Origin: Litoreibacter roseus
Lineage (GTDB): Bacteria > Pseudomonadota > Alphaproteobacteria > Rhodobacterales > Rhodobacteraceae
Direction: 5' to 3'
Assembly (NCBI RefSeq): GCF_009811795.1
Contig: NZ_BLJE01000006.1
Coordinates: 62,001 to 126,000 of the forward strand
DNA length: 64,000 bases
Part shown: positions 1 to 64,000 of the stretch, in pieces
Numbering within the stretch: the stretch's first letter is position 1
How the letters are laid out: every line of letters starts with the position of its first letter
Translations under genes and position numbers: made by a program
The notes under the pieces: generated by a model
What the model saw: the letters and a program-made list of their open reading frames with translations, nothing else
The model's database searches: none
Told to the model about the DNA's origin: nothing

Positions 1-1394
1 AGGCTCATCAAAGCGAGGGCCGGTGCGATGGCCGGGTGCGGGAAGATGCTGAGCAAGCGGCGGCCTGCGTTGATCGTGGTGCCCCAATCGGGGCTTTCCG
101 AACTGAGACCCAGACCGAAGAAGCCCAATGTGCCCAGCAGGATGGTGGTGTAGCCGATGCGCAGGCAGAAATCGACGATCAGCGGTCCGCGTGCGTTAGG
201 CAGAATTTCCCATAGCATGATGTACCACGGGCCTTCGCCGCGGGTCTGGCCCGCCGCCACATAGTCGCGGGTCTTGATGTCGAGAACGAGGCCTCGCACG
301 ATCCGGAAGACGGTGGGCGCATTCACGAAGACGACCGACACGAACACGATCAGGATTGCGGGATCGACCGAGACGACGCCCAGCGGGTCCGCGTCCCATG
401 CCAGCCCCAGATAGAGCCAGCCGCCGACCACCAGCGTAACCGCCAGAAAAAGGTTCCGCTTGGCGGGCTGGGTAAAATAGCGCGAGTTCCAGAGGATCAC
501 CAAAAATACGATCGGGAACGCGAACAGCAGCGAGGCCATCATCGTCGGGATGGTCCAGCGATAGCTGCCGATGTCTATGCCCGCTTCCCGGATTTCCGGG
601 GTGACCAGCAGGAAGAACAGAAGGATCACCGGAAAGGCCAGCACAAGATTGGCGATGAAGCTGAGGACGGTGTCCAAACGTCCGCCATAATAGCCCGCAG
701 GCAGGCCCAGCGTGATGCCCACCATGAACGCGAACAGCGTGGCGGCCGGTGCGATGATCAGCACGACCTGACTGCCCTGGATGACGCGGGAAAACACGTC
801 GCGGGCCAGATTGTCACCCCCCAGCAGGTAGTGGGGATAAGCGCCCTCGGGCGCACCGGCCAGCGGTGTTCCGGGGACCTTGTTTTTCATTCCCGAAACC
901 TGGCTCAGTGGCTCGTGGGTCAGGATCAGGTCGAAGGCTGCGAAGAATGCGGCGAAGACCCAGAACATGACGAGCGCAAAGCCAACCATGCCGATGGGGC
1001 TGTCAAAGAGTTTGCCGTAAAGGCCCAGCTTGCGCTTGAAGGGGATAGAGATGGCGAAGGTCGCGGCCAGCGCAATCCAGACGGGGGTGAGGCGCGCGCC
1101 AATCTCGCCCAGAATGCCGCCGGTGCCGTAGGGCGTAACCACCCCGCTGAGAGGGTAGATCGCCACAACAACGACAAGCGCCATGAAAAGCAGATTGGTG
1201 ATCTTGCCGGTGGTGTTGGCCAAGCCCGGTTTCATGGCCAGCGTGCCGTCGGGGTTGATCTCCACCCCCTCGGCGGGGGCCACGAAGGACAGGATGAAGG
1301 TTGCCAGCAAAGCAATCGCCAAAAGCGCGATCAGGCCGAAGAAGATTGGGTTGAGAACGCCGCCGAGCATGCCGGTCCAGGTTAGAGGATCCAT
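1..1394 (-). CDS. Peptide-type ABC transporter permease, DppC/OppC class (3' end beyond window)
   Basis: Inner-membrane permease that would pair with the DppB-class permease at 1756-2805 to import a peptide-like solute. The start ATG (1394-1392) overlaps the stop of the previous gene as TGATG. About 464 codons are visible before the left edge, while DppC proteins usually have about 300 residues. The extra length is an N-terminal extension with about three membrane segments and a further hydrophobic insertion before the EAA-type cytoplasmic loop (EILPNARGPLIVDF, followed by GTLGFFGLG). The family assignment rests on the ordered hydrophobic core and this loop. No ATP-binding subunit is visible; it probably lies past the left edge. 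Confidence 0.88.
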   Translation of the reverse strand, partial: MDPLTWTGMLGGVLNPIFFGLIALLAIALLATFILSFVAPAEGVEINPDGTLAMKPGLANTTGKITNLLFMALVVVVAIYPLSGVVTPYGTGGILGEIGARLTPVWIALAATFAISIPFKRKLGLYGKLFDSPIGMVGFALVMFWVFAAFFAAFDLILTHEPLSQVSGMKNKVPGTPLAGAPEGAYPHYLLGGDNLARDVFSRVIQGSQVVLIIAPAATLFAFMVGITLGLPAGYYGGRLDTVLSFIANLVLAFPVILLFFLLVTPEIREAGIDIGSYRWTIPTMMASLLFAFPIVFLVILWNSRYFTQPAKRNLFLAVTLVVGGWLYLGLAWDADPLGVVSVDPAILIVFVSVVFVNAPTVFRIVRGLVLDIKTRDYVAAGQTRGEGPWYIMLWEILPNARGPLIVDFCLRIGYTTILLGTLGFFGLGLSSESPDWGTTINAGRRLLSIFPHPAIAPALALMS

Positions 1395-1756
1395 CAGTTC
1401 AGCCTTTCTTTGGTGGTGCTGTCGGAGAAGACCGCCGTGCCGTTTGCGGCGTATCCGGTCTCGAAGACATGTGTCTGGGTCTCGGTGGTCCATGCGCAGG
1501 AAATCACAGTGCGCACGGTTGTGGCGTCCGTGGTCGCGGGATCAGGGGGCGTGGCTGTGCAATCGGTGCGGGCAAGTTCCAGATCGCTCTGGGCAACCCT
1601 GTGGGCCAGATAGGCACCGTAGCCTTGGTCCAGCAGATCCTGATCGCTGGGACGGTTGATTTGCCCTGCAAGCGCGAGGCCCGCGGCGAACCCTATGCCG
1701 AGATAGAGCAGCCTTGGCCATGTCACGATCCGGCGAAGTATGGAGCGCCCGGCCAT
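1394..1756 (-). CDS. Small membrane-anchored protein between the two permease genes, unknown function
   Basis: A 120-residue protein I do not recognise. It has a basic N-terminus, one membrane segment at about residues 16-33 (LLYLGIGFAAGLALAG), then a hydrophilic domain predicted outside the cytoplasm. That domain contains two cysteines (in RTDCTA and VISCAW) that could form a disulfide. Its start overlaps the dppB stop and its stop overlaps the dppC start, both as TGATG. Such tight double coupling implies co-translation in fixed proportion with the permeases. I infer an accessory subunit of this transporter, but no known domain supports a specific role. Confidence 0.75.
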   Translation of the reverse strand: MAGRSILRRIVTWPRLLYLGIGFAAGLALAGQINRPSDQDLLDQGYGAYLAHRVAQSDLELARTDCTATPPDPATTDATTVRTVISCAWTTETQTHVFETGYAANGTAVFSDSTTKERLN

Positions 1757-2805
1757 CAGGAAATCCGGATCCGTGGGTTCAGGAACACGTAGCCGATGTC
1801 GGAGATCAGCTGCGTGACCAGCACCACGAAGACTGCGACGACGGAACAGCCCAGAAGCAGGTCGATGTCATTGTTCGAGGCCGCTTGCACCAGCGTCCAG
1901 CCGAAGCCTTTGTAGTTGAACAGCGTCTCGGTGATGACGACGCCCGTCAGCAGGTAAGGGAACTGCAACATGATGACGGTGAACGGTGCGATCAGCGCAT
2001 TTCTGAGCGCGTGTTTCAGGACGATATTGCCGAAGCTGACCCCCTTCAGGCGGGCGGTGCGGATGTATTGCGCGGTCATGACTTCCGTCATGGAGGCGCG
2101 GGTCATCCGGGCGATATAGCCCACGCCGTAAAGCGCGATGGTCATGACGGGCAGGGTGAAGTTCGCGAAGGTCGCGTCCTCCATCGCTGACGTGGCCGAA
2201 CCTTTGAACCATTTGAGCCCGAACGCCGAGGAGGCGAAGACCGCGATGAAGATCACGCCAGAGACGTATTCCGGCGTGGCCGAGGTCGCGATGGCGAAGG
2301 TGGACAGGCCTCGATCCGCCTTGGACCCCTCACGCATACCGGCAATGATGCCGATGATCAGCGCCAGCGGGATCATCACGGCGAAGGCGGCGGCGGCCAG
2401 CTTGCCGGTCAACGCCAGACGCTTGCCGATGATCTCGCCCGCTTCTTCCTTGAAGACTGTCGAAAAGCCCCAGTAGCCCTGAAGCACGCCGCAATAGCGC
2501 GCGGCCTCTTCGGGCGGGGTCTGGGGATCTATGCAGCGCCCGGTGATCTCGCCGGTTTCGGGATTTTCATAGCGAAAGCCGGGCAGCACCCCCAGCCATT
2601 GGCCGTAGCCTACAATCTGCGGCTCCAGATATCCCTCACGTTCCAGATAACGGGCGACGGCCTCGTCCGACATGCGGAAGTTGCCTTGGGTTTTCGCCAG
2701 CTTTTCGAGGTTGGGATAGAGCGTCGTCATGAAGAAGACGATGAAGGTCAGGCATAATGCGGTCAGCAGCATTACACCAATGCGGCGCAGAATGAAAAGT
2801 GCCAT
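1756..2805 (-). CDS. Peptide-type ABC transporter permease, DppB/OppB class
   Basis: A 349-residue inner-membrane permease. The N-terminus MALFILRRIGVMLLTALCLT is the classic first segment of the DppB family, and the EAA-loop region (NIVLKHALRNALIAPFTVI) with the ending GYVFLNPRIRIS is also typical. The loop after the first segment is enlarged by about 100 residues and contains two cysteines (GRCIDPQ and ARYCGVL). It lies downstream of the binding-protein gene and is separated from it by a 126-base gap holding a hairpin. The start ATG at 2805 is preceded by a purine-rich AAAAGGGGCCC stretch. Confidence 0.92.
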   Translation of the reverse strand: MALFILRRIGVMLLTALCLTFIVFFMTTLYPNLEKLAKTQGNFRMSDEAVARYLEREGYLEPQIVGYGQWLGVLPGFRYENPETGEITGRCIDPQTPPEEAARYCGVLQGYWGFSTVFKEEAGEIIGKRLALTGKLAAAAFAVMIPLALIIGIIAGMREGSKADRGLSTFAIATSATPEYVSGVIFIAVFASSAFGLKWFKGSATSAMEDATFANFTLPVMTIALYGVGYIARMTRASMTEVMTAQYIRTARLKGVSFGNIVLKHALRNALIAPFTVIMLQFPYLLTGVVITETLFNYKGFGWTLVQAASNNDIDLLLGCSVVAVFVVLVTQLISDIGYVFLNPRIRIS

Positions 2806-2894
2806 AGGGCCCCTTTTATGTGTCCATGTCGGGCTCTGCCGGTGCGCTGTTTTCAGCGTCTATAGAAACGGTTGGCAGAGGTTTGAAAGCGAAA

Positions 2895-2918
2895 GGGCCG
2901 CGCTGGTCGGCGCGGCCC
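2895..2918 (-). terminator. Hairpin between binding-protein and permease genes (attenuator or mRNA-stabilising)
   Basis: Perfect 9-bp inverted repeat (GGGCCGCGC and GCGCGGCCC) with a 6-base loop, 14 bases after the binding-protein stop. On the minus strand it is followed only by TTTCGCTTTC, a weak U tract. It could therefore terminate part of the transcripts or protect the 3' end of the upstream message. Either would give the usual excess of binding protein over permease. Confidence 0.6.
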
Positions 2919-2931
2919 TGACGGGATTTTG

Positions 2932-4605
2932 TTAAGCGGCGTAGCCGATCTTGTAGATCTGCGGCAGATACGCGATGTGCATGTCGCCGCCCACGATGCC
3001 TTCCTTGGAGTGGCGGTAAAGCGAGCGCCAGTAGGGCTGCAGTGTCACGCCTTCGTCGCGCATGATCGCCTGAAGCTTGGCCATCACTTCGCGACGCTTG
3101 TCGACATCCGCGATGGAGTTGGCTTCGGCGAGAAGGGCATCGAACTCTTCGTTGCTGAACGCGCTTTCGTTCCACGCTTCGCCGGAGCGATAGGCCAGGC
3201 CCAGGATCTGGGTGCCCAGCGGACGGTGATTCCAGTTGGTCGAGCTGAACGGATATTTGGTCCAGTCGTTCCAGAAGGTGGAGCCGGGGATGATCGTCCG
3301 CTTCACGTTGAAGCCTGCATCGCGCAACTGGGCGCCGACCGCGTCGGTCGTGTTCTTGCGCCAGTCATCGTCGATGGAGATGATCTCGAACTCGAAATCC
3401 GCCATTCCGGCCTCTTCCAGAAGAGCCATGGCACCCGCCGGATCGTGACCGATGCCTTCAAGCTCGGCGTATTCGGGGTGCATCGGGCCCACGTGGAAGT
3501 TGTGACCCACCTGACCGCGCCCGGCATAGCCCAGCTCAAGGCAGACAGCGTTGTCGCAGGCCATGGCGATGGCCCGGCGTACGCGCACGTCCGCATAGGG
3601 CTTCTTGCCGTCGACTTCCGCGTCCTGGTTCGGACGGATTGCGATGGTCGCACCGGAGGGCACTTCGGATTTGACCCAGCCCAGACCGTCGAAGACGTCG
3701 ACGAAATCGCCAACGGTTTCGTAGATCATGTCGACCTCGTCGGCCTCGGCGGCGGCGGCCCATGCAGCAGGGTCTGTGCCGTAGTCGATGTATTCGATGC
3801 GGTCCAGATAGGCGCCTTTGCCCGCGGCATAGCCCCACCAGTCGAAGCCTTCGTTGCGCACGATCACGCCTTTGACACCAACCTCAAGGGACTCAGGCAT
3901 ATAAGGCCCGGTGCCGATGGCGTTGGACATCATCGCGTCCTGCGAAGGATCGAAGCTGGAATGCACAATGGCGGCCGGATAGTCGGACATGCCCGCGATC
4001 AGCGTGATATCCGGGCTTGGCAGGTTCAGTTTCAGGGTGTGGGTGTCCACAACCTCGATCGAACCTTCCACGGCTTTGTTGGTGTTGGCGTCGATCAGTG
4101 TGGCGAAGCGACCGGCCATCGAGTTGCCTTCGACATCCTTGTCGCACCAGCCTTCGATATTGCGCGCCACGTCCTCGGCGGTGAAATCGTCGCCGTTGTT
4201 CCACTTGACGCCCTGACGGACATTCAGCGTGTACTCGGTGGCGTTTTCGTTGATTTCCCAGCTTTCCAGCAGCATCGGTTCGAAGGAACCGTCGGAGTTG
4301 TACTCAACGAGATACTCCAGCCAGCCGGCGGTGAAATAGGCGATCTGCGTCCAGTCATAGGTGCGCGGATCTTTCAGAGCGCGGACTTCCATCTGCATGC
4401 GAAGCGTTCCGCCTTGCTGCGCGTGGCCTGCCGCGTGTGCGGGCGCTGTCGCGCCAATCAGGCCATAAGCTGCGGCGGTGGTGACGCCGAAGGCCGTGGT
4501 CCGGGCCAGAAATTCGCGGCGGTCAATTTTGCCCGCCTTGCATTCGTCCGCATACATCCGTGCCGCCGGATGAATCGGCGCTCCGGTTAGCGTGTCTTTC
4601 GTCAT
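2932..4605 (-). CDS. Extracytoplasmic solute-binding protein of a peptide-type ABC transporter (family 5)
   Basis: A 557-residue binding protein that delivers substrate to the permeases encoded downstream. A twin-arginine signal is visible at residues 28-58 ([13 protein letters not shown], a hydrophobic run, then AHA), so it is probably exported folded by Tat. Family-5 features include [20 protein letters not shown], the [18 protein letters not shown] region and the late [11 protein letters not shown] segment. The start ATG at 4605 has a good ribosome-binding site (GGGAGAAAGAT). The substrate cannot be told from sequence; peptides, opines or other amines are all possible for this family. Confidence 0.92.
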
Positions 4606-4620
4606 ATCTTTCTCCCTGTA

Positions 4621-4634
4621 GACGTGGTGACGTC
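4621..4634. promoter_or_regulatory. Inverted repeat in the binding-protein leader
   Basis: GACGT-GGTG-ACGTC, two 5-bp arms around a 4-base spacer, 16 bases upstream of the binding-protein start and in its untranslated leader. It sits where a repressor could act, but short palindromes are common. The rest of 4606-4819 holds no gene. Confidence 0.3.
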
Positions 4635-4819
4635 TTAATACTTAGTGCCAAACCGCTTGCGGTCCGGTATTTCCGAAGGGTCAGTTAGGTGTGTCCGGCG
4701 CCTCCCCTGCGCGCTGTGAACCCATGACGCATCATATCGCGCATGAGGTCAACGGCTGGAACCGTCATGCAAAGCAAAAAAAACGACACGTTCATAGTGC
4801 AAAAGCGACGTGTGGGGAT

Positions 4820-5650
4820 TTACCTAGGGGAAGCTTCCACAACGCGGGCATTCGCCTTCCGGAAGTCCGTCGGGTTCTTTCCGGTCTGCGTTTGGAAGGC
4901 GCGCGTGAAGTATGCGGGGGAGCTGAAGCCCAGCTGTTCGGCGATTTCGCGCACGGTTGTGTTGGTGTGAACCAGCGCATCACAGGCCGCATTTATGACC
5001 CGTTCCGTCACAAGTGCAGAGGCCGGTTTTCCGACGCTGCCTTGGGTCAGCCGGGTCAGATGAGTGGGTGTGATCTGCATTTCCGCGGCAAAATCGCTGA
5101 GGCTTTTGCCGGTTTCCGGATCGTGGCCAACCACATGGCTGAACTGGCGCAGTGTCTTCTCGGATTTGCCTGCGGCCACGGGGGGCTGTTCTGCCAGAAG
5201 CCTGTCAAGCCAGACGCCTAACAGCATGACATGGGCCCGAAGTGCACGGTCTCGCCCGATTTGATCGGTTTTCGCGCCGATTTCACGCACGATGGCGTCG
5301 ATCAGTGCGGAAATCTCCGTCTGGTGCTGCACAAGGTTGGAGCGCAGAACCGCAGTCTGTTGCGGCAGGGCGTCGCCCTCGCTGTCCGGCAGAGAGATCA
5401 CCATCCCCTGCGGTTGGGCAAACATCTCGTAGCTGAAGAGCGTATGCGCAGGCAGGAAAACTGCCGTATGGGGACCGACGCCACGCATCTTGCAATCGAC
5501 CATAAACCGGCCCTGACCGCGGGTGATCCAGAACAGGATCGGATGCGGCAACGTGCGGGCAGTGTCGCTGCGCCATGTCTCGCATCGCTGGAACGCGGCA
5601 AGCGTTTCAATACGCGGCAAGGTGGGCGAGGCCGTGAGGGTGGCGGGCAT
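4820..5650 (-). CDS. AraC-family transcriptional regulator
   Basis: A 276-residue regulator. The N-terminal part (about residues 25-110) reads as a cupin-like sensing domain (HPILFWITRGQGRFMVD, then HTAVFLPAHTLFSYE). The C-terminal part (about 170-270) has the two AraC helix-turn-helix units, including MQITPTHLTRLTQGSVGKPA and the signature VREIAEQLGFSSPAYFTRAF. It is encoded just upstream of, and in the same direction as, the ABC transporter, so it is a candidate controller of that operon, though it could serve elsewhere. The start ATG at 5650 leaves 90 bases to the miaA stop. Confidence 0.93.
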   Translation of the reverse strand: MPATLTASPTLPRIETLAAFQRCETWRSDTARTLPHPILFWITRGQGRFMVDCKMRGVGPHTAVFLPAHTLFSYEMFAQPQGMVISLPDSEGDALPQQTAVLRSNLVQHQTEISALIDAIVREIGAKTDQIGRDRALRAHVMLLGVWLDRLLAEQPPVAAGKSEKTLRQFSHVVGHDPETGKSLSDFAAEMQITPTHLTRLTQGSVGKPASALVTERVINAACDALVHTNTTVREIAEQLGFSSPAYFTRAFQTQTGKNPTDFRKANARVVEASPR

Positions 5651-5740
5651 GTCGGGGTCCGTGGCAGTGCGTGGTTAACGTCATACTGATGAAATGGTGA
5701 AAATAGTCTTGTCAAATCGTGATGTCATAAAATCGTGAGT

Positions 5741-6625
5741 TTATGGCTGATTGCCGCTTATCCGCACCGCGTGCCAATTTTTCATACGCGCCCTGAACCA
5801 CGTCCGCTGGCGCTTGGCATATTGTCGGGATGCGATGATCGCCCGCTCGCGCGCCGTGGCCAAATCGATCTGGCCATTCAGGAAGGCCATGAGCTCTGGC
5901 GCGCCGATGGCCTTGGCCGAGGGCAGCGTGGGATCCCAGCGATCCTGCATCGCGCGAACCTCGTCCAAAGCGCCTTTATCAAGCATATCGTCAAACCTGT
6001 GCGCAATGCGGGGCGTTAACCAGTCCTTGTCCGCGTCGATCACAATGGGGACGGCTGTCTCACACGGCAACAGCGGTGGCCGGGTGCTCGCTTGCCAGTC
6101 GGTGATGGTCCGCCCGGTGGCGCGCCAGACCTCCCACGCACGCTGCACGCGGGCGGGGTTGGCCGTGTCAATGCGCGCGCGGGTCTTATCGTCGAGTTCG
6201 TCCAGCATGTGATCATGGGGCAACGCGTCGGCCTCGGCGCGAATCTCTGGCGGGGTCGCGGGGATGTCGGCCAGCCCTTCGGTCAGGGCTGTCAGGTTCA
6301 GTCCGGTGCCCCCAACGATGATCGGTCTGTCCGAGGCGTGCAGAACGGGGGCGACGTCGCGCAGCCAGTGGCCGGTCGAGTAGGGCGCGTCCCATGGCAC
6401 ATGGCCGTAGAGCGTGTGGGGCGCGCGCGCCAGATCCTCGGCCGGGGGACGGGCGCTGAGGATGGTCCAGCAGTCGAACACCTGCAGCGCGTCTGCGTTG
6501 ACGATCACGCCGCCTTGGTGCTCTGCGATCTCAAGGGCCAGCGCCGATTTGCCCGACGCCGTGGGGCCGGCGATCAGGACGGGCGTTTCCGGGGCAATCC
6601 GGGACAGAAGATCGGGCGGAAACAT
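5741..6625 (-). CDS. miaA: tRNA dimethylallyltransferase MiaA
   Basis: A 294-residue cytoplasmic enzyme that prenylates A37 of tRNAs reading UNN codons. The P-loop [12 protein letters not shown] lies at about residues 20-31. It is followed by NADALQVF, the [10 protein letters not shown] motif and the late [14 protein letters not shown] segment, all diagnostic. The frame stays open upstream to 6757, but that would overlap the divergent pyrH start and add 44 residues of non-family sequence. I therefore place the start at ATG 6625, where the protein begins MFPPDLLSR. It is divergent from pyrH with 130 bases between. Confidence 0.95.
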
Positions 6626-6676
6626 GGGTCGCGGAGCCTTTTGGCAAGCCGTGGGGCAGGACTCTGAAACACGGCG

Positions 6677-6705
6677 TTGAAACTCTGGCGCTTTTCCGAC
6701 ATTTT
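6677..6705 (+). promoter_or_regulatory. Possible pyrH promoter
   Basis: TTGAAA (6677-6682), a 17-base spacer, then CATTTT (6700-6705), in the miaA/pyrH divergent gap, 51 bases before the pyrH start. The -10 match is poor, so this is only a placement guess. Confidence 0.25.
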
Positions 6706-6755
6706 GCCGCCAATTTGCAACCCAGCCCCTTATCCCACCAGACCGGAGTATCGCC

Positions 6756-7487
6756 ATGACCGAGACGACGCCAGAAAAGACGACCTACAGCCGCGTTCTG
6801 CTGAAGATTTCCGGAGAAGCGCTGATGGGCGATCAGGGCTTCGGACTGCATCCCCCTACGGTCGAGCGGATCGCGGCGGAGGTCAAATCGGTCCACGATC
6901 TGGGCGTGGAGATCTGCATGGTGATCGGGGGCGGCAACATCTTCCGCGGGCTTCAGGGCTCGGCCCAAGGGATGGAGCGGACGACGGCGGACTATATGGG
7001 TATGCTCGCAACAGTTATGAATGCGCTGGCGATGCAGGGCGCGCTGGAGGCGTTGGGCATCCACACACGGGTGATCTCGGCCATCACCATGAACGAGGTG
7101 GCGGAGCCCTACATCCGCAGGCGGGCGGTGCGACATCTGGAAAAGAAGCGGGTCTGTATCTTTGCCGCCGGGACGGGGAACCCCTATTTCACCACCGACA
7201 CTGCTGCGGCGCTCAGGGCCAATGAAATGGCGTGCGAGGCGATCTTCATGGGCAAGCAGGTCGACGGGGTTTACGACAAGGATCCCAAGAAACACGACGA
7301 CGCGGTGCGCTTCGATCACATCAGCTACGACGACGTTCTGGCCAAACGGTTGGGGGTCATGGACGCCTCGGCGATCGCGCTGTCACGGGACAATAATCTG
7401 CCCATCGTGGTCTTCTCGCTGGATGAGCCGGGCGGGTTCCGGGGCATTCTGGCGGGCGAGGGGACCTATACGGTCGTCAAGGACTGA
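6756..7487 (+). CDS. pyrH: UMP kinase PyrH
   Basis: A 243-residue uridylate kinase (UMP to UDP) of the bacterial amino-acid-kinase fold. Diagnostic stretches are [16 protein letters not shown] at the start, [21 protein letters not shown], the [11 protein letters not shown] region and the ATP-site segment [19 protein letters not shown]. The ribosome-binding site GGAG lies 8 bases before the ATG. In related genomes pyrH is normally followed directly by frr; here frr starts at 18005, so about 10.5 kb separates the two. Confidence 0.97.
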
Positions 7488-7671
7488 TCGCGCGCCTTCC
7501 CTGCAAGCTGAGAGTTTTCGCGCAAAGAATAACGCAGAGCGACTTTGAACGCTTTGCAGGATGGCGCGAATGTTCGCGGAGCAGTCTGAACGTTTGCGCC
7601 ATTCGGATAAGCAAAGATCGGTTGAAGTAAAAGCGACAGTGTCTTGACTGACGCGCACACCGGGAACGGGT

Positions 7672-8313
7672 CTACAGTGTGCCTTCAAGATCCTTTGGGT
7701 ACTTGCTGCCCAACAGTGCTGAAAGCGCGGTAACAAGCATGTGCCCCGTCGTCATCGGCGGGTCCGATTGCGTGCAGATCTGATCCTCGTTGTGAAGGAT
7801 CACGAACCCGTGGATCAGGCTCCAAACGGCATTGATCCGCACGTCGAATTCTGGGGCACGCTGGGTCACATCAGGCAAGGTTGCACGGACAGCTTCCTCA
7901 AGAAGAAGATAGGCCCGACGCGACTGACTGGTCGGATCATGCGACTTCGGCGGTGCGGTGTCCTTGTCGAACATGACACGCAACATCACCGGATAAGCAA
8001 CGCCAAACTTCAAATAGGCAATCGCCATATGACACAGGATGTCCGTCGGCGAAGGCGATGCGCCTGCCTTTGCGGCCTCAAGCGCATCTGACAACTCTCG
8101 GAAACCATCTGATCTGCATTCTGCCAAGAAGGCGCTCAGCGTCTTGAAGTGATGAACGGGGGCGGCGTGCGACACCCGCGCTTTCCGCGACAAAGCTCGC
8201 AATGAAAACCCGCGCAGACCATCGGCCTCAAGCATCTCGCGACCCGCTGCGATCAGCACGTTGCGAAGGTCTCCGTGATGATACGGAGCGCGCTTATCGG
8301 AGAGGTCTGACAT
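7672..8313 (-). CDS. TetR-family transcriptional regulator
   Basis: A 213-residue regulator. The N-terminal helix-turn-helix starts at YHHGDLRNVLIAAGREM and continues FSLRALSRKARVSHAAPVHH; the C-terminal half is a helical ligand domain of the TetR_C_33-like type. The frame is open upstream to 8370. I choose ATG 8313, which leaves 10 residues before the YHHGDLR motif, as is usual, and keeps the palindromic operator at 8339-8353 outside the coding region. It is divergent from the exported protein at 8405 and most likely controls it and itself. Confidence 0.88.
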   Translation of the reverse strand: MSDLSDKRAPYHHGDLRNVLIAAGREMLEADGLRGFSLRALSRKARVSHAAPVHHFKTLSAFLAECRSDGFRELSDALEAAKAGASPSPTDILCHMAIAYLKFGVAYPVMLRVMFDKDTAPPKSHDPTSQSRRAYLLLEEAVRATLPDVTQRAPEFDVRINAVWSLIHGFVILHNEDQICTQSDPPMTTGHMLVTALSALLGSKYPKDLEGTL

Positions 8314-8338
8314 CGACATACCGCATCTTACCATCAGA

Positions 8339-8353
8339 CTTGTCATTGACAAG
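8339..8353. promoter_or_regulatory. TetR operator candidate
   Basis: CTTGTCA-T-TGACAAG, a perfect 7-bp inverted repeat around one base. It lies between the divergent TetR and 8405 genes and covers the -35 element of the rightward promoter. A half-site-like ACTTGTCA recurs at 8372-8379, across the -10. Confidence 0.7.
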
Positions 8354-8374
8354 ATGGGTTTGAGCCCCATAACT
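8346..8374 (+). promoter_or_regulatory. Promoter of the exported protein gene at 8405
   Basis: Consensus TTGACA (8346-8351), a 17-base spacer and ATAACT (8369-8374), followed by the ribosome-binding site GAAGGA and ATG at 8405. The -35 lies inside the palindrome at 8339-8353, so binding of the adjacent TetR protein would block it. Confidence 0.6.
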
Positions 8375-8404
8375 TGTCACTGCAAAGATAGAAGGAACTG
8401 ATCG

Positions 8405-8989
8405 ATGAAGTCTACGCTCACACTCGCCTGCGCCCTCGCGTCTCTCGCCGCAGAATCCCCCTCGACAGCTGAAACGACCCAAACCGATCTGATTGGTGTT
8501 TGGCAAACCGGCCTGTCCGAAGAACAGGCGCCCGGCGGTGGCCCGAGCGCCTATTTGCGGCAGACGACGATCTTCACGGAGACCCGGCAAGACATTCGCG
8601 CCGAGATTTTTGCCGACGCGGACGGCCAGATGCCGATATTCACATATGCGTCTTCCGGTCCCTACACGCCTGTCGGTGCCTCGGATATTGTCCCCGGTGC
8701 ATTGAACCTGGAATTGGTCAACGAGACATCGGAGGTGACAATCTACATGGACGTTCCGGATTTGATGGCGGCCGTTGGCATGGGGGACTGCGATCTGATC
8801 CTCAATCAAGCAGTGGACGTCAGGGACTGTATCTCGGGCCCACCGTTTCTGGTGACGGACTGTACCGACCTGGATCTGGTGCTGGTGGATGAGGGCGGTT
8901 CACGTCTGCGATTTGGTGATCAGAGCGTCGACCGCTGCATCTCAAGACCGACAGAACTCGACGACGCGCAGTTCTTCAAGGTCGAGTAG
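8405..8989 (+). CDS. Exported protein with APCDD1-like features, unknown function
   Basis: A 194-residue protein with a short Sec signal peptide (MKSTLTLACALASLAAES, likely cut near residue 22). The mature part has the pattern LIGVWQTG, YLRQTTIFTET, ADADGQMPIFTYASSGPYT and a late LRFGDQSVD. This resembles bacterial members of the APCDD1 beta-rich family, but that is recalled from pattern and not confirmed. Three or four cysteines in the second half suggest disulfides. It is divergent from a TetR gene, with a palindrome over its promoter, so it is probably inducible. No enzymatic motif is visible. Confidence 0.7.
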   Translation: MKSTLTLACALASLAAESPSTAETTQTDLIGVWQTGLSEEQAPGGGPSAYLRQTTIFTETRQDIRAEIFADADGQMPIFTYASSGPYTPVGASDIVPGALNLELVNETSEVTIYMDVPDLMAAVGMGDCDLILNQAVDVRDCISGPPFLVTDCTDLDLVLVDEGGSRLRFGDQSVDRCISRPTELDDAQFFKVE

Positions 8990-9059
8990 ATAAGTGGGCA
9001 ATTATGCATACCTGATCGTGGGTCGGGCTCGAGTCTGACATACGAAGCTATGTGCTGAG

Positions 9060-9188
9060 CTTATCCATCCTATCCCGCCCGCTAAGGTCAGCAAAGCGGG
9101 ACGAAGCATGGGTAATCGGGCTGACCGGGTTGATGGGTCAGGCTCTTGATAGAGTTGCAGGATGTTTCTGCAATTTGAGGAGAACGAA
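9060..9188 (+). ncRNA. Candidate 5' structured RNA of the IS110 element (bridge RNA?)
   Basis: The leader upstream of the transposase folds by eye into two stem-loops: 9073-9101 (TCCCGC/GCGGGA with a long loop) and 9121-9141 (CTGACC/GGTCAG with a 9-base loop). IS110-subgroup elements are known to encode their guide (bridge) RNA in this position. Sequence alone cannot show the RNA is made, and in IS1111-subgroup elements it would lie on the 3' side instead. Confidence 0.35.
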
Positions 9189-10522
9189 ATGGATTACTAT
9201 GCGGGTTTGGATGTGTCGTTGCGGTCGGTGGCTGTCTGTGTGGTTGACGCTGATGGCAAACACATCTTCGAGCGTTCTGTCGCTTGCGAGATTGAGGATA
9301 TCTTGGTCTGCTTGCGTGATGTGCCCGCTGGTCAGTGTCGGGTTGGATTTGAGTCCGGTGCAATGAGCCAATATCTTTACTTTGGCCTGCAGGCCGCTGG
9401 CTTTGATGTTGTCTGTATGGAAGCACGACAAGTGAACGCCGCCCTTTCAGCCATGCGCAATAAGACCGACAAGACGGATGCGCGTGGGATTGCACAGGTG
9501 CTGCGGTCAGGATGGTACGGCAAGGTCTTTATCAAGAGCCGCGAAGCGCACGCGCTAAGAGCGCTCCTGAGCAGTCGCAAGGCGGTTCAGAAGAAATGCA
9601 TCGACCTGGCCAATGAAGTTCGTGGCTTGTTCCGGGTCTTTGGCTTGCGCTTACCACCCCGTGTCGATCAGGGGTCATTCGATGAGCGGGTCCGTCCGTT
9701 GATCGAGGCAGACCCGGATTTGTCTCATGCACTTTTACCACTGCTAGATGCGCGGGCTGTGCTTTACAAAACCTATCGCGAGTTGGACCGCCGTGTGAAG
9801 CAGGCGGCAAGTCATGACGAGATCTGTCTGCGCTTCATGGCGATCCCCGGTGTCGGCCCGATTGCGGCCCTGACGTTCCGTGCGGCTGTCGATGATCCAG
9901 CGCGGTTTACCAGCTCTCGCACCGTTGCCGCTCACTTCGGCCTAACCCCGCGACGATATCAATCCGGGGAGATGGATAACCCAGGCCGCATCTCGAAGGC
10001 AGGCGACAGAGATGTACGTGCGACGCTCTATGCTGCGGCCAATGCGATGATGATGCGCTCTGTTGCGAGTTCCGAAATCAAGAGCTGGGGCCTACGCCTG
10101 ATGCGCCGCAAAGGCCGCCGCCGTGCTCTGGTCGCCGTTGCCAGAAAGCTGGCCGTCATCATGCACCGCATGTGGGCTGACAACACCGAGTTCCGTCATG
10201 GGAAAATGGAGGGAATTGCATGACCTGATACCCCTTCCTGAAGCCAAAGACGGGATCGTCCCTCACCGGACGAGGTCTGTGCCCTCTCGGGCATCTGAAC
10301 ATGCCCTGCCTGGTAATAGATGACGCCGAAAAAGCTCACTGCGCAACTTGAAGCGCGAGACTAAGTGGGGCGCTCCATACCCAATCCGACACATGCATGC
10401 AGCGGTCCAACCGAACCGGACCATCAATGACTGCGAAGAGAAGTGTGACCCGGATGAGAGACAACAATCCCTACAGCACGGAAATGAAAAGATGAAATGA
10501 ACTTGACCCAAACGCCCGATTA
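9113..10522 (+). mobile_element. IS110-family insertion sequence (ends tentative)
   Basis: An intact IS110-type transposase gene is flanked by non-coding stretches of about 199 and 358 bases. A 9-base inverted match, TAATCGGGC at 9113-9121 and its complement at 10514-10522, could be the subterminal repeats seen in the IS1111 subgroup. GGGTCA also recurs just inside both copies. That would make the element about 1.41 kb. The right copy also forms part of a terminator-like hairpin, so the ends are uncertain. No target duplication is expected for this family. Confidence 0.5.
9189..10223 (+). CDS. IS110-family transposase (DEDD recombinase)
   Basis: A 344-residue recombinase that appears intact. 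The N-terminal RuvC-like DEDD domain shows D8 in YAGLDVS, E55 in GFESGAMS, and D94/D97 in KTDKTDARGIAQVLRSG. The C-terminal Tnp_20 domain shows MAIPGVGPIAALTFRAAVDD and GLTPRRYQSGE, then GRISKAGDRDVR, where S269 is the expected catalytic serine. Start ATG 9189 is chosen over a frame opening at 9162 because AGGAG lies 8 bases upstream of it. Members cut and join DNA guided by an element-encoded RNA. Confidence 0.95.
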   Translation: MDYYAGLDVSLRSVAVCVVDADGKHIFERSVACEIEDILVCLRDVPAGQCRVGFESGAMSQYLYFGLQAAGFDVVCMEARQVNAALSAMRNKTDKTDARGIAQVLRSGWYGKVFIKSREAHALRALLSSRKAVQKKCIDLANEVRGLFRVFGLRLPPRVDQGSFDERVRPLIEADPDLSHALLPLLDARAVLYKTYRELDRRVKQAASHDEICLRFMAIPGVGPIAALTFRAAVDDPARFTSSRTVAAHFGLTPRRYQSGEMDNPGRISKAGDRDVRATLYAAANAMMMRSVASSEIKSWGLRLMRRKGRRRALVAVARKLAVIMHRMWADNTEFRHGKMEGIA

Positions 10523-10581
10523 GAGAAGCGGGCTTTCAACCGGGCAAGGTCAATGGCTGCTTCTATGCGATACCCAAAAGT
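10224..10581. other. Gene-free stretch 3' of the transposase
   Basis: No convincing coding frame. Several short inverted repeats occur near the start: CGTCC/GGACG at about 10258-10273, TGCCC/GGGCA at about 10278-10291 and GGGCAT/ATGCCC at about 10288-10305. They could be the structured RNA of an IS1111-type element. The far end carries the hairpin described at 10511-10534. Confidence 0.5.
10511..10534 (-). terminator. Possible terminator of the five-gene exported operon
   Basis: GCCCG and CGGGC arms (10514-10518 and 10529-10533) around a 10-base loop, about 50 bases past the stop of the last gene on the minus strand. On that strand the hairpin is followed by GTTTGGG, a weak tail. Part of it coincides with the putative right repeat of the insertion sequence. 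Confidence 0.4.
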
Positions 10582-11016
10582 CTACGCCGCGAATGCAATC
10601 CATCGTCCGGCCACGAGCCCGGCACACCATAGGCAAATTGATAGCGAGGCGGTCACCGGACGCATGCTCTTGAACGCAGCGAACAGCGCGGCGTTTGCGC
10701 CTGCCAGTAGGATGAGAGCAAACTTGATCAGAACAGCGGGGTTTTCAGCGTAGCGAGTGGCTTGAACAGCAAACAACAGCACGCCCGTGGTTGCTGCTGC
10801 GCCGAAGCCAAGTAGCGCAATGCGGCTGAGCTTCACCACCGCATCGTCGGTCCTTTTCAACCTCATGACCCGCAAGTCGGCCAGGATGATCGGCGCGATC
10901 AGAAAGCTAATTGAAAGGATATGCATAGCCGAGATGAGCGGGTAGATTGGTCCGCCGACCCAATCCGCAAGTGCTGACGCCTCCAGCCATGCAAGCACAG
11001 GCGTCAGCTCAAGCAC
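10582..11016 (-). CDS. DUF6644-like integral membrane protein
   Basis: A 144-residue, four-segment membrane protein. The order LAWLEASALADWV, MHILSISFLIAPIILADLRVM, LLGFGAAATTGVLLF, the AENPAVLIKFALILLAG segment and a final GRWIAF matches what I recall of the DUF6644 family. The start is taken at GTG 11016, which overlaps the upstream stop by 13 bases; a longer reading from 11082 would lie wholly in the previous gene and adds no family-like sequence. Function is unknown. Such proteins sit next to DUF6152-type exported proteins, as here. It is the last gene of the operon. Confidence 0.72.
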   Translation of the reverse strand: MLELTPVLAWLEASALADWVGGPIYPLISAMHILSISFLIAPIILADLRVMRLKRTDDAVVKLSRIALLGFGAAATTGVLLFAVQATRYAENPAVLIKFALILLAGANAALFAAFKSMRPVTASLSICLWCAGLVAGRWIAFAA

Positions 11017-11501
11017 CCGGCATCCTCTGTCTGCATTCGTCCACGACGGACAATGGCCTCGCCGTCCGCCAGACGCAGCCACTGACCGCGCAATTGATGC
11101 GGGGGACGGCAGTTTTGATAGACGATGGTTTCGATCCTGCCGCCGACCCGGATGCGACCTTGAAGGTTGAAAAATAGACGGATCGGTGGGTACTCCACGT
11201 CGATGATCCGACCCAAGTCTTCGGCACGAACATCAAGAATATCGGCAAACTCTGCACCCTCCCGCAAATCAGTGGGAGGTCTGAGTTCCGCATCCACCCG
11301 CATTTCGATCACCGGGTGTGGACGGCGGAACGACGCATCGATGACGTCACCAGCGACATAGATCGGGCGTGCGCTGTCATAAGATCCAGTGAAACCATGG
11401 TGGGCCGGGCTGGGCCTTGGAAAAGCCGTAACCCCGATCAGCCCACCGGCGAATGCACGTCGTGTCAGTATAACGTGGTCTAACCAATTTGAGCGGCGCA
11501 T
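11004..11501 (-). CDS. Exported DUF6152-like protein
   Basis: A 165-residue protein with a possible twin-arginine signal (LTRRAFAGGLIGVTAF, then AHHGFTGSYD). The mature part, ARPIYVAGDVIDASFRRPHP followed by a conserved beta-rich run, fits the DUF6152 pattern (an AHH motif near the cleavage site, then G-x-V-x-x-x-x-x-x-PH). It starts 9 bases after the hydrolase stop and overlaps the DUF6644-like gene. No catalytic residues are apparent. A role in the envelope together with its membrane neighbour is an inference. Confidence 0.68.
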   Translation of the reverse strand: MRRSNWLDHVILTRRAFAGGLIGVTAFPRPSPAHHGFTGSYDSARPIYVAGDVIDASFRRPHPVIEMRVDAELRPPTDLREGAEFADILDVRAEDLGRIIDVEYPPIRLFFNLQGRIRVGGRIETIVYQNCRPPHQLRGQWLRLADGEAIVRRGRMQTEDAGCLS

Positions 11502-11510
11502 TTTCGACCG

Positions 11511-12350
11511 TCAGTCGGTCAGGAACGCATCTAGCGCTGGCCGGAACACATCGGGTCGTTCCTGATACGCTGGATGTGTGGCACCGGGCACAACAAGCAA
11601 ATGTGCAGACACCATTTGCCGTCGTGCTTCGTCCGCATCCGCCACTGAAATGAATGGATCGTTGTCCCCAACCGTCACGAGAACGGGGATGGCGATCTCT
11701 CCAATCCGACCCTCCGGATGCCCGTCGGCGCTGCTGTCTTTCCACATTGCGGCAGCCTGGGTCACCATGCGATCAAAGTCGCCATCGGGGTTCAATCGGT
11801 CATAGTCCTCGACGATGAAACGGAAATCCCCTGAGCCAAGCGACTCTCGGTTCCAGGTGTCGAATGTGCCCCACATCCCGCGGCCATTCTCTGCCGACCA
11901 TCGCGCACCAATAGTTACCAGTTTCGAGACGCGCGGTGAAGGGCGAGCCGCCATCCGGTAGCCCGTGATCCCGCCATCCGAGAATCCAATCACAGGGCAG
12001 GTTTCAATCGCGAGGGCATCCAACACGGCGTGGGCATCATCTTCCTGTGCGGCGTAGGATAATGGGATGTCACCGAGGGACGATCTTCCCATCCCCCGCG
12101 TATCGACCAGCACAACCTGGTAACCGCTAGCAACGAGATGATCCCGCAGCCCGTCAAACCAGCCGGAATGACCAAGCCCTCCATGCAAGAGCAGGATTGG
12201 TGGGCCTTCCCCGTGCGTCTCGTAGTATATGTCGGAGCCCGCACGGGAAACGGTCGCTGTCTTCTGCGCCAGGGCCGTGCGCCCCGCCATAAGTGCCCCT
12301 GCGGTTGTCGCCACCCCGAGCGCTAGAAGGTTTCTGCGATTGAATTCCAT
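11511..12350 (-). CDS. Tat-exported alpha/beta hydrolase
   Basis: A 279-residue hydrolase with a twin-arginine signal (FNRRNLLALGVATTAGALMA, cleavage near ALA-Q). The oxyanion-hole motif LLLHGGLGHSGW, the nucleophile elbow GFSDGG (serine), VTVGDNDPFI (acid) and GATHPAYQE (histidine) give a full catalytic triad. Two ATGs abut (12353 and 12350); the second has the better 5-base spacing from AAGGAG. It is similar in layout to lactonase- or haloperoxidase-type hydrolases; the substrate is unknown. Export by Tat in an operon of other exported proteins points to a periplasmic reaction. Confidence 0.9.
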   Translation of the reverse strand: MEFNRRNLLALGVATTAGALMAGRTALAQKTATVSRAGSDIYYETHGEGPPILLLHGGLGHSGWFDGLRDHLVASGYQVVLVDTRGMGRSSLGDIPLSYAAQEDDAHAVLDALAIETCPVIGFSDGGITGYRMAARPSPRVSKLVTIGARWSAENGRGMWGTFDTWNRESLGSGDFRFIVEDYDRLNPDGDFDRMVTQAAAMWKDSSADGHPEGRIGEIAIPVLVTVGDNDPFISVADADEARRQMVSAHLLVVPGATHPAYQERPDVFRPALDAFLTD

Positions 12351-12364
12351 CATTCACTCCTTCT

Positions 12365-13222
12365 TCAATCGGCCATCACATCATCGCGGCGTTGCGCGAT
12401 CACATCGAGGAATGCGGGAGCGTCGATATTGGCAATGGGCAGACGACCCGTTGCGGGACGCCGAATGTCGAAGCTTTCCACATGCGCGATCAGGTCCGCA
12501 TTCTCAGTCGGCGCGCCTTCGGTGTTGTAGAGCTGGAAGTTGGGGTAGATCGGGGCCACGCTGTCGTAGTCGGCATAGGCAGTGAGACCGACGTTCAGGA
12601 CCAGCGGCAGGTCAGGGCGAATGATCTGCTCAACCACCTCCCAGTTTTCACCTTGTGGGCGGGTCAGCAACGTGAAGATTTCGCCATGGCGAGCAATACG
12701 CAGGTCGACCGGGCCGGTCGGCGCAGGAAGGATCTGCAGTGTCGATAGCGAATTGGTCGTTGTTTTCAGCTCGTAGTGTGGCTCACCGGCTGGGGCCGCC
12801 GTACCGATTGAAAAGAACAGCCAGTTTTCCTGCCCCGGTATCCATGTGGCAGCGGAAACCTCACGCGGCGCACGAATGAACAGCCCTGCAAGCGAGAAGG
12901 AGGTCTGCGGCAAGTCGGCCTGGGTGCCGGTCACCTCGATCCGCGTGGTTGCGATGAAATCACCGCTGATCTGGTGGTAGAGATGACCGGCTTGATTATC
13001 TTCGAACCAGCCAGAGGATACCGGTTGCAAGACAAGCCTGCCGCCCTCGACCCGCGGCTCTTGCCATTTGCGCGTAAAACCATCGGGCAGATGTTCCGAC
13101 CAGGCATCGAGTGCCGAAGCGTCATCAAAGGTCGTGCTCAGGTCAGCGATGTCATCAGCCAACGACGCAGTCGCCGACGCGCAGAGAGTTGCGGCGAGCG
13201 CCGCCGCGGAAATTAACTTCAT
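12365..13222 (-). CDS. Exported concanavalin-like (DUF1349-type) protein
   Basis: A 285-residue protein with a Sec signal peptide (MKLISAAALAATLCASATAS, then LAD). The mature part is one beta-sandwich-like domain: TRKWQEPRVEGGRLVLQPVS, GHLYHQISGDFIATTRIEV, AGLFIRAP and LNVGLTAYADYDS follow the DUF1349/laminin-G-like pattern that often binds carbohydrate. ATG 13222 is preferred because GGAG lies 6 bases upstream, while a TTG at 13234 would only lengthen the signal. It lies 11 bases before the hydrolase gene. Its ligand is unknown. Confidence 0.75.
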   Translation of the reverse strand: MKLISAAALAATLCASATASLADDIADLSTTFDDASALDAWSEHLPDGFTRKWQEPRVEGGRLVLQPVSSGWFEDNQAGHLYHQISGDFIATTRIEVTGTQADLPQTSFSLAGLFIRAPREVSAATWIPGQENWLFFSIGTAAPAGEPHYELKTTTNSLSTLQILPAPTGPVDLRIARHGEIFTLLTRPQGENWEVVEQIIRPDLPLVLNVGLTAYADYDSVAPIYPNFQLYNTEGAPTENADLIAHVESFDIRRPATGRLPIANIDAPAFLDVIAQRRDDVMAD

Positions 13223-13284
13223 GGGAGTCTCCAATCATATAGAAAAGGAAGGGTTGGCCATTCGAACAGCCGCCCCGCCGCGGA

Positions 13285-14610
13285 TCAGTTGTTCACGACA
13301 ACAAGTGAGTGAGCGCCGGGTCCGGTCTCAACCGCGTAACCGGTCGGCACCAAGCGTGGAGCTTCGCCCACATCACGCTGCACCCGCCAGAACTCCAGCG
13401 CGCTCGCGCGCGGCTCCGGCCCTTCGTACTCAAATATACCAGCGACGACGTATCGGTCGGACGCATCGAACGCGACGCCCTCTGGCAAGATGCCCAGCAT
13501 CTCCCAGTCACCGGCGTGCTCCATCAGGCCGGTGACTGCGTCAAACTCCACCAGTGTCAGGCTCGACAAGGAGTGGCCTGGCTCACCTTCAGGGATCCAG
13601 GTCTGGCCAAGATTGAGTGTCACAATCATCGTGCCGTCGTTGGAGAAGGCGATGCTTTCTGCATGTTGCGGTACGCTGACACCACCCATGCTGAAGTGCC
13701 GCGGTTCTGCATCTTCCGGCCCAGCAAGCCGGATAGAAGTTAGGGTTGATGGCGGTGCATAAGTGCCGTTCCGATCCGGCCCAAGATCAGGACCCCATCC
13801 CAAGTCATTGGTCACGAAATGCCGCCCATCTCGCGAAAACTTGCCGGACATTGGCCATTTGTTTGTGGCCACCGAGTTCCCCCACTGGGAGATCCCCGAA
13901 ACGCTTCCGTTCTCGGTACGATCAACGCGATAAAACTGGACCTGATTGCGCAGGTTAAGCGTGACTGCGACGACATCTTCGGTGGGATGCCATTCGGCGT
14001 GATGTGGCAGTTGTCCTCCGTCGAACAGCTCGGGCATCTCGGATACGTTCTGAAGCGGGAATTGCTGCGCCTCGCCGAATTGGCCATCTGAAAAAGTCAC
14101 AAAGGTCAGTGGGCTCCCTCGTGTCTTGGTCGCCAGCACGAGCGTCCGGCCATCCGGGCTGACAGAGACACCAAGGGGTCGGTTTCCGACTTCGACCTCA
14201 TCAATCACCCGTGGGGCCGAAAGATCGCTTACATCAATCGCGCGCAAAGTCGTGCCAGGTTGCAGATCACGGATGGTGACATCGGCCTCTTCCTGAGGGG
14301 TCGCTGTCTCGGCCACAAAGATCGTATTTCCGTCGAGGCTATGCGCGATGGAGTAGACCGGATTGATGACCGAGTTGGATACTTCGATCCGCCCCGTTGG
14401 TTCGGTTGCAACCAAGGGTAACCCAATCAATGCCAGCTCGTCCGAGCCGCGCTTCTCACCAATCTGCCCGTCAATATAGGCATAGGCACGCATGTCCCCG
14501 TCCGAGATCGCGGCGATGTAGCGTCCCTCAAAATCGGGCGGCTGCTGCGCATAAGCAGGCAGTGCAAGAATGGCGCCTGCAATGCTGGCCGTAAGTGGGA
14601 AGCGGGTCAT
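13285..14610 (-). CDS. Exported beta-propeller protein (lactonase/YncE-like)
   Basis: A 441-residue protein with a signal peptide (MTRFPLTASIAGAILALPAYAQ). Repeated blade motifs such as SIAHSLDGNTIFVAETA, GVSVSPDGRTLVLATKT, HHAEWHPTEDVVAVTLN, GKFSRDGRHFVTNDLG, AESIAFSNDGTMIVTLN and GVAFDASDRYVVAGIFEYEG indicate a seven-bladed propeller. The start ATG 14610 has a strong AAGGAGG site; a longer frame to 14640 lacks one. It is the first gene of the operon and is divergent from a LysR gene. It could be an enzyme or a binding scaffold; no catalytic signature decides. Confidence 0.82.
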   Translation of the reverse strand: MTRFPLTASIAGAILALPAYAQQPPDFEGRYIAAISDGDMRAYAYIDGQIGEKRGSDELALIGLPLVATEPTGRIEVSNSVINPVYSIAHSLDGNTIFVAETATPQEEADVTIRDLQPGTTLRAIDVSDLSAPRVIDEVEVGNRPLGVSVSPDGRTLVLATKTRGSPLTFVTFSDGQFGEAQQFPLQNVSEMPELFDGGQLPHHAEWHPTEDVVAVTLNLRNQVQFYRVDRTENGSVSGISQWGNSVATNKWPMSGKFSRDGRHFVTNDLGWGPDLGPDRNGTYAPPSTLTSIRLAGPEDAEPRHFSMGGVSVPQHAESIAFSNDGTMIVTLNLGQTWIPEGEPGHSLSSLTLVEFDAVTGLMEHAGDWEMLGILPEGVAFDASDRYVVAGIFEYEGPEPRASALEFWRVQRDVGEAPRLVPTGYAVETGPGAHSLVVVNN

Positions 14611-14690
14611 GGTGTCCTCCTTGACGAAATGAATATGCACGACAAGTTGGGTGATGAATGCGCCCCGACAATGTTGGTTTTCGATATGTT

Positions 14691-14709
14691 CTATAAGGAA
14701 AGGTTATAG
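14691..14709. promoter_or_regulatory. LysR-type operator candidate
   Basis: CTATAA-GGAAAGG-TTATAG, a perfect 6-bp inverted repeat containing a T-N11-A core. It ends directly at the LysR start codon and overlaps its ribosome-binding site (AAGGA). The position suits autorepression and control of the divergent operon beginning at 14610. Confidence 0.6.
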
Positions 14710-15552
14710 ATGTTTTCGGTGATGGATTATCGCTGTGTGGTCGCTTTGAGTGAGGAGAAGAGCTTCTCTCAGGCGTCCGAGGTCCTGGGCCTCTCGCAAC
14801 CCGCGCTGACCGCGCGGCTCCGGCGTATTGAGGAAAACCTTGGTGTTCGCCTGTTCGAGCGTGGCAGGCGCGGAGCCGAGGCGACGCCGGCGGGTGATGC
14901 CTTCACCGAAGCCGCGCGGCGGATCATCGACATGGCTGATCGCTCAGTCGAGGTGGCACGGGATGCAGATCGCGGCCTTGGCCAACATCTGCGGATTGGA
15001 ATGACCCAAATCGCCGCTGTTCAAGTTGTTGTTCCAATCCTGAAGGCGTTTCGGGAAGAGAACGCCTTTGCCCGTGTAAGATTGACCGAGAGCATATCTT
15101 CCACATTGGAAGCGCAGGTTGAACAGAACCTGATCGATGTCGCTTTCCTTCATCCGCCAATACATCAAGCTGGGCTTTCCGAACTCCCGCTTATGTCACA
15201 ACGCCTTGTGAAATACGATGCGATGGCCTCGCCCCATGATCGGCCACCCACCATTCGATATACGCGGCGCGATGCACCTGTTTTGGTTGCAGAGCTTGAT
15301 CGTCATGAGCCGGGTGGCGTCGAAGCGGATGCATTGGCGGAAGTGGATACAGCGATCGGCGCTATCGTGATGTCCCATGCAGGATACGGACCGTTCGTCG
15401 TACCTGAAGGTTTCCCCAGCCCATTCAAACGGATAGAGACTTGTCTGGAGGGCGCGCCACTCAAAACAGAGCTGGGGACGAGCATCGTTTGGCGCAGCCT
15501 CGATCGCCGTCCAATGGTGCGGGCACTGATCGAGATCTGCAGAAGGTCGTGA
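14710..15552 (+). CDS. LysR-family transcriptional regulator
   Basis: A 280-residue regulator. The N-terminal winged helix-turn-helix reads SFSQASEVLGLSQPALTARL, then RRIEENLGVRLFERGRRGAEATPAG. The remaining 190 residues form the substrate-binding-protein-like sensor (GQHLRIGMTQIAAVQVV onward). It is divergently placed 99 bases from the five-gene exported operon, the usual geometry for a LysR regulator and its target. A nearby ATG at 14722 is an alternative start. Confidence 0.94.
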   Translation: MFSVMDYRCVVALSEEKSFSQASEVLGLSQPALTARLRRIEENLGVRLFERGRRGAEATPAGDAFTEAARRIIDMADRSVEVARDADRGLGQHLRIGMTQIAAVQVVVPILKAFREENAFARVRLTESISSTLEAQVEQNLIDVAFLHPPIHQAGLSELPLMSQRLVKYDAMASPHDRPPTIRYTRRDAPVLVAELDRHEPGGVEADALAEVDTAIGAIVMSHAGYGPFVVPEGFPSPFKRIETCLEGAPLKTELGTSIVWRSLDRRPMVRALIEICRRS

Positions 15553-15740
15553 AGCTAGGGCACCCAGTTGAGGTCAACAAAACTGCCGTTGGTGAATTGT
15601 GCAGCATCTGTTGGAATGGGCTCTCTACGGACATTCTCCGCACCGCCGCACCTGCCAAACTCGATTGCTTCGGGCAGGCCAGATGGGAGGTGTTCTGACT
15701 GGTCCTGCATTGGCGTCCTCGGTCCATGCTGCACTGCGGC

Positions 15741-15757
15741 TTCACCGACTCGGTGAA
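15741..15757. repeat. Perfect stem-loop upstream of the small Gly-rich gene
   Basis: TTCACCG-ACT-CGGTGAA, a 7-bp perfect inverted repeat in the 252-base interval between the LysR gene and the 15805 gene. No U tract follows on either strand, so it reads better as an operator or leader hairpin than as a terminator. Nothing else convincing is seen in 15553-15804. Confidence 0.4.
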
Positions 15758-15804
15758 ATCGTGTAGGTTAACCTCGTTTAAGAGTGTTATTTTAGGAGGT
15801 CGAC

Positions 15805-16128
15805 ATGGACGCTGTCCGTACGCTTATTGCCCAAAACTCATTGATTGCATCGCGCTTGGGCGCAATCGAAAATCTTATTGTAAATCGCGGGATCGATCTT
15901 GGTCCGGTAACGGATCCTTCGCCGGATGGTGGGCTTGGTGGCATCGTCACCGGCGGGTTCGGCGGGATCCTGGGTGGGGGCATTGGTCCGATTGCGGACC
16001 CGTCGCCCATTGATCTGGGCAAGCTCAGCCGCGTGCAGCTTGAGACTCGGTTGGCCGATGTGGAGCTCACCCGCAAAAAGCTCGATGCGGTGGAAGGCAT
16101 GTTCAAGGAAGCGCTCGACAAACTCTAG
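15805..16128 (+). CDS. Small protein with glycine-rich core, unknown function
   Basis: A 107-residue protein I do not recognise. It has three parts: an amphipathic N-terminus (MDAVRTLIAQNSLIASRLGA), a core at about residues 38-72 that is mostly Gly and Ile/Leu (GGLGGIVTGGFGGILGGGIG) bracketed by two DPSP motifs, and a charged helical C-terminus (KLSRVQLETRLADVELTRKK) that could form a coiled coil. It has a strong AGGAGG site 5 bases before the ATG and its own intrinsic terminator, so it is a real, separately terminated gene. The next gene encodes a radical SAM enzyme. Confidence 0.75.
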   Translation: MDAVRTLIAQNSLIASRLGAIENLIVNRGIDLGPVTDPSPDGGLGGIVTGGFGGILGGGIGPIADPSPIDLGKLSRVQLETRLADVELTRKKLDAVEGMFKEALDKL

Positions 16129-16137
16129 GGCGTCTCA

Positions 16138-16173
16138 GGCCCGTGGGGTTCCGACCCTGCGGGCCGTTTGTTT
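16138..16173 (+). terminator. Intrinsic terminator after the small Gly-rich gene
   Basis: GGCCCG (16138-16143) pairs with CGGGCC (16160-16165), with an inner GGGGT/ACCC pairing, and is followed by GTTTGTTTTA. It starts 10 bases after the stop codon. Confidence 0.8.
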
Positions 16174-16203
16174 TATCAGTTTCAGTTTTAGAAAGGCGGG
16201 CTT

Positions 16204-17886
16204 ATGTTTGATGCGCCGCACCCGAAGTCGTTGACGACGCTTTTTGTGGGATTTCAGGATCAGGACAATCTGGGGCTCCGATACCTCATGGGGGCAGCCA
16301 AGGCGGGCGGTCACCGGGTCGGGATCGAAACCTTTTCAACCGATGCCGACGCGTTGGTCGCCCGTGCGCTGAAAGAGCGGCCGGATTTCATCGGCTTCTC
16401 CCTGATTTTTCAATACATGACTGGCCAGTTCGCTGAGGTCATAGACGCTTTGCGCAAGGCGGGCGTCACGTCTCATATCGCGGTGGGCGGTCACTTCCCG
16501 AGCTTTGATTATGAGACCGTACTTTCTGTGGTTGAGGGTGCGGACAGCGTGATCCGGTTCGAGGGCGAGGCCACGCTGATGGATTTGCTCGACCGGTTGG
16601 GGCAGGGGCAGGACTGGCGCGATCTTCCCGGGCTGGTGGCGCGGCTGGAGGACGGCAGCCTCAAGGCCAACCCCTTGCGCAAGCAGATCATGGATCTTGA
16701 TACGGTGCCATGGCCCGAGCGCGCCGATATCAGCTATGAGGCCGCGGATCAGCCAACGGCGGCGATCCTGGGATCGCGCGGGTGTCCCTGGAATTGTGAC
16801 TTCTGCTCGATCCGTCCGTTCTATGAGGCGCAGGAGGGCAGCTTGCGGCGGCTGCGCAGCCCCGAGGACGTTATGGAAGAGATGCGCCATTTGTACCATG
16901 CGCGCGGTGTGGCGCTGTTTTTATTTCAGGACGATGATTTTCTGGCGACCGGAGCGCGGGCGCGCAAATGGGCCGGTACGCTGTCGGATCTGATTGTCGA
17001 CAGTGACATTGGCGGGAAGGTCGCGTGGAAGATGTCGTGCCGGTCCGATGAGTTGCGGCCCGATATCATTGCCCGGATGCTGAATGGCGGTCTGACCCAT
17101 GTCTATATGGGCGTGGAGAGCGGCGACGTTCAGGGGCTGAAGAACATGAAGAAGATGATGTCGCCGCAAAAACATATCGAGGCGGGGAACATGCTGCGCG
17201 CTGCGGGGCTGTCCTTTGATTTCGGTTTCATGCTGATGGATCCGTGGTCCGATATTCGCATGATCCGCTCCAACATCGCGTTTCTGGATGACTTCGTGGG
17301 GGACGGCTGGGCTGTGGCCGGGTTCTGCCGGATGCTGCCCTATTCCGGCACGCCGGTGGAGCGTAAGCTGAAGGCCGAGGGGCGCCTGACGGGAACGGGG
17401 TTTGAGCCGGATTACCGTTTCCTCGATCCCAAGCTTGATCGGTACTACGCTTGGCTGCTCGAGACGTTTCACACGCGCAATTTCACAAATCAGGGCCTTG
17501 CGCATTTGTTGCGGGGGATGATCTTCGAAAGCAGGCTGCAGTCGCCCCAGACCCGTTGGATGACCGAAGAGGAAACGCGCTGGCTGCAATACATCACCGC
17601 ACGGGCGAACCAATCGGCGTTCGTGACGCTTGGGCAGGCGTTGGATTACATCGATCGCACGCCGCTGGACGAGATCGTGACCTATGGCGGCTTTTTAGGG
17701 GATCTGACTCAGCGCGAACTGGCAGAGCAGCACCACCTGACCCGGCAGCTTGAAGCCTTCTGGTCAGAGCCATCCCGCCAGATCCGCAGACGGGCGCGTC
17801 ACGATGCGTGGCTGGGCGGCGGGTTCGAACGCAGTTGGACCCATGCGGAGCCCAGTTGGGAGACCCAAGGGATCGGCGTGCGCTGA
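16204..17886 (+). CDS. B12-binding-domain radical SAM protein
   Basis: A 560-residue enzyme. Residues about 10-140 form a cobalamin-binding-like Rossmann domain (GVTSHIAVGGHFPSFDYE). Residues about 190-420 hold the radical SAM domain with its cluster motif SRGCPWNCDFCSI (CxxxCxxC) and the later GVESGDVQGLKNMKKMM. A 140-residue C-terminal region follows. Members methylate or rearrange unactivated carbons, or make tetrapyrrole or lipid products; the substrate here is not evident. It starts 75 bases after the small Gly-rich gene, past that gene's terminator, so co-transcription would need readthrough or an internal promoter. Confidence 0.9.
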   Translation: MFDAPHPKSLTTLFVGFQDQDNLGLRYLMGAAKAGGHRVGIETFSTDADALVARALKERPDFIGFSLIFQYMTGQFAEVIDALRKAGVTSHIAVGGHFPSFDYETVLSVVEGADSVIRFEGEATLMDLLDRLGQGQDWRDLPGLVARLEDGSLKANPLRKQIMDLDTVPWPERADISYEAADQPTAAILGSRGCPWNCDFCSIRPFYEAQEGSLRRLRSPEDVMEEMRHLYHARGVALFLFQDDDFLATGARARKWAGTLSDLIVDSDIGGKVAWKMSCRSDELRPDIIARMLNGGLTHVYMGVESGDVQGLKNMKKMMSPQKHIEAGNMLRAAGLSFDFGFMLMDPWSDIRMIRSNIAFLDDFVGDGWAVAGFCRMLPYSGTPVERKLKAEGRLTGTGFEPDYRFLDPKLDRYYAWLLETFHTRNFTNQGLAHLLRGMIFESRLQSPQTRWMTEEETRWLQYITARANQSAFVTLGQALDYIDRTPLDEIVTYGGFLGDLTQRELAEQHHLTRQLEAFWSEPSRQIRRRARHDAWLGGGFERSWTHAEPSWETQGIGVR

Positions 17887-18004
17887 CAGGCGCCTGCACG
17901 CCATCTGCACAAAACGGCCGATGCGCGCGATAGATGATACTGGTATGCATCCGGAAACGCCGATATAGCCCTTGGGCAGGGACAAAAAGATAAGAGCATA
18001 CGTA

Positions 18005-18568
18005 ATGGCCGACGATTTCATGATTGATACCGACGACTTGCAGCGCCGGATGGATGGGGCCATGGCCTCACTGCGCAGCGAATTTGGCTCTCTGCGGACC
18101 GGGCGCGCCTCGGCCTCTATGCTGGAGCCGGTGATGGTGGATGCCTATGGCTCACCCACGCCGATTAACCAAGTGGGCACCGTGAATGTGCCCGAGCCGC
18201 GGATGGTGACCGTCAATGTCTGGGACAAGGGTCTTGTGGGCAAGGTCGAAAAAGCGATCCGCGAAAGCGGACTGGGGATCAACCCGCAACTCAATGGCAC
18301 GATCATTATGTTGCCGATCCCCGAACTGAACGAAGAGCGTCGCCGCGAGCTGACCAAGGTCGCGGCGCAATACGCCGAAAGTGCCCGCATCGCGATCCGC
18401 AACGTGCGGCGCGACGGGATGGATCAGATCAAGAAGGCCAAGGCGGATGGGATGTCGGAAGACGACCAGAAGCTGTGGGAGGATGAAGTACAAGAAATGA
18501 CCGACGCGCAGATCAAGGCCGTCGATCAGGCGCTTGAGACCAAACAAGCGGAAATCATGCAGGTCTGA
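18005..18568 (+). CDS. frr: Ribosome recycling factor
   Basis: A 187-residue factor that splits post-termination ribosomes with EF-G. It is recognised by [50 protein letters not shown]-like wording ([20 protein letters not shown]) and the ending [21 protein letters not shown] use ATG 18005 ([12 protein letters not shown]) rather than an in-frame start at 17972, which would add 11 residues outside the family. It heads the collinear frr-uppS-cdsA-dxr-rseP run. Confidence 0.97.
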
Positions 18569-18618
18569 CGGCGCATCCGTTCGGACCCCCACACAAATGG
18601 CACCATGAGGCAGATCAC

Positions 18619-19368
18619 ATGAGCATAGCGACACTCCCAACGCCGAAATCCGGCGGGCTGGAAGGCGGTCCGAAACACGTTGCGATCATCATGGATGGCA
18701 ATGGGCGCTGGGCGACCCATCGCGGAAAGCCCCGGCTGTTCGGACATCAGGCGGGCGCCAAACGCGTGCGGCAAGTGGTGAAATGTTGTCCTGATCTGGG
18801 GGTGAAGTACCTGACGATCTTTGCCTTCTCGACCGAGAACTGGAAGCGGACGCAGGCGGAGGTCTCAGGGCTGATGGCGCTCTTCCGGCGCTATATCCAG
18901 CGCGAGGCGAATTACCTGCATAAGATGGGTACCTGTGTGCGTTTTATCGGCGACCGTGACCGGCTGGATGACAAGCTGCAGGCGCTGATGGACTATCTGG
19001 AGCGTCTGACAGAGGGCAACGATGAGACGCATCTGACGATTGCCATCAACTACGGTTCTCGCGATGAGGTCACGCGCGCGTCCCAAAGGATGGCCGTCGA
19101 AGTGGCCGCGGGCCGTCTGGACCCGGCCGATGTGAACAGTGAAGTGCTGTCGCGCTTTCTGGACACCTGCGTGCTGCCCGATCCCGATCTGGTGATCCGC
19201 ACCAGTGGCGAAGCCCGGATTTCCAACTTCCTGCTGTGGCAATCTGCTTATGCGGAATACGAATTTATCGACACCCACTGGCCTGATTTCACGCCGGATG
19301 TGTTCGAAGCCGTCGTGCGGCGCTATGGTCAACGCGACCGCCGCTTTGGTGCGGTCTCGACGGAGTAG
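18619..19368 (+). CDS. uppS: Undecaprenyl diphosphate synthase (isoprenyl transferase)
   Basis: A 249-residue cis-prenyltransferase that makes C55-PP, the lipid carrier for peptidoglycan and O-antigen. The substrate motif HVAIIMDGNGRWATHRGKPR starts near residue 20, TIFAFSTENWKRT follows, and DLVIRTSGEARISNFLLWQS with EYEFIDTHWPDF closes the family signature. It lies 50 bases after frr, and the RNA-polymerase-facing context suggests one operon. Confidence 0.97.
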   Translation: MSIATLPTPKSGGLEGGPKHVAIIMDGNGRWATHRGKPRLFGHQAGAKRVRQVVKCCPDLGVKYLTIFAFSTENWKRTQAEVSGLMALFRRYIQREANYLHKMGTCVRFIGDRDRLDDKLQALMDYLERLTEGNDETHLTIAINYGSRDEVTRASQRMAVEVAAGRLDPADVNSEVLSRFLDTCVLPDPDLVIRTSGEARISNFLLWQSAYAEYEFIDTHWPDFTPDVFEAVVRRYGQRDRRFGAVSTE

Positions 19369-19406
19369 CGTGATGCACGCAATCCAACTGCACAGGACAC
19401 GCCCCC

Positions 19407-20213
19407 TTGGCGGGTGACGGCCACGTCCCCCGGACGGAAAAATGGGGGGATCTCGCGGTGCGTATGTCGTCAGGCGCGGCGATGGCTGTGGTCGGACTGA
19501 TCACCATGTGGGTCGGCGGCCTGTGGTTTCTGGGGCTTCTGGCGCTGCTCTGTGGTGCCTTGGTTTGGGAGCTTGTGCGGATGCTGGGCGGCGGACCCCG
19601 GCGCGCGCTGATGCTGGCCGCTGGTGCGGGGACTGCGCTGTTGGCCGCGCGACTGCTGCCTGTGGGCGTCGGACTGCCGTTTATCTTGTTGCCCGCGATT
19701 GCGGGGATCGGTCTGCTGGAACGCAACCGGACGCTCTATCTTATCTTCACCTCGCTGATCGTGATTGCGGCCTATGGACTTGTCGTTCAGCGCGAGGATT
19801 TCGGCTTCATCTGGATGCTGTGGCTGGCGTTGATCGTGATTGCCACGGATGTGTTCGGCTACTTTGCTGGGCGCTTTCTGGGCGGGCCTAAGTTCTGGCC
19901 GCGCGTCAGTCCCAAAAAGACGTGGTCCGGCACCATTGCGGGCTGGATCGCGGCGGGCTGTGTTGGCGCGTACTTCCTGCGTATTCCTGGTGTGGGGCCT
20001 GAGGTAATTGGGATTTCCATCGCGATCTCCATGGCCTCCCAGATCGGCGATATCGGCGAAAGTGCGATGAAGCGGAAGATGGGTGTGAAAGACAGCTCCA
20101 ACCTTATCCCGGGCCACGGGGGCGTCTTTGATCGCTTTGACGGGATGCTGGGTGCGTCCATCTTTCTGTTGCTGATCGAACAGCTTGTGGCGTTCCCGCC
20201 GCCTGTCGGATGA
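19407..20213 (+). CDS. cdsA: Phosphatidate cytidylyltransferase
   Basis: A 268-residue integral membrane enzyme (CTP + phosphatidate to CDP-diacylglycerol). The C-terminal signature KRKMGVKDSSNLIPGHGG, then VFDRFDGM, is complete, and SPKKTWSGTIAGW precedes it; six or more hydrophobic segments are visible. The start is uncertain: TTG 19407 gives the N-terminus MAGDGHVPRTEKWGDLAVRM, while GTG 19458 or ATG 19464 would begin nearer the first membrane segment. The KWGDL stretch looks family-like, which favours the TTG. It ends in an ATGA overlap with dxr. Confidence 0.93.
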   Translation: MAGDGHVPRTEKWGDLAVRMSSGAAMAVVGLITMWVGGLWFLGLLALLCGALVWELVRMLGGGPRRALMLAAGAGTALLAARLLPVGVGLPFILLPAIAGIGLLERNRTLYLIFTSLIVIAAYGLVVQREDFGFIWMLWLALIVIATDVFGYFAGRFLGGPKFWPRVSPKKTWSGTIAGWIAAGCVGAYFLRIPGVGPEVIGISIAISMASQIGDIGESAMKRKMGVKDSSNLIPGHGGVFDRFDGMLGASIFLLLIEQLVAFPPPVG

Positions 20214-21409
20214 GCGCTGTGCGACGGGTTTCGGTTTTCGGGGCGACGGGGTCCATTGGCGAGAACACCGTCGATCTGATCGCGCGTGCGCCCGAGGCCT
20301 ATAACGTCGTCGCGCTGACTGGCGGACGCAACGTCGCGCGGTTGGCCGAGCAGGCGAAGGTGTTGAACGCGGATCTTGCCGTGACAGCCTTTGAGGAGTG
20401 TTACGCAGATCTTGCCGCGCATCTTGAGGGGTCGGGCATTGAGGTGGCCGCAGGGCAGGCGGCCATCGCCGATGCGGCGGACAGGCCCACAGACTGGGCG
20501 ATGTCGGCCATTGTGGGGGCGGCCGGTCTGGTGCCCGGCCTTCGCACTTTGCGCCACGGGGGCATTCTGGCGCTGGCAAACAAGGAATCTCTCGTGACCG
20601 CCGGTCCCTATCTTTTGGCGGAGGCCAAGCGCCACGGCGCCACGATCCTGCCGGTGGACAGTGAGCATTCTGCCGTCTTTCAGGCGCTGGTGGGCGAGGA
20701 CAGCGCAGCGGTCGAGCGGGTGATCATCACCGCCTCCGGTGGCGCTTTTCGGGACTGGCCGTTGGAGCGCCTGAGTGAGGCAACCTTGGCGGAGGCCTGC
20801 TCTCACCCCAATTGGGATATGGGGCAGCGGATCACCATCGACAGCGCGAGCCTCTTTAACAAGGCGATGGAATTAATCGAGACGAAGGAGTTCTTCGGGT
20901 TCACTTCGGATCAGATCGAGACGGTGATTCATCCCGAAAGCCTGATCCACGCGCTCGTGGGGTTTCGCGACGGTGCGTTGATGGCCCATCTTGGACCCCA
21001 CGACATGCGCCACGCCATAGGCTACGCGCTGCACTGGCCCGAGAGGGGACATGTGCCCGTGGACCGGCTTGATCTGGCGGCGATTGGGTCCCTGAATTTC
21101 CGCACCGCAGATCCCGAAAGATACCCGGCCTTAACCCTGGCACGCTACGTGATGGAGACAGGCGGGCTGTCCGGCGCCGCGTTCAACGCCGCGAAGGAAG
21201 CGGCCCTTGATGCGTTTATCGGCGGCAAGATCGGATTTTTGGATATGGCGCGACTGGTTGAGACTGTTTTGGAGCGGCTGGCGGGCGACAATAGCCTTAA
21301 ATGTGACAAACTCACCCTTGATAGGGTGCTAGATATGGACCATGTCGCTAGAAAGATCGCGCAGACGATTGTAGACGGCGATCGCCTCAGGCAGTCCGGG
21401 GCAAGCTAG
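20210..21409 (+). CDS. dxr: 1-deoxy-D-xylulose 5-phosphate reductoisomerase
   Basis: A 399-residue NADPH enzyme of the MEP isoprenoid pathway, which supplies precursors for UppS two genes upstream. The Rossmann motif FGATGSIGENTVDLI is at residues 9-23. ALANKESLVTAG, LPVDSEHSAVFQ and ITASGGAFRDWPL with HPNWDMGQRITIDSASLFNK are diagnostic. The start overlaps the cdsA stop as ATGA. Confidence 0.97.
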   Translation: MSAVRRVSVFGATGSIGENTVDLIARAPEAYNVVALTGGRNVARLAEQAKVLNADLAVTAFEECYADLAAHLEGSGIEVAAGQAAIADAADRPTDWAMSAIVGAAGLVPGLRTLRHGGILALANKESLVTAGPYLLAEAKRHGATILPVDSEHSAVFQALVGEDSAAVERVIITASGGAFRDWPLERLSEATLAEACSHPNWDMGQRITIDSASLFNKAMELIETKEFFGFTSDQIETVIHPESLIHALVGFRDGALMAHLGPHDMRHAIGYALHWPERGHVPVDRLDLAAIGSLNFRTADPERYPALTLARYVMETGGLSGAAFNAAKEAALDAFIGGKIGFLDMARLVETVLERLAGDNSLKCDKLTLDRVLDMDHVARKIAQTIVDGDRLRQSGAS

Positions 21410-21427
21410 GCAGTAAGGGTTTAATGC

Positions 21428-22762
21428 ATGGATATTCTGGCGCTGATGCCAACATTCGGTGGTTTTCTGGGCACCGTCGTGGCGTTTGTCGTGGCGCTCA
21501 GCATCATCGTGGCGATCCATGAATACGGTCACTATATCGTGGGCCGGTGGTGTGGCATCCATGCGGAAGTGTTCTCGCTGGGCTTCGGGCCGGTAATCTA
21601 CAGCCGCGTCGACACGCGCGGTACGAAATGGCAACTGGCGCTGCTGCCTTTCGGTGGCTACGTGAAGTTCCTCGGCGATTCCGATGCTGCCAGTGGCAAG
21701 GATGGCGAAGCGATCCGCGAACTCAGCGATGCGGAGCGCAAGCGTACGATGCATGGCGCAGATCTGTGGCGCCGCGCGGCGGCGGTGGCAGCGGGTCCGA
21801 TCTTCAATTTCATCCTGTCCATTCTGGTATTTGGCGCGATCTTCTTTTTCTCGGGCACGGCCACGGAAGAGCCCGTGATCGGCGAGGTCAAACCACACCC
21901 GGTCGACGTGTCCGCCTTTCAACCGGGTGACCGTATCCTGTCGATCAACGGCGTCGAGACGCCCGATCTGACCACATTTTATCAGGTTGCGCGCGCCATG
22001 ACCCCGGCAGAGACGGTGGACTACACGGTCGAGCGGGACGGGGTGCGGGAAAGTTTCGAAGGCGTCTATCCGTTCCCACCCATTGTTGATGTTGTGCAGC
22101 CCCGGTCCGCTGCGATTGACAGCGGTATGCGTGTCGGCGACGTGATCGTTTCGATCGACGGGCAACCTGTTTACGCAATGACCCAGGTGCAGGACATCGT
22201 GCGGGAAGGTGCCGGTGCGACAATGCAGTTAAGCATCTGGCGCGATGGTGACATTTACGACGTCACGCTGACCCCGCGCCAACGGGATCTGCCCACGGAT
22301 GGCGGGTTCGAGCAACGCTATCTTATCGGGTTTTCCGGCGGTCTCTTCTTTGAGCCTACGCGCGAAACCCTTGGCCCGTTCTCTGCCCTTTGGGGCGGCG
22401 TTGTTCAGACATGGGCCATCGCGATGAACAGCCTGTCGGGTCTTTGGCACATGATCACGGGCGCAATCTCGTCGTGCAACATGCAGGGGCCGATCGGCAT
22501 CGCGCAAACGTCGGGCGATATGGCGTCGCAGGGCGCGCGGGAGTTCGTGTGGTTCGTGGCAGTACTGTCCACAGCCGTGGGCCTTCTGAACCTCTTCCCC
22601 ATACCCGTTCTCGATGGCGGCCATCTGGTGTTTCACGCCTACGAGGCCGTCCGGGGCCGCCCACCCAGCGACCGTGCGCTGAATTATCTGATGACCGCGG
22701 GGCTGGCGCTGTTGCTGTCCTTGATGGTTTTTGCCCTGACGAACGACCTTTTTTGCACCTGA
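21428..22762 (+). CDS. rseP: RIP zinc metalloprotease RseP
   Basis: A 444-residue intramembrane site-2 protease. The zinc motif HEYGH (in VAIHEYGHYIVGRW) is in the first membrane segment, and the third zinc ligand is in LFPIPVLDGGHLVF near the C-terminus. Two PDZ-like regions lie between (around QPGDRILSINGVETPD and GMRVGDVIVSIDGQPV). In relatives it trims anti-sigma factors in the envelope stress response. It lies 18 bases after dxr. Confidence 0.97.
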   Translation: MDILALMPTFGGFLGTVVAFVVALSIIVAIHEYGHYIVGRWCGIHAEVFSLGFGPVIYSRVDTRGTKWQLALLPFGGYVKFLGDSDAASGKDGEAIRELSDAERKRTMHGADLWRRAAAVAAGPIFNFILSILVFGAIFFFSGTATEEPVIGEVKPHPVDVSAFQPGDRILSINGVETPDLTTFYQVARAMTPAETVDYTVERDGVRESFEGVYPFPPIVDVVQPRSAAIDSGMRVGDVIVSIDGQPVYAMTQVQDIVREGAGATMQLSIWRDGDIYDVTLTPRQRDLPTDGGFEQRYLIGFSGGLFFEPTRETLGPFSALWGGVVQTWAIAMNSLSGLWHMITGAISSCNMQGPIGIAQTSGDMASQGAREFVWFVAVLSTAVGLLNLFPIPVLDGGHLVFHAYEAVRGRPPSDRALNYLMTAGLALLLSLMVFALTNDLFCT

Positions 22763-22829
22763 ATTCGTCTCATTTCCGCCCAACTTGACCGTTAACCTAT
22801 GTCAACAGACTTAGAGAAAGGGTTGAAAC

Positions 22830-22955
22830 ATGCGGATTATTCAAGAGGGCGTTGCTGGTCTCAAGCTGGTTGCCATGTTGAACTCGGACCGTATTTTGTG
22901 GCCCGCAGCCATTGCAACATCGCTGGTCGTCGGCCGCTATTTCGCAGGCCTCTGA
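22830..22955 (+). CDS. Small protein of 41 residues, unknown function
   Basis: A short gene between rseP and bamA with an ATG at 22830 and a GAAAGGG site upstream. The protein starts MRIIQEGVAGLKLVAMLNSD, then has a hydrophobic helix (WPAAIATSLVVGRYF). It would probably associate with the membrane. The stop lies in a small GGCCT/AGGCC hairpin. It has alphaproteobacterial-type codon choice, but with so few residues chance cannot be excluded. Confidence 0.5.
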   Translation: MRIIQEGVAGLKLVAMLNSDRILWPAAIATSLVVGRYFAGL

Positions 22956-22986
22956 GGCCACGACTGGCCCGTTAAACACCGTCTCT

Positions 22987-23022
22987 GCGAGGATTTTCGC
23001 GACCCTCGCTTTAGGCTTTTGT
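22987..23022 (+). terminator. Possible terminator before bamA
   Basis: GCGAGG (22987-22992) pairs with CCTCGC (23004-23009) over an 11-base loop and is followed by TTTAGGCTTTTG. It would separate the rseP/small-gene transcript from bamA. Confidence 0.4.
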
Positions 23023-23027
23023 TCATT

Positions 23028-23056
23028 TTGACAATGCCTGACAGACGGTCTACCAA
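23028..23056 (+). promoter_or_regulatory. bamA promoter candidate
   Basis: Consensus TTGACA (23028-23033), a 17-base spacer and TACCAA (23051-23056), 36 bases before the bamA start. The -35 is perfect and the -10 weak, as is frequent in alphaproteobacteria. It implies bamA-skp-fabZ-lpxAIB can be transcribed independently of rseP. Confidence 0.5.
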
Positions 23057-23092
23057 GACACCGAATTAAGTGTCATAGCGAGACCAGCACAT

Positions 23093-25438
23093 ATGAAGAT
23101 CGCCCGCGCGACGCCGATGTTCGGCGACTTCTCCCGAACATTTCTGGTCATTCTGAATCTAAGTTTTGCCACAATGCTGATCGCTGCTCCAAGCGGTCCC
23201 GCGCAGGCGCAGACCTATCAAATCACAACGGTTGAAATAAACGGCAACGAGCGGATCGAGGATGCAACGATCCTCAGTTTCCTTGAACTGTCGCCCGGGC
23301 AGGGTACGACCGCTGCGCAACTCAACGACGCTTTCCAGCGCCTCCAGCGATCCGGTCTTTTCGAGACGGTTGAACTTGTCCCAGCGGGCAATCGGCTGAT
23401 TGTAAACGTTGAGGAATTCCCAACGATCAACCGGGTTAATATCGAGGGCAACGAGCGGCTCAACGACGAGGCGTTGCTGACCGTCGTACAATCTCAATCC
23501 CGTCAGGTTTACAGCCCTTCGCGGGCGGAAGCGGACGCCGCACAAATCACAGACGCCTATGCCCAGTCAGGGCGGATCACAGCAACAGTACAGCCGCGGA
23601 TCATCCCCCGTTCCAACAACCGTGTCGATCTGGTTTTTGAGGTCGCTGAAGGCGCCGTGGTTGAGGTTGATCGGGTCAGCTTCGTCGGCAACCGGGCTTA
23701 TTCTGATCGCCGGTTGCGGCGTGTCATCGCCTCGAAACAGGCGGGCCTCTTCCGGGCGATCATTCGCAGCGATACATTCATCGCGGACAGGATCGCCTTT
23801 GATCGCCAGCTGTTGCGCGATTTTTATCTGTCGCGGGGCTATGTCGATTTTGAAGTTCTGAGTGCCACGCCTGAACTGACGCGCGAACGGGACGCATTTT
23901 TCATCACCTTCAATATTCAGGAAGGCCAGCAGTTCCGCTTTGGCGAGATCACGACGACCAGCGACCTGACCGAGGTCGATCCTGATGAGTTTCAGGAGGT
24001 CAACCGGATCCGTCCCGGCATGGTTTACTCACCCGAGGTGATTGAGACGATGATCACGCGGATGGAACGTCTGGCAGTTGAAAAGCGGCTGAATTTCATC
24101 CGTGTCGAACCGCGCATTACCCGCAACGACGCGGATCTGACCCTTGATCTCGAATTTGCCGTTATACGTGGCCCGCGCGTCTTCGTGGAGCGGATCGACA
24201 TCGAGGGCAACGCGACCACGCTGGACCGGGTGATCCGTCGCCAATTCAGAACTGTGGAGGGGGATCCGTTTAACCCGCGTGCGATCCGCGATGCGGGCGA
24301 ACGTATTCGTGCGCTGAACTTTTTCAGCACATCGGACGTCAACACCCGCGAAGGCAGCGCGCCAGATCAGGTAATCGTGGATGTGGATGTAGAAGAGGCA
24401 CCAACCGGCTCGCTCGGATTTGGGGTCAGCTACGGTGCAGAGGCAGGTGCCTCCTTCAGCATCAACTTTTCAGAACGTAACTTTCTGGGTCGCGGCCAGC
24501 TTTTGTCATTCTCCATCGATACGGGATCGGACAATCAGGACACGAATCTGAGGTTCGTCGAACCTGCGTTTTTGGGCCGCGATCTGGCCCTTGGCCTTGC
24601 GGCGCGTTTCGAGACGACCGATGCGCAATTCGCGGATTTCGACACCGAAGAGATCTCGTTCTCTCCCTCTCTGGAATTTCCCGTCAGTGAAAATGGTCGG
24701 CTGCGGCTGTCCTACCGAATTGCGGAAGACACATTGTCGGATGCAGATGATGACCTATCACCTATCATTCGCCGGGATGTCGGGTCCCGCATCACGTCCG
24801 CTTTGGGTTACACGTATATTTACGACACGCGGGCAACGGGTCTGAACCCGAATGCGGGCGTGCTGTTCCGCTTTGGGCAGGAATTCGCGGGCGTCGGCGG
24901 CGGTCAGGAATACATCCGGACGACCGGTTTGGTCTTGGGCGAGCGCCGGGTGGCCCGCGAAGAGGTCACGCTGCGCGCGGCGTTTGAGTTTGGCGCGCAG
25001 GAGAGCCTGTCGGACAATAGCCGGATCACCGACCGCTTCTTCCTCGGGTCCCGCCGGATGCGGGGCTTTGACGGCGATGGCGTGGGCCCGCGCGATCTTG
25101 ACAGCGAGGACAACGATGCATTGGGCGGCAACTATTTTGCTGTGGCCCGGTTCGAGGCGTTGTTCCCGGTCGGTCTGCCCGAGGAATACGGCATCACGGG
25201 CGGTGTGTTCCTTGATGTGGGCTCGGTCTGGGGGCTGGACGATGTCAACGGCACCGTGGGCGAGGATCAACCGGACGGGATCGTGGATGACGAGTTCAAG
25301 CTGCGGTCCACCATTGGTTTCTCGGTCTTGTGGGACACGGCCCTTGGTCCGCTTCGGTTCAACTTTTCCCGCGCTTTGATCAGCGAGGATTTCGACCGCG
25401 AGCGAAGTTTTGATCTGACGATCTCGACCCAATTCTAG
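23093..25438 (+). CDS. bamA: Outer-membrane protein assembly factor BamA
   Basis: A 781-residue Omp85 protein that inserts beta-barrel proteins into the outer membrane. A Sec signal ends near residue 40 (PAQAQTYQ). Five POTRA repeats follow to about residue 430, each with motifs such as VEINGNERIEDATILSFL, VNIEGNERLNDEALLTVV, VSFVGNRAYSDRRLRRVI and IDIEGNATTLDRVIRRQF. The C-terminal barrel carries SRRMRGFDGDGVGPRD, equivalent to the conserved lid-loop RGF motif, and ends in an aromatic residue (STQF). It is followed after 3 bases by skp. Confidence 0.97.
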   Translation: MKIARATPMFGDFSRTFLVILNLSFATMLIAAPSGPAQAQTYQITTVEINGNERIEDATILSFLELSPGQGTTAAQLNDAFQRLQRSGLFETVELVPAGNRLIVNVEEFPTINRVNIEGNERLNDEALLTVVQSQSRQVYSPSRAEADAAQITDAYAQSGRITATVQPRIIPRSNNRVDLVFEVAEGAVVEVDRVSFVGNRAYSDRRLRRVIASKQAGLFRAIIRSDTFIADRIAFDRQLLRDFYLSRGYVDFEVLSATPELTRERDAFFITFNIQEGQQFRFGEITTTSDLTEVDPDEFQEVNRIRPGMVYSPEVIETMITRMERLAVEKRLNFIRVEPRITRNDADLTLDLEFAVIRGPRVFVERIDIEGNATTLDRVIRRQFRTVEGDPFNPRAIRDAGERIRALNFFSTSDVNTREGSAPDQVIVDVDVEEAPTGSLGFGVSYGAEAGASFSINFSERNFLGRGQLLSFSIDTGSDNQDTNLRFVEPAFLGRDLALGLAARFETTDAQFADFDTEEISFSPSLEFPVSENGRLRLSYRIAEDTLSDADDDLSPIIRRDVGSRITSALGYTYIYDTRATGLNPNAGVLFRFGQEFAGVGGGQEYIRTTGLVLGERRVAREEVTLRAAFEFGAQESLSDNSRITDRFFLGSRRMRGFDGDGVGPRDLDSEDNDALGGNYFAVARFEALFPVGLPEEYGITGGVFLDVGSVWGLDDVNGTVGEDQPDGIVDDEFKLRSTIGFSVLWDTALGPLRFNFSRALISEDFDRERSFDLTISTQF

Positions 25439-25441
25439 GCG

Positions 25442-26077
25442 ATGTGGCGCGCGGCCCTTCTTCTGATCCTCTTGCTGGCCCCAGCGCTTGGGGTCGCACA
25501 AGAAGCGACGCAGAGTCCGGTTCTGACCCTCGACCAGGAACGCTTGTTTGAATCCTCGGCATTCGGCCAGCGGGCCCTGGCGGACCTACAAAAAGCCCGC
25601 CAAGAATTGCGCGCCGAGAATGCACGCATTCAGGAAGATTTAATCACTGAGGAAGAGCGGCTGCGGGATGAGCGCCCGACCCTTGAGCCAGCGGCGTTTC
25701 AGAAGCTGGCCGCGGATTTTGACGAGCGCGTGACGGCGATACGGGCGGCGCAGGATGAGAAAGGCACGACCATTCTCGGCACGCTTGAGACCGAAAAGCA
25801 GCGGTTCTTTGAACTGGCCTTTCCAGTACTGTTCGAGCTGGTCGAGGAAACCGGCGCTGTGGCGATCCTGAACGATCAGGCGGTTATTTTTTCCGTCCGC
25901 CAGATCGATATCACCGAGGCCGCGATTGCGCGTGTCAACCAGCGCATCGGCGCCGCGCCGCGCCCGCTTGATCCCCGCCAAAGCCCGCGCCCGCGCCCGC
26001 AACCGGAGACAGAGCCCGCCGAGGCCGGTGCGCCTGCGCCACTGCCAATGCCGGACACCGAAAGCGAGAGCGATTGA
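25442..26077 (+). CDS. skp: OmpH/Skp-family periplasmic chaperone
   Basis: A 211-residue exported protein with an N-terminal signal ([17 protein letters not shown]). [20 protein letters not shown] starts the family domain, a long charged helical arm (about residues 50-110) follows, then [21 protein letters not shown] Pro/Arg/Glu-rich tail of about 35 residues is extra. Skp proteins keep outer-membrane proteins soluble on the way to BamA, encoded immediately upstream. Confidence 0.9.
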
Positions 26078-26141
26078 GCCGTATGCTTGTGCCGTTCTGA
26101 GCGCACTGGTAGGCACAGCAAAACCTGACGTCGAGGACCAT

Positions 26142-26600
26142 ATGACCCAGACCACTGCAGACATCGATCTGATCAAACGTATCATTCCCCACCGCTACCC
26201 GTTTTTGCTGATCGACAAAGTCGTGGATATCGAGCTTGGCAAATCCGCCGTCGGCATCAAGAACGTGACGTATAACGAGCCGCACTTTCAGGGTCATTTT
26301 CCTGCGACACCCATCATGCCCGGTGTCATGATTGTTGAAGCGATGGCGCAGACGGCCAGTGTTATGGTTGCGCTGACCCTTGACCTTTTGGACAAGAACG
26401 CTCTGGTGTATTTCATGTCGATCGATAACTGCAAATTCCGCCGCAAAGTGGTGCCCGGTGATGTGCTGAAGCTGTCGCTGGAGGCAACGCGCGGCAAGGT
26501 GGGCTCCAAGGTGTGGAAGCTGCGCGGCGTGGCCACAGTGGATGGTCAGGTTGCGGCAGAGGCAGATATCTCCGCGATGATCGACGCACCCACGGAATGA
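26142..26600 (+). CDS. fabZ: 3-hydroxyacyl-ACP dehydratase FabZ
   Basis: A 152-residue hot-dog-fold enzyme of fatty-acid elongation. [14 protein letters not shown] carries the active-site histidine, and [20 protein letters not shown] carries the catalytic acid. I use ATG 26142 ([13 protein letters not shown]). The open frame runs 72 codons further upstream through the skp 3' end, but those residues are arginine/proline-rich and not family-like. The stop overlaps the lpxA start (ATGA). Confidence 0.97.
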
Positions 26601-27382
26601 GTGGACAGGTTCATCCCACAGCGCTGGTCGAAGAGGGCGCAGAGGTTGCTGAGACGGCGACGATCGGTCCATTCTGCGTGGTCGGACCTGAGGTCTCGAT
26701 CGGCAGCGGCGTCAAGCTAAAATCCCACGTTGTTATCACAGGCAAGACCAGCATCGGTGAAGACACCGTCGTATTCCCGTTCGCGACGCTGGGCGAGATC
26801 CCGCAGGATCTGAAATTTGCCGGTGAAGAAACGCGTCTGGAGATCGGCGCGCGCAACCGGATTCGTGAGGGTGTCACCATGAACACCGGCACCGATGGCG
26901 GGGGCGGTCTGACCCGTGTGGGAGATGATTGCCTCTTCATGACGGGCGCGCACGTGGCCCACGACGCGTTCGTGGGCAATCAAGTTGTGGTGGCCAATCA
27001 GGCGGCGATTGCCGGGCACTGCATCATTGCGGACCGGGTTATCATCGGTGGGCTTTCGGGCATTCATCAGTTCGTGCGCGTGGGGCGCGGGGCCATCATT
27101 GGTGCTGTGACAATGGTGACGAACGATGTCATTCCCTATGGTCTGGTGCAGGCGCCGCGTGGTGATCTGGACGGGCTGAACTATGTGGGGCTCAAGCGGG
27201 CTGGGGTGTCGCGCGCGGATATCACAGCGCTGCGTGCGGCCTATCAGATGTTAAAGCAGGGCGACGGCGCGTTTCAGGATCGGGCCCGTCGGCTGGCCGA
27301 CGAGACCGACAGCGATCTTGTGCGCGAAGTGACCGATTTCATTCTGTCGGACAGTGACCGTCATTTCCTGACGCCGAGATAG
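26597..27382 (+). CDS. lpxA: UDP-N-acetylglucosamine acyltransferase LpxA
   Basis: A 261-residue enzyme for the first step of lipid A synthesis. It is built of hexapeptide repeats ([20 protein letters not shown], then [20 protein letters not shown] and onward). [18 protein letters not shown] includes the catalytic histidine, and [17 protein letters not shown] marks the C-terminal helical part. The start at 26597 forms an ATGA overlap with fabZ; the frame opens earlier but only inside fabZ. Confidence 0.97.
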
Positions 27383-27385
27383 AGG

Positions 27386-28306
27386 ATGACACTTGCGCTG
27401 ATCGCCGGGGAAGGCCGCCTGCCCACCGCCTTGATGGCCGCACTTGATGCCTCAAGCACGTCCTTTTTGCTGTGCGAACTGGCGGGCCATCCTGCTGAGG
27501 CACGCGATGGACGTCCGATCCTACGGTTCCGGATCGAAAAGCTGGGCAGTTTTCTCAAGGATCTGAGATCGTCTGGCGTGGACCGCGTGTGTTTCGCAGG
27601 CCGGATCGGACGACCAAAGCTGGACCCGTCGCAGATTGATGCCGAGACGATGCCGCTGGTGCCACGCATGATGGTGGCGCTGCAGGCGGGCGATGACACG
27701 GCCCTGCGTGTGGTTTTGAAGTTCTTTGAGGAAGTCGGCATCGTGATCGTCGCCGCTCAGGACATTTTGCCCGCTCTGATGCCGGGCGAAAGCGTTCAGG
27801 GCACCAAGGCCCCCAGCGAAGCGGATGAGCGTGACGCGGAACGCGGCGCCGAGATCATCGCGGCGATGGGTGCGGTTGATTTGGGTCAGGCGTGCATTGT
27901 GGCAAACGGTCAGGCATTGGCGGTGGAGACTATCGGCGGCACCGATTGGATGATGCGCTCCTTGTTGCGGACGCCTGAGGGCGCGCTGACACAGGCCCCA
28001 CCCAGCAGTTGGGACGACCCCTTGGGATACGCCGCGGACTGGTTGACGGGGCCGGTACAAGATCAACCGTCCAGACTGGAGCGCGATCCGGAATTGCCTG
28101 AGGGTGGCCTTCTGATCAAAGGGGCGAAGCCCGATCAGGACATGCGTGTCGATGTTCCAACCATCGGACCACAGACTTTCTTGCGGGCCGCTGAGGTCGG
28201 CCTGCGCGGGGTCGTCGTGAAGGCGAGGGAGGTTCTGATCTTGGATCAGGCGACCTGCGTCGAGATTGCGGATCGCCAGAATCTACTGTTCTGGGTGCGC
28301 AGTTGA
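27386..28306 (+). CDS. lpxI: UDP-2,3-diacylglucosamine pyrophosphatase LpxI
   Basis: A 306-residue DUF1009-family enzyme that makes lipid X from UDP-diacylglucosamine; it replaces LpxH in most alphaproteobacteria. The start LALIAGEGRLPTALMAALDA, the block VDRVCFAGRIGRPKLD and GACIVANGQALAVETIGGTD-type wording (QACIVANGQALAVETIGG), plus PTIGPQTFLRAAEVGLRGVV are typical. It is placed between lpxA and lpxB, the usual order. Confidence 0.95.
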   Translation: MTLALIAGEGRLPTALMAALDASSTSFLLCELAGHPAEARDGRPILRFRIEKLGSFLKDLRSSGVDRVCFAGRIGRPKLDPSQIDAETMPLVPRMMVALQAGDDTALRVVLKFFEEVGIVIVAAQDILPALMPGESVQGTKAPSEADERDAERGAEIIAAMGAVDLGQACIVANGQALAVETIGGTDWMMRSLLRTPEGALTQAPPSSWDDPLGYAADWLTGPVQDQPSRLERDPELPEGGLLIKGAKPDQDMRVDVPTIGPQTFLRAAEVGLRGVVVKAREVLILDQATCVEIADRQNLLFWVRS

Positions 28307-29469
28307 AGCTTTACCTCATTGCGGGGGAGCCATCCGGCGACAGTCTTGGCGCAGCGTTGATGGCGGGTCTGAAGCAGCTCCGCCCGGATGTCACGTTTAT
28401 CGGCATCGGGGGGCCTTTGATGCAGGCCGAGGGTCTGACCAGCCTGTTTCCCATGGACGAGCTCAGCGTGATGGGGCTGGCGGAGGTTCTACCGCGCCTG
28501 CGGCATTTGTTCCGGCGGCGCAATCAGGCGGTAGCTGACATCCTGAAGCAGATACCGGACGCGCTGATCACAATCGACAGTCCCGATTTCTGCCTGCGAG
28601 TGGCGCGCAAGGTCAAGGCGGCCTCAGATATCCCGACGGTCCATTATGTTGCGCCAACAGTCTGGGCATGGCGTCCGAAGCGTGCGGCCAAAATGGCGGG
28701 CGTCATCGACCATGTTCTGGCGCTCTTCCCGTTTGAGCCGCCCTACATGCAGGCCGCCGGGATGACGTGTGATTTCGTGGGCCATCCTATTGTGGCAGAG
28801 CCGGTGGCTGACGCGACTGATGCCACAGCGTTTCGTGCGACCCACAGCATCGGGGAGGCACCTCTGGTGATGATTTTACCCGGCTCCCGCGTGGGCGAGG
28901 TCGGGCGTCTGTCGGAGCGGTTCGGTGCGGCGTGGCAGATCGTACTCGGACGGCATCCCGACGCGCGCGTGGTTGTCCCCGCCGCAGGGCCGGTCTTCGA
29001 CATCGTCCGCGAACAGACGGCGCGCTGGCCGGGGGACGTATTGGTTTTGGACCCGAATGCGGCAGAGGCCAAGGTGGCAAAGCGCGCGGCTTTCAAAGCG
29101 GCGGATGTCGCCTTGGCTGCGTCCGGCACTGTGTCGCTTGAACTGGCAGCCAGCGGCACGCCCATGGTTATCGCCTATGACATGAATTGGCTGTCGCGCA
29201 GGATGATCAAGCGGATGCTGCTGATTGATACGGTCACGCTGGTCAATCTGGTCTCGGAGACGCGCACAATTCCTGAATTTTTGGGCGATCGGTGCAGGCC
29301 CGACCTGATTGGCGGGACAATTGCGGATCTTTTGCAGGACGAGGCGGCGCGGGCCGCTCAGTTGCAGGCTTGTGCTGTGACGATGGAACGCTTGGGGCGG
29401 GGCGGCGACGCGCCGGGGCTGCGCGCGGCGCGATCGGTTCTGGATGTGATCTCAGCCGGTGAAGTCTGA
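28303..29469 (+). CDS. lpxB: Lipid-A-disaccharide synthase LpxB
   Basis: A 388-residue glycosyltransferase that joins lipid X with UDP-diacylglucosamine. LYLIAGEPSGDSLGAALMAG opens the protein; HYVAPTVWAWRPKRA, FVGHPIVAEP and LPGSRVGEVGRL are the family motifs, with AASGTVSLELAASGTPMVIA later. The start is TTG at 28303, overlapping the lpxI stop as TTGA; no ATG or GTG fits. Its last 18 bases overlap the convergent 29452-29922 gene. Confidence 0.95.
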   Translation: MKLYLIAGEPSGDSLGAALMAGLKQLRPDVTFIGIGGPLMQAEGLTSLFPMDELSVMGLAEVLPRLRHLFRRRNQAVADILKQIPDALITIDSPDFCLRVARKVKAASDIPTVHYVAPTVWAWRPKRAAKMAGVIDHVLALFPFEPPYMQAAGMTCDFVGHPIVAEPVADATDATAFRATHSIGEAPLVMILPGSRVGEVGRLSERFGAAWQIVLGRHPDARVVVPAAGPVFDIVREQTARWPGDVLVLDPNAAEAKVAKRAAFKAADVALAASGTVSLELAASGTPMVIAYDMNWLSRRMIKRMLLIDTVTLVNLVSETRTIPEFLGDRCRPDLIGGTIADLLQDEAARAAQLQACAVTMERLGRGGDAPGLRAARSVLDVISAGEV

Positions 29470-29922
29470 AACGACCCCATCTGTCATTTGTACCAACTGA
29501 TCGGGCGTCAACTCAACGATATGATTGGGCGTGCCTGCGGCGGCCCAGACGGTCTCGAATTCCAGCAGGCGGGGATCGATAAAGGCCCGGATTGGGGACA
29601 GATGTCCGACCGGGGACACGCCCCCGATTGCAAATCCCGTTTGCGCTCGGATCAGCGCCGCGTCCGCTTTGCCCAGTGCCTCCCCTGCAAGAGAGGACGC
29701 TTTGCCGGCGTCTACCTTATTGCCGCCTGCAGTGACGAAAAGGATCGCCTGCTCCGAGGTTTCGCCCCGAAAAATGATGGATTTTGCGATCTGATCGACG
29801 GTGCATCCGGCAAAATCTGCGGCCTGCTGGGCCGTGCGGGTCGAGGCGTCGGTCTCAACCACATTGGCGTCGATCCCGGCATCGGCGAGGGCGGCTTTCA
29901 CACGTTTCAAACTCTTGCTCAT
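29452..29922 (-). CDS. YbaK/EbsC-type aminoacyl-tRNA deacylase
   Basis: A 156-residue protein of the INS superfamily that hydrolyses mischarged aminoacyl-tRNA in trans. The motif TVDQIAKSIIFRGE (with the conserved lysine), then ILFVTAGGNKVDAGKASSLA, GFAIGGVSPVGHLSP and a closing VELTPDQLVQMT are characteristic. Whether it clears Cys, Ala or other errors cannot be told. It is convergent with lpxB, overlapping it slightly, and divergent from glnE. Confidence 0.9.
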   Translation of the reverse strand: MSKSLKRVKAALADAGIDANVVETDASTRTAQQAADFAGCTVDQIAKSIIFRGETSEQAILFVTAGGNKVDAGKASSLAGEALGKADAALIRAQTGFAIGGVSPVGHLSPIRAFIDPRLLEFETVWAAAGTPNHIVELTPDQLVQMTDGVVSDFTG

Positions 29923-29999
29923 GGGGTCTGGCTAACGCGACTGCAGGGGGGCGGCAAGTGCGATTGACCCGGTCCGCTGTCCCGCCCATTGTTGATGAC

Positions 30000-32777
30000 A
30001 TGGACTTTGCATCTGGGATCACGCGGGCGCCGCTGCCCTATACCGCCTCGCGGGGCGAGGACATGGTGGCGCTTTATCCCGATGCGTCCGAGGACTTTGC
30101 GGCGCTTGTTCGGGGGACCGGGGGGTGCAGCCCCTACCTCGCGTCGCTTTTGGAAAAGGAAGCGGACTGGTTGCGGGATCTTCCGCACCGGGACCCTGAA
30201 GCGATGAAGGATGAGGTGCTTCAGGGCATCAAGTATCTACAGGGTGGTGATCTGAAGCCGGGGCTGCGACAGGCGAAGCGACGTCTGGCGGCGCTGACGG
30301 CCTTGGCCGATCTGGGGGGTGTTTGGTCGCTGGAACAGGTGACCGGTGCCCTGACCGAGCTTGCGGACCGGGCGCTGCAGCGTGGTCTGACCCATCTGAT
30401 CGAGGCTGAGATTGCCAAGGGAAAACTGCCGGGATTGACCGAAGATGACATCGCCGACGCAGGGGGTATGTGCATTCTGGCCATGGGCAAGATGGGCGCG
30501 GGGGAGTTGAATTATTCCAGCGATATCGACCTGATTTGCCTGTTTGACGAGACCCGGTTCAACTCCGACGATTACAGCACGGCGCGCGCAGCGTTCGTAC
30601 GTGTGACCCGCGCATTGATGGCCTTGATGTCAACAGTCACAGAAGATGGTTACGTATTCCGGACCGATCTGCGCTTGCGCCCGGATGCCTCTGTCACGCC
30701 GGTCTGCATCGCGATGGAGGCGGCGGAGCGCTATTACGAAAGCGTCGGACGCACGTGGGAGCGGGCCGCCTTCATCAAGGCACGGCCGTGCGCGGGCGAT
30801 ATCGCTGCAGGTGCGGCGTTTCTCGACCGGCTGACGCCCTTTGTCTGGCGCAGGCATTTGGATTTCGCTGCTATTCAGGACGCTCATGATATGCGTTTGC
30901 GCATCCGGGACCACAAGGCGTTGAGCGATCAGATCACCTTGGAGGGCCATGACATGAAGCTCGGCCCCGGCGGCATTCGGGAGATCGAGTTTTTCACCCA
31001 GACGCGCCAGTTGATTGCGGGCGGGCGCGACACCGGGCTGCGTCAGCGCGAAACTATGCCCGGACTGTACGCGCTTGCGAATGCGGACTGGATCCCGGCG
31101 GACCTCGCCCAAGGCTTGTCGACGCAGTACCGCGCCCATCGGGAGGTTGAACACCGTTTGCAAATGCTCAATGACGCGCAAACCCATACACTGCCCACAT
31201 CGGCCGACGGATTTGACAGGTTGGCTCGGTTTTCTGGTATGGCAGACACGGCGCGTTACCGGGCCGACCTGCTGGCGCGACTACACGATGTCGCCGAGAA
31301 GACGGAAGCGTTTTTTGAAGGTGACAGCCCCGGTCGGAACAACGCCACGGGGGAGACGGACACCTATCTCAGCAAGTGGCGGCAACTGCCCGCGCTGAGG
31401 TCGCCCCGTGCGGTCCAGATTTTCAGCCGTGTGTTTCCCAGCATCCTTTCGCAACTCAAGGGCGCGGCCCGCCCCGAAGAGGCGATTGCCGAGTTTGAGC
31501 AGTTCCTGTCTGGTCTGCCCGCGGGCGTTCAATTGTTTTCGTTGTTCGAGGCCAATCCAAAGCTCACGCAATTGATCGCAGATATCTGCGCGACGGCACC
31601 CGCCCTTGCTGCCTATCTGTCGCGCAACGCCGGCGTTCTTGATGCGGTGATCGGGGGCGGGTTCTTTGCGGCATGGCCCGGGCGCGCTGCGCTGACCGAC
31701 GATCTGACTGGACAACTGGCGCAGGCGGGGGATTACGAGGCTCAGCTGGACACTGCGCGGCGCTGGCAGAAAGAGTGGCACTTCCGTATCGGCGTCCATC
31801 ACCTGCGGGGCCTCACTAAGGCAGCGGAGGCGGGGACGCAGTACAGTGATCTGGCGAGGGCGGTCTTGGCCGCGCTTTTGCCTGTCGTGCTGGCCGAGTT
31901 CGCCCGCAAGCATGGGGCAGCGCCCGGGCGGGGCATGGCCGTGCTGGCCATGGGGTCCCTTGGTGCCGGTCGGCTGACGGCCCAGTCGGATCTGGACCTG
32001 ATCGTGATCTATGATGCAGATGGGGTGGAGACGTCGGTAGGGCCGAAGCCGCTGGCCGCACGGGCCTATTATGCGCGCGCCACGCAAGCCCTGATCACCG
32101 CCCTTACGGCTGCGACGGCGGAGGGTAAGCTATATGATGTGGACATGCGGTTGCGGCCCTCGGGCCAAGCTGGGCCGGTTGCGACGTCCTTGGGTAGTTT
32201 TCGCACCTATCAGATGGAAGAGGCTTGGATCTGGGAACATCTTGCCCTGACACGGGGGCAGGCCGTCGCCGGTGATGCTGCCTTGCGCCAAGATATTGAG
32301 ACGGTGCGCCATGATGTTCTGGGTGCGCCTCATGACAAGCACCGGATCGTGAAAGAGATGCAGGACATGCGCCAGCGACTGGCGGATGCGGGCCGCGATG
32401 GCGCGCCGTGGGACTGGAAGCTGGGGCCGGGCGGCGCGCAGGACATTGATCTTCTGGTGCAGGCCTTGGCGCTGGTTCATGGTGGTCTGTCGCGCGATGT
32501 TTTCACGCAAATCAGCGATGTGGCAGAGGCTCACTTGCTGTCACAAGATGATGCGGCTGTCCTGACCGAGGCTCGTGCGCTTTTCGCGGCGCTCGCTCAG
32601 GCGATGGCCCTTCTGGTGCGGGAGGCGCGCGCGATAGAGACCTTGGGTCGGGGCGCTCAGATGATGATCCTGCGTGAGACGGGCCAGACATCGGTCGAAG
32701 ATCTGACAAATCACGCGGATGAATGTCGCAAAAACGCAAGGAAACTGATCGAAACGACCCTTGCGGCTTTGTCCTGA
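30000..32777 (+). CDS. glnE: Bifunctional glutamine-synthetase adenylyltransferase/deadenylase
   Basis: A 925-residue enzyme that switches glutamine synthetase on and off in response to PII. Two nucleotidyltransferase domains are visible: GKMGAGELNYSSDIDLICLF at about residue 160, and GSLGAGRLTAQSDLDLIVIY at about 650. Each is followed by its LRLRP/MRLRP motif (RTDLRLRPDASVTPVC; DMRLRPSGQAG). The frame opens further upstream: GTG 29958 has a possible AGGGGGG site and would add 14 residues, so the start is uncertain. It is followed at once by a small conserved gene. Confidence 0.95.
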   Translation: MDFASGITRAPLPYTASRGEDMVALYPDASEDFAALVRGTGGCSPYLASLLEKEADWLRDLPHRDPEAMKDEVLQGIKYLQGGDLKPGLRQAKRRLAALTALADLGGVWSLEQVTGALTELADRALQRGLTHLIEAEIAKGKLPGLTEDDIADAGGMCILAMGKMGAGELNYSSDIDLICLFDETRFNSDDYSTARAAFVRVTRALMALMSTVTEDGYVFRTDLRLRPDASVTPVCIAMEAAERYYESVGRTWERAAFIKARPCAGDIAAGAAFLDRLTPFVWRRHLDFAAIQDAHDMRLRIRDHKALSDQITLEGHDMKLGPGGIREIEFFTQTRQLIAGGRDTGLRQRETMPGLYALANADWIPADLAQGLSTQYRAHREVEHRLQMLNDAQTHTLPTSADGFDRLARFSGMADTARYRADLLARLHDVAEKTEAFFEGDSPGRNNATGETDTYLSKWRQLPALRSPRAVQIFSRVFPSILSQLKGAARPEEAIAEFEQFLSGLPAGVQLFSLFEANPKLTQLIADICATAPALAAYLSRNAGVLDAVIGGGFFAAWPGRAALTDDLTGQLAQAGDYEAQLDTARRWQKEWHFRIGVHHLRGLTKAAEAGTQYSDLARAVLAALLPVVLAEFARKHGAAPGRGMAVLAMGSLGAGRLTAQSDLDLIVIYDADGVETSVGPKPLAARAYYARATQALITALTAATAEGKLYDVDMRLRPSGQAGPVATSLGSFRTYQMEEAWIWEHLALTRGQAVAGDAALRQDIETVRHDVLGAPHDKHRIVKEMQDMRQRLADAGRDGAPWDWKLGPGGAQDIDLLVQALALVHGGLSRDVFTQISDVAEAHLLSQDDAAVLTEARALFAALAQAMALLVREARAIETLGRGAQMMILRETGQTSVEDLTNHADECRKNARKLIETTLAALS

Positions 32778-32830
32778 CATGCTAGCTGCGGGGAAACGGG
32801 CTGCCAGGCGCAGCTTCAGCTGGAGTGTTT

Positions 32831-33115
32831 ATGAGCGTTTCTGTGAGTGAGATCGATCCAAAAGGTCTGATGGCCGACGCCTACCAGATCGACGGGATCG
32901 GCATCAGCGAGTGTCGGACCATTTTTCTGGATTGGGCGCTTGGTGTTCCGGCGGGCCAAGATCCCCGCGCGGCAATCGAACAGCTGCTGGTGTTTTACGG
33001 CACCGATGCGCCGGATCACCCAATGACCGAAGTGTTGAAGGCCGGGTTGGCCGAGCAACCCGAAGCCCGCCGCCGGGGCGGTCGGGCTGCACGTTTGAGC
33101 GATCGGCAAGGCTGA
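32831..33115 (+). CDS. Conserved small protein, unknown function
   Basis: A 94-residue soluble protein. The sequence MADAYQIDGIGISECRTIFL, DWALGVPAGQDPRAAIEQLL and LVFYGTDAPDHPMTEVLKAG suggests a compact helical fold with a basic tail (ARRRGGRAARL). ATG 32831 has GGAG 7 bases upstream. It follows glnE by 53 bases and is probably co-transcribed. I recall similar short genes downstream of glnE-like genes in Rhodobacterales but cannot give a function. The stop sits in a small GGCTGA/TCAGCC hairpin shared with the convergent IalB gene. Confidence 0.75.
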   Translation: MSVSVSEIDPKGLMADAYQIDGIGISECRTIFLDWALGVPAGQDPRAAIEQLLVFYGTDAPDHPMTEVLKAGLAEQPEARRRGGRAARLSDRQG

Positions 33116-33136
33116 GTTTCAGCCTCGCAGATCCGT

Positions 33137-33820
33137 TCAGTTTTCCAGAGCTTTTGTAACGGCTTCGAACCCGGCGGTGAACCCGCTAAGCGAGACCGTC
33201 AACTCGACCCGCTGATCAGGGGCCTGCGCGGGAACGACTGTGATCTTGCCTTCGCGCCCGCGCTTGAATGTCGCGATGTCCGCATCAGTAAAGCCCACGC
33301 GGGCAAAACATCCGATCTCGGTGCAGAATGTGAAAGGATAGACTTTGGCCTGACTGCCGTCCACGGACAGGCGCACCTGCTGGGTCAGTAGGGTTTGCAA
33401 CGGTGTGACAATGGTCGCGCCTGCAACCAGCGTGTCTTCTGGTGGAAGGGCGAACAGGTTGATCTCGGCCACTGAATTGCCGTTCTGATCTTCAAGAAGC
33501 TGGTAAAGCTGGCATGGTTCCTGCTGGCCCTCGGGCGCACGGATACAGCGCAGTTCCCAATCGCCATGCGTGGACAATCTATAGGTCTGGCCGACCTCGA
33601 TCTCGGCCGAGCCGGTCGATAATCCGTCTGCGCGTTCCGTCGTCTCTGCCGGAGCGGCGCCATCCGAAGCACCAGGCGCCTCTGTTTCAGAAGTCTCTGG
33701 GGTGGGGGCTTCTTCGGCCGGTGTTTCTTCGGTGGGTGTCTCGGTTGTGTCTTGAGAAAATGCCGGGGCGGCGGCCATCATCGCGGCGACAATCAGAACA
33801 GATTTCAAAAGATCAGACAT
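33137..33820 (-). CDS. IalB-family (invasion-associated locus B) exported protein
   Basis: A 227-residue protein with a Sec signal (LLKSVLIVAAMMAAAPAFSQ). A low-complexity Glu/Thr/Pro linker of about 45 residues follows, then the IalB domain from about residue 75: GDWELRCIRAPEGQQEPCQL, the VRLSVDGSQAKVYPFTFCTE stretch and GCFARVGFTDADI. Four cysteines in two close pairs are typical of the family. Members affect envelope integrity or host-cell interaction; the role here is unknown. Confidence 0.9.
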   Translation of the reverse strand: MSDLLKSVLIVAAMMAAAPAFSQDTTETPTEETPAEEAPTPETSETEAPGASDGAAPAETTERADGLSTGSAEIEVGQTYRLSTHGDWELRCIRAPEGQQEPCQLYQLLEDQNGNSVAEINLFALPPEDTLVAGATIVTPLQTLLTQQVRLSVDGSQAKVYPFTFCTEIGCFARVGFTDADIATFKRGREGKITVVPAQAPDQRVELTVSLSGFTAGFEAVTKALEN

Positions 33821-33990
33821 CTCTTTTCCATTTCTTATATTGGCTCTCGGGATGATCTAGCACGAGCCCTTCAGGGTGTCAGTGCGAAAACGCATGGCGG
33901 ACGTGGCATCGGCAGCTTTTGCAATGGACGCTTGTGGGGTCGTGATTGCCGGATCCATTGCGCGCTAAGGAGGCTATTCTGTCCCCTGAA

Positions 33991-34120
33991 TTAGAAAAAG
34001 GGCTCACGACGTGAACCCTTTCTCAAATTATTATCTCCCCATCGGACTGGCCGACTTATGCAAGGACGCTAGGACACCGACCGTCCCCGGTCAACTAGGT
34101 TTCTCGACTTTAGTCGATAT
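33991..34120 (-). ncRNA. Candidate small RNA 2 (start undefined)
   Basis: Suggested only by its 3' end: on the minus strand GGGTTCAC-GTC-GTGAGCCC (one U-G pair) is followed directly by TTTTTCTAATT. Further hairpins lie upstream, for example GACCG/CGGTC near 34075-34090. A transcript from the previous terminator region would be 100-180 bases long. The promoter is not clear. Confidence 0.25.
33993..34023 (-). terminator. Intrinsic terminator, leftward
   Basis: On the minus strand an 8-bp stem (GGGTTCAC/GTGAGCCC, one wobble pair, 3-base loop, extendable by A-T pairs) followed by TTTTTC. No leftward gene ends just upstream of it. Confidence 0.65.
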
Positions 34121-34176
34121 AGCTCAAGCTCACTGGATAAAGCCGGTCCTCCGGGCAATGTGCATGGGGATTGAGC

Positions 34177-34206
34177 AAAAAAGAGGCCGTGTCAGATGAC
34201 ACGGCC
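34177..34206 (-). terminator. Strong intrinsic terminator, leftward
   Basis: On the minus strand GGCCGTGTC-ATCT-GACACGGCC, a perfect 9-bp stem with a 4-base loop, followed by TCTTTTTT. No protein gene on this strand ends here. Confidence 0.85.
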
Positions 34207-34250
34207 AGTCGACAGGGAGGAAGTCATGCGCCTCCATAGACCATGAAAAA
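34177..34250 (-). ncRNA. Candidate small RNA 1
   Basis: A strong minus-strand terminator preceded by a plausible promoter (TTGTTA at 34286-34281, 18-base spacer, TAACCT at 34262-34257) would give an RNA of about 70-75 bases. It contains CTTCCTCCC, an anti-Shine-Dalgarno-like stretch seen in several alphaproteobacterial regulatory RNAs. Inferred from these signals only. Confidence 0.35.
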
Positions 34251-34338
34251 GCGCGCAGGTTAGTTCTGGCATAGAAAGGTTAACAAGCTATTGTGCCACA
34301 AAAGAATACGGCGCGATGTGCTGGTGGAGGGACGAGCG

Positions 34339-35892
34339 ATGACACAGACAGATCGGATTTTCGTGGGCGGCGGTGGTGAGGGCTATGGCGCCCCCCAAAC
34401 CATGCTTCTCAAATATGCCAACCGCCATGGCCTGATCGCCGGGGCGACCGGGACCGGTAAAACGGTGACACTGCAAATTCTGGCGGAAAGCCTGTCGGCG
34501 CAGGGCGTGCCGGTGTTCATGTCGGACGTGAAAGGTGATTTGAGCGGGCTGGCCGAGGCTGGGTCACCCGATTTCAAGCTGCATGATGCCTTCATGGAGC
34601 GCGCCGCCAAGATTGGCTTTGACGATTACAGCTATTCGGCATTTCCGGTGACGTTCTGGGACCTGTACGGCGAGCAGGGCCACCCGGTGCGGACCACCGT
34701 TTCCGAGATGGGGCCGCTGCTTTTTGCGCGCCTTCTGGAATTGAGTGAAGCGCAGGAAGGTATCCTCAACATCGCCTTCCGCGTAGCCGATGAGGAGGGG
34801 CTGCCGCTGCTGGATCTCAAGGATCTCCAATCGCTTCTTGTCTGGATTGGGGAGAACGCCAAAAAACTAGCGCTGCGCTACGGGTTTGTGTCGTCACAGT
34901 CCGTCGGTGCCATTCAGCGCCGCCTGCTGGTGCTGGAAAACCAAGGCGCAAGCGAGTTCTTCGGGGAACCCGCCCTTGATCTTGAAGATATGTTCCTGAC
35001 CGATGCGGACGGGCGCGGGCGGATTAATATTTTGGCGGCCAACAAACTGATGGGTGCACCTCGTCTTTATGCGACGTTCCTCTTGTGGCTTCTGAGCGAG
35101 TTGTTCGAAACCCTGCCCGAGATCGGTGATCCTGATAAGCCGAAGTTCGTCTTCTTCTTTGACGAGGCGCATCTGCTGTTTGACGGCGCGCCGAAAGCGT
35201 TGGTCGATAAGGTCGAGCAAGTGGCGCGTCTGATCCGTTCGAAGGGCGTTGGGGTTTACTTCATCACCCAGAACCCGGCCGATGTGCCGGAGGATATTCT
35301 GGGACAGTTGGGCAACCGCGTGCAGCATGCCTTACGCGCCTTCACGCGCCGGGATCAAAAAGACCTGCGGGCCGCTGCGGAAACCTATCGTGAGAACCCG
35401 CGGTTCGACGTGGAGGACGCGATCAAGGAGGTTGGCGTGGGCGAGGCTGTGACCTCTTTTCTGGAAGCGAAAGGTGCGCCGGGCGTGGTGGAACGCACGC
35501 TCATTCGCCCGCCATCTTCGCAGCTGGGCCCGTTGACCGAAATTGAACGAAAATCGGCGATGATGTCGTCCCCTGTGGCTGGCAAATACGAAGCAGAGGT
35601 TGATCGCGCATCGGCCTTTGAGATGCTGGCCAAGCGGGCGGACGATGCGGCGAAAGCGGCCGAAGAGGCTGAGCGCAAAGAACAGGACATGGAAGTGCGC
35701 GAGCGCGAGTACCAGACCGGGCGACGCTACTCTGGTAACCGGGTGGGGCGGTCGACAACAACCCGCAAACGGTCCCGGCGCGGCGACAGCGTGGGCGAGG
35801 CGTTCGCTAAATCCATGATGCGATCCATTGGAACCAAGGCCGGTACCGCAATTGTGCGCGGGGTGATGGGCAGCCTGTTCAAGGGGCGCTGA
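34339..35892 (+). CDS. HerA/DUF853-type ATPase
   Basis: A 517-residue P-loop ATPase of the HerA-FtsK class (YjgR-like). Walker A is GATGTGKTVTLQIL at about residue 35, PVFMSDVKGDLSGLAEAGSP follows, and the Walker B is FVFFFDEAHLLFDGAP. An arginine-finger region (KGVGVYFITQNPADVPEDIL) and a lysine/arginine-rich tail complete it. Function in bacteria is poorly defined. ATG 34339 has GGAGG 8 bases upstream; an earlier frame opening at 34291 lacks such a site. Confidence 0.92.
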   Translation: MTQTDRIFVGGGGEGYGAPQTMLLKYANRHGLIAGATGTGKTVTLQILAESLSAQGVPVFMSDVKGDLSGLAEAGSPDFKLHDAFMERAAKIGFDDYSYSAFPVTFWDLYGEQGHPVRTTVSEMGPLLFARLLELSEAQEGILNIAFRVADEEGLPLLDLKDLQSLLVWIGENAKKLALRYGFVSSQSVGAIQRRLLVLENQGASEFFGEPALDLEDMFLTDADGRGRINILAANKLMGAPRLYATFLLWLLSELFETLPEIGDPDKPKFVFFFDEAHLLFDGAPKALVDKVEQVARLIRSKGVGVYFITQNPADVPEDILGQLGNRVQHALRAFTRRDQKDLRAAAETYRENPRFDVEDAIKEVGVGEAVTSFLEAKGAPGVVERTLIRPPSSQLGPLTEIERKSAMMSSPVAGKYEAEVDRASAFEMLAKRADDAAKAAEEAERKEQDMEVREREYQTGRRYSGNRVGRSTTTRKRSRRGDSVGEAFAKSMMRSIGTKAGTAIVRGVMGSLFKGR

Positions 35893-35910
35893 CAGCGGGT
35901 GGGATGTGGA

Positions 35911-35945
35911 CGCCTCCGGCGGGAGTACTTGAGCCAGAAAGAAAG
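35911..35945. repeat. Rhodobacterales-type intergenic palindrome (REP-like)
   Basis: CGCCTCCGGCGGGAGTACTT followed by GAGCCAGAAAGAAAGG, between convergent genes. From memory, variants of this motif (CCTCCGGCGGG plus a short arm ending in AGAAAG) recur in intergenic DNA of many Rhodobacterales. The CGCC-TCC-GGCG core can form a hairpin and may help terminate the HerA-like transcript. I saw only this copy in the window. Confidence 0.5.
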
Positions 35946-35955
35946 GCGGCGCGCT

Positions 35956-36774
35956 CTAGTCAGGGCAGATGCGGGCCTCTGCTTTCACGGCATCCCAAAG
36001 CGCGTCCATCTCTTTTAGGTCTGAGTCCTCTGGCCGCTTGCCCATGTCTGATAGCTTCCGTTCCACCGCTTCGAACCGTGCGGTGAACTTGGCGTTGGTG
36101 GATCGCAACGCCTCTTCGGGGTCGATGTCCATATGGCGGGCGAGATTTGCCATGACGAAGAGCAGGTCACCGAATTCGTCCAGCATATCGGTCTTGGATT
36201 TGTTGTCGCGGGCCTCAACCAGTTCGCGCGTCTCCTCCTGCAGCTTGTCCAGCACCTCGTCGGTGCTGGGCCAGTCAAACCCCACTCGGGCGGCGCGTTT
36301 CTGGAGCTTCACCGCGCGGAGAAGTGCTGGCAGGTTCAGGGCAACACCGTCGAGGGTGCCCGCCTGGGCTTTCTTCGCCCGCTCGGCGGCCTTGATCTTT
36401 TCCCAATCGGCGGTTTGTTGATCCGCTGATTTGTCCCGGCTTTCGTCGCCGAATACATGGGGATGGCGGGCGACCATCTTGTCGCTGATCGCGTTGGCCA
36501 CGCTGTCAAAGGTGAAATGGCCGGATTCGGCGCCGATCTGGGTGTGATAGACAGTCTGGAGAAGCAGATCGCCCAACTCCCCCTCCAGTTCGGACCAGTC
36601 ATTGCGGGCGATTGCGTCGGCGACCTCATACGCCTCTTCGATGGTGTAGGGCGCGATGGTCTGGAAGGTCTGTTCTATGTCCCAAGGGCATCCCGATTGA
36701 GGGTCGCGCAGGCGCCGCATGATTTCCAGTAGGCGGGGCATTGGTTGGCTGGCGTCGTGAATGAGATCGGGCAT
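35956..36774 (-). CDS. mazG: Nucleoside triphosphate pyrophosphohydrolase MazG
   Basis: A 272-residue house-cleaning enzyme that hydrolyses (d)NTPs. Two MazG domains are visible: the first has CPWDIEQTFQTIAPYTIEEA and ELEGELGDLLLQTVYH, the second EETRELVEARDNKSKTDMLD with EFGDLLFVMANLARH. ATG 36774 (MPDLIHDASQPMPRLLEIM) is preferred to a frame opening at 36846 that would run into the divergent amidohydrolase gene. The two divergent starts are 58 bases apart. Confidence 0.95.
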   Translation of the reverse strand: MPDLIHDASQPMPRLLEIMRRLRDPQSGCPWDIEQTFQTIAPYTIEEAYEVADAIARNDWSELEGELGDLLLQTVYHTQIGAESGHFTFDSVANAISDKMVARHPHVFGDESRDKSADQQTADWEKIKAAERAKKAQAGTLDGVALNLPALLRAVKLQKRAARVGFDWPSTDEVLDKLQEETRELVEARDNKSKTDMLDEFGDLLFVMANLARHMDIDPEEALRSTNAKFTARFEAVERKLSDMGKRPEDSDLKEMDALWDAVKAEARICPD

Positions 36775-36832
36775 TGAATGGCTCTGCGGTTGCTGCGAGT
36801 CTGCTCGCAGATAAGCACGAAGGATCGACCAC

Positions 36833-37996
36833 ATGCCAGTCATCAACCGGATTGCGGGCTTCGCCGCGGAAATGCAGGGCTGGCGCCATTGGCTCCACCG
36901 TAATCCCGAGCTGAAATTCGACTGTCACAAGACATCGGCGTTTGTGGTGGAGCGACTGCGGGAGTTCGGGATCACCGAAATACATGACGGCATCGCCGAA
37001 ACCGGTGTAATCGCGATCATCGAGGGGTGCGGGGATGGGCCGACCATTGGCCTGCGAGCAGATATGGACGCGCTCCCCATCGACGAGGCGACGGGGTTAG
37101 ACCATGCGTCTGAGACGCCCGGCGCGATGCATGCCTGCGGCCATGACGGGCACACGACAATGCTGTTGGGCGCGGCCAAGTATCTGGCGGAGACGCGCAA
37201 TTTCGCGGGCCGGGTCGCGTTGATCTTTCAACCCGCTGAGGAAAACGGCGGCGGCGCTGGCGTCATGGTGGATGCTGGTGTTTTGGACCGGTTTAACATC
37301 GCCGAGGTCTATGCACTGCACAACATTCCCGGTCATCCGGAAGGGGCCTTCCACACAACGCCCGGGCCGATCATGGCGGCGGTCGATACGTTTCATATTC
37401 ATATATCCGGCAAGGGCGGACATGCCGCCATGCCCCATGACACCCGGGACCCGGTTATGGCAGCGGTTGGCATCTGCACGGCGATCCAGACCATCGTGTC
37501 CCGCAATCACCACGCGTTGAACGACCTGGTCGTCTCTGTCACGCAGATCCACACGGGGAGCGCGGACAATGTCGTGCCGGATACCGCCTATATCTGCGGG
37601 ACTGTGCGGACTTTTGACAAGGATGTGCAGGCAATGGTCAAGGACCGGCTGGCAGCCATTGTGGCGGGGCATGCGGCATCCTTTGGCGTCACCGCCGCAC
37701 TTGATTACGAAGAGGGCTACCCGGCGACCGTCAATCACGACGCGCAGACCCGGTTCGCGGCAGAGGTGGCGCGGGATGTCGTGGGCCGCGAAAATGTGGA
37801 CGCTGCGGCCGCCCGCCAGATGGGGGCGGAAGATTTTGCCTATATGCTGGAGGCGCGGCCCGGTGCGTATCTGTTCCTGGGGCAGGGCCCGGGCGCGGGA
37901 CTGCATCACCCGGCCTACGACTTCAATGACGAGATCTCTGCCGTTGGGGCGTCGTTCTTTGCGCGTTTGGTCGAGCGGGCGCAGCCCCTGACTTAG
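36833..37996 (+). CDS. M20-family amidohydrolase (hippurate-hydrolase type)
   Basis: A 387-residue metal-dependent amidohydrolase of the M20D group. Motifs are GWRHWLHRNPELKFD, GLRADMDALPIDE, HACGHDGHTTMLLGAAKYLA and FQPAEENGGGAGVMVDAG (metal ligands D, H, E). GADNVVPDTA-type wording (GSADNVVPDTAYICGTVRTF) and MGAEDFAYMLEARPG come later. It would cleave an N-acyl amino acid or similar amide. The stop overlaps the convergent flavin reductase by 4 bases. Confidence 0.93.
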   Translation: MPVINRIAGFAAEMQGWRHWLHRNPELKFDCHKTSAFVVERLREFGITEIHDGIAETGVIAIIEGCGDGPTIGLRADMDALPIDEATGLDHASETPGAMHACGHDGHTTMLLGAAKYLAETRNFAGRVALIFQPAEENGGGAGVMVDAGVLDRFNIAEVYALHNIPGHPEGAFHTTPGPIMAAVDTFHIHISGKGGHAAMPHDTRDPVMAAVGICTAIQTIVSRNHHALNDLVVSVTQIHTGSADNVVPDTAYICGTVRTFDKDVQAMVKDRLAAIVAGHAASFGVTAALDYEEGYPATVNHDAQTRFAAEVARDVVGRENVDAAAARQMGAEDFAYMLEARPGAYLFLGQGPGAGLHHPAYDFNDEISAVGASFFARLVERAQPLT

Positions 37997-38484
37997 TCCT
38001 CCGCCACGCGCCGGTAACTGCGGTTTCCGTAAAGCAATGGTGTGCCTGTCTTGGTGTCCACCTGTGCGACGCGGCCGATGATCACGTAGTGGGTCCCGAT
38101 CTGTTCATGGGATTTCACTTCGCAGTCAAACGACACCAGCGCATCTACCATGCGCGGTGCGCCGGAGGGGCCCTTGTGAAAGACGGTGGCGTCGAACTTG
38201 TCGCCATTGGGGGCAGGATGGCGGCTGGCGAAGATGTTGGCGATGTCCTGCTGGTGCTCGTCCAACACGTTGATGCTGAAGCACCCGTTTTCCAGCAGTG
38301 GCTTTGCAGCGGACGAGTCGTGATGCAGGCACACCAGAACTGTCGGGGCCTCGCCATCCGCCGAGACGCTTGTCATGGCCGAGACGGTTGCGCCCGCCCG
38401 GCCTGCTGAGCCGTCCGTTGTGACGATGGAAACGGACGATACAAGCATGCTCATCGCGTCAAGGAATTGCGTTCTGATGGCCAT
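37993..38484 (-). CDS. Flavin reductase family protein (HpaC/RutF-like)
   Basis: A 163-residue FMN-binding split-barrel protein: MLVSSVSIVTTDGSAGRAGA, TVSAMTSVSADGEAPTVLVC, LLENGCFSINVLDEHQQDIA and GTHYVIIGRVAQVDTKTGTP match the flavin reductase-like domain. It probably supplies reduced flavin to a two-component monooxygenase, though none is encoded nearby. It is divergent from the aminotransferase, 112 bases away. Confidence 0.9.
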   Translation of the reverse strand: MAIRTQFLDAMSMLVSSVSIVTTDGSAGRAGATVSAMTSVSADGEAPTVLVCLHHDSSAAKPLLENGCFSINVLDEHQQDIANIFASRHPAPNGDKFDATVFHKGPSGAPRMVDALVSFDCEVKSHEQIGTHYVIIGRVAQVDTKTGTPLLYGNRSYRRVAED

Positions 38485-38596
38485 GATCCGCCTGTTCCGC
38501 TGTTGTGCACCGGGAGAAGGTGAGGCGCCTTCATGCCCCGGCGGGCCGTCCTGCGCAAGCCTTGCAAATTGAAGCGCTGCCCCTCAGGGTGTCGCC

Positions 38597-39982
38597 ATGA
38601 AGGACACCCCCAAGGACCTCGACCCACAGCAGTTGGATCGCCGACACCTGTTGCACCCCTGGACCCATTTTGACAGTTTTGCCGCCGACGGGGCGCTTAT
38701 GCTGGACCGTGGCGAAGGTTGCTACGTCTGGGACACGGCAGATCGGCGATACCTGGATGCCGTGGGCGGGCTGTGGTGCACGAATATCGGACTGGGCCGC
38801 AAGGAGATGGCCGATGCGATTGCAGATCAGGCTCTGCGGCTTGCCTTCTCCAACACGTTCGTTGACATGGGCAACACGCCCTCGGCAAAACTTGCGGCGA
38901 AGTTGGCCGATCTTGCGCCGGGGGATCTGAACCGGGTGCATTTCACGACCGGTGGCTCGACCGCGATCGACAGTGCTTACCGGATGGTTGCGTTCTATCA
39001 CCGGGTGATGGGGCGGCCCGAGAAGACCCATGTGATCGCACGCGACCAATCCTACCACGGCGCGACATATGCCAGCATCTCGATAGGCAAGCGTCCAGGC
39101 GACAAGGTGCCGGAGTTCGCTTACGCGCAGGACGGGATCCATCACGTTTCAGCCCCGGACACCTACCGGATGCCCGATGGCTTTGATGAAGCGGTACTGT
39201 CAGACCGGCTTGTGGCGGAGTTCGAGGCCAAGATCAAAGAGATCGGGACGGACAGGGTGGGCGCGTTTTTTGCCGAACCCATTCAAGCCTCCGGCGGGGT
39301 GGTGATGCCGCCCGACGGGTATCTCAAACGGATGGCTGACGTATGCCGGAAACACGACATTCTGTTCATCGCCGACGAGGTCGTGACCGGGTTCGGGCGG
39401 ATTGGACATTGGTTCGCGTCAGAGGATGTATTTGACGTCACGCCGGATATCATCTGCTGCGCCAAGGGTCTTAGCTCGGGGTATCAGCCTATTGGTGCGG
39501 TGATCTTTTCCGACCGGATCTACAACGCCATGCAAGGGGATCGCTGGTACGCCTCGGGGTATACCTATGCCGGGCATCCTGTGGCGTGCGCGGCGGCATT
39601 GAAGAATATCGAAATCATCGAAGATGAGGACTTGCTGCACCGGGCCAAGCGGGTTGGCGGGTATCTGGAGGCGCGGCTTGGGGCGCTGTCCGACCTTCCG
39701 ATGGTGGGTGACGTGCGGGGTCGGCGTTTGATGATGTGTGTGGAAAGCGTCGCGGACAAGGAAACCAAAACGCCTTTGCCGGACCATCTCGGCGTCGGCA
39801 AGCTGATCTCGAACGCGGCAGAGGCGCATGGATTGCTGGTGCGGCCCATCGGGGCGCTCAACGTGATATCACCCGCGCTTGTCATAACGGAGGCTGAAAT
39901 TGATTTCATGGCTGAGACTCTGGAGGTGGCGATCCAGGAGGTGGCAGATGACCTGGTTCGGAATGGAGAAAGGATTGCGTGA
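38597..39982 (+). CDS. Class-III (omega) aminotransferase
   Basis: A 461-residue PLP enzyme. [36 protein letters not shown], the cofactor aspartate in [15 protein letters not shown] and the Schiff-base lysine in [18 protein letters not shown] identify the omega-amine:pyruvate group. It is followed without a gap by two ureohydrolases. Such an enzyme would deaminate putrescine or 4-aminobutyrate-type amines released by them, which suggests a polyamine or guanidino-compound catabolic operon. Confidence 0.93.
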
Positions 39983-40951
39983 ATGGCGCTGAAAGACGCC
40001 GCGAATGATGTCGATAACGCACTGATACGGGATGGATATCGAGGGCTCTCCTACGAGAATGCCTTTGGTGGTGCGCTGAGTTTCATGCGCCGAACCTATA
40101 CCAAGGATCTGACAGGCGTTGATCTGGCCGTCACAGGCGTTCCGTTTGATCAGGCGGTGACAAACCGCCCCGGCACCCGCCTTGGCCCCCGCGCCATTCG
40201 AGAGGCGTCGACATTGCAACCTTGCGATCCGCCATATGGGTGGGACATCAACCCGCTGACAGAGTTCAACATCGCCGACTACGGCGATCTGGCGTTCGAT
40301 TATGCCAATGTCCCGGCGTTTCCAAAGGCCCTCACGGATCATATCTCGGGTATTCTGGACAAAGGGGCGGGGTCGCTTGTGCTGGGCGGCGATCATTACA
40401 TCACCTTTCCGATCCTCAGGGCTTATGCGGCGAAGTTCGGCCCTGTGAGTCTTCTTCAGTTCGATGCCCATTCCGACACGTGGCCTGATGACGACATGGA
40501 TCGCATAGACCACGGGACGATGTTCTATAAGGCCGTGAAGGAAGGCCTGATTGTCCCGGAACGCTCGGTTCAGGTGGGCATACGCACAACAAATGAGGTG
40601 GATCTGGGCGTGAATGTCATCGACGCCCGTGAAGTGCATGAAGCCGGGCCTGCGACTGTGGTCGAGAAGATCAGGGATATTCTGGGCGATGCGCCCACAT
40701 ATCTGACGTTTGATATTGATTGCCTCGATCCGGCATTTGCGCCGGGGACGGGAACGCCCGTTTGGGGCGGTCTGTCCAGTGGGCAGGCGGCGATCATCCT
40801 GCGCGATCTGGCGGGGATCAATGTGGTGGGCTGTGATGTCGTCGAGGTTTCGCCGCCCTATGATGCGGGCAATTGCACTGCGGTTGCGGCCGCCCACGTG
40901 GCGACGGAACTCATGTGCCTCTATTGCTACAACAAGCGGGCGCGGGCGTGA
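39983..40951 (+). CDS. Ureohydrolase, agmatinase family (first copy)
   Basis: A 322-residue binuclear manganese enzyme releasing urea from a guanidino compound. Metal motifs are GGDHYITFPILRAY, QFDAHSDTWPDDD and FDIDCLDPAFAPGTGTPVWG; all expected D and H ligands are present. AVTNRPGTRLGPRAIREAS is also typical. It starts directly after the aminotransferase stop (TGA-ATG) and overlaps the second copy as TGATG. SDTW after DAH favours agmatinase, but substrate is not certain. Confidence 0.93.
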   Translation: MALKDAANDVDNALIRDGYRGLSYENAFGGALSFMRRTYTKDLTGVDLAVTGVPFDQAVTNRPGTRLGPRAIREASTLQPCDPPYGWDINPLTEFNIADYGDLAFDYANVPAFPKALTDHISGILDKGAGSLVLGGDHYITFPILRAYAAKFGPVSLLQFDAHSDTWPDDDMDRIDHGTMFYKAVKEGLIVPERSVQVGIRTTNEVDLGVNVIDAREVHEAGPATVVEKIRDILGDAPTYLTFDIDCLDPAFAPGTGTPVWGGLSSGQAAIILRDLAGINVVGCDVVEVSPPYDAGNCTAVAAAHVATELMCLYCYNKRARA

Positions 40952-41892
40952 TGCCCCATCAGCCTGTGTCCGGCAATGATCTGGCGCGTTTTGCAGGCGG
41001 CGGCACCTTCATGCGCTTGCCGCGGGTCGAGACGGCTGAGGGGCTGGATGTCGCGTTTCTGGGTGTGCCGATGGATCATGGCTCTAGCTGGCGGTCCGGC
41101 ACACGCTTCGGGCCGCAACAGATCAGAAACGAAAGTGCGATGATCCGGCCTTACGGCGTTCAAACCGGCGCCGCGCCTTTTGATGTCCTGAACTGCGCCG
41201 ATCTGGGTGATGTCGCGATCAATACCTTCAACCTGCGCGACAGCCTGAAAATGATTGAGGCTCGGTTTGACGAGGTGCTGGCCCATGATGTCACTCCAAT
41301 CACCATGGGCGGGGATCATTCCATCACATTGCCGATCCTGCGGGCGATGGCCAAAAAGCATGGCCCCCTTGGTTTGGTTCATGTGGACGCCCATGCGGAT
41401 GTGAATGATGAGATGTTTGGCGAGCGGGAAACCCACGGCACCGTCTTTCGCCGTGCCTACGAGGAGGGATTGTTGCGTCCCAAGGATGTCTGGCAGATCG
41501 GTTTGCGGGGCACAGGTTACACCGCTGAGGATTTCGATGAGCCGCGCGATTGGGGGTTCAATCTGGTCTTGGCGCAAGACCTCTGGCACCGCTCGACGGC
41601 ACCCTTGGCCAAGCAAATCCGCGCGGCCATGGGGCCGGGGCCGGTTTATCTTTCATACGATATCGACAGTCTTGACCCTTCTATAGCGCCGGGGACCGGC
41701 ACGCCCGAGATCGGCGGCCTCACGACACCACAAGCGATGGAGCTTGTCCGGGGACTGCGTGGGATCCCCCTCGTTGGCGCAGATATGGTCGAAGTGTCAC
41801 CACCCTATGATCCGCATGGCAATACGGCGTTGACGGCAGCGAACCTGATCTACGAGATCCTCTCCGTCTTGCCGGGTGTGCCCTACAGGTAA
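40951..41892 (+). CDS. Ureohydrolase, agmatinase/guanidinobutyrase family (second copy)
   Basis: A 313-residue paralogue of the preceding gene. The motifs MGGDHSITLPILRAMAKKHG, HVDAHADVNDEMFGE and YDIDSLDPSIAPGTGTPEIG are intact. It differs around the substrate loop (HADVNDEMFGE against HSDTWPDDD), suggesting a different guanidino substrate or a heteromeric partner. The start is the ATG at 40951, overlapping the first copy's stop; the frame opens earlier but inside that gene. Confidence 0.92.
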   Translation: MPHQPVSGNDLARFAGGGTFMRLPRVETAEGLDVAFLGVPMDHGSSWRSGTRFGPQQIRNESAMIRPYGVQTGAAPFDVLNCADLGDVAINTFNLRDSLKMIEARFDEVLAHDVTPITMGGDHSITLPILRAMAKKHGPLGLVHVDAHADVNDEMFGERETHGTVFRRAYEEGLLRPKDVWQIGLRGTGYTAEDFDEPRDWGFNLVLAQDLWHRSTAPLAKQIRAAMGPGPVYLSYDIDSLDPSIAPGTGTPEIGGLTTPQAMELVRGLRGIPLVGADMVEVSPPYDPHGNTALTAANLIYEILSVLPGVPYR

Positions 41893-42015
41893 GCTGCGGC
41901 ATCACATCATGTCATAGCACACATATTTTTCTGGATCGGTGAGGGATCGCCCATTAGAAAGCCGCCCATCGGGCAAAAGCGCTTTTTACAGGGACCCGCA
42001 GGAGATATCTGAACC

Positions 42016-42882
42016 GTGAGACAGGCCGTCCGGGAAATCAGTTACGCGCATTCTGCCCAATCCAAATCGGGCCGCGCGCTTATCCGAGTGATGGAAAACG
42101 CGACAGGCCGTATCCGTCTGATCCGTCGGGCGCGGGGCTATGAAGACGAGGTGTCACGCGGGGCTAATTTCTGGCGCGTCATGACGGAAAGATATGGTCT
42201 GACACTCGACGTTGTCGGCGGGTCCTTGGCCAACATTCCGCAAACGGGGCCGCTTATCACGATTGCCAATCATCCCTACGGTATCCTCGATGGGTTGATG
42301 ATGGGCCATATCCTGAGCCAGACCCGGGGCGATTTCAGAATTCTTGCCCATAGGGTTTTTCGCAAAGCGCAGGAGATCGAGAAGGTCATTCTGCCGATCA
42401 GCTTTGACGAGACGAAAGAGGCGGTGGCCCAAAACCTTGATACCCGGAAAACTGCGCTGTCCTACATGGCGGAGGGTGGCGCGATCGGAATCTTTCCCGG
42501 CGGAACCGTATCCACCTCGGCCACACCATTTGCGCAGCCCATGGATCCCGGATGGCGGACGTTTACATCGAAGCTGGTGTCCCGGTCGTCGGCACAGGTG
42601 GTGCCCATCTACTTTGACGGCAGCAATTCCCGCCTGTTCCAGCTTGCCAGCCACGCGCATCAAACGTTGCGCATGGCGCTTTTGATAAATGAGTTTCGCC
42701 GCAGAACCGACGAGCCGGTGCGCGTTGTTATCGGAGAACCGCTTGCCCGTGAAAAGCTGGAGCCTTTTGCCCGCGATCCCAAGGGGATGATGGACTTCCT
42801 GCGTAAGGCCACCTATGACCTCTCTCCACAGCCAGTGAAGTCGCTGGCCTACGGATATGAGTTCGAGGAAAAGCACCGATAG
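42016..42882 (+). CDS. PlsC-like lysophospholipid acyltransferase
   Basis: A 288-residue acyltransferase. The HX4D motif is [16 protein letters not shown] at about residue 78, and [18 protein letters not shown] is the FPEGT-like motif with Gly in place of Glu. The start is GTG 42016 with AGGAGA about 11 bases upstream. Alphaproteobacterial relatives include the ornithine-lipid acyltransferase OlsA and 1-acylglycerol-3-phosphate acyltransferases; I cannot choose. It is 4 bases from murI. Confidence 0.85.
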
Positions 42883-42886
42883 GGTC

Positions 42887-43699
42887 ATGGCAGTTGGCAT
42901 TTTTGACAGTGGATTGGGCGGGTTAACCGTCTTCAACCGGGTCGCGCAGCGGCTGCCGGACTTGCCGTTGTGCTACTTCGGTGACAATGCCCATGCGCCG
43001 TACGGCGTGCGGGATGCGGACGACATTTACGATCTGACCTGTAAGAGCGTGGAACGTCTGTGGGATGTGGGCTGCGATCTAGTCGTTTTGGCCTGCAACA
43101 CCGCTTCGGCGGTGGCATTGCGCCGGATGCAGGAAAGCTGGGTGCCGCAGGACAAGCGTGTGTTGGGGGTCTTCGTGCCATTGATCGAAGCCATGACGGA
43201 ACGGCAATGGGGCGATAACAGTCCGCCACGGGAAGTGGCGCTGAAGAACGTGGCGCTTTTTGCAACGCCGGCGACCGTATCGTCGCGTGCATTTCAGCGG
43301 GAACTGGCGTTTCGGGCCATCGGCGTCGATGTGGAGGCGCAGCCGTGCGCCGGTGTCGTGGACGCAATTGAGGCCGGCGACGAGGTGCTGGCCGAGGCCT
43401 TGGTTCGGTCCCATGTGGACGCGTTGAAACGGCGAATGCCGCATCCGCAGGCGGCTGTCTTGGGCAGCACGCATTATCCACTGATGGAAAAGACCTTTCA
43501 GGCGGCCTTGGGCCCTGATGTGAAAGTCTACAGCCAAGGCACGCTTGTGGCTGACAGTCTGGCCGATTACCTCGACCGGCATCCCAACATGCGGGGACCG
43601 GGTGAAGATACGGTTTTTCTGACCACGGGCGACGCGGCGCGTGTCTCCGACAGGGCCACCCAGTTTTTGCGACGAAAGATCGAGTTCCAGGCCGCGTGA
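42887..43699 (+). CDS. murI: Glutamate racemase MurI (second catalytic Cys replaced by Ser)
   Basis: A 270-residue enzyme making D-glutamate for peptidoglycan. [30 protein letters not shown] and [14 protein letters not shown] (Cys70) are canonical. The usual GCTHYPL motif reads [10 protein letters not shown], so the second catalytic cysteine is Ser194 (codon AGC). The start at ATG 42887 follows the acyltransferase stop by 4 bases. Family identity is secure; the effect of the substitution on activity is unclear. Confidence 0.93.
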
Positions 43700-43754
43700 T
43701 TGCGGTGGCTCATTCAGTCTTCTAAACGTCTCAAAACTTCGCGGAGCTTTTTCC

Positions 43755-44783
43755 ATGTCCAAGTCCATCGCCATCCTTGGTGCGTCCGGCTACACCGGCG
43801 CCGAGCTTGTCCGGCTCATTTCTACCCATCCTGATATGACCCTCACAGCCCTCAGCGCCGAACGTAAAGCGGGGCTCGCAATGGGCGATGTCTTCCCGCA
43901 TCTGCGTCATCTGGATCTGCCGAAACTGGTTAAGATTGATGAAATTGATTTTTCGGATGTGGACTTGTGCTTCTGTGCCTTACCGCACAAAACATCGCAG
44001 GACGTGATCGCCAAGCTGCCGGAAAGCTTGAAGATTGTTGACCTTAGCGCTGATTTCCGGCTGCGCGATGCGGCTGCTTATGAGGCGTGGTACGGCAATC
44101 CGCATACGGCCTTGGCGCAACAACAGGAGGCCGTGTACGGTCTGACCGAGTTCTATCGCGAGCAGATCAAGACAGCCCGCCTTGTTGCTGGAACCGGCTG
44201 CAACGCGGCCACGGGCCAATATGCGCTGCGGCCCCTGATCGAAGCGGGCGCGATTGATCTGGACGAGATCATCATTGACCTGAAAACCGGGGTATCCGGG
44301 GCAGGGCGGGCGCTTAAGGAAAACCTGCTCCATGCGGAGGCATCCGAAGGGGCCGCGCCTTATGCCGTTGGCGGCACGCACCGTCATTTGGGTGAGTTCG
44401 ACCAAGAGTTCTCTGCCATTGCCGGGCGGGAGGTGAAGGTTCAGTTCACGCCGCACCTTTTGCCGATGAACAGAGGGATTGTCGCGACGATCTATGTGAA
44501 GGGGGATCCGCAGATCGTCCATGACACGCTGTCGACTGCCTACGAGGACGAGCCGTTTCTGGAAATGCTGCCCTTTGGTTCGGTCCCGTCCACCCACCAT
44601 ACGCGCGGATCGAACTTCGCTCATCTTGGTGTGACGGCCGATCGGATTGACGGTCGGGCCATCATTGTGTGTGCCCTTGATAACCTCACGAAAGGCTCAT
44701 CGGGACAGGCCTTACAAAACGCCAATCTGATGTTAGGTTTGGAAGAGACTGCGGGTCTAATGCTTGCGCCGCTTTTCCCATGA
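43755..44783 (+). CDS. argC: N-acetyl-gamma-glutamyl-phosphate reductase ArgC
   Basis: A 342-residue NADPH reductase of arginine synthesis. [20 protein letters not shown] is the cofactor site, [14 protein letters not shown] and [20 protein letters not shown] carry the catalytic cysteine, and [20 protein letters not shown] with [20 protein letters not shown] closes the signature. ATG 43755 gives [12 protein letters not shown]; the frame opens earlier inside murI. The stop overlaps nothing, and ccmE begins 7 bases later. Confidence 0.97.
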
Positions 44784-44790
44784 GGACGCG

Positions 44791-45243
44791 ATGAAGGGTT
44801 TGAAGAAGAAACGTCGGATCCAGATCATTCTGGTGGCCGTGGTGGCACTGGCGGTGTCGACTGGTTTGATCGGTTACGCCATGCAGGACGGGATCAACTT
44901 TTTCCGCTCGCCCTCGCAAGTGGCGGAGGCGCCGCCAAGCCAGACCGAGACCTTCCGCATGGGCGGTCTGGTCGAGGAAGGCAGCCTGCGGGTGGAGCTT
45001 GACGACAGCATTGTCTTTAATGTGACTGACGGTGGCGCGACGATCCCCGTCAGCTACAAAGGTCAGCTGCCAGACCTGTTTGCAGAAGGGGAAGGTATGA
45101 TCGGCACCGGAAAATACATCAACGGTGTCTTTCAAGCCCATGAAATTCTTGCGAAACACGATGAAACCTACATGCCCGTCGAAGTGATCGACGCGCTGAA
45201 AGAGCAAGGCATTTACCAGGCACCGAACGCATCGGATAGCTGA
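44791..45243 (+). CDS. ccmE: Cytochrome c-type biogenesis heme chaperone CcmE
   Basis: A 150-residue membrane-anchored periplasmic protein that carries heme to apocytochrome c. One membrane anchor lies at residues 10-30 (IQIILVAVVALAVSTGLIGY). The OB-fold domain has FRMGGLVEEGSLRVE and VSYKGQLPDLFAEGEGMIGTG, ending with ILAKHDETYMPVEV, whose histidine binds heme covalently. ATG 44791 follows argC closely. No other ccm genes are in the window. Confidence 0.96.
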   Translation: MKGLKKKRRIQIILVAVVALAVSTGLIGYAMQDGINFFRSPSQVAEAPPSQTETFRMGGLVEEGSLRVELDDSIVFNVTDGGATIPVSYKGQLPDLFAEGEGMIGTGKYINGVFQAHEILAKHDETYMPVEVIDALKEQGIYQAPNASDS

Positions 45244-45267
45244 TTTTAAGACAAGCCCGGCAGGTTT

Positions 45268-45283
45268 CCCGCGATAGAGCGGG
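45268..45283 (+). repeat. Hairpin overlapping the endolysin ribosome-binding site
   Basis: CCCGC-GATAGA-GCGGG, a 5-bp stem whose right arm overlaps the GGGAG ribosome-binding site of the gene at 45292. It could lower its translation, or be the tail of the ccmE transcript. Confidence 0.35.
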
Positions 45284-45291
45284 AGAATGCC

Positions 45292-45903
45292 ATGAAGACT
45301 GTTCAGGAAATTGCCGAAGAGATCGTGCGCCGCGAAGGCGGCTTTGTAAATGACATTGATGACCCGGGTGGGGCCACGAATTTCGGCGTCACCATCCACA
45401 CGATGCGCAGGCTCGGCCTTGACCTGACAGGGGATGGGGAAGTCACGATCAGTGACGTGAAGCAGCTGTCCAAGGCCGATGCGGTCCGGATCTTTGTGGA
45501 TCATTACTTTCACGACCCCCGTATCGATATGTTGCCCGAACCGCTGCACGCAACAGTGTTCGATATGTATGTCAACGCCGGGTCCAACGCGGTCCGCATC
45601 CTGCAGCAGCTTCTTCTTGATATGGGGTACGACATTGATGTGGACGGCGTGATCGGTCCGTTCACCGCCCGCACCTGCTACGCCGCAATGTCCGAAGGGG
45701 CCGATCACTTCGTTGATGCCTATGGCATCGCGCGGCGCAGCTATTATTACCGTCTCGCAGATCGGCGCCCGGCGTCCCGAAAATACGCCCGCAGCCGCAA
45801 CGGCGGCAAAGGAGGCTGGATCAAGCGGGCGGAAGAGTTCATCTCGCATCACTATCATTTGTCCCAGTCGGCCCATCTCGAAAGGACGTCGGCATGGGGT
45901 TGA
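45292..45903 (+). CDS. GH108-family endolysin (N-acetylmuramidase), GTA-type
   Basis: A 203-residue peptidoglycan hydrolase. The catalytic glutamate is in VRREGGFVNDIDDPGGATNF (E15), FVDHYFHDPRIDMLPEPLHA follows, and a C-terminal peptidoglycan-binding part has IDVDGVIGPFTARTCY. It overlaps the holin gene start by 10 bases. In Rhodobacter capsulatus the gene transfer agent uses an endolysin of this family, with its holin, encoded away from the capsid cluster; the same arrangement here suggests a GTA lysis cassette. Confidence 0.9.
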   Translation: MKTVQEIAEEIVRREGGFVNDIDDPGGATNFGVTIHTMRRLGLDLTGDGEVTISDVKQLSKADAVRIFVDHYFHDPRIDMLPEPLHATVFDMYVNAGSNAVRILQQLLLDMGYDIDVDGVIGPFTARTCYAAMSEGADHFVDAYGIARRSYYYRLADRRPASRKYARSRNGGKGGWIKRAEEFISHHYHLSQSAHLERTSAWG

Positions 45904-46430
45904 TCCGCGCAATCTTCGGCGGCGGCGCGCAGTCCGTTGGAACCGCGATCACGAATGTCGCGGAGGTGTTCACGCCGAATGCAACGCGCCAAATGGAACT
46001 CGGGCACGAGCGCTATGTGGCTGCGTTGGACCAGCATGGGACCGAGTTTGAGCATGGTAGGCTGGGTCTCTTTGATCGTTTGATGAATGGGCTCAACCGT
46101 CTGCCGCGTCCGATGCTGGCCCTCGGAACGCTTGGCCTCTTTGTTTACGCGATGGTCGATCCCGCTGCATTTTCCGCACGGATGCAAGGACTTGCCTACG
46201 TGCCCGATCCGCTTTGGTGGCTTTTGGGAGCGATTGTCAGCTTCTATTTTGGTGCCCGTGAAATGTACTACCTGCGCGGTGGTACGGATAAGACACCCGC
46301 GCCGAAGGCCGCACCTAAGCGCCCAACAAAGCCGACAGCTGCGCCCGCTCGGAAACCTGCCCGTTCATCCGGGTCCGATAACCCGGCACTGACGGCGTGG
46401 CGGGCAGGCCGGAGCCACCAAAAAAAGTGA
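45894..46430 (+). CDS. Holin, GTA 3TM-type
   Basis: A 178-residue protein. The N-terminal amphipathic part (MGLIRAIFGGGAQSVGTAI, NATRQMELGHERYVAALDQH) is followed by two clear membrane segments at about 73-92 (PMLALGTLGLFVYAMVDPAA) and 105-125 (PLWWLLGAIVSFYFGAREMY). A basic Pro/Ala-rich tail follows. This fits the holin family known from gene transfer agents. It would release the upstream endolysin to the wall. It is translationally coupled to the endolysin by overlap. Confidence 0.88.
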   Translation: MGLIRAIFGGGAQSVGTAITNVAEVFTPNATRQMELGHERYVAALDQHGTEFEHGRLGLFDRLMNGLNRLPRPMLALGTLGLFVYAMVDPAAFSARMQGLAYVPDPLWWLLGAIVSFYFGAREMYYLRGGTDKTPAPKAAPKRPTKPTAAPARKPARSSGSDNPALTAWRAGRSHQKK

Positions 46431-46508
46431 CGTGACCCCGCGTTTCCCTTCCCTCCAAGGCAAGTGCGGGTATTCTTTGCGCAGAACAGCCAGAGGATAC
46501 CCGGATCA

Positions 46509-47285
46509 ATGCAGTACGAGACCATACGTCTGAGCGTCAGCGACAATGTCGCGCTGATCGAATTCACGCGCGCAGACGTGATGAACGCGTTGAACACCCA
46601 GATGCGCGCCGAGATCCTGCACGCCGTTAAGGCGGCGGAAGAACAGGCCCGCGTTTTGGTGATGACGGGAACGGGCAAGGCATTCTGCTCGGGCCAAGAT
46701 CTGGGGGACCGTGTCAATGTCGCATCCATTGATCTGGAACGCACTTTGCGGGACGAATATGTCCCGATGCTTATGGCAATCTACAATTGTAAAATCCCTA
46801 CGATCTCCGCCGTGAACGGCCCGGCTGCCGGGGCAGGGGCCAACCTTGCGCTCGCAGCTGACGTGGTCATTGCTGCGGAATCAGCGATGTTTTTGCAGGC
46901 CTTCACCCGGATCGGGCTAATCCCGGACGCCGGTGGTACCTATTTTCTTCCCCGTCAGGTCGGCCTGGCCAAGGCCATGGGCGCTGCGCTGTTTGCGGAG
47001 CCTATGACAGCAAAGGACGCCAGTGCGTGTGGTATGATCTGGGAGGCGATTGCCGACGACACGTTCGAGGCGCACTGGAAAGCGCGTGCCACCTATCTGG
47101 CGAACGGGCCAACGGCGGCTTACGCCCGGGTGAAGGAAGTGATGCGCTCAAGCTTTGAGAATGATCTCGAACGGCAGCTAATGCTTGAGGCCAAACTTCA
47201 GGGGGAGTGTGGCAAGACCCACGACTTCAAGGAAGGGGTCTTGGCCTTTTTGGAGAAGCGTAAGGCAAATTACGAGGGGCGGTAA
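46509..47285 (+). CDS. Enoyl-CoA hydratase/isomerase (PaaG-like)
   Basis: A 258-residue crotonase-fold enzyme. [33 protein letters not shown] (oxyanion hole) and [20 protein letters not shown] (the catalytic Asp position of PaaG-type isomerases) are clear. The last motif favours 2-(1,2-epoxy-dihydrophenyl)acetyl-CoA isomerase activity, but no other phenylacetate genes are nearby, so a general beta-oxidation role is possible. ATG 46509 starts [13 protein letters not shown]. Its end overlaps the convergent alternative oxidase gene by 16 bases. Confidence 0.88.
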
Positions 47286-47968
47286 GCGCCGCCCTTTGGT
47301 TCTTTGGACTGCGTTTTCTGGTCTTGAGCATCGGACGACGCGACGATTTCATTGGCGAACCGGTGATTTGTGTCGCGGTGTTCTGCCTCGTCCGCGCGGA
47401 TCACGATGACAACCTCGCGCAATCTGGCATCGTCCGGAAGGTTCCAATAATCTTTCGCGATTTGTGGGGCTGGGACGTTCTCGACTTTGCCCGCATCAAT
47501 TTGCTCAAGATATTGCGTGTAGCTGACGACAGCTTCTTCTTCCAAGTAGCCCACCACGCGGTGCGCGATGCGCGGCGCAAAAAGGTACAGAAAGAAATAG
47601 AAGTTATAGAAGATTGCCTGCGTGACCATGATCAAAATCCGCTCGAACCGGCTTGGTTCCGCGATGTGGATGAAGGTCATCAGGTGCATGCGCTCGTTGT
47701 CGGCCTCGTCGATCAATTCCTTGATCCAACCCTGGTCATCACGGATGTGCCGAATGGCTTTCAGGTGCTGAAGCAGACCCCCGACCATTCCGGGAACAGC
47801 GGCAACTGTCTCCAGAACCACGGCGCGGTGTCCGTACCGACCGGCAAAGAAACGATCCGCAAACACACGCAGAAACTTCACGAATTTCAGGGCGAATTTA
47901 TCGCGCCAATCCTGAGGCTCGTGGTGTGTAATGTCAAATTCCTCGGTGCGCTCTTCCAAGCTTTTCAT
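47270..47968 (-). CDS. aox: Alternative oxidase (diiron ubiquinol oxidase)
   Basis: A 232-residue membrane-associated, cyanide-insensitive ubiquinol oxidase. All four diiron motifs are present: E53 in [13 protein letters not shown]92 and H95 in [10 protein letters not shown]144 in [16 protein letters not shown], and E194 and H197 in [13 protein letters not shown]. Two hydrophobic helices lie between. Length is normal for bacterial members. It has its own AAGGAG site and lies 129 bases from the gltA stop, across a terminator. It would pass electrons to oxygen without pumping protons. Confidence 0.95.
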
Positions 47969-48045
47969 CTGCTCAATCTCCTTTCGCTAAAACGGAGATA
48001 TGTCCAAACTTGACCGTTTCACTGCGACATTTCAGTCCGTGCAAG

Positions 48046-48080
48046 AAAAAAGCCGCCCTGCTGTGCAGCGCGGCTTTTCT
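48046..48080 (-). terminator. gltA terminator (possibly bidirectional)
   Basis: AAAAGCCGC (48048-48056) pairs with GCGGCTTTT (48070-48078); an inner GCTG/CAGC pairing closes the loop. On the minus strand the stem is followed by TTTTTTC, just 18 bases past the gltA stop. Confidence 0.85.
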
Positions 48081-48097
48081 ATTTATATTTCGGTGTC

Positions 48098-49387
48098 TTA
48101 GCGGTCTTCGATGTCCACATAGTCCCGCAGCGTTTCACCTGTGTAGAGCTGACGGGGGCGACCGATCTTCATGGTCGGATCGCCAATCATCTCTTTCCAT
48201 TGGGAAATCCAGCCAACGGTGCGGCTTAGCGCGAATATGGGTGTGAACATCGAAGTGGGGAAGCCCATTGCCTCAAGAATGATGCCGGAATAGAAATCGA
48301 CATTCGGGAACAGCTTTTTCTCGGTGAAGTACGGGTCCGCGAGCGCGGCTGCTTCCAATTCCTTGGCAACCTGAAGCGTTGGATTGTTCTCGATCCCAAG
48401 TAAGTCCAGAACCTCATCGGCCGACTGCTTCATGACCTTCGCGCGGGGGTCGAAGTTCTTGTAGACCCGGTGCCCGAAGCCCATCAGACGGAAAGGGTCA
48501 TCCTTGTCCTTGGCGCGGGCGATGAACTCTGGAATGCGGTCAACGGTGCCGATTTCCTGCAGCATTTCCAAGCAGGCCTGGTTTGCGCCGCCGTGTGCGG
48601 GCCCCCAGAGGCAGGCGATGCCTGCTGCGATGCAAGCGAATGGGTTCGCGCCGGAGGAGGAGGCAAGCCGCACGGTCGAGGTCGAGGCGTTTTGTTCATG
48701 GTCCGCGTGCAATGTGAAGATCCGGTCCATTGCGCGGGCCAGGATCGGGTTCACCTGATAATCCTCGGCAGGAACGGCAAAGCACATGCGCAGGAAATTC
48801 GACGCATAGTCGATATCATTGCGCGGATACACAAAAGGCTGCCCGATCGTATATTTGTAAGCCATCGCAGCAATTGTTGGCATCTTCGCAATCAACCGGA
48901 TTGAGGCGACTTCACGCTGCCATGGATCGTGGATATCAGTCGAGTCGTGATAGAAGGCAGACATTGCCCCAACCACGCCGGTCATGACAGCCATTGGATG
49001 AGCATCGCGGCGGAAGCCACGGAAAAAGTTCATCATTTGCTCGTGGAGCATTGTGTGATTGGTTACACGGCTTTCGAAATCCTCAAGCTGGGCGGCAGAC
49101 GGCAACTCGCCATAGAGCAGCAGATAACACACCTCAAGATAATGGGATTTCTCGGCAAGCTGGTCGATTGGGTAGCCCCGATGCAGCAACTCGCCCTTCC
49201 CACCATCGATAAATGTAATGGTGCTTTCGCACGCCGCGGTGGAGGTGAAGCCTGGATCGTAGGTGAAGACCTTGCCCTGTGCATAGAGCTTGGTGATGTC
49301 AATTACGTCAGGGCCCGCCGTGGGGGAATGGACGGGCAAGTCCAGTTCCACATCGCCGTAAATCAGTTTCGCGGTTTTTTCAGACAT
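48098..49387 (-). CDS. gltA: Citrate synthase
   Basis: A 429-residue type-II (hexameric) citrate synthase, the entry enzyme of the TCA cycle. Features are [53 protein letters not shown] with the conserved histidine, [20 protein letters not shown] and [19 protein letters not shown]; active-site H and D residues are in place. The start ATG 49387 has an AAAGGGA site. It is downstream of gltX on the same strand with 90 bases between. Confidence 0.98.
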
Positions 49388-49477
49388 GGCGTGTCCCTTT
49401 CAAATGACAGGGCCACACGCGGTCGCGGGGCCCCTTTAAGCATGGCATAAGTGCCTGATCTCAGTGTTTTAAGACGC

Positions 49478-50878
49478 TCAGGCTTGCAGATCGCCCAAGC
49501 GCGCCAGTGTTTCTTCCCGTCCGATGACGAGCATCATGTCGAAGACGCTGGGTGAAACGGCCCGCCCTGATAGTGCAGCCCGCAGCGGTCCCGCAAGTTT
49601 GCCGAGCTTTAGATCTTTTGCTTGGGCAAACGCGGCGACAGCTTCCTCCAATCTGTCCCGCTCCCAGCTAGCATTTTGCAGGTGCGGCGTCAATTCCTTC
49701 AGTATACCAATGGATACCGGATCAAGGGCCTTTGCAGCCTTCTCATCGGGTGTAAATGGCCGTTCTCCCAAGACAAAATGAGCTTTTGCAAGCAAGTCGC
49801 CGAGCGTCTTGGCGCGATCTTTCAGACAGAAAAGCGCGGTCTTCAACGCAGATTGCTGCGTTGCAGAGAGTTTTGTGGCGTCGTTTTCCGCTACGTATGC
49901 GTCGATGTCGCGCATCAAAGTTGCATCATCGGCCATGGCAATCTGATTGCCGGAAATGCTTTCCATTTTCTTAAAGTCCAGGCGGGCAGGGGCCTTGCCG
50001 ATTCCGTCGAAATCGAACCATTCGATGGCTTGCTCGGTGGTGAAGACCTCATCATCGCCATGGCTCCAGCCAAGACGTGACAGATAGTTGCGCAAGGCCG
50101 CGGGGGTGAATCCCATCGCCCGATATTCCTCGACGCCCAACGCCCCGTGACGCTTGGACAGCTTTTTGCCGTCTGGCCCGTGGATCAATGGGATATGGGC
50201 GAACACGGGGATGTCCCATTCCATCGCTTCATAAATCGTGATCTGTCGCGCGGCGTTGATCAGATGATCATCGCCCCGGATCACGTGGGTCACGCCCATA
50301 TCGTGGTCGTCGACGACCACCGCCAGCATATAAGTTGGCGTTCCATCAGAGCGCAGCAGAACCATGTCGTCAAGCTCGGTATTTGCCACAATAACATCGC
50401 CTTGCACGGCGTCTTTGATGACCGTTTGACCCTCCTGCGGTGCTTTGATCCGGATCACATGCGGCGCATCGGGATGATCGGCTGCATCCGTGTTTCTCCA
50501 CGGGGACCGAAAGAGGCTGGAGGTGCCGTCGGCGCGCGCCTTTTCACGGAATGCTGCGATCTCCTCCTGTGTCGAGAAGCATTTATAAGCGCGACCCTTA
50601 TCCAGCAGCGCGTTTGCGACCTCTGCGTGGCGCGCCATGGCCTCATGTTGGCTGACCGCGTCGCCGTCCCAGTCCAGCCCCAGCCAACTCAGCCCGTCCA
50701 GAATGGCCTGCGTCGCTTCCTCGGTTGACCTTTCGCGATCCGTGTCTTCGATCCGCAACAGAAACTTACCGTCCCGACCGCGGGCGTAGAGCCAGTTGAA
50801 CAGCGCCGTTCGCGCGCCGCCGATATGGAGAAAGCCCGTAGGCGATGGCGCAAAACGGGTCACAACGGGTGTCGTCAT
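49478..50878 (-). CDS. gltX: Glutamyl-tRNA synthetase
   Basis: A 466-residue class-I aminoacyl-tRNA synthetase. [20 protein letters not shown] contains the HIGH-type motif (H18-I-G-G) and [16 protein letters not shown] the KMSKS-type motif; [20 protein letters not shown] is also standard. ATG 50878 ([13 protein letters not shown]) is chosen over an earlier frame opening at 50905. Alphaproteobacteria often carry two GltX; the other would be elsewhere. It is divergent from comEC with 69 bases between. Confidence 0.97.
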
Positions 50879-50947
50879 TGGGCAGCTTAACCTTTTGGAA
50901 ACCAAGAGTGGGGATCAATGGAGTTCTACCTCTAGGCAAAGAAACCC

Positions 50948-53056
50948 ATGGAAACAAGCCTCGCCCCTCCGGTCGCTCGCAGGCGGGTGACCTTGCCCCC
51001 TTTTGGCGACCTGCTGGCCCGCCAGCGGGGACATCTTTTCACGTGGACGCCTGTCATTTTCGGCGCCGGCATCGGGTGGTTCTTTACGCTGAAAATAGAC
51101 CCTAACAAGGGAATAATGCTCAGCTTGGCGATCTGCGTCCTTGGGGTCTGGGTTTGTCGGATCCTCGCAGGGTCGTGGCTCGTACCGCTGGCGGCGGCAG
51201 TCACGATCGGGGCGTCCGGCTTTCTGCTGGTCACTTTGCGGGCGGAAAGCGTCGCGGCCCCAGTGTTGGAGTTCCGCTATTACGGCCCGATTGAAGGCCG
51301 CATTCTCAAGATCGACAAATCCGGATCCGACAAGCCCCGCTTGACGTTGGATCAGGTCGTATTGGATCGGATGGCGCCGGATCGGACACCTTACCGGGTC
51401 CGCGTCTCTTTGCATGGGGATCAGCCGTTTTTGACGCCCGAGCCAGGCATGACGGTCTTCATGACCGGCCACCTGGGCCCGCCTGCTGGGCCAGTTGAAC
51501 CAGGTGGCTACGATTTCCAGCGTAAGGCGTGGTTTGATCGTCTGGGCGCCCTTGGGTACACGCGCAGTCCGGCGTTGGTCCTTGAGCCCGCCGTGCAGGA
51601 CACGTTTTGGCTTAAGCTGACCGCGTTTCGGCAGGTGTTGTCCGATGTCATCAAGTCGAGGATGAGCGCGCGGGAGGGCCCGTTTGCTGCCGCTATTCTG
51701 ACCGGTGATCGAACCGAGATAGATCCCGTCGCGCTGGAGGCCTTGAGGGCATCGAACCTTGCGCACCTTTTGGCGATCTCAGGTTTGCATATGGGGCTTT
51801 TAACGGGGGTCATCTATACGCTGGTGCGCTTCGGTCTTGCGCTGGTGCCGCGCTATGCCATGCGGTGGCACCCCAAGAAATGCGCGGCTCTGTGCGCGCT
51901 GATCACCGCGTTTCTCTACCTCGGAATATCGGGCGCGAATGTTGCCACGCAGCGCGCCTTTGTGATGGTTGCTGTCATGTTGATCGCGCTGTGTCTCGAC
52001 CGCCGGGCTTTGACCCTGCGAGCCGTTTCGCTCGCTGCGCTTTTGGTGCTCGTGATCAAACCGGAAAGCCTGATCGGACCGGGCTTTCAGATGTCATTTG
52101 CCGCGACGACAGCACTGGTGGCTGTGTTCGCGTGGTTACGGGATGTGCAACTTATGCAGCGGTTTCCGAAATGGTCACGACCGGTCACCAGCCTGCTGCT
52201 GTCATCCGCCATCGCGGGGTTGGCCACGGCCCCCTTTGGTGCGGCGCATTTCAATCAGGTCGCGCATTACGGTCTGGTCGCAAACCTCCTGTCCGTACCG
52301 ATCATGGGGATTGTGGTCATGCCTGCGGCTGTTCTGGCCTGCGTGCTTGCCGTTATCGGGTTGGAGGCCGTGGGGTTCTGGTTCGTCGAACTTGGGCTGA
52401 GGTGGATCTTGTGGGTCGCGGAAACGGTCAGCGGATGGGACGGTGCTGTGTCGAAGATCGTGGCACCTGATCCGGTCGTGTTGCCGGTCATTGCTTTTGG
52501 TGGGCTGGTGCTTTGCTTATGGCAGGGGCGATGGCGGTTGTCTGGCTTTGCCATCATCGCCGCAGGCTTTGTTGTGTGGGGACAGGCCCAGCGGCCTGAT
52601 ATTCTTGTCGCGGAGTCGGGCCGTCTCATCGGCATTCTGACGACAGATGGCCGCGCCTTGAACAAGCCCAAAGGCGATGGCTTCACGGCGAAAAACTGGT
52701 TGGAAAACGATGGCGATCCGGTCACGCAGGAAGAGGCCGCCGCGCGTGGGTTGTCCGAGGCCAATTTGGTCCGGTTTTCCGATCGCGATGTGTCAGTCGT
52801 GCTCGACGCAGCCAAGGATATATCACCCGAGAAGATGAGGGATTATTGCACTGATATGGATGTAATCGTTGTCGCACGCTTCGAAGGGAGCGCCTCTTGC
52901 GATATATTTACCGAAGAAAGTCTACGGCACAGCGGCAGCTTGGCTGTTCATATACGAGACACCGGATTTCGCGTTGAAACCACGCGGCATCGCCGCGGGG
53001 TACGGTATTGGACGGATCAAGACGCGCGGGCGCGACTGCTCAGTAAGAGCGAATGA
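50948..53056 (+). CDS. comEC: ComEC/Rec2-family DNA-uptake channel protein
   Basis: A 702-residue membrane protein. The N-terminal soluble region (to about 200) is DUF4131-like, then the competence domain has [20 protein letters not shown] and [20 protein letters not shown], diagnostic of ComEC, with about ten membrane segments. The C-terminal 150 residues ([20 protein letters not shown]) replace the metallo-beta-lactamase-like domain of the longer forms. It would carry single-stranded DNA across the inner membrane in transformation or GTA uptake. It overlaps the convergent lexA 3' end by 17 bases. Confidence 0.92.
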
Positions 53057-53729
53057 GCCCAACCAGGCGACCTTGGACTTTCACCATGTGATCGGGCAGA
53101 ACACGCGTCTCGTAAGCCGCGTTTGCGGGCTCCAGCGCGATGGAAGAGCCGTTTCGCCGGAACCGCTTCAATGTTGCTTCCTGACCTTCCACAAGCGCCA
53201 CGACAATATCGCCGTTGTCCGCTGTGCTGGTTTCCCGAATGACGACGACGTCGCCATCGTTGATACCTGCCTCAATCATCGAGTCGCCCTTGACCTCAAG
53301 CGCATAGTGATGACCCTGACCCGTAAGCATTTGTCCCGGGACCGCCACATGGTGTGACACTTGGCTGATCGCTTCAATCGGCGTACCAGCTGCAATGCGG
53401 CCCATAACAGGCAGCTCAATTGCATGGATCGCCTGAACCGGCATGGCTGCCGCAGGTGGGTCAGTTTTGTCGCCTTCGATTACGGTAGGCCTGAAGCCCC
53501 CGTTGTTTTCCAAAGCGTCCGGCAACTTAATGATTTCCAAAGCCCGGGCCTTGTGAGCCAGCCTTTGAATAAAGCCGCGATCTTCAAGGGCAGTGATCAA
53601 TCTGTGGATGCCGGATTTGGATCGGAGATCAAGCGCATCCTTCATTTCATCGAAAGACGGCGGAACCCCGTCGCGCTGCACGCGCTCATTGATGAATTTC
53701 AGCAAGTCGAGCTGTTTCTTTGTCAGCAT
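53040..53729 (-). CDS. lexA: SOS repressor LexA
   Basis: A 229-residue self-cleaving repressor. The winged helix-turn-helix reads [20 protein letters not shown], then [20 protein letters not shown]. The cleavage site is Ala114-Gly115 (MGRIAAGTP); the catalytic serine is in [15 protein letters not shown] and the lysine in [14 protein letters not shown] 53729 is preferred to a frame opening at 53816 because it gives the standard N-terminus and has AGGAGG upstream. An SOS box lies at 53788-53802. Confidence 0.97.
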
Positions 53730-53787
53730 TTTCCCGTGACCTCCTGTCGCGTAAATTGGCTGTGCCCGCGTGGACATGTTCGCAGAT

Positions 53788-53802
53788 GTTCTACCCACGT
53801 TC
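53788..53802 (-). promoter_or_regulatory. SOS box of lexA (GTTC-N7-GTTC)
   Basis: GTTC-TACCCAC-GTTC exactly matches the direct-repeat LexA motif of alphaproteobacteria, 59 bases before the lexA start. A third GTTC at 53778-53781 is spaced by 6. It implies autoregulation of lexA. Confidence 0.85.
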
Positions 53803-53825
53803 CCGTTTTGTGTCAACAGGAGGCG

Positions 53826-55004
53826 TCAGAGACGGATGATATCCACAGCTTCACCTGCCTCACGGGCCGGATCATGGGGCGGTCTGATTAACAGAGCGTT
53901 AGCCCTGGCAAGGACAGTCAGGAGGGAGCTGTCCTGCCGTTCAAAAGGTTTCACTGTGTTGTCGCAATCGGACCAGATGGCGCGCATGTAGTGTTCCCGG
54001 CCCGCGTTGGCTGCGATGGGCTGACTAAGCGTTGCCCTATGCCGGGTGCGCGGACCGGCGGGCAGGCCCAGCATCTTATCGATCAGCGGGCGCAGGAAGA
54101 TCTCACCGCACACCATGGACGAGACGGGATTGCCCGGAAGCCCCACCATCGCAGCTGTGCCCATCCGGCCTGCCAGCAGGGGCTTTCCGGGCCGCATCGC
54201 GACTTTGTAGAAAGCTCGCTCAAGCCCCATCTCTGCCGCGACATCGCCGACCAGATCGTGATCACCAACCGAAGCTCCACCAATGGTCACAATCAGGTCT
54301 GCGTCCGCTGCCATCTCCAGCACTGTCGTCAGAGACTGGACGGTGTCCTTCGCTATGGGCATCAAGCGGGCCGTGGCGCCGGCGTTTTCAAGCATCGCCT
54401 TCAGGCCGAACGTGTTCGATGCGATGATCTGATCGGCGCGTGGCGTCTCGCCGGGCATCACAAGCTCGTCCCCCGTCGCGATCAACGCCACGACGGGTTT
54501 CTTCGAAACCGACAACGCAGCAGATCCCATGGACGCCGCGAGGGCGATATCCGACGGGCTCAAGCGGCGCGGTGCATCAAGCGTGTCACCGGGTTTGAAG
54601 TCACCGCCAGCGGGCCGGATATGCGTGCCGCCCTCGGCAGCGCCGGTCATCGTGATTGTGTCACCTTCGCGCGCGACATCTTCCTGCAAAATGACCCGGG
54701 CCGTCCCTGGAGGGACGGGGGCGCCCGTAAAGATGCGCACAGCCTCGCTGTTTGCCACCGATCCGTCGAAGCCATGACCTGCAGCGGACGTTCCAACGAC
54801 GTTGAATGTGTCCTCTATTTTCGGCGTGCGGTCTGCGATCGCGTAGCCGTCCATGGCGGATGCAGCAAAGGGTGGCTGTGCGTGCGCGGCGATGACAGGC
54901 TTTGCCAAGACACGGCCGGAGGCTTCTGCCAGCGAGACCGTTTCGGCTGGCATCGGAGTTGCAAGCGCCACCACCTTTTCCAAGGCTTCAGCGGTTGAGA
55001 TCAC
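53826..55004 (-). CDS. moeA: Molybdopterin molybdenumtransferase MoeA
   Basis: A 392-residue enzyme inserting molybdenum into molybdopterin. [54 protein letters not shown] and [20 protein letters not shown] mark the family; [20 protein letters not shown] lies near the C-terminal domain. The start is GTG 55004, overlapping the moaC stop as GTGA. It forms a cofactor pair with moaC. Confidence 0.97.
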
Positions 55005-55480
55005 GACCCCGCCTCGAACCGTCCTGATTTGCCACCATCTTTGAGGACAAGCTTGATATCGGTGATTTCCATGGTCTTTTCAGCGGCCTTCACCATGTCG
55101 TAGATTGTCAAAGCGGCGGTGCTGACGGCGGTCAGGGCCTCCATTTCAACGCCGGTCTGACCCGTGGTCTTCACAGTCGCTTCAATTCGAACGCCGGGCA
55201 GATCCGGGTCAGGGGCAAGCTCCACCGCGACTTTGGTGACGGGCAGGGGATGACACAACGGGATCAGCGCGGCCGTCTGCTTTGCGCCCATGATGCCTGC
55301 CAAACGCGCGACGCCCAGAACATCGCCCTTCTTTGCGCGCCCCTCGGATATAAGCGCGAGCGTTTCAGCCCGCATGCGGACGACGCCTTGGGCCACTGCG
55401 ACCCGTGACGTGACGGCCTTGTCCGAGACATCGACCATATGGGCGTGGCCGTCGCTGTCGAAATGAGTGAGGTTCGCCAT
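55001..55480 (-). CDS. moaC: Cyclic pyranopterin monophosphate synthase MoaC
   Basis: A 159-residue enzyme for the step after MoaA in molybdopterin synthesis. [38 protein letters not shown]-type wording ([20 protein letters not shown]), [15 protein letters not shown] and [20 protein letters not shown] with [20 protein letters not shown] are complete. The start directly abuts the trpC stop, so it is the fourth member of the trpGDC operon. Confidence 0.97.
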
Positions 55481-56290
55481 CTAAAACCCTACGACATTTG
55501 GTTTTTCGCTGAGAATGTGCCGCGTCGCGGCCGCCACATCAGCTTGCCGCATCAGGCTTTCGCCGATCAGAAAAGCCCGCGCGCCGTATTGCGCAAGATC
55601 CGACAAATCGCTGGGTTCAAACAAACCGCTTTCCGAGACGATCAATCTGTCCTCGGGCGCGCGCCGAGCCAGTTTTCGGGTGGTGTCCAAAGACACTTCG
55701 AAGGTGTTCAAATCGCGATTGTTGATGCCCAGAAGGGGCGAGGATAACTGCTCGGCCCGCCGCATCTCTGCCTCGTCGTGGATCTCGATCAACACATCCA
55801 TGCCGTACTCTTTGGCTGCCGCTTCAAGATCGGCGGCCAGCGCATCTTCGACACAGGCCATGATAATGAGAATGCAATCGGCGCCGAGTGCGCGAGACTC
55901 CGCGACCTGGTAGGTGTCGAACAGAAAATCTTTGCGCAGAACCGGCAGGTCGACAGCTTCCCGGGCGGCTGTCAGAAACGCGTCATCCCCTTGAAAGGAC
56001 GGCGTGTCTGTCAGAACGCTCAGACATGTCGCGCCGCCTTCCGCATAGGCCTTGGCCAGCGCGGGCACGTCAAAATCCTCGCGGATCAGCCCCTTCGACG
56101 GGCTCGCCTTCTTGATCTCTGCAATAAGACCATACTCAGCCCGTGCCGCGTTCGTGAGCTGTTCGGCAAATCCACGCGGTGCACTGGCCTCGGCTGCGCG
56201 GGCTTCAACCTCCTCTAAAGGACGCTCCGCCTTGCGGGCGGCGATCTCTTCCAGCTTGTAGGCTTTAATCTTCTCAAGAATATCTGACAT
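55481..56290 (-). CDS. trpC: Indole-3-glycerol phosphate synthase TrpC
   Basis: A 269-residue TIM-barrel enzyme that closes the indole ring in tryptophan synthesis. [60 protein letters not shown] and [20 protein letters not shown] contain the expected catalytic Lys, Glu and Asn positions. It is 23 bases after trpD. Confidence 0.97.
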
Positions 56291-56313
56291 TTCAGTTCCT
56301 TAGTGCGCGATAT

Positions 56314-57330
56314 TCACGCGACACGTGTCATCCGGGCAAGTGCTTCGACTTTCGCCTTTGCCGTACCGCGATCAATGCTTTCCCGCGCCATTTCAACGCC
56401 CTCCGACAACTTGGCCGTCTTGCCAGCGATGACAAGGGCCGCGCTTGCATTCAAGAGAACAGCATCACGATAGGCGCCCGGCGCGCCATCCAACAAGGCG
56501 CGGAACGCGGCACCGTTTTCCTCGGGCGTTCCGCCCAGAATATCCTCGAATGGATGAGGAGTCAGGCCCGCATCTTCCGGGGCGATCTCTGTCTCCTCCA
56601 GCGTTCCATTGTGGAGCATCACGACCTTTGAGGGGGCTGAAATCGACAATTCGTCCGTGCCATCGCCGCCATGAACGAGCCATGCATGCGTGCTTCCCAG
56701 GGCCTTCAGCGTTTCGGCCATAGGGCGGATCAGATCTGGGGAAAACGCGCCGGTCAGTTGGCGTTTCACACCGGCTGGGTTCGTCAATGGACCCAGAATA
56801 TTGAAGATCGTCCGTGTGCCCAGTTCAGCCCGTGTCGGCATAACATGGGCGATGGCTGGATGGTGCATCGGCGCCATCATGAAGCCGATGCCGACCTCAG
56901 CCAACGCCTGTTCGACAACAGGTGGTCCGACCATCACGTCGATGCCCATTTGCCCAAGCGCGTCTGCTGCGCCGGATTTAGAGCTAAGGTTACGATTGCC
57001 ATGCTTGGCCACTGGCACATCGCACCCGGCCACGACAAAGGCCGTCGCGGTCGAGATGTTCAAGGTCCCTTTGCCATCGCCGCCCGTGCCCACGATATCC
57101 ATCGCGCCGTCGGGTGCAGTAACGGCCTTGCATTTTGACCGCATCACGCTTGCAGCGGCCGCATATTCATCGACCGTTTCGCCTCGTGTGCGCAGCGCCA
57201 TCAAAAATCCGCCGATCTGGCTTGGCGTCGCGTTGCCCGCAAAAAGCACTGAAAATGCTGTTTCCGCTTCGGATCGTGTCAGGGGACGATCTGCCGCAAT
57301 TCCGATCAAGGGTTTGAGATCGTCGCTCAT
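56314..57330 (-). CDS. trpD: Anthranilate phosphoribosyltransferase TrpD
   Basis: A 338-residue enzyme transferring phosphoribose to anthranilate. The PRPP-binding [60 protein letters not shown] and [11 protein letters not shown] motifs are present. It overlaps the trpG stop as ATGA. Confidence 0.97.
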
Positions 57331-57908
57331 GCGGGGACTTTGACGTGATCGAGAAAGTTTTTGATCAAAGCATGACCGTGCTCTGATGCAATGCTTTCGG
57401 GATGGAACTGGACGCCGTGCATTTCCTTTTCGCGATGTCTCAAGCCCATGATCGTGCCGTCTTCAAGCTCGGCTGTAATCTCAAGAACGTCTGGAAGGGT
57501 GTCGCGGTCGACCACAAGAGAGTGATACCTCGTCGCTTCAAAAGGGGAGGGCAAGCCCTTGAAAACACTTTTTTCTTTGTGTTTGATTTGCCCCATCTTC
57601 CCGTGGACGATATCACCATGTTGAACAACCTTGCCGCCAAACGCTTCGCCGATGGCCTGGTGGCCTAGACAAACGCCCATCAGGGGGATATCCGCCTCTG
57701 CCGCAGCAAGGGTGAGGGCCACACATATTCCAGCTTGTGACGGATCACAGGGACCGGGGCTGAGAACAATGCCCTCAGGCTTCAGGGCCATGGCCTCCTG
57801 CACGTTGAGCGCATCGTTTCGCTCGACCCGGACATCGGCCCCAAGCTCGCCAAAGTAATGGACGAGGTTATACGTAAAACTGTCGTAATTATCTATCAGT
57901 AGAAGCAT
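57327..57908 (-). CDS. trpG: Anthranilate synthase glutaminase subunit TrpG
   Basis: A 193-residue class-I glutamine amidotransferase supplying ammonia to Trp[33 protein letters not shown], the nucleophile [15 protein letters not shown] and [14 protein letters not shown] (His, Glu) form a full triad. It begins 147 bases from a divergent gene, so the trpGDC-moaC-moeA unit must have its own promoter in 57909-58055, separate from trpE. Confidence 0.97.
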
Positions 57909-57967
57909 TTATCGTCTGATCCGTGACCCCATATTGGAAAAAGGTTTCGGCACCCTCATCCGCGCTG

Positions 57968-57973
57968 TATAAA
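57968..57973 (+). promoter_or_regulatory. Possible -10 of the YibQ-type gene
   Basis: TATAAA, with a poor -35 (TTTCGG) 17 bases upstream, in the divergent trpG/yibQ gap. A second TATAAA at 58018-58023 follows a CCCGC-TTTG-GCGGG hairpin and is an alternative. Confidence 0.3.
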
Positions 57974-58055
57974 TGGTCAGAGCAGCGCACCGGGGTCAAG
58001 GCCCGCTTTGGCGGGAATATAAAAGAGTGCGAGGGAAGAATAAGAGAGGCCGAGC

Positions 58056-59945
58056 ATGGGCAGAGGTTTGTTTTCAGGCGTTTTCTGGGGAAGTTGTGCA
58101 AGCGGATTGGTGCTTGCGATTTTATCACTCTACGTTCCACTTCCGGATGCAGCTTTGGAAGAGGCGGGCATCACGCCAATGCCGGACACTCCGGCGGAGC
58201 AGAGTGAAGTCGCGACAGAGGGTGACGAAGCCGTCGCGCCAGCGGAAGCCACATTAGCGCCAAGCACCACTGTGCCACAGGCTTTACCGGACGCTGCACG
58301 GTCGACCGAGGCGACGAATTCAGACGCGGCAGAACCATCCACTGCACCAGAGGGAAACGGCGCGGTTGAGGGTTTGCAGATGCTGCCTCAGACCGACAGT
58401 TCTGCGACAGATACGGATACGGATCGTCCGGTGAACAGCGTGTCTGAGGCGGTTGCTGCATTGAACGAAGCTGTGGCCGCGGAAGAAGCTCCAGAGGAGC
58501 AAATCGAAGAGATCACGCCGACGCTGGCCCCTCAGACGCCCGCAGTGATCGAAGAGGAGGCGGCTGTCACGGAATCTGAGCCTGCGGAACCTGAATTTTC
58601 CAACGTCGCGCCGACGATAGACCCGGTCGCACCTGCGGAATTCGCCGCGGCGCCCCAACCCACCGACACCCGCGGATTCATGATTATTGCGCCGCCCGTT
58701 GACAAAGCGCCGAACCTCAACGCCGCGCCGACACAAGTCAGCCCGCCTGCACGGACGGCAACCGCGCCGACCATCGATCCAAGTGCTGGTGAGCGGCCAC
58801 AGGTTGCGATTTCCCTGACGCAGGAGGCGATCGCCCCGAAGGCAATCTCCCCAGAAGAGGCGAGCGAGGTTGAAGAACTGACCCAGTCGGTGCTTTCCGG
58901 CCTCAAAAGCCGTGAGCCCATTTTGTTGACCGAGACGCCGCCCGTTGCAGAAACGGACGTTGAACAGCCGCCGACGCCAACCGTACGCGAAATCGTGAGC
59001 ACCGCACCGCAAGAGGACGAGGTGGGGGCAGAGGTCACGCGGCCTGAGACCACCCAGCCGGTGGAAGACGAACGCGAGGAAACCCAGATTGCTCAATTGA
59101 CAACGGATCGCACGCCATCGGTGATCACCAATAGGCTCCCGTCGATCTCGGCGACCCCGACAGTTGTTCAGACTGAGGAAGAGCCGGTAGAGGCACCCGA
59201 AGCAACACCGGAAGAGACGCCAGTCCCGGAAGATGCTGACGTTGCAGCGCCCCTTGAGGAAACACGCGCATTTCAGGCTCACGCGGTGCCGACTGAAACG
59301 TCCGCAGAGGACGCGCTTATCGCGATTGTCTTGATTGATGCAGGGGAGGCGGGTGCGCCGGTTAAGGACATCCTTGCGCTTGATCTGCCGTTCACGATGG
59401 GCCTCTACCCGACAATGGCGGGCGCTACCGACGCGATGGCCGCCTACCGTGCGGCTGGCAAGGAAATCGTCGCAATTCCCAATGACCTTCCGCCAACAGC
59501 TTCGCCTGCGGATGTTGAGGTCGCGATTTCCGGTTACTTCGCAATTCTCGATGAAGCGATGGCTGTTATGGATCCGCTGGATGGGCGCATTCAAGGGGAC
59601 CGCAATTTGCTGCGGCCCGTCCTTGGGGTGCTGTCATCCACCGGCCACGGGCTTTTGACCTATGATCGCGGGCTCAACACCGCGCAGCGCGAGGCGCTGC
59701 GGGAAAATGTCCCCGCCGCAACGGTCTCCCGGATACTCGACGCAGAGCTTGAAAGTGCCGACGCCATCAAACGCGCACTGGATCGCGCGGTGTTTGATGC
59801 CAATCAGGACGGGAGCGTCATTCTTGTTGCGCGCAATTTCCCGGAAACGATGAAGGCCATTTCAGACTGGAACGCAGCACGGGATGCGAGCGGACCGATC
59901 CTTGTGTCCGCGTCGACAATCATGGCCAAAAGCGTCGAGAACTAA
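58056..59945 (+). CDS. Divergent polysaccharide deacetylase family protein (YibQ-type), degenerate
   Basis: A 629-residue envelope protein. One membrane anchor lies near residues 8-28; a Pro/Glu/Ala/Thr-rich region of about 380 residues with no fold follows, and a C-terminal domain from about 410 resembles YibQ (DALIAIVLIDAGEAGAPVKD, LPFTMGLYPTMAGATDAMAA, LLTYDRGLNTAQ). The family's usual DD near IVIDD, the HLPMEP histidine and the NNHMGS motif are absent (here LIDAG, IPNDLPP and GRIQGDRN), so activity is doubtful. It lies on the opposite strand between trpG and trpE, an order I recall from Rhodobacter. Confidence 0.85.
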   Translation: MGRGLFSGVFWGSCASGLVLAILSLYVPLPDAALEEAGITPMPDTPAEQSEVATEGDEAVAPAEATLAPSTTVPQALPDAARSTEATNSDAAEPSTAPEGNGAVEGLQMLPQTDSSATDTDTDRPVNSVSEAVAALNEAVAAEEAPEEQIEEITPTLAPQTPAVIEEEAAVTESEPAEPEFSNVAPTIDPVAPAEFAAAPQPTDTRGFMIIAPPVDKAPNLNAAPTQVSPPARTATAPTIDPSAGERPQVAISLTQEAIAPKAISPEEASEVEELTQSVLSGLKSREPILLTETPPVAETDVEQPPTPTVREIVSTAPQEDEVGAEVTRPETTQPVEDEREETQIAQLTTDRTPSVITNRLPSISATPTVVQTEEEPVEAPEATPEETPVPEDADVAAPLEETRAFQAHAVPTETSAEDALIAIVLIDAGEAGAPVKDILALDLPFTMGLYPTMAGATDAMAAYRAAGKEIVAIPNDLPPTASPADVEVAISGYFAILDEAMAVMDPLDGRIQGDRNLLRPVLGVLSSTGHGLLTYDRGLNTAQREALRENVPAATVSRILDAELESADAIKRALDRAVFDANQDGSVILVARNFPETMKAISDWNAARDASGPILVSASTIMAKSVEN

Positions 59946-59948
59946 GCC

Positions 59949-61466
59949 CTAATTGCTGCGGCCTGCGTTCAGGAACAGCGCGGCTTCTTTTGCGGCGGTT
60001 ACAATGGCCTTGGACTTGTGAACCGTTTCTTCGAATTCGGCGTCCGGGTCGCTGTCATGCACGACGCCACCACCGGCCTGGATGTAGAGCTTCTCGTCCT
60101 TGATGACGGCAGTGCGCAGGGCGATACACATGTCCATATCCCCATTGGCCGAAAAATAGCCGCACCCGCCGCCATAGACGCCGCGTTTTTCGGGCTCTAG
60201 TTCGTCGATGATCTCCATCGCGCGGACCTTGGGCGCGCCTGATACGGTCCCGGCTGGCAAGCCAGACAACAGCGCTGACAACGCGTCTTGGTCGTCCGCC
60301 AACTCTCCCACGACGTTGGAGACGATGTGCATCACGTGGGAATAGCGCTCGATGATGAACTTTTCAGTGGGCCGGACGGTCCCGATCTTGGACACCCGCC
60401 CCGCATCGTTGCGCCCCAGATCAAGCAGCATCAGGTGCTCGGCGCATTCCTTTTCATCGGCTAGCAGATCGATCTCCAGCGCGCGGTCCTCATCGGCCGT
60501 CGCGCCCCTGTGCCGTGTGCCCGCAATCGGGCGGATTGTGACTTCTTTCCCAAAGACACGCACTAGAATTTCCGGACTGGCGCCGATGATTTGGAAGCCT
60601 TCGAAGTTGAAGTAGAACATGAAGGGCGACGGGTTGGTGCGCCGCAACGCCCGATAAAGAGAGAAGGGTGGCAGAGTGAACTTCTGCGTCCATCGCTGGG
60701 ATGGGACGACTTGGAAAATGTCGCCCGCTTTGATGTAGTCTTTCGCCTTGGCCACGGCTTTGAGGTAGGCCGCGCGCGTGAAGTTTGATGTGGATTTTTC
60801 GTCCTTCGGTCCGTCTTCCGCAAAGTCGCGCGAGGCCGACGGGATGGCCCGGTCGAGGTCGCGCACGGCGTCCATAACCCGTTCTGCTGCCTGCGCGTAG
60901 GCCGCCTTCGCAGACAAGCCGGACCCGGCCCACGCAGGGCTGACCACAGTCACGTCGCCCTTCACACCATCGAGAACCACGATCACAGAGGGCCGGATCA
61001 TCACGGCGTCGGGCAGTCCGATAGGGTCAGGGTTGATATCCGGCAGCCGCTCGACCAATCGGATCATGTCGTAGCCAAGATATCCGAAGAGACCGGCTGC
61101 AGCTGCGGGCAAGTCTGCGGGTATGTCAATTTTGCTCTCGGCAATCACCGCGCGCAGGGCCGACAACGGGTCGCCGTCGCAGGGGGAGAACGCGTCGCGG
61201 TCAAATCGCGCGTCACGGTTTATATCCGATGAGGTGCCGTTGCAGCGCCAGATCAGATCAGGCTTCAGTCCGATGATCGAGTAGCGCCCGCGCACCTCGC
61301 CGCCCGTGACGGATTCCAGAACAAAGCTGTCGGGCTGCCCGTCGGCCAATTTGAGCATCAGCGATACAGGCGTATCCAGATCGGCTGCGAGCCGGGTGTA
61401 AACCAGCTGATTTTTGCCGCCATCAAAGGCAGTCTCGAAACTTTGAAATGACGGCTCCAGCTTCAT
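59949..61466 (-). CDS. trpE: Anthranilate synthase component I TrpE
   Basis: A 505-residue enzyme making anthranilate from chorismate with TrpG. FVLESVTGGEVRGRYSIIGL near the N-terminus includes part of the tryptophan-binding site, and FQVVPSQRWTQKF, RPIAGTRHRGATADEDRALE, MLLDLGRNDAGRVSKIGTV and GGGCGYFSANGDMDMCIALR are diagnostic. The start overlaps the ppiD-like stop (ATGA), so there is no room for a trp leader peptide directly upstream; transcription probably begins before that gene. TrpG is encoded 2 kb away beyond an opposed gene. Confidence 0.97.
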   Translation of the reverse strand: MKLEPSFQSFETAFDGGKNQLVYTRLAADLDTPVSLMLKLADGQPDSFVLESVTGGEVRGRYSIIGLKPDLIWRCNGTSSDINRDARFDRDAFSPCDGDPLSALRAVIAESKIDIPADLPAAAAGLFGYLGYDMIRLVERLPDINPDPIGLPDAVMIRPSVIVVLDGVKGDVTVVSPAWAGSGLSAKAAYAQAAERVMDAVRDLDRAIPSASRDFAEDGPKDEKSTSNFTRAAYLKAVAKAKDYIKAGDIFQVVPSQRWTQKFTLPPFSLYRALRRTNPSPFMFYFNFEGFQIIGASPEILVRVFGKEVTIRPIAGTRHRGATADEDRALEIDLLADEKECAEHLMLLDLGRNDAGRVSKIGTVRPTEKFIIERYSHVMHIVSNVVGELADDQDALSALLSGLPAGTVSGAPKVRAMEIIDELEPEKRGVYGGGCGYFSANGDMDMCIALRTAVIKDEKLYIQAGGGVVHDSDPDAEFEETVHKSKAIVTAAKEAALFLNAGRSN

Positions 61467-63346
61467 CGCGGTGCCGAACCCTCGGCCAGTTGGCGTTCGA
61501 TCAGGGCAACGGCTGCCGCATCGATTGACACTTCGTGGCGCGCGCGGACGGCGTCCCCAAAGATCTGAAACACGTCTGATGCAAGGCTTTGGCTCGCCTG
61601 CTGATTGAACTGTGCCAAGAACCCTTGTGCCAGTGGATCATCCGGGTCCGGCTCGCCAATGTTCGTGAGGTTGACCAGTGCCACCTGCGTCTGATCAGCG
61701 GCGACCAGCGGTCCAGTGTCTGTGGCACCAAAGATAAGACTAACAAGGGTCGACGGCGCGCCAGCGAGGGTGGACATGCGGGAGGTCTCGGCTTCGACAC
61801 GCGGCTCAAGGCCAAGATCCTCAAAGCTTTCCCCGGCCTCAAGCCGATCCACAAAGGAGGTCGCGAGCTCTTCCAAGCGGGTACGGGTTTGGGTTGTGTT
61901 CCACGCCTCCGCGACGTCATCACGGATCTCATCAAGGGGCGGTACGGTCGGTGGTACAATTTCATCAAGTCGCATAGCGAAGATGCTGCCGTCGCTGAGG
62001 CCGATCACTTCGGGGAAGTCGTCTTCCCGCGCCTGAGTGGCGGCGCGGCGGAACTCGGCGTAGCCTGAAATTCGCGCTGTGGAGTCCGCGCTATAGTCAA
62101 TGGTTTCAACCTGCATGTCGGTTTCTGTGGCAAGTTCCTCAAGGGTCACGCCGCCGGCAAGAAGGTCGTCAATCGCCTCGACTTCGCCCTCAATGGCACG
62201 CCGTGCGCTGTCCAATGAGGTTTCTGCCAGTAACTCGTCCCGCACATCTTCAAACGACCGCGAGGTCGCTTCCAACACCGCGTTGACGCGGTAGAGCGCT
62301 GGACCAAAGGAGGTCTCGATCGGATCGGTCAGACCCGGTTCGGTCAGACCAAAAACCGCATCTGCAACCGGGCTCGCCAGATCCGAGCGGGCCACTTCCC
62401 CCTGATTGACGTCATTCAGCGTCAGGCCCCGTTCTTCAACCAAGACTTCAAATGTTGTCTCACCCGCCTCAATCCGGGCCTTTGCGTCAGCCGCGGCTTC
62501 GACATCAGAGAACCCCAACCGTTCCACCAACCGGCGGGCGGGCTGGCTGTATTCACTTTCCCGATCCTCGTAGATGGCGCGAAGCTCTTCCTCGGGAACG
62601 TTGACCTCGGGCAGCAGCATCTCTGGCGTCAGCCATGCGTAGGTGATGCGTCTGATTTCCGGGCGTTCGAACCGGTCGCTGTTCTCCTCGTAGTACTCGG
62701 AGAGATCCGCGTCGGTCGGCTCGTCGTTTGGTGTGTCGAGCAAATCGGCGCCGAGCGGGGCCCATGTAAAGCCGCGACGTTCGCCGATGAATTCATAGAG
62801 GGTTTGGGCATGGGTTGGGTTTGCCGTCAGCCCGCCTGCGACTGCCTGCTGCAAAAGATCACGCGCGGCGGCGTTGCGCAGATTGTCTTCAAACTCGCGC
62901 GGGGTGAGGTTGTTTTGCTGGAGCGCAAATTCATAGGCATCGCGATCAAAACCGCCGCCCGGTCCCTGAAGCTGCGGAACCAGCTCCAGCTGACGCCGTA
63001 CTTCTTCGTCGCCAACGGATAACCCCATCACACGGGTCTCTTCAATTAAGGTGGCGTCCGCAACAAGACGGCTGCGGGCACGCCGGTCGATGCCCAGAGC
63101 CTGAATATCAGCCGCAGAAACAGGCTGTCCGATCTGCTGTTGGGTCAAGGCGATTTCCTGACGCAAGGCCCCCACATACTGATCGACAGAAATCTTTGTC
63201 TGACCGACGGATCCGACGCTGGAGATTGTTCCGCCAAGCCCGCTTGCGCCAAAGCCTGCAAGGCCCAGAATAAGTAGCACAAGGATCACCCAGACAAATG
63301 CTTTGGATGCGCTTTTGCCTTTTGGTTTACCGGTGTCCGTTGCCAT
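61463..63346 (-). CDS. PpiD-like periplasmic peptidyl-prolyl isomerase (SurA_N/PPIC)
   Basis: A 627-residue membrane-anchored foldase. The N-terminal anchor lies at about 16-36 (KAFVWVILVLLILGLAGFGA). SurA_N-like helices follow (VDQYVGALRQEIALTQQQIG, GVLSVGDEEVRRQLE-type segments), and a parvulin domain sits at about 270-370 (RRLVERLGFSDVEAAADAKA, FGLTEPGLTDPIETSFGPAL). The C-terminus is long and helical. It helps outer-membrane proteins fold, which fits bamA/skp elsewhere in the window. Its stop overlaps trpE. Confidence 0.9.
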   Translation of the reverse strand: MATDTGKPKGKSASKAFVWVILVLLILGLAGFGASGLGGTISSVGSVGQTKISVDQYVGALRQEIALTQQQIGQPVSAADIQALGIDRRARSRLVADATLIEETRVMGLSVGDEEVRRQLELVPQLQGPGGGFDRDAYEFALQQNNLTPREFEDNLRNAAARDLLQQAVAGGLTANPTHAQTLYEFIGERRGFTWAPLGADLLDTPNDEPTDADLSEYYEENSDRFERPEIRRITYAWLTPEMLLPEVNVPEEELRAIYEDRESEYSQPARRLVERLGFSDVEAAADAKARIEAGETTFEVLVEERGLTLNDVNQGEVARSDLASPVADAVFGLTEPGLTDPIETSFGPALYRVNAVLEATSRSFEDVRDELLAETSLDSARRAIEGEVEAIDDLLAGGVTLEELATETDMQVETIDYSADSTARISGYAEFRRAATQAREDDFPEVIGLSDGSIFAMRLDEIVPPTVPPLDEIRDDVAEAWNTTQTRTRLEELATSFVDRLEAGESFEDLGLEPRVEAETSRMSTLAGAPSTLVSLIFGATDTGPLVAADQTQVALVNLTNIGEPDPDDPLAQGFLAQFNQQASQSLASDVFQIFGDAVRARHEVSIDAAAVALIERQLAEGSAPR

Positions 63347-63418
63347 GATCTCGCCTCTCCCACGTGACGGCTTTTACGCCTTGAGGGGTGGTAAACTTTT
63401 GTCCCAGAGGGGGCAAGG

Positions 63419-64000
63419 CTAACTGAGCGTTTCCAGCCGTTTGTAAAGCGTCTCAATCCCGTCCGTGTCAATGTTTGCAAAGGCAATGCGCAAGGTGGCT
63501 GGCCCCGTTGGATCATCGGGGGGCACGAACATCGTTCCCGGCAGGCACAAAACGCCGATGTCACGGACCATGCGTTGCGCCAATAGGTTGGACGCTTGCG
63601 CGAATGGATGTCGCATATAGGCGAAGTATGCGCCGCAGCCATGAAGATGCCAGCCGCGCTCGGTCAAAGCTGGAAACCCGCTTGTGATCGCGTCGCGGCG
63701 GTTCAGGATTTCAGTGCGCTGCTCTGCCACCCATGGCCCAAGATTTTGCATACCCCAAAGCGCTGCCCGTTGGCCCAGCTGGTTTGGACAGATAGTGACA
63801 GTGTCCAGAAACTTTTCGGCCTCCGCCAGCAGGTTCGGGGACGCGATCAAAGCACCAACCCGATGACCGGTCAGGCGGTAGGTCTTCGAGAAGGAATAGA
63901 GGTGGATCAGCGTATCGTCCCAATCGTCTTGGAACAGCGTGTGTGGTGCGCCGTCCCGGCTGTCGAAATCCCGGTAGGTTTCGTCCACGATCAGGGCGAT
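63419..64000 (-). CDS. Class I/II aminotransferase (5' part beyond window)
   Basis: The C-terminal 193 residues of a fold-type-I PLP aminotransferase. The cofactor-site aspartate lies in LIVDETYRDF and the Schiff-base lysine in LYSFSKTYRLTGHRVGALIA; MLRIAFANID-type wording (TLRIAFANIDTDGIETLYKR) closes the domain. The gene continues past the right edge. Aspartate- or aromatic-amino-acid-type activity is likely. It is upstream of ppiD/trpE on the same strand, 73 bases away. Confidence 0.9.
   Translation of the reverse strand: MALIVDETYRDFDSRDGAPHTLFQDDWDDTLIHLYSFSKTYRLTGHRVGALIASPNLLAEAEKFLDTVTICPNQLGQRAALWGMQNLGPWVAEQRTEILNRRDAITSGFPALTERGWHLHGCGAYFAYMRHPFAQASNLLAQRMVRDIGVLCLPGTMFVPPDDPTGPATLRIAFANIDTDGIETLYKRLETLS

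Follow-up and report, generated by a model that had tools for sequence, protein, structure and literature searches.

The locus reads best as a LysR-linked, laterally moving and modular operon, in which two of the encoded proteins, one DUF6152-like and the other of the DUF6644 family, would form a metal pair that serves a periplasmic reaction; we hold this reading tentatively, as slightly more doubtful than secure. The architecture of the locus, a laterally moved LysR divergon with accessory genes, is ordinary in kind.

Organization of the locus

In the window (the whole stretch of DNA that was analyzed, 64,000 nucleotides), five genes, here called A to E, follow one another on the minus strand, and a LysR-type regulator gene (14710–15552; PF00126 at 2.2e-18, PF03466 at 2.1e-16) diverges from A on the plus strand. 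Gene A (14610–13285) encodes an exported seven-bladed propeller of the lactonase fold (PF10282), B (13222–12365) an exported DUF1349-like (ConA-like) protein (PF07081 at 2.1e-6, under the cut-off), and C (12353–11511) an alpha/beta hydrolase with a Tat-like signal (PF00561 at 1.8e-19). Gene D (11501–11004) encodes a DUF6152-like protein, assigned by PF19649 (6.8e-5, under the cut-off) and by an alignment with 16 DUF6152 proteins and the relative in locus L022. Gene E (11016–10582) encodes a four-helix, CopD-like membrane protein of the DUF6644 family, assigned by a family model, by PF20349 matches in its relatives and by hhalign to CopD. Its GTG start at 11016 is a choice, and an upstream GTG at 11082 is also open. 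The gaps from A to D are 62, 11 and 9 bases, D and E overlap by 13 bases, and A is separated from the LysR gene by 99 bases; the initial annotation had given the same arrangement and spacings, which were confirmed from the coordinates. Its family calls held in Pfam for A and C, whereas B and D remain under the cut-offs and E itself has no credible Pfam match. The Sec and Tat assignments were made by eye, apart from the PF10518 match of C.

The LysR-propeller core

By comparison of related loci, the stable core is a LysR gene diverging from the predicted exported propeller A. Eighteen A-type loci were considered: the window; L013, from the same genome; L010, L011, L012, L014, L015 and L016, from genomes of the family; L018–L020, from plasmids; L022–L025, from a GTDB scan; and L066–L068, from genomes of the class. 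In 16 of the 18, LysR diverges from A (in L022 from B, which comes first there), and its place is taken by TetR in L018 and by AraC in L020. The LysR of L013 is distant (18% identity), and the call in L067 is based on a 140-residue match. In the 14 loci used for this, the distances of LysR correlate with those of A (Mantel r 0.73, 0 of 5000 permutations). Locus L013 (G000:C7:61596-62807) is a second propeller of the A family in the same genome, with 39% identity, diverging from a different kind of LysR.

The inverted repeat TCTATAA-N7-TTATAGA (14690–14710) has 7-base arms that match perfectly around a spacer of 7 bases, and its last base is the A of the LysR ATG; this is the perfect T-N11-A palindrome that had initially been reported at the LysR start codon. 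It is a candidate LysR box by its sequence and its recurrence in relatives. A GATAA-N7-TTATC-like box occupies the same position before LysR in relatives whose LysR is at least 42% identical, and is perfect in L024, L023, L068, L014 and L015 and imperfect in L022, L025, L010 and L011. It was not found before the more distant LysRs of L019, L016, L012, L066 and L013 (L018, L020 and L067 were outside this comparison). By sequence and conservation, the regulator, the divergent target and the T-N11-A box between them have the makeup of a LysR divergon, and the box is a putative LysR binding site.

The A family is rare: it was found in 5 of 295 genomes at the family level and in 4 of 385 at the class level (own genome included in each), and the L011 copy has internal stops. 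Relatives of A are found on five plasmid records and a relative of B on one; D-E was not found by tblastn in the three A-bearing plasmid loci examined.

Accessory genes

In tblastn searches with the window proteins, B lies beside A in 5 of the 18 A-type loci (window, L010, L022, L023 and L024), D-E in 3 (window, L022 and L024) and C in 2 (window and L024), counts that strongly diverged copies may escape and that include the short contigs of L014–L016. All five families are present in L024 in the same order, with a Flavodoxin_2 gene in addition between C and D, and the Kiloniellaceae locus L022 has the order LysR-B-A-D-E. Other genes also follow A or A-B, namely an aldo/keto reductase after A in L020 and an SBF-type transporter after A-B in L023. 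Gene B was found in 2 of 385 class genomes, own genome included.

Comparison of these loci shows B, C and the D-E pair as accessories that join the core in different combinations, with D and E travelling together. Since the same neighbors are carried by other genomes, the operon goes beyond chance: the gene cluster, as judged from its content, is not a chance assembly, yet it is modular. A LysR-controlled grouping of five genes had been proposed in the initial annotation, to be given up if the families never co-occurred elsewhere; they co-occur in L024 (five of five) and in L022 (four of five), and the grouping is upheld as a recurring LysR-linked unit. The associated idea of a single five-gene pathway is corrected in that the genes join the core in varied combinations and are not an indivisible unit. 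D-E accompanies A in only 3 of the 18 loci, so the association of the two may be a loose one.

Two further arrangements were seen in the searches. A relative of B (L065, 9047–9847; 57% identity) has no relative of A within 19 kb. A cytochrome P460 gene (PF16694) follows A both in L018, a cyanobacterial plasmid, and in the alphaproteobacterial L067, thus in distant hosts.

Genomic setting and transfer

The block common to the window and L024 in blastn, taken as the moving unit, covers 10525–15623, with 94.7% identity over 11521–15623 and 80.9% over 10525–11405; no further match was found outside it within window bases 1–30000. In bins of 200 bases (leaving aside the bins at the edges and the one at the C/D junction, the place of the extra gene in L024), the identity is 95.5–99.5% for LysR and A, 88–98.5% for B, 82–90% for C and 77–84.5% for D-E, compared with a DNA identity of 78.4% for pyrH, the sole core gene compared. 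LysR-A and much of B therefore look recently exchanged, and C-D-E are about as divergent as that core gene.

In the genome of L024, pyrH adjoins frr and the insert is absent (L110). In the same-genus loci L112 and L116, pyrH is followed by the gene found in the window at 15805 and then by a radical SAM gene, so that the stretch of the window from the TetR gene to the LysR gene is extra. The locus looks recently acquired by this genome, and the earlier suggestion of a transferred unit finds support in this extra segment after pyrH and in the rarity of A within the genus (1 of 21 genomes).

The same extra segment contains, at 7672–8989, the TetR gene and a gene for a protein of 194 aa whose start resembles a signal and for which Pfam gave no credible match. 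The gene at 15805–16128 encodes a protein of 107 aa that is Gly-rich in its middle (GGLGGIVTGGFGGILGGGIGPI), and the gene immediately after it (16204–17886) is of the B12-binding radical SAM type. The two genes are retained in L112 and L116 (62.6% and 68.2% identity), and might encode a peptide substrate and the enzyme that modifies it.

An IS110-family transposase gene (9162–10223, plus strand; NF033542 at 1e-72) adjoins the operon on the E side, outside the unit. The five genes might be a chance gathering next to this element with no shared role, in line also with the scarcity of A in the genus and with the fact that most A-type loci are without C, D and E. We consider such a gathering very improbable, as L024 has all five families, ordered as in the window, with a C-D-E divergence similar to that of one core gene, and as LysR, A, B, D and E are found together in a Kiloniellaceae genome.

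The DUF6152 protein and its pairing with E

A search with PF19649 in 240 alphaproteobacterial genomes gave 30 genomes with DUF6152, one locus each. A same-strand E-family gene adjoins the DUF6152 gene in 29 of the 30 loci (the exception is L031), and the count is the same whether the model had eight seeds, five of which came from these loci, or was built from the three operon E proteins only. The initial statement that the cluster corresponds to no known system goes too far in the case of D-E: the two genes recur as a module whose design resembles that of CopC/CopD.

The predicted mature chain of D (11402–11004, minus strand) starts with HHGF, and its second conserved His is mature residue 29. 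In all 30 DUF6152 loci, Ala stands immediately before His-His at the expected end of the signal peptide, as read by eye, and the +4 position is Trp in 29 of them. The -3 position is Ala in 23, Val in 4, and Ser, Thr and Leu in one each. A hydrophobic signal stretch precedes His-His, with the exception of L030, where it is cut by the contig end, and half of the proteins (15/30) have a Tat-type RR. The internal His is mature residue 27 or 28 in all 30 proteins and residue 29 in the window D. An alignment of 18 members, drawn from 16 of the 30 loci, from L022 and from the window, has eight invariant columns, which include the Ala, His1, His2 and the internal His. The window protein belongs to a divergent subgroup, with HHGF where others have HHGW, and scores 23.3 bits against PF19649, under the cut-off of 27; its L022 relative is over it (27.7). 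At the sequence level only, D has the features of a histidine brace, namely a predicted N-terminal His and an internal His.

AlphaFold modeling of mature D with three sequences gave no usable structure (pLDDT 37.6). The three operon D proteins gave nothing against PDB sequences at E ≤ 1; a wider D profile returned SmtB and a cyclin (E 0.48–1.3), taken as chance matches. No mention of DUF6152 or DUF6644 was found in the literature search.

Comparison of E with CopD

All 32 E-family sequences compared have H32, G78, K98, W130 and G137, and 31 of them have R49 and R138. The DUF6644 model PF20349 matches 11 of 15 aligned members at E ≤ 1 (best 8e-9), whereas the window E has no match at that level; its DUF6644 label follows from the family built here, whose three-operon-E model recovers 29 of the 30 DUF6152 loci. 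With the CopD model PF05425, the window E has no match at E ≤ 1, and 1 of the 15 members matches at 0.01.

The E family aligned to a profile of 15 CopD sequences in hhalign with a moderate probability of 66.9 (E 5e-5, E columns 16–140). The probability is 69.5 without the operon members and falls to 50.0 with YebZ added. The controls gave 0.2 (reversed CopD), 0.3 (reversed E), 1.1 (best of 60 block shuffles) and 0.1 (DctQ). With single CopD sequences the value is no higher than 5.5, against 3.8 or less for 12 unrelated single membrane proteins, so the signal is present in profiles only. H32 and K98 of E align on H154 and K230 of YebZ, both found in 16/16 CopD sequences, but H135 of YebZ, also conserved in CopD, has no counterpart in E. 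DUF2214, considered as a relative of E, gave two weak Pfam matches (best 0.0051) and, for one member, an hhalign value of 1.3; the E profile gave nothing against PDB sequences at E ≤ 10.

The D-E pair is similar to CopC-CopD (YobA-YebZ in E. coli; YcnJ with YcnI in B. subtilis) in that a small exported N-terminal-His protein is encoded beside a membrane protein; in K-12, yobA directly precedes yebZ. E has the same invariant His, Gly and Lys as CopD and aligns to its C-terminal half. However, E has ~144 residues compared with 290 in YebZ, has no counterpart of H135 and falls short of the PF05425 model. No sequence similarity of D to YobA/CopC could be detected, and its assignment as a CopC homologue was rejected (D profile of 12 sequences against YobA, probability 0.3). 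A CopD-domain His is described as important to copper uptake by YebZ, and the H295A variant of YcnJ behaves like a deletion (PMC13344008). E is probably CopD-like in its working, and is not classed here as CopD.

A His right after the signal peptide is also found in DUF4198, DUF6702, Ang-1 and Ang-2 (signal-strapping, PMC12537917), which are different families from D. The part of that source available to us describes Cu and Ni binding by N-terminal-His proteins linked to membrane permeases (PMC12537917), and contains no mention of DUF6152. The predicted N-terminal His pattern of D is that of the metal sites in CopC, in YcnI and, as far as described there, in these families. We read D-E as a predicted N-terminal-His metal-binding protein with a CopD-like membrane partner, that is, CopC/CopD by design.

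D and E could instead be a true pair with no metal, the His-His serving for folding, membrane docking or another ligand, and the likeness of E to CopD reflecting simply a small four-helix membrane protein. We regard this as fairly unlikely. No metal-related family recurs around D-E in 20 of the 30 loci (no family has more than two members; of 76 ORFs listed 69 were scanned, the other 7 being judged by eye to be shadow or wrongly called frames), one of these loci having cytochrome bd genes, and the hhalign value is moderate. On the other side, three of the eight invariant columns are His1, His2 and the internal His, and the CopD match is lost in the reversed, shuffled and DctQ controls.

Proteins A, B and C

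A scores 23.8 bits against the Lactonase model PF10282, over the cut-off of 21.7, while its L022 relative is just under (21.6). The structure model of A (pLDDT 77.1, pTM 0.83) is closest to 6-phosphogluconolactonase and PpgL, with which A shares 12–17% identity; propellers generally score high. A copper propeller enzyme of the thiocyanate dehydrogenase or nitrous oxide reductase type was also considered for A and rejected. Only H305 and H434 are invariant His residues among seven relatives, the copper sites of those enzymes are not apparent in A, and unrelated WD40 propellers score as high against A as the copper enzymes do.

B reaches 27.9 bits against DUF1349 (PF07081), under the cut-off of 32.4, whereas the L022 protein is over it (33.9). 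The B profile gave nothing against PDB sequences at E ≤ 0.1, and DUF1349 was not found in the literature search. C carries the triad-type motifs GFSDG (residue 123), GDND (229) and GATHP (257), in agreement with the hydrolase triad initially described. Its Tat signal matches PF10518 only at E 0.031.

The operon might also be an inducible system for periplasmic lactone or ester degradation, with A as lactonase, C as esterase, B as binding protein and D-E as an incidental accessory. The fold of A and its passing of the Lactonase cut-off, together with the triad motifs of C, speak for this, as does the best NCBIfam match of C, 3-oxoadipate enol-lactonase, which at 75.8 bits is far under the cut-off of 255.85. 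We find such a degradation system rather unlikely.

Proposed mechanism and implications

In the reading that we prefer, of a modular operon with a metal pair, LysR would bind the T-N11-A box, which sits at the LysR start codon, and would switch the divergent genes. Cleavage of the signal peptide would leave D starting with His-His, and mature D would bind a metal ion, most likely copper(II) and possibly nickel, with its N-terminal amine, His1 and the conserved His inside the chain as ligands. D may then exchange the metal with E, in the way that CopD domains exchange it with CopC-type domains and with YcnI. In the weakest step, D-E would supply or remove metal for a reaction that A and B perform in the periplasm, and C (with the flavodoxin-like protein in the sister operon L024) would act on the substrate or product. 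We infer the metal, the direction of transport and the substrate of the operon, and the link of D-E to the function of the propeller is likewise presumed.

A more far-reaching proposal is that DUF6152-DUF6644 is a widespread unnamed metal-trafficking system, composed of a periplasmic N-terminal-His protein unrelated to CopC and, regularly next to it, a minimal CopD-like membrane partner, which here serves a metal-using propeller enzyme of the lactonase fold; this we consider improbable.

The wider interest of the locus lies in DUF6152-DUF6644 as a predicted N-terminal-His, CopC/CopD-like pair. The two families, which have no assigned function and of which DUF6152 is present in 30 of 240 alphaproteobacterial genomes, gain one concrete and testable hypothesis. 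If it is true, another type of periplasmic protein would feed a CopD-like membrane protein, and LysR/propeller operons would recruit it.
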